Position numbers and translations under genes: made by a program. DNA of 32,156 bases from a virus, in the IMG/VR virus record IMGVR_UViG_3300031669_000149, positions 1 to 32,156 of that record. One strand, written 5' to 3'. The notes under the pieces are model-generated. The model saw only the letters and a program-made list of their open reading frames with translations, was not told the origin of the DNA and searched no databases. Below are positions 1-32,156 of this stretch, in pieces. Position 1 is the stretch's first letter. Each line of letters opens with the position of its first letter.

Positions 1-232
1 GGAGCGCGTCGCCGTTACTCTCCACGGCCTTGAGGCACACAGCTTCGCTCTGGTCTTTCACATACTGGAGCGCGTAGCCGTTACTCTCCACGGCCTTGAG
101 GCACACAGCTTCGCTCTGGTCTTTCACATACCGGAGCGCGTAGCCGTTACTCTCCACGGCCTTGAGGCACACAGCTTCGCTCTGGTCTTTCACATACCGG
201 AGCGCGTAGCCGTTACGCTCCACGGCCTTGAG
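1..232. repeat. 66-bp in-frame tandem repeat, 3.5 copies
   Basis: Copies begin at 1, 67, 133 and 199, each starting ggagcgcgtagccgttac apart from single substitutions. The last copy matches to about 232 and then diverges. The period of 66 bp equals 22 codons, so copy-number change keeps the DUF4116 frame open. Near-identity implies recent duplication or ongoing slippage or recombination. Further copies may lie left of the window. Confidence 0.95.
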
Positions 233-274
233 CGCTGCATCTAAACCGATTATTGCCGAAAATTTAACTTGCAT
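1..274 (-). CDS. DUF4116-type repeat protein, 3' end outside window
   Basis: The gene reads leftward from ATG at 274 and is open to the window edge (91 codons visible), so its C-terminus is missing. A perfect AAGGAG (283-288) lies 8 nt before the ATG and overlaps the stop of the upstream nuclease-like gene, which makes them one operon. After a short N-terminus (MQVKFSAIIGLDAALKAVE) the protein is a series of 22-residue units of the type NGYALRYVKDQSEAVCLKAV. The spacing of the AL, V, C and AV positions is that of DUF4116 repeats, which occur in phage, protist and amoebal-bacterium proteins of unknown function. The helical pattern suggests an alpha-solenoid binding surface (inference). The units are almost identical at DNA level, unlike any other gene here. 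No function is assigned. Confidence 0.82.
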   Translation of the reverse strand, partial: MQVKFSAIIGLDAALKAVERNGYALRYVKDQSEAVCLKAVESNGYALRYVKDQSEAVCLKAVESNGYALQYVKDQSEAVCLKAVESNGDAL

Positions 275-286
275 TATTAATTCTCC

Positions 287-1429
287 TTAAGTTGATGTTG
301 TGCCAAACACGCGGCGCGCATCTGCTGGATTATCGGGAACCAGTTTCATCGACCCCAATGGTGTAACAGTGTAAGCGTTAATGACGGACTCGTCAACACC
401 TAATTTTAACGCCTGCTTTGGTGTCTTAACTCCAGGCTTTGACAAGTCGGCCCCCATGAGTTCGCCCATCGCAATTACTTGCTCCGGCGGCATTGTCCAT
501 TGTTGCCGCCCGAAACCTTGCTCAGCGCGGTGCCACGGTACGGAATGCCCCTGCTTGACATACGCCGTCACAGATTCGCGCAGCCCTTCGACCCGAGCCT
601 GTAGCCGCTCAAGTGCGCGCTCAAGCATCTTGAGTTCAAGGCTCGCCGCCTGTGGTGATAGCTCGACTGGTGACGACATTGCCGAAAATTCCGCGTCAGC
701 GTATGCAGCTTTTTGCAACGCTGGGCACGCATGACGGCCTGAGCAATCTCGGCACTCCGGATTTGTCACGGCGACAGGGTTCGGCGCGAGCGATAATTCT
801 GCAGCGCGTCGTAACTTGTTGACCTGACCCCGCAAGTCCGAACCTTTGACCGACCACGTACGCACCGGTGAGCCTTTGTAAAAACAACGCGGCTGCACGA
901 TTGTGAAATTAACAGTGAGCACTTGATCCAATAATGCCGGTTGCGTGCTAAATCGATCCGCGAGGTAATCAATGCAACCCGAGATATACGTAACGCCTTG
1001 GTCATTTTCATATTCCTCAACGAAGCGGTGCCCGAACTTATAATCGATAACTTCAAGCACTTTATTAGCTGAGCCATATCCCCAGACATCAGGCGTCCCC
1101 CAGCACTCAGGGTGTACGAAATGACAATCGACATGCGTTTCAACATTGAATAACGTAAAACGTTCGCGAGGTATGCGCTTACGAACCGTTTCGACAAACA
1201 ACTCGGCACCTTCGATCATTTCCTCGGTCACAACAATACCGTTGGGCGCTATCGCACCTTCAAGCACTTCGCGTCCGTTGAACGTTTCCGCAAATACCCA
1301 GTGCGCTGCTGTACCTTCAAGACTGTCGGGCGTGTCTTCTTTTGGGTAAGCCTGATTCATGGTCACCCACAGCCCACAACGCGCCCATGCCGCCGCACCG
1401 CTCGGCGGTAAAACCGAATGCGCGCTCAC
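287..1429 (-). CDS. DUF2800 phage protein, Cas4/RecB-like PD-(D/E)XK nuclease
   Basis: This 380-residue protein matches the DUF2800 family of phage early genes: N-terminal LPPSGAAAWARCG and LEGTAAHWVFAE are typical. The GTPD motif around residues 112-115, followed by VIDYK around 128-131, fits the PD-(D/E)XK nuclease core. Cys18 together with the C-x2-C-x5-C group (about 226, 229, 235) resembles the four-cysteine 4Fe-4S arrangement of Cas4/AddB-type nucleases (inference). A role in recombination or end processing during phage replication is likely. The start is GTG at 1429, overlapping the TGA of the upstream Pro-Ala protein as GTGA, which indicates translational coupling. The stop is 12 nt before the DUF4116 gene start. 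Confidence 0.85.
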   Translation of the reverse strand: MSAHSVLPPSGAAAWARCGLWVTMNQAYPKEDTPDSLEGTAAHWVFAETFNGREVLEGAIAPNGIVVTEEMIEGAELFVETVRKRIPRERFTLFNVETHVDCHFVHPECWGTPDVWGYGSANKVLEVIDYKFGHRFVEEYENDQGVTYISGCIDYLADRFSTQPALLDQVLTVNFTIVQPRCFYKGSPVRTWSVKGSDLRGQVNKLRRAAELSLAPNPVAVTNPECRDCSGRHACPALQKAAYADAEFSAMSSPVELSPQAASLELKMLERALERLQARVEGLRESVTAYVKQGHSVPWHRAEQGFGRQQWTMPPEQVIAMGELMGADLSKPGVKTPKQALKLGVDESVINAYTVTPLGSMKLVPDNPADARRVFGTTST

Positions 1430-2448
1430 TTGCGCACCGCGAGCAATGCGTCAATATTGCGGGCAACGGTCGGCAGCAAGTCCAGGCGATTAGCCAACAG
1501 CGGCAACGCCGGCACACCAGCCTCGGCGCAACACTGAGTCACTTCAGCTTGCGTAATCTTGCCCGCTTGCATTGCTGCTGACGTGCGGCCAATCAGCGCG
1601 ACAAACTGCTGGCGAGCGTCGGCGTTTGGTGCTGGTGCTGGTGCTGGTGCTGGTGCTGGTGCTGGTGCTGGTGCTGGTGCTGGTGCTGGTGCTGGTGCTG
1701 GTGCTGGTGCTGCAGGGAATGGCCAACCTCTAGTCGCAGCAAGCGGCGCACTGGTCGGGGCAGGGGCACCCATAAGCTGACGCAGCTCAGCAGTAACTGA
1801 CGCCACTAGCGCTGGATCAACGCCGCGCTTCGCCTTCCAGTTGCCGATTGCGATTTTGGCCTTGGTGCTGGCGTGTATGCGCGGATCCCACGGCAGGCCA
1901 TCGTTATCGGTTTCGGCAGGGCTCACGGTTGGGGGTGCAGCAGGCGGAGCCGGGGGGATTGCTGCGGAGGGTGCTGCAGGCGGTAACGGTGCGCTCGCGC
2001 TCGGGGTGATGGTAGTCGCCAGCGGCACCTCGGGGGCAATCGTTGACTGAGCGACAACCGCAATAGAGGGGGCAGCGGGTGCCGCTTGAGCTAAAGGGGG
2101 AACGTTACCGAAGGCTGCGGCGGGGTCGATATCGGCAAAAGTAGGGCCAGCAGCACCTCGACCGAAGACCGCATTTAATTTAGTAGCATCGGAGTCAAGT
2201 GCCGGCGACCCGTGAGTGCTAAATGCGAGCTCAGGTAGAGTGGACTTATGCTCGTGGTCAAGTTTTGCATGCTCGGTCGCGGCATGTGCTGCCAGCTCAG
2301 TGATTGCCGCTTTAGCCTTGGTGGTGTCGACAGTAACTTCGAGCGCCATCGCCGCTGCATGTGGATCAGGGTACGTCTTAATAAAATCAATAATAGCTTC
2401 ACGCTGGGTGCGCGAAGCCTTCGATAAATCTATGGTTAAAATGCTCAT
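1426..2448 (-). CDS. phage protein with long Pro-Ala linker
   Basis: First gene of the leftward operon. Two in-frame ATGs exist. The one at 2457 directly abuts AGGAG (2458-2462) and is too close to use; the ATG at 2448 (MSILTIDL) has 9-nt spacing and is chosen, giving 340 residues. The N-terminal third is helical and alanine-rich. The centre carries LPWDPRIHASTKAKIA followed by RGVDPALVASVTAELRQLM, a motif I associate with conserved phage early proteins of unknown function. A (PA)n linker of about 28 residues, encoded by a hexanucleotide microsatellite, then leads to a C-terminal helical domain of about 65 residues. The layout suggests two small folded modules on a stiff linker. Its place beside the nuclease-like protein hints at DNA replication or recombination (inference). 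Confidence 0.8.
   Translation of the reverse strand: MSILTIDLSKASRTQREAIIDFIKTYPDPHAAAMALEVTVDTTKAKAAITELAAHAATEHAKLDHEHKSTLPELAFSTHGSPALDSDATKLNAVFGRGAAGPTFADIDPAAAFGNVPPLAQAAPAAPSIAVVAQSTIAPEVPLATTITPSASAPLPPAAPSAAIPPAPPAAPPTVSPAETDNDGLPWDPRIHASTKAKIAIGNWKAKRGVDPALVASVTAELRQLMGAPAPTSAPLAATRGWPFPAAPAPAPAPAPAPAPAPAPAPAPAPAPAPNADARQQFVALIGRTSAAMQAGKITQAEVTQCCAEAGVPALPLLANRLDLLPTVARNIDALLAVRK
1628..1711. repeat. GGTGCT hexanucleotide microsatellite, 14 units
   Basis: Fourteen uninterrupted GGTGCT units on the plus strand encode a Pro-Ala run on the minus strand. The 6-bp period preserves the reading frame, so slippage would change linker length rather than switch the gene off. Confidence 0.97.
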
Positions 2449-2476
2449 GATTAACATCTCCTGGTTAATAAAGTGA

Positions 2477-2505
2477 TTGACTGCGAGTGGACTATAAATA
2501 ATAAT
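2477..2505 (+). promoter_or_regulatory. possible rightward promoter overlapping the leftward one
   Basis: TTGACT (2477-2482), a 17-nt spacer and AATAAT (2500-2505) read toward the methyltransferase. The match is weaker than the leftward promoter and the two footprints interleave, so they may compete. Confidence 0.45.
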
Positions 2506-2519
2506 GACGTATCCGTCAA
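2491..2519 (-). promoter_or_regulatory. sigma70-like promoter of the leftward early operon
   Basis: On the minus strand, TTGACG (2519-2514), a 17-nt spacer and TATAGT (2496-2491) are close to consensus. Transcription would start near 2484, giving a leader of roughly 36 nt before the ATG at 2448. It lies back to back with the methyltransferase start at 2535. Confidence 0.75.
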
Positions 2520-2534
2520 CATGAATTGTTAAAT

Positions 2535-3437
2535 ATGACCATCTTAAATTTAGATTGCCGCGACGGCCTCGCGTTGTTGCCCGATAATAGTGTCGATTCG
2601 ATAGTATGTGATCCCCCCTATGGCATTTCGTTCATGGGCAAAAAGTGGGATTGCGATGTACCTGGCGTTGATATATGGATCGAATGTTTGCGTGTATTGA
2701 AGCCGGGCGGCTATTTGCTAGCATTCGCAGGCACACGGACACAGCATCGAATGGCGGTTCGCATCGAGGATGCGGGCTTTGAAATACGCGACATAATCGC
2801 TTGGGTTTACGGTAGCGGCTTTCCTAAACATCAGAGCTCATTGAAACCCGCGTTTGAACCGATTACGCTGGCGCGAAAGCCTGCTAAAACTGCGACGTTG
2901 TTGAATATTGACGCGTGTAGGATTGGCAATGACATAATCACAACGAACGGTGCTGCTAAAAGCAATACGTCGGCGCTCGGGAACTTTAAGGGTATCGTTC
3001 CTACTGACCATATCGGTCGCTATCCTGCTAATTTTATTCATGACGGTAGTTCTGAAATTGAGGATGTTCTCGGGGATTCGTCGCGGTTCTTTTATTGCCC
3101 AAAGACCTCGAAGCAAGACCGCGACGAAGGTTGCGGACATCTCGTTACGAAACAATATTCGCACGATGGAGGCCTTACCAGTATCGATAATGCATACCAA
3201 AGAAACGCCAGTGTCAGCAGTAACCATCATCCCACAGTAAAGCCAACGGACTTGATGCGCTATCTATGTAAATTAGTCACGCCGCCCGCCGGGCTGATTG
3301 TGGACCCGTTCGCGGGCTCAGGCAGTACCGGCAGAGCTGCCGCGCTTGAGGGTTTTCAGTTCCTAGGGTTTGAACTCGACGCGCAATATGCTGAAATAGC
3401 ACAAGCGCGAATTGACTCAGCGCGGGGTGGTAAATAA
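2535..3437 (+). CDS. DNA methyltransferase, DPPY class (N6-adenine or N4-cytosine)
   Basis: Motif IV DPPYG sits near residue 26 and the AdoMet-binding motif I DPFAGSGSTGRAA near residue 255. The order, catalytic motif first and FxGxG last, is that of beta-class amino-methyltransferases. DPPY favours N6-adenine as target, though N4-cytosine cannot be excluded. The segment HHPTVKPTDLMRYL before motif I is typical. The roughly 200 residues between are probably the target-recognition region. No restriction partner is adjacent, so it is probably an orphan phage enzyme for self-protection or regulation. ATG 2535 is preferred; an in-frame TTG lies at 2526. Neither has a clear ribosome site, so initiation may be weak. 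Its stop overlaps the helicase start as TAATG. Confidence 0.88.
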   Translation: MTILNLDCRDGLALLPDNSVDSIVCDPPYGISFMGKKWDCDVPGVDIWIECLRVLKPGGYLLAFAGTRTQHRMAVRIEDAGFEIRDIIAWVYGSGFPKHQSSLKPAFEPITLARKPAKTATLLNIDACRIGNDIITTNGAAKSNTSALGNFKGIVPTDHIGRYPANFIHDGSSEIEDVLGDSSRFFYCPKTSKQDRDEGCGHLVTKQYSHDGGLTSIDNAYQRNASVSSNHHPTVKPTDLMRYLCKLVTPPAGLIVDPFAGSGSTGRAAALEGFQFLGFELDAQYAEIAQARIDSARGGK

Positions 3438-5101
3438 TGCAGCTTCGACCATACCAACAAGAAACGCACGACGCTATCGGTAACGCGTGGGGATCTGGCA
3501 TGCAAAACGTGCTCGCTGTATTACCTACCGGCGGCGGAAAAACCGTCACCTTCAGCCATATAGTCAAAGAGGAACCGGGCGCGTCTATCGTGCTGGCGCA
3601 CCGTGCCGAATTGGTGGCACAAATGTCTATCGCGCTGGCGAGGGAGTCAGTCAGACACCGTATCATCGGGCCGCCCGCATTAATCAGGCTTTGCGTTAAT
3701 GGTCACATGGGGGAATTGAAGCGATCATTTTACGACGCGAACGCTAAAACTGGCGTCGCAAGCGTGCAGAGCGTGGTTAAGCATAAAGATACGTCCGCAT
3801 GGTTCAATCAGGTCAGATTGTGGGTACATGATGAGGCGCACCACGTACTTAAAGAAAATCAATTCGGCAAGGCCGTTGCGCGGTTTCCGAATGCGCGAGG
3901 ACTCGGGGTCACTGCAACGCCTGGCCGTGCCGACGGTATGGGTTTGGGCAGGCATGCCGATGGGCTTTTTGACTGCATGATCATGGGGCCGACTCCGCGC
4001 TGGCTGATCGATCAAGGTTTCCTGTCGCAATATAAAATTTTCGCACCTCCCTCAAATCTCGACTTGTCCGCGGTGCATGTGACCGCCGGCGGTGATTACA
4101 GCCCGCCCGAATTAAAACTCGCGACTCGAAAATCTACGGTGCTCGGCGATACTGTAAACCACTATGTCAAGCATGCACTCGGCAAGTCCGGCCTGACATT
4201 CGCTGACAGTGTGGAAAATGCAACCGACATTGCGTCACGCTACCGAGTCGCCGGGGTATCTGCCGAAGTGCTTACCGGAAAAACTCCGGACGCGTTGCGC
4301 GCCGCGGTAATTGGGAAATTCAAGTCCAAACAGATTATGCAGATCGTATCGGTAGCGTTGATTGATGAGGGTTTCGACTGCCCCGGCGTCGAGGTGATTA
4401 GCGATGCTGCAGCAACACAATCATTTAACCGTTTCGCGCAACGCTTCGGGCGAGGTCTGCGCGTCATGGAAGGTAAGCCGCACATGATTTATTTAGATCA
4501 CGTGGGCAACACGCTGCGCCACGGCTTGCCGGATGCCAAGCGCGAATGGTCGTTAAACCGTCGCGACCGCAAAGCCGCCTCAAAGTCCGACGCAATCCCG
4601 CTGCGCATATGCGCGAATGCTGAGTGCGTGCAGCCCTATGAGCGCGTATACAAATGCTGCCCGTACTGCGGCCACTATCCGCCGCCGCCGCCAGTGCGTA
4701 GCGCTCCCGAGTTCGTCGACGGTGACTTGCTGGAACTGGACGAGGCCACACTTGCCGCGCTGCGCGGTCAGATCGCTAAAGTCGACGGCGATTGTGTCGT
4801 ACCATACGGCGCGGCACCCGAGGTTGTTGGGGCGGTTCGTCGCAGGCATTGGGAACGGCGCGAGGCTCAGAGTCAGCTACGCAATACAATTGCGTGGTGG
4901 GCTGGCCTTGAGGCGGCACAAGGGCGTGGAGAGTCTGAAAGCTACCGGCGTTTTTATTACAAATTCGGGCTGGATGTAGCGAATGCTCAGACACTCGGGG
5001 CGCGTGAGGCTGGTGAGTTGGCCGAGCGTGTGATGCTTGAGCTTGCTAAAAACGGGATCGACGGCACCCTGGATGCTGTTACATATATGGGGGCGGAATA
5101 A
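3437..5101 (+). CDS. superfamily 2 DEAD/DEAH-type helicase with zinc-binding motif
   Basis: A 554-residue helicase: LRPYQQE (Q-like motif, near residue 3), Walker A PTGGGKT (30-36), motif II DEAH (132-135), motif III TATPGR (159-164) and motif VI QRFGRGLR (about 335). These define an SF2 ATP-dependent DNA or RNA translocase related to phage and type III restriction helicases. A cysteine group CANAEC...CCPYCGH near 391-412 resembles a zinc ribbon. The C-terminal 140 residues are family-specific. It probably unwinds DNA during replication or recombination. It overlaps both neighbours by one base (TAATG at each end), so the MTase, helicase and C5-MTase genes form a tightly coupled operon. Confidence 0.9.
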   Translation: MQLRPYQQETHDAIGNAWGSGMQNVLAVLPTGGGKTVTFSHIVKEEPGASIVLAHRAELVAQMSIALARESVRHRIIGPPALIRLCVNGHMGELKRSFYDANAKTGVASVQSVVKHKDTSAWFNQVRLWVHDEAHHVLKENQFGKAVARFPNARGLGVTATPGRADGMGLGRHADGLFDCMIMGPTPRWLIDQGFLSQYKIFAPPSNLDLSAVHVTAGGDYSPPELKLATRKSTVLGDTVNHYVKHALGKSGLTFADSVENATDIASRYRVAGVSAEVLTGKTPDALRAAVIGKFKSKQIMQIVSVALIDEGFDCPGVEVISDAAATQSFNRFAQRFGRGLRVMEGKPHMIYLDHVGNTLRHGLPDAKREWSLNRRDRKAASKSDAIPLRICANAECVQPYERVYKCCPYCGHYPPPPPVRSAPEFVDGDLLELDEATLAALRGQIAKVDGDCVVPYGAAPEVVGAVRRRHWERREAQSQLRNTIAWWAGLEAAQGRGESESYRRFYYKFGLDVANAQTLGAREAGELAERVMLELAKNGIDGTLDAVTYMGAE

Positions 5102-6012
5102 TGTCTGCGTATTATAACGAGCACGACCCTAAAGCCGCCGCATGGTTACGGGAATTAATTAAACAAGGTCACATCGCGGACGGTGTGGTTGATGAAAGGA
5201 GTATTGAAGATGTCTTGCCCAACGAAATCAGAGAGTTTACACAGTGTCACTTCTTCGCCGGAATCGGCGTCTGGTCATACGCGTTACGACGCGCTGGGTG
5301 GTCTGACGATCGACGAGTTTGGACAATGTCTTGCCCCTGCCAACCTTTCAGCGCGGCAGGTGAAGGCGCTGGGTTTGCTGACGAGCGGCATCTGTGGCCC
5401 GCTGGGCACTATCTCATCGGCCAGTGCAAACCTGACGTCGTCTTTGGTGAGCAAGTTGCAAGCAAGGGTGCAGATACTTGGATCGACCTTGTACACACTG
5501 ACATGGAAGCCCTGGGTTACGCCTTCGGGGCGGTCCCGTTTCCGTCTGCGGGCGTCGGTGCGCCGCACATCCGAGACAGGACCTACTGGGTGGCCGACTC
5601 CAACCCTACCGTCGGGCGGACAAACATCCCCAGAAGGGACGACGTCTACCGGGAAAACACCGGACGGACGCAAAGTGCAAGTTACGTTGAAGGATGTGGC
5701 TGCACTAGCGGGATGGCCGACATGCAGCGTGCGGGATCACAAGGGCGGGTATCAGGGGGGCAGGATTCGGAACGGTCAGATCAGTACGGACACACTGGAC
5801 GTGACGGCGCAGCTGGCGACACCCGCACGGTTGACAGTTTCTGGCGAGATGCTGACTGGCTGTTCTGCAGAGATGAAAAGTTGCGGCCAGTTGAACCCGG
5901 CACATTCCCGCTGGCTGATGGGGCTCCCGCCAGAATGGGACGATTGCGCGGTTACGGCAATGCAATCAATGCTGAAGCGGCCAAAGCGTTCATCGGGAGC
6001 TACTTGGGATGA
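5101..6012 (+). CDS. C5-cytosine DNA methyltransferase (Dcm-like)
   Basis: Motif [17 protein letters not shown] (about 51-66), catalytic motif [13 protein letters not shown] (Cys near residue 80), motif VI as GEQV (117-119, usually ENV), motif [15 protein letters not shown] (155-165) and terminal motif [17 protein letters not shown] are all present and in order, so the enzyme looks complete at 303 residues. It transfers a methyl group from AdoMet to cytosine C5. The segment of about 166-250 that should contain target recognition is hydrophilic and low in conserved character. From 5210 onward the same DNA also carries a second conserved reading frame. The gene starts with TAATG overlap to the helicase and ends in ATGA overlap with the nuclease gene. 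Confidence 0.92.
5196..5201 (+). promoter_or_regulatory. internal Shine-Dalgarno site for the embedded gene
   Basis: AAGGAG inside the methyltransferase coding sequence lies 8 nt before ATG 5210, which opens a different frame. It is one of the best ribosome-binding sites in the window, although it lies within codons of the other gene. Confidence 0.75.
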
Positions 6013-6025
6013 CCCCCTCAATTAA
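5210..6025 (+). CDS. conserved phage protein embedded in the C5-MTase gene in another frame
   Basis: A 271-residue ORF lies in the +1-shifted frame and covers almost the whole methyltransferase gene. The frame opens at GTG 5183, but ATG 5210 with AAGGAG at 8 nt is the obvious start. The protein is not a random shadow. It has [29 protein letters not shown], repeated GWPT(P/C) segments, [10 protein letters not shown] and, near the end, [17 protein letters not shown] recognise these as a recurring phage protein group found with Dcm-like enzymes, whose function I do not know. Its stop (6025) runs past the methyltransferase stop into the VRR-NUC gene, so three frames overlap at 6009-6012. It may assist or regulate the methyltransferase (inference). 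Confidence 0.78.
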
Positions 6026-6494
6026 TCGGTGGGCTATCCGCCACGGTGTAACCTTGCAGGCGCTGCTTGAATTACAAGAGCTTTTTGGCCTATACGGCGG
6101 CCATGAATTACCGAAAGCAATGTCGGGAACCAGTGAGGCCGCCGTGGCTGCTGTGGTACGCTTGGAGGCCGCCAGTAAGGGCGTGAAGTTGTTCCGCAAT
6201 AACGTCGGGGCGCTGCTGGATAGCCGGGGCGTGCCGGTGCGCTACGGGCTGGCCAATGAGTCCAAACAGATCAATGAGAAAATAAAGAGTGGTGATTATA
6301 TCGGATGGCGTCCGGTGCTTATCACTCAAGCGCACGTCGGGCACACGATCGCGCAATTTGTGAGCCGTGAAACGAAAGCTGTCGGCTGGCGATATACGGG
6401 CACCGAACGCGAGGTCGCGCAGTTAGCGTGGGCGCAGTTGGTTACGGCTGGTGGTGGTGATGCTGCTTTTTGTACAGGGGTTGGTACATTGTAG
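6009..6494 (+). CDS. VRR-NUC domain nuclease
   Basis: A 161-residue protein with the phage VRR-NUC pattern: [21 protein letters not shown], then SGDYIGW (usually GSDLIG), then FVSRETK supplying the E-x-K of the PD-(D/E)XK core, and [16 protein letters not shown] with GGDAAF at the end. Such enzymes cut branched or flap DNA and occur beside phage helicases and primases. The N-terminal 40 residues ([20 protein letters not shown]) are typical of the phage version. It starts in ATGA overlap with the C5-methyltransferase. Its 3' end abuts the promoter of the TetR-like gene. Confidence 0.82.
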
Positions 6495-6523
6495 TTGACG
6501 CGCTCGTCATTATTGAGCATAAT
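6495..6523 (+). promoter_or_regulatory. sigma70-like promoter before the TetR-like gene
   Basis: TTGACG (6495-6500), a 17-nt spacer and CATAAT (6518-6523) immediately follow the nuclease stop. The start point would be near 6530, leaving a leader of only about 10 nt that begins with the AGGAG. Confidence 0.7.
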
Positions 6524-6539
6524 TTGCGCAGGAGAAAAT

Positions 6540-6851
6540 ATGAATAAAAAACGTCAACATCCCGACGACCGTCGGTATCAAATATTAACTGCCGCTATCG
6601 CAATTGCTGAGCGTCCAGGGGGATACTCGAAGCTTACCCGCAAGGTTATTGCCGATGAGATTGGCATAGCGGAGGCCACTATTTCGCTGTACTTCGGTAC
6701 TATGCCAGCGTTTCGCCGCACGATAATGCGCTCGGCGGTAATGACCGAGAATCTAGCTATTGTGGTGCAGGGCATTGCCGTCGGTGATGCGCACGCACTC
6801 AAGGCGCCGGCCGATTTAAAGTTGCGTGCGCTACAATCGTTGGTGGAATAG
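6540..6851 (+). CDS. small TetR-like DNA-binding regulator
   Basis: ATG 6540 is preceded by AGGAG (6530-6534). The 103-residue protein has a TetR-type N-terminal helix-turn-helix: RRYQILTAAIAIAER, then TRKVIADEIGIAEATISLYFGTMPAFRRTIMR. TetR proteins are normally about 200 residues with a ligand/dimerisation domain; here only about 45 residues follow the DNA-binding part, so it is a minimal form. I recall similar short proteins in phages. It has its own promoter and lies directly upstream of the primase gene, so it probably controls the early/replication region, possibly by binding its own promoter (inference). Confidence 0.78.
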   Translation: MNKKRQHPDDRRYQILTAAIAIAERPGGYSKLTRKVIADEIGIAEATISLYFGTMPAFRRTIMRSAVMTENLAIVVQGIAVGDAHALKAPADLKLRALQSLVE

Positions 6852-6855
6852 CCCA

Positions 6856-9252
6856 ATGATAAAAATACCGGCAGCTTTGCAAGCAATGGAGCAGTACCGC
6901 CAATTTATTTTATACGTGGCGCAGCCGAGCCAGACGCGGCCCGGAAAGACCGATAAATTTCCGTGCGATTTCAGAACCGGAAAGGTAGCAAACGCACATG
7001 ATGCAAACATATGGACAGACAGTCAGACGGCACTCGCGAGCGCTCTTAATTACGGCCCTAATCACGGTGTCGGATTCGTTTTTACTGAAGCCGACCCGTT
7101 TTTCTTTTTGGATATCGACGACTGCCTGCAGTCTGACAATACGTGGTCGCCGCTCGCCACATCGCTCTGCGCGCAGTTCAACGGTGCAGCAATGGAGGTG
7201 TCAAAATCGAACCGCGGCTTACACATCTTCGGCACCTATAGTGCCCCTATTCCGGCGCATGCTTGCAAGAATACGGATTTACACTTAGAACTTTATCACG
7301 TCGGAAGATTCGTAGCGCTCACCGGCACGGGCGCAATCGGCAATGTGGCTGCAGACTGCACCGCCGTACTGCCCAGCCTGATAGCTCAATACTTCCCACC
7401 AGACGCCGCGCAACTTTTGGAACAGGGGTGGGCGGAAGGTCCTGCAGCCGAGTGGAATGGCCCCAAAGATGACGAAGAACTTATCCGGCGCGCTCTGCGT
7501 TCACAGTCCACGGCGTCAGCATTTGGCGGCCGCGCTAGCTTTGCGGACTTATGGTCGGGCAATGTCGAAGTGTTGTCGCGATGCTATCCAGATCCCGCTC
7601 GCGGTTACGACTCAAGCAGCGCCGATGCAGCCCTTGCGCAGCATCTGGCATTCTGGACCGGCAAAGACTGCGCCCGCATCGAACGGATTATGCGAAAGTC
7701 CAGCCTTGCCCGCGACAAATGGGAACGTGAGGACTATTTGCCGCGCACAATTCTTGGCGCCGTCGGTCGTCAGTTTGAGGTGCTTACGGATAAGAGCATC
7801 GAACCCGTGGCAGGCACGCCATCGAGCCCCGCACCCAGCGCGTCAGCCGAACCGCCGCGCCCTCGATTGGTCGAGGGTTCAACGTTTGCCGGAGTTACCG
7901 AACAATTGGATATGTTCGCGGGTTGTATATACATACAGGATCAGCACAAGGTGTTGATACCAGGCGGCGCGATGCTCAAGCCTGAGCAATTCAAAGTAAA
8001 TTTTGGCGGCTATTCGTACAGCATGGACATGGCTAACGAAAAGACAACGCGTGACGCGTGGGAGGCCTTCACGCAAAGCCAGATATACCGCGCACCCAGG
8101 GCAACCTCTACTTGCTTTAAGCCCGATCTGCCGGCCGGTGCGATTATTGATAAGGGTGGCCAAACGTTCGTTAATACATATTGGCCGGTGGATGTGCCGC
8201 GCAAGCTGGGTGACCCTACACCGTTCTTCACGCACTTGCAAAAGATAATACCCGATGAGCGCGACCGCTTTATTTTGCTGTGCTACATGGCAGCATGCGT
8301 ACAGCATCAAGGCCATAAATTCCAATGGGCGCCGCTCGTTCAAGGTGCGCCGGGCAACGGTAAGAGTTTGTTAAGCCGTTGCGTGGCCGAGGCTATCGGT
8401 CGGCGCTATGTGCACTGGCCAAAAGCGTCAAAGCTGGCCGCACAATTTAACGGCTGGATGGTAGGTAAGACGTTCTACGCAGTCGAGGATATCCACGTGC
8501 CAGGCTCAAAAATGGAAATTATCGAAGAACTGAAACCGATGATTACCGGCGGCGACGGGCTTGAAATTGAATCCAAAGGTATCGACCAGGTAAGCGGGGA
8601 TATCTGCGGAAATTTTATGTTTAACTGCAATAATCAGTCGGACTTGCCAAAAACCAATGACGACCGGCGCTATGCTGTATTTTACTCAGCGCAGCAAAAT
8701 GCCAGCCATGTTATTCGCGACGGCATGTCGGGCGAATATTTCCCGAAATTGTATAGCTGGCTACGTGAGGAAGGTTACGCCATCGTCGCTGAATTACTGT
8801 GGACATTCCCAATCCCAAAAGAGTTCAATCCCGCATTGGGTGCCGGTGGATTATCGCATCGCGCACCGGACACAACGAGCACCGCCGCAGCGATAAGCGC
8901 GAGCATGGGCGGCGTCGAGCAAGAAGTCATCGAAGCGGTTGCGCAGGGTTTGCCAGGCTTCTGTGGTGGCTTCGTATCGTCGATACAGCTTGAGCGCTTA
9001 CTTGAGCGACTCGGGGTTGCGCGCAGGGTTACACATAGCAAACGCAAGGAAATGTTGGAAGCGCTCGGGTACGTGTATCACCCGGCGCTACACGACGGTC
9101 GCGTCAATAATATGGTGCTGCCGGATGGCGGGAAGCCTCGAATATTTGTCCGCCGAGATAGTGCGGCACACGCGCTGGTGGTGGCCGGAGAGGTGGCCAA
9201 AGCGTACGAAACTGCAAATAATCACATTCGTGTGCCGTTCCCCTTGACATAG
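6856..9252 (+). CDS. bifunctional primase-helicase (AEP-like primase, DUF5906/SF3-like helicase)
   Basis: A 798-residue replication protein. The N-terminal part has FFFLDIDD (83-89) and SNRGLHIFG (118-126), matching the metal-binding and His motifs of primase-polymerase (AEP) domains. A linker with FAGCIYIQDQHK (about 354) leads to the helicase part: Walker A QGAPGNGKS (about 496-504), Walker B-like TFYAVEDIH and FMFNCNNQSDLPK, as in DUF5906/phage primase helicases. It makes primers and unwinds the phage DNA. ATG 6856 is chosen over an in-frame GTG at 6826 because it lies after the regulator stop; a weak GGTGG lies upstream. The C-terminal 130 residues are a winged-helix-like extension. Confidence 0.88.
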   Translation: MIKIPAALQAMEQYRQFILYVAQPSQTRPGKTDKFPCDFRTGKVANAHDANIWTDSQTALASALNYGPNHGVGFVFTEADPFFFLDIDDCLQSDNTWSPLATSLCAQFNGAAMEVSKSNRGLHIFGTYSAPIPAHACKNTDLHLELYHVGRFVALTGTGAIGNVAADCTAVLPSLIAQYFPPDAAQLLEQGWAEGPAAEWNGPKDDEELIRRALRSQSTASAFGGRASFADLWSGNVEVLSRCYPDPARGYDSSSADAALAQHLAFWTGKDCARIERIMRKSSLARDKWEREDYLPRTILGAVGRQFEVLTDKSIEPVAGTPSSPAPSASAEPPRPRLVEGSTFAGVTEQLDMFAGCIYIQDQHKVLIPGGAMLKPEQFKVNFGGYSYSMDMANEKTTRDAWEAFTQSQIYRAPRATSTCFKPDLPAGAIIDKGGQTFVNTYWPVDVPRKLGDPTPFFTHLQKIIPDERDRFILLCYMAACVQHQGHKFQWAPLVQGAPGNGKSLLSRCVAEAIGRRYVHWPKASKLAAQFNGWMVGKTFYAVEDIHVPGSKMEIIEELKPMITGGDGLEIESKGIDQVSGDICGNFMFNCNNQSDLPKTNDDRRYAVFYSAQQNASHVIRDGMSGEYFPKLYSWLREEGYAIVAELLWTFPIPKEFNPALGAGGLSHRAPDTTSTAAAISASMGGVEQEVIEAVAQGLPGFCGGFVSSIQLERLLERLGVARRVTHSKRKEMLEALGYVYHPALHDGRVNNMVLPDGGKPRIFVRRDSAAHALVVAGEVAKAYETANNHIRVPFPLT

Positions 9253-9272
9253 GTAAATTATTTAGCGATAAT
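9244..9272 (+). promoter_or_regulatory. near-consensus promoter at the end of the primase gene
   Basis: TTGACA (9244-9249), a 17-nt spacer and GATAAT (9267-9272) overlap the primase stop codon. An 8-bp inverted repeat GGTAAATT (9252-9259) / AATTTACC (9287-9294) spans the -10 region and the expected start, so it could be an operator. Confidence 0.65.
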
Positions 9273-9338
9273 GAACCCGTCGAAACAATTTACCGGGATA
9301 AAATCATGCAAGTAGCTAAAGTAATTGGAATTATATAC

Positions 9339-9366
9339 TTGACTCCCTGATGTAAATCTGTATAAT
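9339..9366 (+). promoter_or_regulatory. second promoter, perfect TATAAT
   Basis: TTGACT (9339-9344), a 16-nt spacer and TATAAT (9361-9366). Transcription should begin at about 9373-9374, where an ATG opens a 19-codon ORF (9374-9433) that ends just upstream of the AGGAG of the next gene. It drives the two small genes that follow. Confidence 0.75.
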
Positions 9367-9444
9367 CCTATTCATGCACTACGGAATGACTCTACCGCCC
9401 CAGAGTTCTGACATCGGCCAGTTAGCCCGGTGAGGAGTAAAAAA

Positions 9445-9771
9445 ATGAAATCCCAAATCACATTGCACACACGTCTGAATTCCGGAATCTACGAATCTCA
9501 TGGGGGCGGTCAGGATGTGACTGTCCGCAATTGGAATTGCGGCCCTGCCAATCTGCTCAAAGCGCTGGATGCACTGTATGAAGAGCGCCAGTCGAACATT
9601 CGCGGATACGGAAATATCGGATGCGGCAGTTCGTGGCTTGAAATTGATGGGGAATTTTTCGACGCAACCGCGCTTAATTATGAAATTCAGTTCGAGCAAT
9701 ATATTCGCGACGACAAGGATTTCCACCGCGCTCCTCTCAGTAAAATTCAAATCGCTAAAAAATATATATGA
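9445..9771 (+). CDS. small phage protein, unrecognised
   Basis: A 108-residue acidic-to-neutral soluble protein. AGGAG (9433-9437) at 7-nt spacing fixes ATG 9445 over an in-frame GTG at 9430. No membrane segment is seen. There are repeated glycine-rich stretches (SHGGGQD, YGNIGCGSSW) and a helix ALDALYEERQ. I do not recognise the family. It lies behind two promoters and overlaps the next gene as ATGA, so it belongs to a two-gene early or accessory operon. Confidence 0.7.
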   Translation: MKSQITLHTRLNSGIYESHGGGQDVTVRNWNCGPANLLKALDALYEERQSNIRGYGNIGCGSSWLEIDGEFFDATALNYEIQFEQYIRDDKDFHRAPLSKIQIAKKYI

Positions 9772-10094
9772 GTAATTTTCAATCTCTGATGCGCCGCGCC
9801 GATACGATGCGCCGCATCGAAACAAATTATCTGCATGAGGCGTGGTGGACAGGCTACATAAAGGGTCTGCGCCGCGCCCACCATGGCGAGCGGTTTGGCA
9901 CTCAGGCAGAGCATGAATTGTTTTTGTCTACCTCTGAATCAACCGACCCAAGCCGGGCGGCATTAGGGCGTGGTTACCGCGCAGGATTGACGCTAGAGCC
10001 GCATAATCCTGATGGTTATTGCCCACGCTGCGAGCGTATTGTTCCGCTGATAGACAATGGTGAAACCTGCGCAGTCTGCAAACTGGTTTTATAG
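9768..10094 (+). CDS. small protein with C-terminal zinc ribbon
   Basis: A 108-residue protein ending in YCPRCERIVPLID followed by CAVCKLVL, a CxxC pair that should bind one zinc ion. The first 80 residues are basic and helical (RRADTMRRIETNYLHEAWWTGYIKGLRR). The start overlaps the previous stop as ATGA. Probably nucleic-acid or protein binding; function unknown. Its stop overlaps the ribosome site of the transposase-like gene. Confidence 0.68.
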   Translation: MSNFQSLMRRADTMRRIETNYLHEAWWTGYIKGLRRAHHGERFGTQAEHELFLSTSESTDPSRAALGRGYRAGLTLEPHNPDGYCPRCERIVPLIDNGETCAVCKLVL

Positions 10095-10104
10095 GAGCGC
10101 TATC

Positions 10105-10611
10105 ATGAACGATAAAATCACAATCAGTACCTACCAGTTTCTCAAGCGATTTCCCATTGCCGAGGCTGCCCGTATCTATCTTGAGGCGCGGCGTTGGCCG
10201 CAAGGCGCTATCTGCCCTGCCTGTGGCTGTGTAGATCGCATCCAGACTCGCAAGCTCGTCGGATACTTCCGTTGCCTGAACTGCAAGACCGATTTTACCG
10301 TCCGCACCGGAACCATCTTTGAGCGGTCGCATGTTCCGCTCGATAAGTGGCTCTATACCATGTATCTGGTAGCAACGGCCCGTAAAGGCATTTCGTCTAT
10401 CCAGTTATCTAAGGAACTGGATGTTACCCAGAAAACCGCATGGTTCATGCTCCAGCGCATTCGTGAAGCTTGCGGCAACGACTTGTATGACGTGGAGTTT
10501 TACAGCGTCAGGGGCTGCGATATGGCCAGCAAGGGTCAATTCCCCAACGTTTACGCCGATAACTTGCGGGCCTTGTTCACTCAGCAGACTGGGTTCGATA
10601 CTAGTCTTTAA
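10105..10611 (+). CDS. truncated IS1595-family transposase (N-terminal part only)
   Basis: ATG 10105 follows AGGAG (10093-10097). Residues 1-125 match IS1595/ISXO2-type transposases: a zinc ribbon C37-x2-C40 ... C57-x2-C60, then TVRTGTIFERSHVPLDKW, ISSIQLSKELDVTQKTAWFMLQRIREACGN. In the family a DDE catalytic domain beginning near VDETYVGG should follow. Here, after REACGND, the sequence changes to an unrelated tail of about 42 residues. The enzyme therefore cannot transpose. I see no terminal inverted repeats. It is either a mosaic-junction remnant or a Zn-ribbon/HTH DNA-binding domain put to another use. Confidence 0.78.
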   Translation: MNDKITISTYQFLKRFPIAEAARIYLEARRWPQGAICPACGCVDRIQTRKLVGYFRCLNCKTDFTVRTGTIFERSHVPLDKWLYTMYLVATARKGISSIQLSKELDVTQKTAWFMLQRIREACGNDLYDVEFYSVRGCDMASKGQFPNVYADNLRALFTQQTGFDTSL

Positions 10612-10780
10612 AACGAGTAAATGCCAGCCACGCGCTGGTTGTCACCTGACCGTCAGACGACTTGAAGGTGTGCCCGCCGTAAATAACATTAAACCGCTTG
10701 CGATCAACTAAAGTACCGTCGGGCAATTTTATTTTATTCAGAGGGAGGATATATTCGCACCCGGCAAATATGTTGATCAT
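10601..10780 (-). pseudogene. 59-residue remnant of a second primase-helicase linker
   Basis: ATG 10780 overlaps the upstream TGA as ATGA; the stop is at 10601. The short protein aligns with the linker of the primase-helicase at 6856: FAGCEYILPLNKIKL against FAGCIYIQDQHKVLI, then KRFNVIYGG against EQFKVNFGG, and TTSAWLAFT against TTRDAWEAFT. It contains neither primase nor helicase catalytic parts, so it is most simply a decayed fragment of a related but distinct phage primase gene, still translationally coupled to the zinc-ribbon gene. It could also be a small regulatory decoy of the primase (speculative). It overlaps the end of the transposase fragment convergently by 11 nt. Confidence 0.68.
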
Positions 10781-11538
10781 ACCTCACCCTTCAAACAGTC
10801 AAGACAGTTGCCCGTGGATACATAGCGCCAGCCGGCATGGCCGCGCCTGCACTTTTCGCCAGTGCGATACAAAGTAAAACCCATAGCGTTCGCCGAGTCT
10901 CGAGACATGACAAACTCAGGATTCTCGTCGGCAAATATTTGGCTCGGAGTTCGCCTACCGTCAACTGTGGGTGTTGCAACGACAGGCGCCCTATGACATC
11001 CAGTACACCCGTTGGTAACTACGTGACGCGGCGATGCAGTGCCACACGTGCCGCACGGCGCTGCTGGTGTGTAGTATCGTTCACCTGATGCGCGTGCAAT
11101 CGCGCGAGGCCCCCGCCGTTGTGCTCTAAAGTGAGCCACATCAGTTTCGCACTCAACACAGCGCCCTGTTGAAATCGAAGTTTTGCGCAAGTGAGGACCG
11201 TGAGGGCATACAATATCGTGATTGGGGCTGCCGTAATACCAATTTATACCGAGCGCAATGGATGCGTCAGGGTGAGTTGACCAAGGGGACGGTCTGCCGG
11301 GGTCGCCCTGCACCCATTGACCCCATAGCGAATGCGCGTCGGTGATTAGGCAAAAGCTGCAGCTGTTGTCTCTTAGGTACCTTGCCTTTTTTCCAGGGGC
11401 GCGGCCTTCCATTTTGCAACGACCGCAACCGTCGCGATCCATCCATCGAGTGTATCCGTTCGCTAACGCATCCCCGGGGCTCCATGGTAACGTCGAATAT
11501 TCCCCAGTAACCGGATCAGTGAAATTGCGTTCTTTCAT
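10777..11538 (-). CDS. multi-zinc-ribbon phage protein, unrecognised
   Basis: A 253-residue protein made of about four cysteine modules: CGRCKMEGR...CSFC, CPHGPHLRKTSISTGRCVEC, CGTCGTASPRHVVTNGCTGC and CRRGHAGWRYVSTGNCLDC. The C-x-x-G-H...R-x-x-S/T-x-G-x-C-x-x-C pattern is a small zinc-binding knuckle often found attached to phage HNH or DNA-binding proteins, but no nuclease motif (HNH, GIY, DDE) is visible. Nucleic-acid binding is the best guess. A strong minus-strand promoter lies about 30 bp upstream. The only ribosome site is a weak GGA. It is the lead gene of a reverse-strand unit ending at 10601. Confidence 0.68.
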   Translation of the reverse strand: MKERNFTDPVTGEYSTLPWSPGDALANGYTRWMDRDGCGRCKMEGRAPGKKARYLRDNSCSFCLITDAHSLWGQWVQGDPGRPSPWSTHPDASIALGINWYYGSPNHDIVCPHGPHLRKTSISTGRCVECETDVAHFRAQRRGPRAIARASGERYYTPAAPCGTCGTASPRHVVTNGCTGCHRAPVVATPTVDGRRTPSQIFADENPEFVMSRDSANAMGFTLYRTGEKCRRGHAGWRYVSTGNCLDCLKGEV

Positions 11539-11568
11539 AATATATTCCGATAAAAATTACGTTACGTA

Positions 11569-11597
11569 ATCATACTATAGTTAATTATGGCAGTCAA
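11569..11597 (-). promoter_or_regulatory. sigma70-like promoter for the zinc-ribbon unit
   Basis: On the minus strand, TTGACT (11597-11592), a 17-nt spacer and TATGAT (11574-11569). An 8-bp palindrome TTACGTAA (11562-11569) lies at the expected start point and could be a repressor site. Confidence 0.7.
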
Positions 11598-11699
11598 TTA
11601 CCCAACCCGCCAATTGTCATGGGTTATTATAATCAAATACTTGGCGCGCTTAACTAAAACCCCGCAACGCGTCAAGTCCTACGGTATTAAACGATATAG

Positions 11700-11744
11700 C
11701 GTAAATATAATGGGTAGTTATGTATATATAGCATTATATTTACG
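11700..11744. repeat. perfect 13-bp inverted repeat with 19-nt loop
   Basis: CGTAAATATAATG (11700-11712) is the exact reverse complement of CATTATATTTACG (11732-11744). No T-tract follows, so it is not a typical terminator. A protein-binding or cruciform site is more likely. Confidence 0.85.
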
Positions 11745-11871
11745 TATCATCTATGTCAGATGATGAATGTTATATATTACGGGGTAAGGGGTATTTATAG
11801 ATATATATTATTAAAATCAATAACTTAGAGTAACACACCGTAAACACCCCGATATTTTTAACGGGGTAAAC

Positions 11872-11901
11872 TTGCTATTTGTGGAAGCCATGCGCTAGAA
11901 T
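11872..11901 (+). promoter_or_regulatory. promoter of the terminase operon
   Basis: TTGCTA (11872-11877), an 18-nt spacer and TAGAAT (11896-11901). Only 9 nt separate the -10 box from ATG 11911 and no Shine-Dalgarno site is present, so the message would be leaderless or nearly so. Confidence 0.5.
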
Positions 11902-11910
11902 CGGGTCACC

Positions 11911-12636
11911 ATGAGCCTAAACGCAAGACAAATTAACTTTGCAAATCAATATTGTGTGGATTTCAACGCCACGCAGGCCGCTATACGTGCGGGATACAGC
12001 GAAAAGACTGCATACCAGATCGGCCATGAGTTATTGAAGAACGTTGAGATTGCAGCTCGCATCGAGGAACGCAAGGAAGAACTCGCCGCCGCTGCCCTTG
12101 TGGACGGTGCCTGGGTGCTTCGCCAATGGATGCAGATAGCAACCGCCGACGCCAACGACTTGACGCAGCTAAGGCGCGTCTGCTGCCGACATTGCCATGG
12201 GTTTGGGCATCAGTACCAATGGACTGAGGCTGAATATTTGTCGGCGGTCAATAAGGCGATCGACAACGGCAAGGATGCCCCCGACGGCATGGGTGGCTTC
12301 GGGTTTGACCTGAACGCCGAGCCGGCCGATGGTTGCCCGGAGTGCGGTGGTCAAGGCGCTGAGCAGGTATACATCGCCGACACCCGCAAACTCAAGGGCT
12401 CGGCGCGTCGGCTGTTTGCGGGTGTCAAGAAAACCAAAGACGGTTTGCATATACTCATGCGCGATCAGGACGCGGCCCTAGACAAGCTCGCCCGTTATTT
12501 AGGCATGCTGGTAGACAAAAAGGAAATCAGCGGCCCCAATGGTGGCCCGGTGCCTTTGGCGCATATCACCGCTAACGACCTGACCGACGACCAGCTCGCC
12601 GCGCTTATCCGTGCGGACGAAGCGACCGAAGAATGA
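11911..12636 (+). CDS. terminase small subunit
   Basis: Residues 1-60 (LNARQINFANQYCVDFNATQAAIRAGYSEKTAYQIGHELLKN) are the classic Terminase_2 N-terminus, a helix-turn-helix that recognises the phage packaging site. The 241-residue protein carries an extra CCRHCHGFGHQY ... CPECGGQG cysteine set around residues 90-150, resembling a DnaJ-type zinc insertion and seen in longer phage variants. It recruits the large subunit to DNA for packaging. There is no ribosome site; a promoter ends 9 nt before the ATG. Its stop overlaps the start of the homing-endonuclease gene as ATGA. Confidence 0.9.
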   Translation: MSLNARQINFANQYCVDFNATQAAIRAGYSEKTAYQIGHELLKNVEIAARIEERKEELAAAALVDGAWVLRQWMQIATADANDLTQLRRVCCRHCHGFGHQYQWTEAEYLSAVNKAIDNGKDAPDGMGGFGFDLNAEPADGCPECGGQGAEQVYIADTRKLKGSARRLFAGVKKTKDGLHILMRDQDAALDKLARYLGMLVDKKEISGPNGGPVPLAHITANDLTDDQLAALIRADEATEE

Positions 12637-13259
12637 TCGATTTTTACGTATACGCGCACAGGACTGTCGGCAACAGGGTGTCGGGTGATGTGTTTTATAT
12701 CGGCAAAGGTCGCGGTAAGCGCGCTTGGTCTAAAAAGGGTCGAAATGTATATTGGCACCGTGTTGCTGAAAAATATGGATATGTTGTTGAGATACTTGCT
12801 GACGGACTGACTGAGGGCGAAGCGTTCGATTTAGAAAAATCATTTATTTCAGTTTGCGGTAGAGCGACGTTATGTAATTTAACCGACGGCGGTGAAGGTA
12901 GCTCGGGATACGTCGCTTCAGAAAGTGCCCGCGCAAAAATTAGTGCAGGCAACAAGGGGCGTATTCCAACAGAGTCGCACCGTAAAAAAATTAGCAACTC
13001 CAAAAAGGGTCACACAGTTTCAAAAGAAACTCGCGCTAAAATCGGGGTCACTTCAAGAGGCCGCAAACCGTCAGCGTCACATCTATTGAAAATAAGTAAA
13101 CCTGTCTCATGTTCAAATGGAATGTTGTTTCCGTCAGTATCTGGCGCGGCGAGGTGGCTGCGAGATAACGGTTTCCCGAAAGCGTCCAAGGGTAATATTG
13201 CTCAAAGGTGCCTCGGTAATTATCCGACGGCATACGGATTCGAATGGAAATACGTATGA
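12633..13259 (+). CDS. GIY-YIG homing endonuclease with NUMOD3 motifs
   Basis: A 208-residue free-standing homing endonuclease. The GIY-YIG core appears as FYVYAHR ... VFYIGKGRGKR (residues 4-30), followed by a helix containing GEAFDLEKSFI (catalytic Glu of the family) and NLTDGGEGSSG. Then come NUMOD3 repeats (AKISAGNKGRIPTESHRKKIS, SNSKKGHTVSKETRAKIG, RGRKPSASHLLKIS) and a NUMOD1/winged-type C-terminus (SVSGAARWLRDNGFPKAS) that bind DNA. It lies between the two terminase genes, overlapping both by ATGA, so it adds a gene without disturbing either. Lower GC and AAA-rich codon use than its neighbours support recent entry. Expected action: cutting endonuclease-free phages at the terminase locus to spread itself. 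Confidence 0.92.
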   Translation: MIDFYVYAHRTVGNRVSGDVFYIGKGRGKRAWSKKGRNVYWHRVAEKYGYVVEILADGLTEGEAFDLEKSFISVCGRATLCNLTDGGEGSSGYVASESARAKISAGNKGRIPTESHRKKISNSKKGHTVSKETRAKIGVTSRGRKPSASHLLKISKPVSCSNGMLFPSVSGAARWLRDNGFPKASKGNIAQRCLGNYPTAYGFEWKYV

Positions 13260-13262
13260 TCG
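12633..13262 (+). mobile_element. homing-endonuclease insertion flanked by ATGATCG direct repeats
   Basis: ATGATCG occurs at 12633-12639 and again at 13256-13262. Removing 12633-13255 (623 bp) rejoins the small-terminase stop to the large-terminase start in a simple ATGA overlap. This marks the likely insertion borders. Confidence 0.75.
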
Positions 13263-14698
13263 GCAAAAAGGAAGCTGCTGCCGAATTGTTGCGACGCCGT
13301 GAGGCAAGGCGCGGGCTCGCTGATTACATCGCGTACAGCAATCCGAGTTACGTAAATTCCACGTTTTCGAATCACGTTTGTGCTGCGCTGGACAAGTTCG
13401 TTAACGATATGCATGCTGGTGTACGACCAATACTGATATTGCAGGCGCCGCCCCAACACGGTAAATCCGAGATTGTTAGCCGAAAATTGCCCGCTTATTT
13501 GCTCGGGAAGTTCCCCAGCTGGCGTATTGCTGCCGCAAGCTATTCGGCCACTTTGGCTGACTCGATGTCGCTGGATGTCCGGCGCAATCTGGTTTCCCCC
13601 GAGCACTTACGATTATTTCCAGCGCTCGACATTAAACGCAAATATACAATTGACCGTAACGGTCAATTCTCGTCGCCCACAGGTAGCGGGTCATATATTG
13701 GTGACGGTGTTGGTGGCGGGTTCACTGGAAAATCGGCCGACGTCTTCATTGTGGACGATCCCATAAAGAACGCGCAGGAAGCATTGAGCTCTACAACAAA
13801 AGAGGGACATTGGAATTGGTATCAGTCAACCTGTAAAACTCGAATGTCGGCCAATAGCGGGCAGATAATCATGGCGACGAGTTGGGCCGAGGATGATTTA
13901 CCGGCGCGCATTGTTGCGTTGCATAAAGGCGATTCGAGATTGACCGTGCTCAGGTTCCCTGCGATCAATGAGCCGACAGAAAGCGGATACAACCCGAAAT
14001 TGCCGCGTGGCCCCCTTGTGCCCGAATTGCACCCGCTCGCTCAACTACTCGAATTTAAGGCCGAGCTGTCAGATTACTGGTGGTCCGCGATGTTCCAGCA
14101 GACCCCGAAATCGTTGGGCGGCAACGTCTTCAAAGAAGACGGCATCCGCTACTACTTGCCCAAAGACCTGCCGGCCAAATTCGACAAGGTGCTCGCAAGC
14201 TGGGACTGCACCTTCAAGGATACGGATGGTACCGACTTCGTTGTCGGCCAGGTATGGGGCAAGCTTGGCGCCAATAGTTACCTGCTCGCTCAAGTCCGCG
14301 CGCGCATGAGTTTCACGAAGACGGTCAAGGAAGTTGTCGCGTTGCGTGACGCTTGGCCGCGCACGCGCGAGGTGCTGATCGAAGACAAAGCCAATGGCCC
14401 GGCGGTTATCGATACGCTTAAGGCGAGCGTTCCCGGCATTATCCCGATAGAGCCAGACGGCTCAAAGCTGGCCAGGGCGCATGCAGTTACGAGTTACTGG
14501 GAAGCCGGGAATGTGTGGCTGCCACATCCCGATCTGTTCCCATGGGTCAAAGAGTTGATTGCAGAACTGACCGCATTCCCAGCGTCGGCCAACGACGACC
14601 AGGTTGACGCATTGACCCAAGCGCTGCGCAGGCTCTATCCATTGTTCAACAAGATTAAGATTACGCAGGAAGCTATCAATAAGGCGATGGGGCGTTAA
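13256..14698 (+). CDS. terminase large subunit (packaging ATPase and nuclease)
   Basis: A 480-residue protein. The N-terminal ATPase has Walker A QAPPQHGKSE (63-72) and Walker B DVFIVDDP (about 161-168), with the coupling motif IIMATSW. The C-terminal RNase H-like nuclease has ASWD (about 313-316), VLIEDKANG (about 370-378) and NDDQVDA (about 445), the three acidic positions of phage terminases. It pumps DNA into the prohead and makes the packaging cuts. ATG 13256 overlaps the endonuclease stop as ATGA and restores a normal start after the insertion; an ATG at 13244 would only extend into endonuclease sequence. Its stop overlaps the convergent stop of a 31-residue minus-strand gene. Confidence 0.93.
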   Translation: MIGKKEAAAELLRRREARRGLADYIAYSNPSYVNSTFSNHVCAALDKFVNDMHAGVRPILILQAPPQHGKSEIVSRKLPAYLLGKFPSWRIAAASYSATLADSMSLDVRRNLVSPEHLRLFPALDIKRKYTIDRNGQFSSPTGSGSYIGDGVGGGFTGKSADVFIVDDPIKNAQEALSSTTKEGHWNWYQSTCKTRMSANSGQIIMATSWAEDDLPARIVALHKGDSRLTVLRFPAINEPTESGYNPKLPRGPLVPELHPLAQLLEFKAELSDYWWSAMFQQTPKSLGGNVFKEDGIRYYLPKDLPAKFDKVLASWDCTFKDTDGTDFVVGQVWGKLGANSYLLAQVRARMSFTKTVKEVVALRDAWPRTREVLIEDKANGPAVIDTLKASVPGIIPIEPDGSKLARAHAVTSYWEAGNVWLPHPDLFPWVKELIAELTAFPASANDDQVDALTQALRRLYPLFNKIKITQEAINKAMGR

Positions 14699-14790
14699 CG
14701 CCTAAACAAACCCGCCGCGATACAGGCAAAAATAATTCCCAGCTGCATGCCGACAAATACCCCGATTGCAAATACGCTTAAGTTAGTCAT
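14695..14790 (-). CDS. 31-residue single-pass membrane peptide
   Basis: ATG 14790 follows AAAGGA at suitable spacing. The peptide has a short polar start (MTNLSV), one hydrophobic helix (FAIGVFVGMQLGIIFACIAA) and an RR end, giving an N-out or N-in single-span membrane protein. It is last in a three-gene reverse-strand cluster. Its leader repeats, almost exactly, the leader of the gene upstream. A role in superinfection exclusion or lysis control is possible but not shown. Its size alone makes a database match unlikely. Confidence 0.6.
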   Translation of the reverse strand: MTNLSVFAIGVFVGMQLGIIFACIAAGLFRR

Positions 14791-14814
14791 GACGTTTTCC
14801 TTTAAGTGATTTAT
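14788..14814. repeat. 27-nt leader repeat, second copy at 15207-15233
   Basis: The start codon and ribosome-site region of the 31-residue gene (catgacgttttcctttaag... on the plus strand) recurs at 15207-15233 before the 129-residue gene with one mismatch in 27 nt. This points to duplication of an expression unit. Confidence 0.85.
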
Positions 14815-14819
14815 AGATT

Positions 14820-15209
14820 TTAACGCGATATGATTTCGCATATCACTGGTATCCTGACTCGTTCGCGTTGCCCAGGATGCTCGTGAACACGTCCACATTC
14901 GTCAGATGTAGCGAAATCTCCGAATACAACTGCGTGTCGCATTGGCCCAATTTTATATTTAATATTGACGACGTCACTCCAATTTTCAGGCGGCTCGGTT
15001 TTAAAATAGCTCTGTCGATTTACAATCGGCAGCAGGGCTTCTTGCATTGTTTGCAATGTGAATAGTAAAGTCCCGTCGTGGCTGGATTGCCGTATTATGC
15101 TGTAGTCGCCTTTGCTCATGCTCGGATCATATTCAATGTGAGAAACGTCAGCATTGGGCCACCATTTTTTAATGAGTTCTAACGGATTATGTTTAAGCCT
15201 CGATGACAT
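14820..15209 (-). CDS. reverse-strand accessory protein, unrecognised
   Basis: A 129-residue soluble protein. ATG 15209 (MSSRLKHNPLELIKKWWPN) has AAAGGA a few bases upstream; longer in-frame starts would overlap the upstream gene and lack a ribosome site. It is charged, with a Trp-rich N-terminus and VVNIKYKIGPMRHAVVFGDF in the second half. No motif is recognised. It belongs to the reverse-strand cargo cluster between terminase and portal, where phages often carry moron genes. Confidence 0.65.
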   Translation of the reverse strand: MSSRLKHNPLELIKKWWPNADVSHIEYDPSMSKGDYSIIRQSSHDGTLLFTLQTMQEALLPIVNRQSYFKTEPPENWSDVVNIKYKIGPMRHAVVFGDFATSDECGRVHEHPGQRERVRIPVICEIISR

Positions 15210-15297
15210 GATGTTTTCCTTTAAGTGATTTATTAAATGCCTGTGCCAAAAAAGACAACCTTCCGGCCCCCTTTCTGGCACCGCCTTGGCTAGGCAT
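15193..15297 (-). CDS. possible 34-residue ORF with GGARKGAGR motif
   Basis: ATG 15297 overlaps the stop of the preceding reverse-strand gene and has GAGG about 9 nt upstream. The N-terminus MPSQGGARKGAGR resembles the start of P27-type small terminases. From residue 14 on it reads through the repeated portal-start sequence and the ribosome site of the next gene. It may be a remnant or chance; weakly supported. Confidence 0.22.
   Translation of the reverse strand: MPSQGGARKGAGRLSFLAQAFNKSLKGKHHVIEA
15237..15265. repeat. 29-nt copy of the portal gene start, other copy 15643-15671
   Basis: ATGCCTGTGCCAAAAAAG and the following bases are present twice, 28 of 29 identical: once as the true portal start (15643) and once in the gap between two reverse-strand genes. 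The upstream copy would give only [18 protein letters not shown] before a stop, so it is non-functional. It looks like a scar of the insertion that brought in the reverse-strand genes. Confidence 0.85.
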
Positions 15298-15505
15298 CAA
15301 TCGCGTCCTCTGCGCCGTAGTTCCAACCCTCAATTTCATCAGTCCAAAACACATTGCCGTCGCCATCGGTGAAACGGTTGGCGACTTTACCGGTCGAGCG
15401 ATGCAACCACAGTTGGTTGCCCTCGCCATCCTCGCCCAGCTTTTCCATTCCAAATTCAAGCGGCGTGTCGTTTGCGTTCAACAGTTGCAGTGTTGGTGTT
15501 TTCAT
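15290..15505 (-). CDS. small acidic accessory protein, unrecognised
   Basis: A 71-residue, strongly acidic protein (LEFGMEKLGEDGEGNQLWLH; FTDGDGNVFWTDEIEGW) that looks like two short beta repeats around Gly-Asn/Trp turns. AGGAG lies 6 nt before ATG 15505. It is the first gene of the reverse-strand cluster and has a near-consensus promoter 60-90 bp upstream, so it is probably expressed independently of the late genes, perhaps also in a lysogen (inference). Confidence 0.68.
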   Translation of the reverse strand: MKTPTLQLLNANDTPLEFGMEKLGEDGEGNQLWLHRSTGKVANRFTDGDGNVFWTDEIEGWNYGAEDAIDA

Positions 15506-15562
15506 TTTAATCTCCTACCCCTGTTCCCGAGGTGCGGCGTCTGCGTTGTGCTGACAGTTCGC

Positions 15563-15591
15563 ATACTAGAGTAATTATTTACCCATGTCAA
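15563..15591 (-). promoter_or_regulatory. sigma70-like promoter of the reverse-strand cluster
   Basis: On the minus strand, TTGACA (15591-15586), a 17-nt spacer and TAGTAT (15568-15563). It lies between portal and accessory genes and faces away from the structural operon. This is the usual sign of an autonomously expressed moron. Confidence 0.75.
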
Positions 15592-15642
15592 CAAGTATTT
15601 TATAAATGCTACAATGCCCCACTATTTCAAGGAGCGCCCGAC

Positions 15643-18126
15643 ATGCCTGTGCCAAAAAAGACAACCCTCCGACGCAACGTTCCGAAAGGTGACGGGCTTC
15701 GACGCGCAGCAACCAAGGCCCAAATGATGGCAGCTGACAGTTCCGCCAGTAAGCCGTACAGCTACCCAATCAAGCCGCCAATCCTTGCGCCAGGTGTGGT
15801 GCCCGCTGGTGTATCGGCCCCAGTGCTGGCCATGGACTCGACGGTGCAAGACTTCCTCAACAGCGGCTTCCCCGGCGGCGGCTTCCCCGGCTTCCCGCTA
15901 CTGGCGCAGCTGGCCACCCGTGCGGAATACCGGGCATTCGCGGCGGCCATCTCTACCGAACTCACCCGCGAATGGCTGGAGTTCACCAGCTCGCAGGACG
16001 ATGGCGCCGACAGTTCCGATAAAATTAAAGCGATTGAAGCCGAGTTCAAGCGGCTCAACGTTCGCGAAACCATCCAGCGCGCAGCCGAACACGACAGCTT
16101 CTTCGGGCGCGGGCAGCTGTTCATCGAGATAGCCGGGGCCGACCGCAAGACCCCCTTGATTCTGGATAAACGCACGGTCAAGGTCGGATCACTGTCGAGA
16201 GTTGTGGCAGTCGAGGCAATGTGGACGACGCCGGTGACATATAACGCGCTCGACCCCGTGGCGCCCGATTTTTACAAGCCTTCGCGCTGGTTCATGTTGG
16301 GACAAGAGGTGCACGCTTCTAGGTTGCTGACAATCGTTACGCGCCCACTGCCCGACATGCTCAAGCCAGCATTCAACTTTGGCGGTATGAGCATGTCGCA
16401 ACTCGCCGAGCCGTACGTCGAGAACTGGCTGCGTACGCGGCAGAGCGTTGCTGACTTAATCAACAATTTTTCAATCACCGCCATTGCTACGTCAATGGAC
16501 CAGGTGCTGCAAGGTGATGATGACGGCACCGATTTGTTCAAGCGTGCAGATTTATTCACCGCGACCCGCAGCAATAAGGGATTGATGCTTTTGGACAAAG
16601 AGCGCGAAGAGTTGATCCAGGTCAATACACCACTTAGCGGACTGCACGAGCTGCAGGCGCAAAGTCAGGAGCATATGTGCAGCGTGTCGCGCACGCCTGC
16701 GATCATCCTGACCGGCATTTCCCCGAGCGGCTTGAACGCCAGCAGCGACGGTGAGATTCGGGTGTTTTACGACTGGATTGCTGCACAGCAGGAAGCTTAC
16801 TGGCGCGCGCCGCTTGAAATAATACTCAAGGTTGTACAGTTAAGCCTGTTCGGCGAGATTGACCCTGACATTGGACTCGCGTTTATCCCGCTGTACCAAA
16901 TGACGCCGAAGGAAGAGTCGGAAATCAGAACCGCCGACGGTGCAACCGACGTAGCCTATGTGACGGCAGGTATTCTTGACCCGAGCGAAGTTCGCGACAA
17001 GTTAGCCAAAGATCCGGCGAGCGGCTATGTGGGGCTTGACACTTCGGTTGAGATAGTGCCTCCCGAAGCCGCATCGGGTGAAATACCACCCGATGGGCTG
17101 GGGCAAGATGCGGATTACATTGCGGAAATCAAAGGTCATGACTTTGATGAGTTGATCGATGACGATTGGGAATTCGGGAGCGACGATCCTACCAATTACG
17201 CAGCGGACGGTTGGATTACCGTACACCCGAACGGTCCCGATGCAAAAGGCCAGCCGGCGTTCATTGGTGAAGGTGGCGTCGTTGAGAAGGGTATGGGCGG
17301 CAAATTCAACGGTCAAAAAATAACCGAAATTCATAAAGGTTTTAGTGGTCCTAAATCTCCAGTTGACAAAAGTGGCGAAACGATAAATAATTCACCTACT
17401 GAAACTAAATCGGAGGGTGTCAAAATGAATCAAACGTCAACTGCTGGCGAAAAAGTCGAACCAAATTTAAATTTTGGAAAACCGCCATTAACTGAGGGTG
17501 AACGCAATAACATCGCGCGATCTGAATTGTTGTACCAAAAATACGGAAGTAAGGAGCAGGGTGGGCGTGGTGAATTCAAAGCAGCTGCGCGCGCTGGAAA
17601 CTTCGATAACCTGCACGATGAGCATGTAGCCAACGAGGCTGACATTTTAGCTAAACAGAATGCCGCAAAAGCTGAAAAAAACAAGGCTTGGCGTGACAAA
17701 CACTTACCCGGGCTGGTTGCTCAAAAACGATCACGTGAGGAAGCGGCGGCCGCTGAAAAACGAACGAAAGTTGACCGTGCCAAAAGTTACGCCGAGGCTA
17801 TCGGTTCGACTGATAAAACATACCTGAATGTCCCGTTTTCGATGAAAGATCATGCTAAGGCGAACGGGGCGTTTTGGGATGCTGATGTTAAAAAATGGTT
17901 TGTTGGCGGTGATGTGCCCGAATCCTTGAAATCTTACATCGCTGCCCCCGCTGCCCCCGCTGCCCCCGCTGCCCCCGCTGCCCCCGCTGCCCCCGCTGCC
18001 CCCGCTGCTCGTAAATATCCGACGCGCGGCAATGTTTCAAGTGACGATCCGTCGATTTATGGTAGTTGGTTGCTCGGCTATGAGGGCGAGCCGTGGAGCC
18101 GAGTGTTGCATATGGCTCCCAAATGA
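15643..18126 (+). CDS. portal protein (DUF1073 type) with extra C-terminal module
   Basis: AAGGAG (15629-15634) at 8 nt fixes ATG 15643. Residues about 50-480 match the DUF1073/Phage_portal_3 family ([59 protein letters not shown]). The portal forms the dodecameric DNA entry ring of the head. The family is usually around 450-550 residues; this one has 827. The tail contains [18 protein letters not shown] (about 523), a motif common in phage head-morphogenesis proteins, then a charged helical region, a DUF5710-like domain ([20 protein letters not shown], about 725-766), a Pro-Ala-Ala tract and a short end. The added part has an internal ribosome site of its own. Start codon and first codons are duplicated upstream at 15237. 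Confidence 0.88.
17425..18126 (+). CDS. possible internal translation product of the portal gene (DUF5710 module)
   Basis: GGAGG (17412-17416) lies 8 nt before an in-frame ATG at 17425. Initiation here would give a free 233-residue protein comprising the coiled, Lys/Glu/Ala-rich segment, the DUF5710-like domain and the Ala-Pro tract, without any portal sequence. The likely history is that a formerly separate gene was fused to the portal and kept its ribosome site. Whether both products are made is unknown. Confidence 0.42.
17941..18003. repeat. GCTGCCCCC 9-bp tandem repeat, 7 units
   Basis: Seven perfect 9-bp units encode Ala-Ala-Pro repeats (portal residues about 767-787) directly after the DUF5710-like domain. 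The period keeps frame, so copy number may vary between isolates. Confidence 0.95.
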
Positions 18127-18914
18127 AAAAGCCTAAGACCGCCAGAAGCGTCGCAGCGAATCGCGGCATTGAGGCTCGATATCGCAAAGCGCTACAGCGA
18201 ATGATTGCGGAAATGCACGCGTCGGTCGAATATTGGACGGTCGCAGGTTTCCGCAAGGCGCCCCCGCGCATGACGGCACTGGTTGAGCAAGCACAGGACG
18301 CGGCACCGTCGTCCACGATCAAGCGCATTATGGCGGAGTTGGCGAAACGCTGGATTGCGCGCTTCGAAGAGTCCGCGCCTAAAATTGCGGAAGCTTATTT
18401 GTCCGGAATGTTCAAAGCCAGTGACTCAGCGTTCCGCGCGTCGCTCAAAGATGCGGGCTGGAGCGTTGAATTTAAGATGACACCAGCAGTCCGCGACGTT
18501 TTCAACGCGTCACTTGCTGAAAACGTCGGGCTCATAAAGTCAATTCCCGAGAAATACTTGCAGCAGGTGGAAGGTACGGTCATGCGTTCATACAGTGCTG
18601 GGCGTGACCTCGAAACTATGACGAAAGAATTGCGTGCGCTGTATCCGGGCGCTGCGCATCGTGCCGAACTGATTGCGCGGGACCAGTCGAACAAAGCGAA
18701 TGCTGTTGTCAACCGCGCGCGCCAGCTGGAACTCGGCATAACTGAGGCGCTATGGATGCACTCGCACGCTGGCAAGAACCCTCGGCCTGACCATGTGGCC
18801 GCAAACGGCAAGCGCTACAATATTGCCGAAGGGTGTAAAATATCCGGCGAGTACATCCAACCGGGTGAGGAAATAAACTGCAGGTGCACGTCGCGGCCAA
18901 TATTGCCAACTTGA
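18123..18914 (+). CDS. F-like/SPP1 gp7-type head morphogenesis protein
   Basis: ATG 18123 overlaps the portal stop as ATGA, giving 263 residues. The C-terminal half has the signature of the phage Mu F / SPP1 gp7 minor head family: [20 protein letters not shown], then [21 protein letters not shown] and a final [15 protein letters not shown] (the conserved CRC). The N-terminal half is helical and basic. Such proteins are injected or internal minor capsid components that act with the portal during assembly. A separate promoter follows before the protease gene. Confidence 0.87.
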
Positions 18915-18945
18915 AGATGGGATGGTTTGAGAAAATACAATAATC

Positions 18946-18975
18946 TTGCACTAACTCATAAAGATGGCGCATAAT
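18946..18975 (+). promoter_or_regulatory. promoter before the protease/scaffold gene
   Basis: TTGCAC (18946-18951), an 18-nt spacer and CATAAT (18970-18975). Only 8 nt separate the -10 box from ATG 18984 and no ribosome site is present, again suggesting a leaderless message. Confidence 0.5.
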
Positions 18976-18983
18976 TCACACAT

Positions 18984-20252
18984 ATGAATAAGTTAACCCT
19001 AGCCTTTGACCGAAGTTCCCGCCGGATTGACGCCGACGGGCGTCTGCATGTCGATCGTTCGCATATAAGCAAAGCGAGCGTGAATCCGTACTATGGCCGT
19101 GAAATTCCAGGTTATGACGCGCTCGGGCTTGCGCCTGACAAAGTTTACCGCCTATTTCGCGACCCCGTGGAACTTGAGCGTGGCGCCCACACTTTTGCCC
19201 GCCTTCCTATTTTGTCCCAGCATATCCCCGTCACTGTGGATTCCCCGCGTCCCGATCTAGTCGTCGGCGCGTTGGGCTCTGACGTAACGTTCAACATGCC
19301 GTACCTTGATGCCGACACCACCTATTGGGACGCGGCAGCAATCGCAGGCATCGAGACTGGTAAAATTAAAGAATTGTCCTGTGCGTATCGTTACGTGCCC
19401 GTCATGGAACCCGGTGAGTTTGAAGGCCAGGCCTATGACGGACGCATGACGGAAATACAGGGAAATCATTTGGCCATCGTCGAAATCGGTCGGGCGGGGT
19501 CGGATGTAGTTGTCGCCGACCAAAACCCCTTCACTTTTAAGGAATCCGCCATGAAGATGACCAAACTGGGCAAGGCCCTTTTTGCGGCACTTTGCGCGGC
19601 ATCACCGGTACTGGCAGCGGATTCCGCGTTGCCTGCACTGTTGGGCCAAGCAGACCGCAAGAACTTTAAGACCGCCGATGTTAAGGCAAAACTGATGGCA
19701 CTTGATGCCTCGCTTGATTCAAATAAGCTTGACGCAGTGCTCGACGCAATACTTGACGTTGAGCAAGAGCCCGTCGCAATTGACCCGAACAAGCCCGCAA
19801 CTGACGAGTCGCCAGCCGATAAAGTCCGCGCGATGCTTGCCGGTAAAGTTGATGACACTGTGATCAACGAGATTGTTGCTCTGATTGCCCCGCCCGCCGA
19901 AGACGAAGCCGCCGCCAAAATGGTGAAGGACGAAAAAGAGCCAGGCATGAAGAAGGAAGACGTCACGGCCGCTATGGATGGCTTGCGCAAGTCATTGCGT
20001 GAAGCCGAAGAGGCTCGCCGCGATGTACGTCCCGTTGTCGGCGATGTGATTGGCATGGACAGTGCAAGCGAGGTTTACACCTTCGCACTCGACCATATGA
20101 AAGTCGATCACAAGGATGTCGCAGGCGCACCCGCTCTTCGCGCATTGTTCCGCGTAGCTTCAAAGTCTGTTCAGCCAGCCCCTCGCATTGCACAAGATGC
20201 CGGCGGTCTGGTTGAACGTTTCCCTGGCGCTGCGCGCTTCTCGCACGCTTAA
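18984..20252 (+). CDS. DUF2213 prohead protease fused to scaffold
   Basis: A 422-residue protein. Residues 1-185 match DUF2213 (DRSHISKASVNPYYGREIPGY, LPILSQHIPVTVDSPRPD, CAYRYVPVMEPGEFEGQAYDG, QGNHLAIVEIGRAGSDVVV), a proposed capsid maturation protease of the herpesvirus-like type, with the conserved His in GNHLAIVE. Residues 190-422 are helical, Ala/Asp/Lys-rich and scaffold-like. Gene order (F-like protein, protease, decoration, capsid) is as expected. There is no ribosome site at 18984. An internal start at 19551 could release the scaffold part alone. Confidence 0.86.
   Translation: MNKLTLAFDRSSRRIDADGRLHVDRSHISKASVNPYYGREIPGYDALGLAPDKVYRLFRDPVELERGAHTFARLPILSQHIPVTVDSPRPDLVVGALGSDVTFNMPYLDADTTYWDAAAIAGIETGKIKELSCAYRYVPVMEPGEFEGQAYDGRMTEIQGNHLAIVEIGRAGSDVVVADQNPFTFKESAMKMTKLGKALFAALCAASPVLAADSALPALLGQADRKNFKTADVKAKLMALDASLDSNKLDAVLDAILDVEQEPVAIDPNKPATDESPADKVRAMLAGKVDDTVINEIVALIAPPAEDEAAAKMVKDEKEPGMKKEDVTAAMDGLRKSLREAEEARRDVRPVVGDVIGMDSASEVYTFALDHMKVDHKDVAGAPALRALFRVASKSVQPAPRIAQDAGGLVERFPGAARFSHA
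19551..20252 (+). CDS. nested scaffold start inside the protease gene
   Basis: AAGGA (19539-19543) lies 7 nt before an in-frame ATG (MKMTKLGKALFAALC). A 233-residue protein identical to the scaffold domain of the DUF2213 gene would result, analogous to lambda C/Nu3. The N-terminus also looks superficially like a signal peptide (Lys, hydrophobic core, VLAADS). In this setting it is more likely the linker between protease and scaffold. Confidence 0.5.
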   Translation: MKMTKLGKALFAALCAASPVLAADSALPALLGQADRKNFKTADVKAKLMALDASLDSNKLDAVLDAILDVEQEPVAIDPNKPATDESPADKVRAMLAGKVDDTVINEIVALIAPPAEDEAAAKMVKDEKEPGMKKEDVTAAMDGLRKSLREAEEARRDVRPVVGDVIGMDSASEVYTFALDHMKVDHKDVAGAPALRALFRVASKSVQPAPRIAQDAGGLVERFPGAARFSHA

Positions 20253-20267
20253 TAAGGAGTATTAATC

Positions 20268-21395
20268 ATGAGTGGTTTTCAAAGACAGGTCAATTTGACC
20301 CCCGCCCCGGCAGCGGCTGGCGACTTCGCTTCGGCGAATCCTCGTGCATCCGTGCTTGCCGGCCCTAACGGCTTAGTCGCCGGCCCGCTGGGCGTCACCG
20401 TCGGTAAATTTGCGTGGGTTGATATCGACGACATTACCGTTAAGAGCTACGGCGTTGCGCCGCATGCTCCGAACGGCTTTGTACATCGCGAACAACAAGC
20501 GCTTATCACCGCATATCTGGCCGAGGCTGGCGTGTTGGTTCCCGAAGGTTTCCCCGTTACTCTGCATCAAGAGGGCGACTTTTGGGCACTGCTGACAGGC
20601 GCTGATGCTGCAGTTCGCGGTTCTGCTATTTATGCCAATTACGGAACCGGTGACGTGACTGCTGTTAACGCGGCAACCGGCGGTGTAGTTACTGGTGCAA
20701 TGGGTTCCACCAACACTGCGGCACTCGGCGCAACCTTCACCGCAAGCGGTTCAGGCACAAACCTGACCGTATCGGCAGTGACCGGCGTTATCAGCATTGG
20801 CGATACGATTAGCGGCACCGGCATACCAGCAGGTACAACGATTGTGTCCCAAACTTCCGGTACAACTGGCGGCGCGGGCGTGTATGTCACAAGCGCAGCT
20901 ACCACAATCTCGGCAGCTACCGCGACGGCATTCGGTAGCACTGTTGTTGTGAGCGCCACCACTGGCCTGATCAGTATCGGTGACACAATCAGCGGCGGTG
21001 CGGGCTTCCCAGTCGGCGCAACTGTTGCGACCCAAGTTTCCGGTACACCCGGCGGCGCGGGCACGTATACGCTGAGCGCACCAGGCACGGCGTATACAGC
21101 GAGCGCAACCGGCGTGACGACTTTCGGCATCGTGATGAACGTTACCGCAGTAACTTCGGGCGCGCTTGCAGTTGGCAACCCCGTAAGCGGTTCGGGCATT
21201 CCCGCCGGCGCAGTGATTGCGTCGCAGGTCAGTGGCACCGTCGGCGGCATTGGCGTGTATACACTGACTGTGCCCGCCACTGCCTATGCGGCTTCGACCA
21301 CCATCACAGCAGTCGCTGGCGTATTGACTAAGTTCATTGCGCAATCGGCGGCCGCAGTTGGTGAACTTGTAAAAATCTCATCTTGGGGCTACTAA
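20268..21395 (+). CDS. head decoration / structural cement protein with three repeats
   Basis: AAGGAG lies just before ATG 20268. The first 130 residues (VGKFAWVDIDDITVKSYG, PNGFVHREQQALITAYLAEA, VTLHQEGDFWALL) match the phage structural cement (Gp24-like) group that coats the capsid surface. An insert of three diverged repeats of about 60 residues (from about 165, 225 and 289) has the pattern I-x-GD-x-ISG-x-GIP-x-GTTI-x-SQ-x-SGT-x-GG-x-GVYT, a beta-rich module found as a display domain in many virion proteins. The closing residues (GELVKISSWGY) return to the cement fold. The insert may bind host or matrix glycans (inference). Confidence 0.75.
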   Translation: MSGFQRQVNLTPAPAAAGDFASANPRASVLAGPNGLVAGPLGVTVGKFAWVDIDDITVKSYGVAPHAPNGFVHREQQALITAYLAEAGVLVPEGFPVTLHQEGDFWALLTGADAAVRGSAIYANYGTGDVTAVNAATGGVVTGAMGSTNTAALGATFTASGSGTNLTVSAVTGVISIGDTISGTGIPAGTTIVSQTSGTTGGAGVYVTSAATTISAATATAFGSTVVVSATTGLISIGDTISGGAGFPVGATVATQVSGTPGGAGTYTLSAPGTAYTASATGVTTFGIVMNVTAVTSGALAVGNPVSGSGIPAGAVIASQVSGTVGGIGVYTLTVPATAYAASTTITAVAGVLTKFIAQSAAAVGELVKISSWGY

Positions 21396-21396
21396 C

Positions 21397-22440
21397 ATGA
21401 ATCCAATTCTACAAGCATTAATGGAACGCGCCGGGGTTCATTTTATGGGCCAGCCGGGCGTGGACTTCCAGGCAGCAAACGCGAATCTGCGTTTGGCACA
21501 CGATGGTTTCGCGTGCGACGCGCAGCCTTCCTTGATCACCACAAGCAACGCCGGTATTCCGGCATTCTTGACAACCTACATCGACCCCAAGCTGATTGAA
21601 GTGCTTGTGTCGCCGATGAAAGCTGCCGAGGTTGTGGGTGGCGAGGTTAAAAAGGGTGACTGGGTTACCGAAACGGCAATGTTCCCACTGGTAGAATCGA
21701 CCGGTGAAACATCGTCATACGGCGACTACAGCGAAAACGGCATGGCCGGTGTTAACTCGAACTTCCCGCAGCGTCAAAGCTATCACTACCAGGTGATGAC
21801 GCAATGGGGCGAAAAGGAACTCGAGCGCGCAGGTCTAGCACGTATCGACTGGGCTAACCGTATGAATATTGCGTCTGTTCTGACTCTGAACAAGTTCCAG
21901 AATAAAACGTATTTCTTCGGCGTATCCGGTCTGCAAAACTACGGTCTGTTGAACGACCCTAACCTGTCAGCCGCGATCGTACCGAATACGAAAACGGCCG
22001 GCGGTACAAGCTGGGAATTTGCGACGGGCACCGAAGTATTGGCAGATGTTACAAAGTTATATGTGAAACTGCAAAACCAGGCGAACGGTGTAATTGATCG
22101 AAACACAGCGATGACGTTGGCGATGTCCCCGGTGTCGGATGGTAACGGCATGACAAAGGTTACCGATTTCAACGTGACTGTTGCGATGAAAGTCAAGGCC
22201 ATTTACCCGAACATGCGCATCGTAACGGCTCCCGAATATACGACCACATCTGGTGAATTGGTACAGTTGTTCGCTGATGAAATCGAAGGGCAGCGTACCG
22301 CCGATACAGCGTTCACGGAAAAACTGCGTGCGCATCCGATTGTCGTTCAATCCTCAAGCTTTAAACAGAAAAAAAGCCAAGGAACTTGGGGCTGTATCGT
22401 ATACAGGCCGGCATTCATAAGCCAAATGATCGGAACATGA
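21397..22440 (+). CDS. major capsid protein (DUF2184 family)
   Basis: A 347-residue protein one base after the decoration gene stop. Its features fit the DUF2184 major capsid group (HK97 fold): TYIDPKLIEVLVSPMKAAEV (about 60-80), FPLVESTGETSSYGDYSENG, QVMTQWGEKELERAG, FFGVSGLQNYGLLNDP and C-terminal SSFKQKKSQGTWGCIVYRPAFI. Gene position after protease and decoration protein and before a strong terminator supports the call. It forms the icosahedral shell after proteolytic maturation. Confidence 0.87.
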   Translation: MNPILQALMERAGVHFMGQPGVDFQAANANLRLAHDGFACDAQPSLITTSNAGIPAFLTTYIDPKLIEVLVSPMKAAEVVGGEVKKGDWVTETAMFPLVESTGETSSYGDYSENGMAGVNSNFPQRQSYHYQVMTQWGEKELERAGLARIDWANRMNIASVLTLNKFQNKTYFFGVSGLQNYGLLNDPNLSAAIVPNTKTAGGTSWEFATGTEVLADVTKLYVKLQNQANGVIDRNTAMTLAMSPVSDGNGMTKVTDFNVTVAMKVKAIYPNMRIVTAPEYTTTSGELVQLFADEIEGQRTADTAFTEKLRAHPIVVQSSSFKQKKSQGTWGCIVYRPAFISQMIGT

Positions 22441-22470
22441 CCCTGCGTTAACATATTAACTGTTTGATGT

Positions 22471-22510
22471 ATAATAAACCCCATTGCAACTTGATGGGGT
22501 TTATTATTTT
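22471..22510. terminator. strong intrinsic terminator after the capsid gene
   Basis: A perfect 14-bp stem, ATAATAAACCCCAT (22471-22484) with ATGGGGTTTATTAT (22494-22507), encloses a 9-nt loop and is followed by a short T run (22508-22510). It ends transcription of the head genes, so the downstream connector and tail genes depend on read-through or another promoter. Confidence 0.9.
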
Positions 22511-22524
22511 ATGGCTACTAAACG

Positions 22525-22584
22525 GCATAACAAAGAGTTAATGGGCGACGCTTCGCGGCGTCCCTCTTGAACGGCGGGTTAGAC
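22525..22584. other. integron attC site 1 (from a lost upstream cassette)
   Basis: R'' box GCATAAC (22525-22531, one mismatch to RYYYAAC) and R' box GTTAGAC (22578-22584, exact GTTRRRY) bracket an imperfect hairpin: GTTAA-GGG pairs with CCC-TTGAAC around a GACGC/GCGTC stem. The 60-nt length and the central cttcgcggcg resemble attC sites such as that of aadA cassettes. No cassette gene precedes it. Confidence 0.8.
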
Positions 22585-23014
22585 ACAACGTTAAAAGATA
22601 GGTGAACCATGAAATTAACTGAATTAAATCCACGATGGATAACATTGCAAAATTGGGTATCACCAGAACCATTCTACATTGGTTTATCTTTCCTGTGCCC
22701 GCATTGTCCATCTGATTTAGATGAGCACGGCAAAACTCGGCGTAGAAGATTAGCTATTTCGTTTTGGCCTCCGATTGACACAACAAATATGCTCGGGAGA
22801 GTGTTTGATTTGCCAGTAAATCAGATGGCGCATAGACGAGAATCTGGAGATACATTCGATACCCTGACTATTGAGCCAAGCATTGGTTTTGAAAGCATTG
22901 GACATTGGCACGGACGAATCACTAACGGGCAATGTGTCTAACGTGTATTTGAGCGGGCGCGTATAAATTTTTGATTGAAAAACCACGCTTCGAGCGCTCC
23001 GCTCGAACGGAAAG
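22579..23014 (+). mobile_element. complete integron gene cassette (436 bp)
   Basis: The cassette runs from the T after G22578 in attC1 to G23014 in attC2. Its own R'' box (GTCTAAC, 22936-22942) is the exact reverse complement of its first R' (GTTAGAC, 22578-22584), as required when the cassette closes into a circle. It holds one promoterless gene in the normal orientation, and the stop codon lies within the R'' box. Confidence 0.8.
22609..22941 (+). CDS. cassette gene, DUF6527-like small protein
   Basis: A 110-residue protein with AGGTG a few bases before ATG 22609. It has a CPHC pair near residue 30 (LSFLCPHCPSD), then ESGDTFDTLTIEPSIGFES and GHWHGRITNGQCV. The GDTF-x-TLT-x-x-PSI ... HWHG-x-ITNG pattern is that of DUF6527-like proteins found in integron cassettes and phages. 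Possibly a small metal-binding protein; function unknown. Codon use is more AT-rich than the flanking virion genes, consistent with foreign origin. Expression would depend on read-through of the upstream terminator or an unseen promoter. Confidence 0.78.
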   Translation: MKLTELNPRWITLQNWVSPEPFYIGLSFLCPHCPSDLDEHGKTRRRRLAISFWPPIDTTNMLGRVFDLPVNQMAHRRESGDTFDTLTIEPSIGFESIGHWHGRITNGQCV

Positions 23015-23020
23015 TTAGGG
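22936..23020. other. integron attC site 2 (belongs to the complete cassette)
   Basis: R'' GTCTAAC (22936-22942) and R' GTTAGGG (23014-23020; the last base departs from GTTRRRY) flank L'' TTTGAGCGG and L' CCGCTCGAA, which pair with one mismatched or extrahelical base. The centre is an irregular loop. The length is about 85 nt, within the attC range. Confidence 0.78.
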
Positions 23021-23028
23021 GCGAAACT

Positions 23029-23139
23029 ATGAAATGGCAACCAATTGAGACAGCACCAGAAGCAACCAATGTACTTGTGTGGCGGGAAAACTTAAAACTG
23101 CATATGGCTTTACATGGTCGCACGCTTAGAATAGTATGA
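23029..23139 (+). CDS. truncated second cassette gene (DUF551-like start)
   Basis: ATG 23029 opens a 36-residue ORF, MKWQPIETAPEATNVLVW..., matching the start of the W-x-PIETAP-x-x-x-x-VLVW family common in phages and cassettes (DUF551-like, normally 70-130 residues). It stops early at 23139, and no complementary R'' (CCCTAAC) follows. The second cassette therefore looks cut or decayed. A small hairpin GAGCG/CGCTC and GTTAATC at about 23154-23160 may be an attC remnant. Confidence 0.5.
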   Translation: MKWQPIETAPEATNVLVWRENLKLHMALHGRTLRIV

Positions 23140-23185
23140 GCGCTCAAACGCTCGTTAATCAACTATAACTTAGGGAATTGCAAAA

Positions 23186-23536
23186 ATGGCCACTAAATCC
23201 GTAAACGTATGCTGCAAGCTGCCGCACGGTATCATCATCCAGCACCCGCTCGACGCTAAAAATACCGTCACTCTGTTGGGTAAAAATAAAGCCACGATCA
23301 TCGGAGCTGACTACGCAATCACCAAGGTTGACGGCGACTTCTGGGCCGACTGGTCTGCCGTAAATAAAGAATTCGCCCCCGTCGTATCTGGCGCAATCTT
23401 TGTTGCTAAAAATCAAGCCGATGTGACTGCCAAGGCCGCTGAGTTCAAAGAGCGCAAAACCGGCTTTGAACCCATGCGCACCGATGGCAAAGACGAGCGC
23501 GCATCTGGCATAAAGTCTGCTGACAACAAAGAATGA
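23186..23536 (+). CDS. conserved phage head-tail region protein
   Basis: A 116-residue soluble protein: VNVCCKLPHGIIIQ, ATIIGADYAITKVDGDFWADW and a C-terminal helix with ERKTGFEPM. This pattern (a short beta protein ending in KTGFE) is recurrent next to DUF4054 connectors in phages; the exact role is unknown to me. Its first 12 bases (ATGGCCACTAAA) nearly repeat ATGGCTACTAAA at 22511, on the other side of the cassette insertion. Its stop overlaps the next start as ATGA. Confidence 0.7.
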   Translation: MATKSVNVCCKLPHGIIIQHPLDAKNTVTLLGKNKATIIGADYAITKVDGDFWADWSAVNKEFAPVVSGAIFVAKNQADVTAKAAEFKERKTGFEPMRTDGKDERASGIKSADNKE

Positions 23537-23928
23537 TCGTCGTATTCGACCCCGGGGCGTTTAAAATTCGTTACCCCGAATTCGCGGGAGTTTCGGATGC
23601 ACTGCTGTCCGCCTGCTTCACCGAGGCGGGGCTTTATCTATCGAATACAGACGCGTCACCTGTGCAGAATATCGTCAGGCGTACGCTATACCTAAACATG
23701 CTCACCGCCCACATTGCCTTTATGGGCGGCGCGCTGAGTGCTGACGGAATGCCTCGGCCTGTCGGTCGCGTGTCGCAAGCGGGTGAGGGCTCAGTGTCCG
23801 CCGGTTTCGAATACGGTACGCCTGGTACGCAAGCCTGGTTCGTACAGTCGCAATATGGGGCAAGCTTCTGGCAAGCTACAACCAGCCTACGCGGCTTTCG
23901 CTACCGCGCGCAACCTACCGTATACTAG
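23533..23928 (+). CDS. head-tail adaptor, DUF4054 family
   Basis: A 131-residue protein with the DUF4054 layout: FKIRYPEFAGVSDALLSACFTEAGLYLSN, then a helix LYLNMLTAHIAFM and the glycine/serine loop VGRVSQAGEGSVSAGFEYG before FVQSQYGASFWQATTSLRGFRY. These connector proteins sit below the portal ring. The start is in ATGA overlap with the upstream gene, and the next gene begins 2 nt after its stop. Confidence 0.85.
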   Translation: MIVVFDPGAFKIRYPEFAGVSDALLSACFTEAGLYLSNTDASPVQNIVRRTLYLNMLTAHIAFMGGALSADGMPRPVGRVSQAGEGSVSAGFEYGTPGTQAWFVQSQYGASFWQATTSLRGFRYRAQPTVY

Positions 23929-23930
23929 CC

Positions 23931-24431
23931 ATGGTCGCCCGCACTTTCGACAACGTTACGGCGAAGCTAACCGAGATTGCCGAGAGTATGGGTGAAGGTT
24001 CGGTCCGTGTGGGATTCATGGAGGGCGCGACGTATCCTGACGGCACGCCGGTTGCTGCAGTCGCTTATTGGAACGAGTTCGGTGGCCCAAATCGGCCCCC
24101 TCGCCCGTTCTTTCGCAAGATGATTTCCGCAGAATCCCCGACCTGGGCTGGCAAATTGGCGACCCAGATTAAGTCCTCGAATTATGACGGAGACAAAGCG
24201 TTGGCGCGAATGGGTGAGGATATCGGCGGCGGATTGGTACAGAGCATTAGAGATTTTACGACCCCCGCATTGGCGATGCGCACCATTCTCGCGAGGGCGT
24301 CTGGCGAAAAACACGGTGCCATAAAATCAGGAACTATCGCCAAACCCCTCATTGACACCGCTCACATGTTAAATTCGGTCAGTTATCAAGTCGATGACGG
24401 CGAAGTGGTGCCGATCAAAAGGGCTGAATAA
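23931..24431 (+). CDS. neck / tail completion protein (HK97 gp10 or Mu G-like)
   Basis: A 166-residue protein with VRVGFMEGATYPDGTPVAAVAYWNEFG, then PPRPFFRKMI, and LIDTAHMLNSVSYQV at the C-terminus. The A-x-x-NEFG ... PPRPF ... L-x-DT-x-x-(L/M)-x-x-S pattern is that of phage minor tail/neck proteins that close the head or attach the tail. It lies between the DUF4054 connector and the next neck genes, as expected, and its stop overlaps the next start as TAATG. Confidence 0.85.
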   Translation: MVARTFDNVTAKLTEIAESMGEGSVRVGFMEGATYPDGTPVAAVAYWNEFGGPNRPPRPFFRKMISAESPTWAGKLATQIKSSNYDGDKALARMGEDIGGGLVQSIRDFTTPALAMRTILARASGEKHGAIKSGTIAKPLIDTAHMLNSVSYQVDDGEVVPIKRAE

Positions 24432-24802
24432 TGGACTTGCGCGGAATTGCCAATGGGGTAACGAGTGCGATCAACCCAAATGAGCCGGTGACAATCTTAC
24501 GTTCGACCGGTTATACGGCAGGGGCTGGTGCCAGGCAGGTGCCGTCGTATGCTGCAGCAGATCCGGCCTCAGCGAACGTGCAAGCATTGGACTCGGTGGA
24601 CTTGAAGCAGCTTGACGGCCTCAATATTCAAGGGACTATTCGCGCCATTTATATTCGAGGTTCGTTGCTCGGCACGTCGCGACCTGACGTAAAGGGCGGG
24701 GACATCGTGCAACGAGGGGCTGCCGGCAACTGGCTAGTCGTTAAAGTGCTTGAGGCCTGGCCAAACTGGACTAAAGCCGCAATCGTGCTGCAGGTGCCAT
24801 GA
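24431..24802 (+). CDS. conserved neck-region phage protein
   Basis: A 123-residue protein with VTILRSTGYTAGAGARQVPSY, VQALDSVDLKQLDGLNIQG, IRAIYIRGSLLGTSRPD and GGDIV ... NWLVVKVLEAWPNW. I recognise the pattern as a conserved head-closure-type neighbour in phages with DUF3383 sheaths. A mostly beta, head-closure-like fold is likely (inference from position and pattern). It overlaps both neighbours by one to four bases. Confidence 0.72.
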   Translation: MDLRGIANGVTSAINPNEPVTILRSTGYTAGAGARQVPSYAAADPASANVQALDSVDLKQLDGLNIQGTIRAIYIRGSLLGTSRPDVKGGDIVQRGAAGNWLVVKVLEAWPNWTKAAIVLQVP

Positions 24803-25320
24803 TGACTGACTTTACCGTAAGCCTGACAATTGACAATGTGATCGACGCGCTGGCTGCCTATCTAACGCCGTTCGTCGCCGGATCACCGATTATCCGCGGG
24901 CAAGTTAATCGCACACCGCTGCCGCTCGGGCCGTTCGTGGAGTTGACCGAGATACTTACAGTCGACTTAAGCGTGCCGACAACCGGTCACGATCCTGTAT
25001 TGCAACTCAACACCATAACCGGACCGGCGCAAATTGACGTGCAGCTCGATTTTTACGGGGCGTCGGCTGGTGATTATTTCAAAGCTGCCCGCACTGCCTT
25101 CCGCACTGGCTACGGCTTCGACGCATTTCCGGCCACGATAAAGCCCCTCTATATGTCAGACGGTCGCCAATCCCCGTTAACCACGGGGGAACAACAATAC
25201 GAAAGTCGTTGGACATGCACAGTATCCATGCAATATAATCCAGCAATCACGCTGCCGCAGCAGTCCGCAAATACACTGAGCGCCAGCCTTGTGAGTGTTG
25301 AAGCAACTTACCCGGCGTAA
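24799..25320 (+). CDS. tail terminator / neck protein (gp12-like)
   Basis: A 173-residue protein: two adjacent ATGs (24799 and 24802) overlap the previous stop. The features VIDALAAYLTPFV, RGQVNRTPLPLGPFVELTEI, PAQIDVQLDFYGASAGDYFKAARTAFRTGYGF and a late SRWTCTVSMQYNP resemble phage neck terminator proteins, which cap the tail tube and join tail to head. It is directly upstream of the sheath gene, the usual place. Confidence 0.78.
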   Translation: MMTDFTVSLTIDNVIDALAAYLTPFVAGSPIIRGQVNRTPLPLGPFVELTEILTVDLSVPTTGHDPVLQLNTITGPAQIDVQLDFYGASAGDYFKAARTAFRTGYGFDAFPATIKPLYMSDGRQSPLTTGEQQYESRWTCTVSMQYNPAITLPQQSANTLSASLVSVEATYPA

Positions 25321-25339
25321 AATTTAAGGAGTAGCGCAA

Positions 25340-26833
25340 ATGATCCCAGCAAGTGACATCGTACAAGTTAACCCCTCGGTCATAAGCGCCGGCGGATCAG
25401 CGCTCGCTCTCAATGCTGTTATCTTGACAAAGGACACGGCAGTCCCGATTAATACGGTCAAGCAGTTTTCTAACGCAGCTGACGTCGGCAGCTTCTTCGG
25501 CCTGTCTTCGCAGGAATACCAGTGGGCGGCCTATTACTTCCAGGGCCGCAACAATTCAACTCTGCGCCCGGCCCAATTGAATTTTGCACAATATCCCGAA
25601 GCGGCAGTCGGTGCATATTTGCGCGGCGGTTCGCTGGCAGCAATGACGCTCGCGCAGCTTCAAGCGCTAAGCGGCACCATAATCGTGACAATCGACGGTG
25701 TGCTCGAAACTTCAGCATCAATCAGTTTGTCGGGTGCTACGAGCTTCAGCGATGCCGCCACGATTATTGCTGCAGGTTTCACGCTGCCGAATTTCGCAGT
25801 GACATACGACTCCGTACGCTCAGCGTTCGTATTTACCTCAAGCACGACCGGCGCCGCAACGACGGCCACTTTTGCGACCGGTACGCTATCCGCATCACTG
25901 ATGCTAACATCGGCGACCGGCGCGGTATTATCGCAAGGCGCCGACGTGGCGAACCCTCTAACATTCATGGCGAGTGTTACCGCAGTTACGCTGAACTGGG
26001 CGACATTCTCTACTGTGTGGAAGCCTACAACCGCCGAAGCCGTCGGCTTCGCGCATTGGAATAGCCAGCAATCTAACCGTTATGCGTATGTATGTTGGGA
26101 TAACGTAGTTGCCGCACTGACGTTCCCCGACACCACATCCAATATGGGCTTGATTGTTACAGCAGGTTACGGCGGCACCACTGGCGTGTATTGTGATCCG
26201 GTTCTTGACGCCAACGGATATGCGGCAGCGATGGTGTTAGGCACAGCGGCCAGCATTGACTTTGGGCGCGCAAACGGACGCATCACGTTCGCATTCAAAT
26301 ATCTTGACGGCATCCCCGTGAGTGTGACAAGCCAAACGTATTCAACAGCCCTGAAGCAAAATAGTTACAACTTTGTGGGCCAGTGGGCGACCGCGAATCA
26401 AGGCTTCACCTTCTTCTATCCTGGCAGCGTAACGGGCACTTATAAATTCCTTGACAGCTACCTGAATGAGGTTTATCTAAACAGCCAGTTGCAGCTTGCT
26501 CTCATGGACTTGCTGATTGCGATGAACGCAATCCCATACACCGCAACCGGCAACACGCTTATTGCGCAGGCGTGTCAGGATCCAATTAACCAGGCGTTAA
26601 ATTTCGGTTCAATCGTTCCTGGCGTGACGTTGTCGGCTTCGCAAATCGCACAGGTTAACAATGCAGCAGGTCTTGAAATTGACGGCGTGCTGAGCACTCG
26701 CGGATGGTATCTGCAGGTCGGTACTGCCACGGCTCAGGTTCGTGCAGCACGCGGTTCACCTCCAATTACTCTGTGGTATATGGACGGCGGCAGTGTGCAG
26801 CAGATCAATGTCGCTTCGATCATGATTCAATAA
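25340..26833 (+). CDS. contractile tail sheath (DUF3383 family)
   Basis: AAGGAG lies about 10 nt before ATG 25340. The 497-residue protein shows the DUF3383 sheath signatures: VQVNPSVISAGGSALALNAVILT at the N-terminus, FSNAADVGSFFGLSSQEYQWAAYYFQG, a central beta domain with repeated Ser/Thr/Ala stretches, then SIDFGRANGRITFAFKYLDGIP, NSYNFVGQWATANQGFTFFYPG and the C-terminal strand-donating region. It forms the contractile outer tube. It proves the myovirus type together with the tube gene next door. Confidence 0.9.
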   Translation: MIPASDIVQVNPSVISAGGSALALNAVILTKDTAVPINTVKQFSNAADVGSFFGLSSQEYQWAAYYFQGRNNSTLRPAQLNFAQYPEAAVGAYLRGGSLAAMTLAQLQALSGTIIVTIDGVLETSASISLSGATSFSDAATIIAAGFTLPNFAVTYDSVRSAFVFTSSTTGAATTATFATGTLSASLMLTSATGAVLSQGADVANPLTFMASVTAVTLNWATFSTVWKPTTAEAVGFAHWNSQQSNRYAYVCWDNVVAALTFPDTTSNMGLIVTAGYGGTTGVYCDPVLDANGYAAAMVLGTAASIDFGRANGRITFAFKYLDGIPVSVTSQTYSTALKQNSYNFVGQWATANQGFTFFYPGSVTGTYKFLDSYLNEVYLNSQLQLALMDLLIAMNAIPYTATGNTLIAQACQDPINQALNFGSIVPGVTLSASQIAQVNNAAGLEIDGVLSTRGWYLQVGTATAQVRAARGSPPITLWYMDGGSVQQINVASIMIQ

Positions 26834-26847
26834 CGAGGGTCAATTAA

Positions 26848-27282
26848 ATGTCAACTATTACAAGTGCAAATAGCGTTTTGATGCTCGGTATCAATAAGCT
26901 GTTCAACATCCCGATCCAGATGCAAGGCTTCGCCACTGACGACGCCTTCGCGGTCGACGATGTGGATATGGCCGAAACTATGATCGGTGTTGACGGTAAA
27001 TTGTCTGGCGGCTGGGTGCCGGCAGTAAAGTCAATGGAAATTTCACTGCAGGCCGATTCGGCTTCAAATGATTTCTTCGACGCCTGGATCGCGGCCGAAA
27101 GCGTGGCGCGCGAAAAGTACACAGCAAACGGTTCAATTTTGTTGCAAGGAACCGGACGCCTGTATGTACTGACGAACGGCTTCTTGAAAAAAGGCAGCGT
27201 CATTCCGGCCGCCAAAAAAGTCCTGCAGCCTCGCAAATTCACGATTGAATTTGAAAGTATTGCCGGAGCACCGATAGCATGA
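26848..27282 (+). CDS. tail tube protein (DUF3277-like)
   Basis: A 144-residue protein with ITSANSVLMLGINKLFNIPIQMQGFATDDAF, DMAETMIGVDGKLSGGWVP and LQADSASNDFFDAW. This is the standard inner-tube protein paired with DUF3383 sheaths. It polymerises as hexameric rings around the tape measure. GAGGG precedes the ATG, and its stop overlaps the chaperone start as ATGA. Confidence 0.88.
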   Translation: MSTITSANSVLMLGINKLFNIPIQMQGFATDDAFAVDDVDMAETMIGVDGKLSGGWVPAVKSMEISLQADSASNDFFDAWIAAESVAREKYTANGSILLQGTGRLYVLTNGFLKKGSVIPAAKKVLQPRKFTIEFESIAGAPIA

Positions 27283-27710
27283 GGAAAGCCATAACTTATA
27301 CGGCGACGACCGGTCGCGACGCTGGTAAAACGTTCTTGCTTACGGAAATGGCGGCACGTCCGGCGCATAAGTGGGCCACTCGCGCACTGTTCGCTGTGAT
27401 GAATGCGGGACTTGAAGTGCCTGAAGAGTACGCCGACGCAGGCTTTGCGGGCCTTGCCGCTGTAGTATCGTCCGGCGATACTCAGTTGCTGGCGATGTTT
27501 ATCCGCACCTTGGGTAAACTTGATGTGGCCGTCGCAATGCCGTTGCTCGAGGAATTGCTGGATTGCGTAGAAGTCGTGCCGGACCCAAGCAAGCCTCACG
27601 TAAAACGCAAATTGTTCGATGAGGATATCGAAGAGGTCGCCACAGTTTTCGCATTGCAAAAGGAAGTTTTAGTTTTGCATGTGGGTTTTTTTACGGCAGG
27701 CGCCCGGTAG
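27279..27710 (+). CDS. tail assembly chaperone, short (zero-frame) form
   Basis: A 143-residue protein (RKAITYTATTGRDAGKTFLLTEMAARPAHKWATRALFAVM, then helices to LPLLEELLDC and VATVFALQKEVLVLHVGFF), the pattern of the short tail assembly chaperone located between tube and tape measure. It binds the tape measure during tail polymerisation, like lambda gpG. It ends shortly after a slippery run of seven Ts where a second product branches off. Confidence 0.87.
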   Translation: MRKAITYTATTGRDAGKTFLLTEMAARPAHKWATRALFAVMNAGLEVPEEYADAGFAGLAAVVSSGDTQLLAMFIRTLGKLDVAVAMPLLEELLDCVEVVPDPSKPHVKRKLFDEDIEEVATVFALQKEVLVLHVGFFTAGAR

Positions 27711-27907
27711 ATTTCGGACCGAGCGCCTGTAGTAATGCGAGGTTGTTGGAATATACAAATGTGCCTAGGTATATTGGCGCGGTAGTGTCGGCGAAACTGG
27801 CATCGCTGCTTGAACTCGATACCGTTTTGTCCACCGAGGATATGTTCGACCTGTTGGAAATATTGGCAATTGACGCACATAACCAGCGCATCGTAAATAA
27901 GGAATAA
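27279..27907 (+). CDS. tail assembly chaperone, long frameshifted form
   Basis: After slipping back one base at 27692, translation continues YGRRPVDFGPSACSNARL ... VPRYIGAVVSAKLASLLELD, STEDMFDLLEILAIDAHN, to TAA at 27905-27907, giving about 209 residues. The added 71 residues have the L-x-x-ED-x-x-DLLE-x-x-x-x-D-x-HN-x-R pattern of long-form chaperone tails (the gpGT counterpart). No start codon with a ribosome site precedes this second part, so it is expected to be made only by frameshift. The long form recruits tube subunits to the tape measure. Confidence 0.82.
27686..27729 (+). promoter_or_regulatory. -1 programmed frameshift signal: slippery T_TTT_TTT plus hairpin
   Basis: Seven Ts (27686-27692) are read GGT TTT TTT, giving a perfect X-XXY-YYZ heptamer. 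After a 4-nt spacer comes a stem-loop: CAGGCGC (27697-27703) with GCGCCTG (27723-27729), extended by CGGT/ACCG (27705-27708 / 27718-27721). The -1 frame is open to 27907. This is the canonical tail-chaperone frameshift arrangement. Confidence 0.85.
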
Positions 27908-27911
27908 TCAA

Positions 27912-29234
27912 ATGCCCACAATAATCGACGCACTGGTAGTTACTCTCGGCCTCGATGCGTCCGATTATAAAAAGGGGGCGAAAGAAGTCGAGAAGGTCGG
28001 CAAGGATACCGACGAGAAGATATCCAAGTCAAAAAAGAAACTCAGCGACGAAGACAAGAAAATTGCCGAAGAACAGAAAAAGCGCGCAAAGGAAATGGAA
28101 GCGCGCAACAAGGCGATGGCTCAGGGAATAAACAAACTTCGCAACGAAGCGTTAGGCCTGCTGGCGGTATTCACTGCCGGCATGGGCATTAAAAATTTCA
28201 TCGAAAGCACGATTGATTCCGGTGCGAGCTTGTCCAGGATGTCGAAGAATTTGCACATGACTGCAAAGGACTTGGCTGAGTATAAACTTGCCAACCAAAT
28301 GGCGGGCGGCTCGGCTGAAGGTATGGTCGCGCAGCTGCAGCAAGCGTCAGAAGACGTTTCAAATTTACAGCTTGGCAAAGGGCTCACTGAGAGTGCGCAA
28401 AATACCTTACGTTATGCTGCGATGTACGGCGTGTCGGCTTCGCTGGATGACATGAAGGACGCCACGACATTACTCAAGAAGCGCGCTGACATCATCGCCA
28501 CAATCAACAAAGTGAGCCCGACACAAGCCATGTCCGTGGCCAAGTCAATGGGCATATCCGACGACACCTTCAACCTGATGAAACTGGGGTCTGTCGGTAT
28601 TGATCGCATGAAGCGTTCGCAGGAAGGCTTGGCAGCATCGCAAGCGCGCAATGCCGACCGTGCCGAAGCGTTCCGGCAGAAAATGGTCGATCTCAAAAAC
28701 ACCTTTAGCAATATTGCGCTCGACCTGTTAATCGGGTTTATGCCTGTTCTTGAAGAGATCCAAAAAGAACTCAAAAAGTTTGCAACCTGGATGTTGTCGC
28801 AGCATTTAAACGTACACGACTTTGCTGTAAAAATTGCGAATTCGATTAATTCGATTGCGCAAGCGCTGAAAAATGTCGACTGGAATGGTGCGATTGCGAA
28901 AGCTGGTGATTTAGCTAATGCGGTCGTAACTCTGGCCAGCGCACTCGCGTCCGTTGTGAATTTCGTGTTTCCGAAAGAAGAAGAGAAGTCGAGCTTCGAA
29001 AAGGGAGCCGATAAAATTTTATCCAATGCGTGGGATTTTGTTTTCAAGGGTGGCGGCGTCGGCGCCGGAACCGCGGTGCAAAAGAATGTTTCGTCAACAT
29101 CAAGCGCCGAAGTTAAAGTCGGCACTGTCAACATTCACACGCAAGCAACGGATGCGGCCGGCATCGCCAAGTCATTCGGCGGCGCTATGCAAAAATACGG
29201 TTATCCGGCGATGGCCGTCTCGGGGGTTAAATAA
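27912..29234 (+). CDS. tape measure protein (short)
   Basis: AAGGA lies 8 nt before ATG 27912. The 440-residue protein begins IIDALVVTLGLDASDYKKGAKEVEKVG, typical of tape measures, followed by a highly charged coiled coil (about 25-75), a hydrophobic segment LGLLAVFTAGMGIKNFIEST (about 80-100), helices with LSRMSKNLHMTAKDLAEYKLA and a C-terminal beta-rich end (VKVGTVNIHTQATDAAGIAKSF). At roughly 0.15 nm per residue the tail would be about 65 nm long (inference). It overlaps the next gene as TAATG. Confidence 0.88.
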   Translation: MPTIIDALVVTLGLDASDYKKGAKEVEKVGKDTDEKISKSKKKLSDEDKKIAEEQKKRAKEMEARNKAMAQGINKLRNEALGLLAVFTAGMGIKNFIESTIDSGASLSRMSKNLHMTAKDLAEYKLANQMAGGSAEGMVAQLQQASEDVSNLQLGKGLTESAQNTLRYAAMYGVSASLDDMKDATTLLKKRADIIATINKVSPTQAMSVAKSMGISDDTFNLMKLGSVGIDRMKRSQEGLAASQARNADRAEAFRQKMVDLKNTFSNIALDLLIGFMPVLEEIQKELKKFATWMLSQHLNVHDFAVKIANSINSIAQALKNVDWNGAIAKAGDLANAVVTLASALASVVNFVFPKEEEKSSFEKGADKILSNAWDFVFKGGGVGAGTAVQKNVSSTSSAEVKVGTVNIHTQATDAAGIAKSFGGAMQKYGYPAMAVSGVK

Positions 29235-29842
29235 TGGCGTTCCCCAATTTCCCAGGAATTCCGGCATTAAAGAACCCCGGCCCCGCTGGAGTTGCCACGC
29301 TCGCAGCACCTTTAATTTCGAAATTCCTAAACGCTATCGCCCCCAAATGGGGTATTTATGACGCTGCGAACGCTAAGCCAGTAATCGTACCGGATAACAT
29401 CGTGTCCGTGGATTACTCAAACGCGGCAAATATTCTGAATTATCCGTTGGAGGAAGGCGCGTTCGCGTCATACAACAAGATCCAGAACCCTCGCGCATAC
29501 GCTGTGGTCATGAGCAAAGGCGGTACGCAAAACGAACTGACCGCGTTTATCACTGCGCTGGAAACGATTCAAGCATCGCTCGACGTCTACACAATACACA
29601 CGCCGAATAAGTCCTATTTGAGCGTAAACGTTGACCGCATTGAGTATCGGCGCGAAGCAACTAACGGTGCTGGCATGATCAAGGCGACAGTCCATTTCGT
29701 CGAAATTCGAGCGGCCAAGGCTAAATTTTCCACGCCAGGCGCAGCAAGTCCGACTGCAACGACACCCCAAGCGCAAGCGACTGTGAATAATGGGCAGACT
29801 CAGGCCGCAACCGCGCCGACCGTTACGGGGGCGCCACAATGA
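29234..29842 (+). CDS. Dit-like baseplate protein
   Basis: A 202-residue protein. The core, residues 45-160 (PVIVPDNIVSVDYSNAANILNYPLEEGAFASYNKIQNP, then AYAVVMSKGG, LDVYTIHTPNKSYLSVNVDRIEYRREA), matches phage Dit-like N-terminal domains, which form the ring at the tail tip. The C-terminal 40 residues are a low-complexity Ala/Thr/Gln tail. It lies between tape measure and the plug/hub genes. Its stop overlaps the next start as ATGA. Confidence 0.8.
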   Translation: MAFPNFPGIPALKNPGPAGVATLAAPLISKFLNAIAPKWGIYDAANAKPVIVPDNIVSVDYSNAANILNYPLEEGAFASYNKIQNPRAYAVVMSKGGTQNELTAFITALETIQASLDVYTIHTPNKSYLSVNVDRIEYRREATNGAGMIKATVHFVEIRAAKAKFSTPGAASPTATTPQAQATVNNGQTQAATAPTVTGAPQ

Positions 29843-30138
29843 AAGCTATCCCGCTCAACCCTGTGCCGTCGCAAACATTCAGTTTGACGCTGAATAGCCA
29901 GCCTTTGAAATGCAACATATACACATTGGCGACTGGACTATTCATGGACGTGTTGCTGAACAACGTGACAATTTGTGCAGGAGTCCAGTGTTACAACAAT
30001 AACAAGATTGTGCGCGAGGCCTATTCAGGATTGATCGGTGACTTCATGTTTACCGATACCCAGGGTAGCGACGATCCGGTTTATACGGGACTCGGCGACA
30101 GGTTCAAACTTATTTACCTTGAGGCGGCCGACCTGTGA
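29839..30138 (+). CDS. baseplate plug protein (DUF6983-like)
   Basis: A 99-residue all-beta protein: IPLNPVPSQTFSLTLNSQPLKCNIYTLATGLFMDVLLNN and YSGLIGDFMFTDTQGSDDPVYTGLGDRFKLIYL. The pattern, with a TGLFMDV strand and a D-x-QG-x-DDP-x-YTGL-x-x-R-x-x-L-x-Y loop, is that of the phage baseplate plug family that sits in the hub. It overlaps both neighbours (ATGA and GTGA). Confidence 0.83.
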   Translation: MKAIPLNPVPSQTFSLTLNSQPLKCNIYTLATGLFMDVLLNNVTICAGVQCYNNNKIVREAYSGLIGDFMFTDTQGSDDPVYTGLGDRFKLIYLEAADL

Positions 30139-30992
30139 ACGTCTTTTTTGAGCGTGAAATTGAATTGACCATCCAGCTCGGCGCGGGGACGTTCGGCGAG
30201 CAAGTCGGCGATACTGTCACGCTATCGGGACTTCGCATCTATGCCGACACATCTGCGCCATGCGGTGACAGCATGGGTGCAATGCAGCTGCGCGTTTACG
30301 GTTTGACGCAAAGCATGATGAACCAGATTACAACGATAGGTGTATTTGGCCAGGTTGGCGGTTCATCTAAAATCACGGTCGCCGCGGGTGAAAAGGGTAA
30401 AGCACTGACGACAATTTTCCAAGGCTCAATTTGGCAGGCTTGGGCCGATTACAACAATGCGCCGGAGGTGGCCTTCAATGTGATCGCGTACACGGGCATG
30501 ACGGCCGCCCTGAAGCCTGTGGGGGCCAAAAGCTATACCGGAGCAACCGACGTATCGTTCGTCATGGAATCGCTCGCTATGGACGCCGGGTGGGCGTTTG
30601 TTGACAGCGGTGTAAATGTCACATTATCCAACCCATATTTTCCCGGCTCTACACTCGACCAGATCAGGGAATGCGCACGATCGGCGGATATTTATTACAA
30701 AGTCGAGAATGAAACGCTAACCATTTGGCCTAAAAATGGCTTTGTTCAAAGCTCTGAGCCGATCATTTCGGCAGAAACCGGCATGATAGGTTACCCATCA
30801 TTATCCAGCCAGGGCATGACTGTGAAAACATTGTTCAACCCTGGCGTTACAATGGGAGGGATGCTTAATGTAGAAAGCTCACTAAAAATGGCAACTGGCA
30901 AATTTCAAGTACTGAACTACACCCACAGCATATCCAGTCTCGCGCCCGGCGGGCCGTGGTTTACTGAAATTCTATGTTTCCCCGCAAAATGA
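30135..30992 (+). CDS. baseplate hub protein
   Basis: A 285-residue protein starting with GTG in GTGA overlap. The N-terminal domain (FFEREIELTIQLGAG, GLRIYADTSAPCGDSMGAMQLRVYGLT) and the middle (GSIWQAWADYNNAPEVAFNVIAYTG; LDQIRECARSADIYYKVENETLTIWPKNG) fit the hub proteins of Mu gp44 / P2 D-like type that form the central baseplate ring carrying the spike. The C-terminal strand KFQVLNYTHSISSLAPGGPWFTEI is typical. Its place before the spike gene supports the call. Confidence 0.84.
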   Translation: MNVFFEREIELTIQLGAGTFGEQVGDTVTLSGLRIYADTSAPCGDSMGAMQLRVYGLTQSMMNQITTIGVFGQVGGSSKITVAAGEKGKALTTIFQGSIWQAWADYNNAPEVAFNVIAYTGMTAALKPVGAKSYTGATDVSFVMESLAMDAGWAFVDSGVNVTLSNPYFPGSTLDQIRECARSADIYYKVENETLTIWPKNGFVQSSEPIISAETGMIGYPSLSSQGMTVKTLFNPGVTMGGMLNVESSLKMATGKFQVLNYTHSISSLAPGGPWFTEILCFPAK

Positions 30993-31666
30993 GCGAACAA
31001 GGATACCCCTCAGGCATTGACCCGACGACGGCGGCGACTGAATACAACGCGCTCAATTTCATGATTCGTCAGCTACTTTCGCAAGTCAATACGGCGACGC
31101 TGGTGCAAGTCAAAGCCGTAACCAATTCGGGTGGCGTGGTTGCCGCTGGTACGGTGGACGTGCTGCCGCTGGTCAATCAAAAAGACGCTTCGGGCAATGC
31201 CATTCCCCACGGCACGGTGTACGGATTGCCCTATTGCCGCATGCAGGGAGGCGCAAACGCCATTATTTTAGATCCGCAAGTCGGCGACATCGGCATTGCG
31301 GTGTTCGCAAATCGGGACATTTCGGCCGTCAAAGCGACGAAAAAACAAAATAATGCAGGTTCCGCGCGTCAATTCAGCATGGCCGACGGTATGTATATTG
31401 GCGGCGTGCTGAACGCAATCCCGACCAATTATGTGCAATTTGTCGGCAATAATATAAACATAGCGGCGAGCGGACAGGTCAACGTTAAGGCCCCCGCGGT
31501 GACCTTGGGTGATAGTGGCGCAGCACTGCAAACGCTGCTAAACTCGACGCTGCTGACATGGCTTAGCGCTCATGTGCATACCAGTGCAGTGGCGGGCAAC
31601 CCGACAAGCGCGCCGACGCTGCCGATACCGGCCACTGTGCAAACGACAATCACGAAGGCTGAATGA
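30989..31666 (+). CDS. baseplate spike protein (Gp138/gpV-like)
   Basis: ATG 30989 overlaps the hub stop as ATGA, giving 225 residues (an upstream ATG at 30974 would only extend into the hub gene). The OB-like N-terminal domain (YNALNFMIRQLLSQVNTATLVQVKAV, VDVLPLVNQKDASG, LPYCRMQGGANAIILDPQVGDIGIAVFANRD) is the Gp138-N/gpV type. A beta-helix-like C-terminus follows (NINIAASGQVNVKAPAVTLGD), ending in a HVHTSAVAGNPTSAP segment. It forms the membrane-piercing tip. Confidence 0.87.
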   Translation: MSEQGYPSGIDPTTAATEYNALNFMIRQLLSQVNTATLVQVKAVTNSGGVVAAGTVDVLPLVNQKDASGNAIPHGTVYGLPYCRMQGGANAIILDPQVGDIGIAVFANRDISAVKATKKQNNAGSARQFSMADGMYIGGVLNAIPTNYVQFVGNNINIAASGQVNVKAPAVTLGDSGAALQTLLNSTLLTWLSAHVHTSAVAGNPTSAPTLPIPATVQTTITKAE

Positions 31667-32016
31667 TGAATACCTTGCTTTGTAACCCTACGACGTGGGA
31701 CCTGCTGGTAGACGCAAAAGGCAACATTGCCGTGGCTGGCGAACCGTATTCGTTGGCGCAAAATATCGCCAGCGCACTTAAAACATTTTTAGGCGAAGTC
31801 TATTATAATCAAGACTTAGGCGTGCCATATTTCCAAGATATACTCGGATACACCGAGTCTGCATCGTTTCTTGCGGTACAATTTGAAAACGCCGCGCTAA
31901 GCGTGCCCGGTGTGGTGGCCGCGCAGTTGACCGGGCTTGATTTTCAAGATAGAAAACTGACCGGAACGCTAAAGGCAACGGACGCGCTCGGCGTAGCGCA
32001 TAACGTCACATTTTAG
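31663..32016 (+). CDS. baseplate wedge protein W / gp25-like
   Basis: A 117-residue protein with LVDAKGNIAVAGEPYSLAQNIASALKTFLGEVYYNQDLGVPYFQDILG and FENAALSVPGVVAAQLTGLDFQDRKLTGTLKATDALG. The A-x-x-I-x-x-A-x-x-TF-x-GE-x-x-x-(N/D)-x-x-x-GVP-(Y/W) pattern defines the gp25/W family that begins sheath polymerisation on the baseplate. Two ATGs (31663 and 31666) are possible; the first overlaps the spike stop. Gene order W then J is standard. Confidence 0.87.
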   Translation: MMNTLLCNPTTWDLLVDAKGNIAVAGEPYSLAQNIASALKTFLGEVYYNQDLGVPYFQDILGYTESASFLAVQFENAALSVPGVVAAQLTGLDFQDRKLTGTLKATDALGVAHNVTF

Positions 32017-32025
32017 GACTGAATA

Positions 32026-32156
32026 ATGACCACTAACGTTCCGCCATTACAATTCACCTCTGCGGGGGCTGTAGCGCCGACCGAAGCCGCAATTCTCGCA
32101 GGCGCACAGGCTGACTTTAATGCGGCGTTCGGTGGCAATCTCGACCCTTCATTATC
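32026..32156 (+). CDS. baseplate J-like protein, 5' end only
   Basis: ATG 32026 opens a frame that stays open to the window edge (43 codons): MTTNVPPLQFTSAGAVAPTE, then a helix AAILAGAQADFNAAFGGNLDP. This beginning is characteristic of baseplate J/gp47-like wedge proteins, and the position right after W agrees. The rest lies outside the window. Confidence 0.75.
   Translation, partial: MTTNVPPLQFTSAGAVAPTEAAILAGAQADFNAAFGGNLDPSL

Follow-up and report, generated by a model that had tools for sequence, protein, structure and literature searches.

Between the major capsid gene of a phage and the next gene of its virion cluster stands a small group of integron-type attC sites with genes running against their polarity, and the question addressed here is what this group of sites is, how it reached a phage genome and why gene and attC point in opposite directions. 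The window that was analysed, 32,156 bases at its full length, is a linear viral record of IMG/VR.

Insertion site in the phage genome

The gene order of the window is that of a contractile-tailed phage, with exonuclease, methyltransferase, helicase and primase genes in the left part, followed by terminase, portal, head morphogenesis, protease, minor head protein and capsid genes and, to the right of the insert, by head-tail, sheath and baseplate genes. Virion or packaging genes are present on both sides of the insert, as in a phage genome. A homing-endonuclease-like gene (phrog_314, 12633-13259) separates the small terminase gene from the large one, and the minor head protein (20268-21395) carries a low-complexity repeat domain of SGTxxGGAGVYT-like units after its conserved N-terminal part. 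The features around the borders of the insert are as follows.

21397-22440, plus strand: major capsid gene, left flank (phrog_264, E 7e-72)
22448-22475, plus strand: sigma-70-like candidate promoter, TTAACA-16-TATAAT (11/12 consensus match)
22471-22507, plus strand: terminator hairpin (14-bp perfect inverted repeat, DNA fold z -5.1, hairpin at the same place in relatives)
22511-22522, plus strand: left copy, ATGGCTACTAAA, of an imperfect direct repeat at the insert border (11/12 with 23186-23197)
23186-23536, plus strand: g2, the next phage gene, right flank (phrog_2085, syntenic in relatives)

For comparison, 38 relatives with a capsid identity of at least 65% (range 66-83%) and an intact capsid-g2 gap were used. 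This gap measures 746 bp in the window; in 37 relatives it spans 48-126 bp and in the remaining one (L014) 234 bp, and its contents there are a hairpin terminator and a ribosome-binding region. Both elements are kept in the window, the hairpin downstream of the capsid gene and ATAACTTAGGG, to which g2 owes its ribosome-binding region, at about 23165-23175; the latter is native phage sequence that is also present in L042. Because the gap is far shorter in the 38 close relatives, the array is an insertion (approximately 620-655 bases, with a GC content of 45% versus 53% for the record) that is absent from them. A preliminary description of this DNA had read from the sequence an insertion of foreign DNA among the virion genes and had proposed a comparison with empty sites in related phages, and this comparison bears it out. 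A chimera of a cassette array and a phage, created during metagenome assembly, would be conceivable for a metagenomic record that comes without read data, but is hardly credible here, since phage synteny resumes on both sides at the expected gap and the native terminator and ribosome-binding region are kept.

The preliminary description set its limits at 22511 and 23197, where the 11/12 direct repeat bordering the insert, ATGGCYACTAAA, has its outer ends; an equally good repeat was obtained in 7 of 1000 shuffles, and this repeat is possibly a trace of the insertion event. Its right copy forms the start of g2. The gene within the insert had been described as promoterless, which was not confirmed, as the candidate promoter just upstream could drive both this gene and g2. 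The -10 element of the candidate overlaps the 5' arm of the terminator (22448-22507), and most of the hairpin would therefore be missing from its transcripts, while those of the capsid gene would include it. In six more distant relatives (L053, L054, L055, L076, L080 and L082) the capsid-g2 gap holds other cargo of 0.55-1.3 kb, made up of small ORFs and, in L053, a long repeat-rich ORF, and the gap is therefore a recurrent insertion place.

Identification and polarity of the attC sites

The attC sites were assessed with a scanner that had been calibrated against attCs of class 1 integrons and of TJE1, and with a home-made covariance model (CM) of 28 aligned known attCs, taken from class 1 integrons on plasmids, from chromosomal integrons located via their integrase gene and from phage TJE1, with no window sequence included.

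22525-22584, minus strand: attC1, the attC of cassette X (CM 39.3 bits, E 2.4e-7 on minus; 17.7 bits on plus)
22936-23020, minus strand: attC2, the attC of the broken cassette Y (CM 30.2 bits, E 3.2e-5 on minus; plus not listed)

Both sites, located by the preliminary description at exactly these positions and suggested there for such a test, were accepted by the model built from independent attCs. The best unrelated place in the window scored 11.7 bits, and in 736 kb of control sequence from 71 loci, most of it from relatives of the phage, no attC was found and the CM maximum was 12.7 bits. The boxes of attC1 are R'' GTCTAAC (22584-22578), L'' GTTCAAGAGGG, L' CCCATTAAC and R' GTTATGC (22531-22525), and those of attC2 are R'' CCCTAAC, L'' GTTCGAGCG, L' CGCTCAAA and R' GTTAGAC. 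R'' follows the form RYYYAAC and R' the form GTTRRRY, L'' pairs with L', the 5-nt spacers are unpaired and an extrahelical base is present. An Rfam scan of the window gave no match. A degenerate half attC was considered as a third site at 23138-23157 (minus strand, GATTAACGAGCGTTTGAGCGCTCA on minus), which forms an inverted repeat with attC2; the CM finds nothing there, and this low-confidence candidate was set aside.

The attCs had initially been assigned to the plus strand, because the ORF between them lies on plus, with its start 31 nt past one R box and its end within the following one. However, R'' and R' mirror each other, so that the geometry of ORF and boxes is blind to polarity and the extrahelical base decides. 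The CM places both sites on minus, and its polarity calls are reliable, given that all 116 listed attC matches in bacterial integron regions fell on the array strand. Examined by eye, the minus strand of attC1 has the usual left arm, GTCTAAC-CCGCC-GTTCAAGAGGGAC, and a right arm ATTAAC-TCTTT-GTTATGC. Both attCs are therefore real sites of minus-strand polarity. As a consequence, attC1 is not the leftover of an earlier, lost cassette, as first described, but belongs to cassette X, whose gene has its own attC ahead of its start codon; the second cassette is indeed broken, as had been stated, but it owns attC2 instead of following it. In DNA folding, the plus strand of attC2 forms a full attC stem whereas the minus strand does not, and the recombinogenic (bottom) strand is predicted to be the plus strand of the window. 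The DNA fold z-scores of both attCs were not significant and were left out of the proof.

With two attCs 351 bp apart and no intI in the record, the locus has the composition of a CALIN; TIGR02249 had no match in this 32-kb sequence, possibly itself a fragment. Over 54 bp, attC1 shares 94% identity with attCs of the viral contigs L172 and L153/L166; a 16-mer of attC1 had been used to fetch these contigs, and the likeness is therefore partly built in. In the phage contig L172 the genes lie on plus and the attCs on minus, and the array appears to follow a NinG-like gene. Compared with INPHARED phages, attC1 gave no match.

Cassettes and their genes

22531-22941, minus strand (attC polarity): cassette X, the sole complete cassette, from TTAGAC to the G of the attC1 R'
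22609-22941, plus strand: gene X, 110 aa, antisense to the attC polarity, weakly DUF6527-like
23029-23139, plus strand: ORF fragment MKWQPIETAP..., 36 codons, in the broken cassette Y, antisense to the attC, starting 15 nt after an R box

Cassette X combines one gene and one attC, and its ends GTTAGAC (22578-22584) and GTCTAAC (22936-22942) are exact complements, so that it has cassette ends under minus polarity also. Each of these two boxes is rare, at about 1%. The complementarity had been called decisive; it is exact, but amounts to moderate evidence, since 76% of viral cassettes match in this way against 27% of random pairings. The description of a gene cassette formed by a 110-aa ORF flanked by both attCs is supported. 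The gene does not share the orientation of its attC, as expression from Pc would demand: it lies on plus, the attCs on minus. Its stop codon falls inside a box of attC2. The match of gene X to PF20137 (E 0.004) was below the cut-off, and AlphaFold returned no usable fold for the 110-aa protein (pLDDT 40). Homologues with 44-60% identity were found at nine viral loci and on one Hyphomicrobiales MAG contig, with no attC beside those that were checked, and the protein had no match in plasmids or cultured phages. All relatives found for it are phage-type genes. At one viral locus (L095:2085-2540) the homologue is enclosed by the two arms of an inverted repeat, perfect over about 30 bp, and adjoins a tyrosine-integrase-like gene, making this a second mobile-looking module with the gene X family.

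For the ORF fragment of cassette Y no family match was obtained; it may resemble DUF551-type phage proteins. Both outer cassettes of the array are cut mid-cassette.

Orientation of genes relative to attC sites in viral and bacterial arrays

Viral contigs were fetched from IMG/VR using three attC left-arm patterns and were then confirmed with the CM; two of the patterns were derived from the window attCs and the third, generic one was independent of the window. Integrase-anchored regions served as the main bacterial control, because a scan of 398 bacterial genomes with the same patterns gave 9 sites in 4 genomes, which is too few. Orientation was counted for confident cassettes, defined by a home-made rule as those in which the longest ORF is clearly dominant. 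In the bacterial integron regions 66 cassettes had gene and attC in the same direction and one was antisense (81 and 4 in an earlier, looser count), whereas in the viral arrays 22 were same and 71 antisense (Fisher P 2e-24), with 116 of 209 viral cassettes not classifiable, their high GC breeding spurious ORFs, and with some contigs that may be prophages or hold host DNA. The difference persisted with one vote per locus (same:antisense 19:0 for bacterial and 10:38 for viral loci, P 8e-10) and in GC-matched bins of 0.55-0.65 (24:0 and 20:59). The sampled viral arrays are thus usually reversed, and bacterial integrons almost never.

An absence of selection on polarity in viral arrays, giving roughly 50:50, could produce the same picture if the antisense excess were an effect of ascertainment or ORF calling and the window simply one of the antisense half. 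The origin of two fetch patterns in the window, the 116 unclear cassettes and the standard polarity of TJE1 would fit this. However, loci found by the generic pattern only gave, among the matches listed, 48 antisense and 18 same (P 3e-4), the viral locus votes by themselves depart from equality (P 6e-5), and even a 50:50 ratio would differ sharply from bacteria. We regard this explanation as unlikely, and a genuine excess of reversed cassettes as the preferred reading.

The antisense viral ORFs include four methyltransferases and one DUF7736 protein, which argues from sequence likeness that they are real genes. The genes of one array (L270) resemble annotated phage genes and lie on the strand opposite to its attCs. 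Flanking the ten loci with antisense cassettes that were sampled, terminases, portal, tail proteins and a phage transposase were found, and in L256 the array abuts a portal gene, so that a position in the virion cluster is not unique to the window. In MW202573, a public and independently annotated phage, four attCs (43.4, 43.2, 37.0 and 24.5 bits) lie on minus amid annotated plus-strand genes. The array of the cultured phage TJE1 has standard polarity, and phage arrays are therefore mixed. P12002L gave no attC with this CM.

The preliminary description held that cassettes in virion operons are rarely described, which is true of cultured phages, with 17 CALINs in 10,705 phage genomes (PMC9892861), but does not extend to IMG/VR, whose viral contigs readily yield attC arrays, at least 120 stretches with the generic pattern. 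The 17 CALINs are therefore probably a large underestimate for uncultured phages.

Signs of cassette mobility

R' and R'' matched exactly in 159 of 209 viral cassettes (76%, compared with 27% of random pairings) and in 63 of 73 antisense ones. Single cassettes were common to otherwise unrelated contigs: L231 and L265 share 259 bp at 96%, L183 and L276 250 bp at 94%, and L220 and L249 417 bp at 93%. On this sequence evidence, the matching ends and shared single cassettes are best taken as signs of site-specific recombination. It might instead be supposed that attC-like hairpins serve phages as RNA or DNA hairpins, such as terminators or mRNA stabilisers, and that the reversal reflects the preferred RNA fold; weak terminator activity has been ascribed to attC hairpins (PMC9892861), and attC2 adopts the complete stem when its plus strand is folded. 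This is very improbable in view of the cassette-specific matching of ends, the sharing of single cassettes between contigs and the obedience of the unpaired spacer and extrahelical base to attC rules.

Under the reading as recombination sites, the enzyme is seldom encoded alongside. An integron integrase was over the cut-off in 1 of 38 viral array records, and a tyrosine recombinase of the PF00589 family was present in 4 of 30. With the integrase nearly absent from the records, movement would need a recombinase in trans, and a trans-acting recombinase for the viral cassettes is our assumption. Five of six phage attCs recombined with attI1 under IntI1 (Qi et al. 2023, PMC9892861), and phage attCs can therefore work. 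The antisense viral proteins had no relatives in the approximately 40 bacterial integron regions examined.

Origin of the array

The array fragment consists of the whole cassette X, with a phage-type accessory gene, and the cut-off parts of its neighbours. A bacterial integron integrase might have inserted ordinary cassettes directly at a secondary (attG-like) site of the phage genome, in which case their reversed genes would be an oddity. Integration at attG is known (named in PMC12901181), the attCs are real with an exact R'/R'' pair, and GTTAATC at the right border comes close to an R' box and may derive from the target. Against this, 1 of 67 sampled bacterial integron cassettes is antisense while both genes of the window are, both ends of the array break off mid-cassette, other viral contigs contain the closest attCs found and the relatives of gene X are phage-type genes. 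The preliminary interpretation as a whole is partly supported. As for the route, a fragment from another phage fits better than the direct capture by an integrase at a secondary site that was originally proposed, and we judge the bacterial route distinctly unlikely. The insert is probably a decayed part of a phage-borne, reverse-polarity cassette array (a CALIN), a reading that includes an inferred phage pool and an integrase in trans. Transfer of a fragment from phage to phage is favoured over direct bacterial capture because of the truncated outer cassettes, the 94% identity of attC1 to viral attCs and the phage-type relatives of gene X. The wider proposal, that phages keep a cassette pool of their own with reversed, phage-derived genes exchanged via an integrase in trans, and that they are a birthplace of new cassettes, is advanced tentatively and falls a little short of an even chance.

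For the movement of the cassettes and the cause of their reversal we infer the following course. The pool would have formed from phage genes, and an integron integrase provided in trans by a host, plasmid or prophage would move the cassettes, acting on the folded strand, here presumably the coding strand of gene X. Integron genes follow the attC polarity for expression from Pc (PMC11023631, PMC8946536); in a phage array without Pc the standard polarity would not be selected, and cassette genes would only need the direction of the phage operon, with phage promoters transcribing them. The lack of Pc would explain the loss of the polarity rule, but not a bias beyond 50:50. In Vibrio cholerae, the location of attC bottom strands on the lagging-strand template strongly raises excision (PMC11023631). 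Under reversed polarity the recombinogenic strand would be the coding strand and, when genes run with the replication fork, the lagging-strand template as well; being more often single-stranded, it would fold into an attC more readily, which may give the excess of reversal. Another phage was probably the source of the copy in the window, which would have arrived as a piece of an array and lost its ends afterwards. The standard polarity of TJE1 and the 22 viral cassettes in the same direction speak against universal reversal, and the window array has only one whole cassette.

Comparison with known systems and implications

Phage CALINs are already known (Qi et al. 2023, PMC9892861: TJE1, PH101, P12002L, MW202573 and others) and likewise have attCs without an integrase. 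They share small phage-type genes and methyltransferases with the present arrays, and the TJE1 array is also located downstream of a predicted terminator. That study gives attC directions, but not genes running against the attC polarity; MW202573 from its set is reversed and TJE1 is not. We found no report of reversed gene-to-attC polarity in phages in the open-access literature. The window array differs from these CALINs in its position between capsid and head-tail genes and in the demonstration of the empty site. With the cassettes of sedentary chromosomal integrons it has in common the order R'', L'', extrahelical base, L', R', one gene per attC and matching R'/R''. However, its gene is antisense, where the integrons are 66:1 sense, the record has neither integrase nor attI, and the viral cassettes form a separate gene pool in our sample. 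Phage morons are likewise additional genes set among conserved virion genes and adjoined by a terminator, whereas the gene in the window is bounded by attCs, so that such genes would in principle be mobile one by one.

Annotation which assumes that gene and attC are co-directional will misassign phage cassettes. These cassettes would lie outside selection by the integron promoter, and a phage pool would bear on the question of where integron cassettes originate. Reversed, end-matched, mostly integrase-less and shared between contigs, they would point to phages as makers as well as carriers of cassettes.
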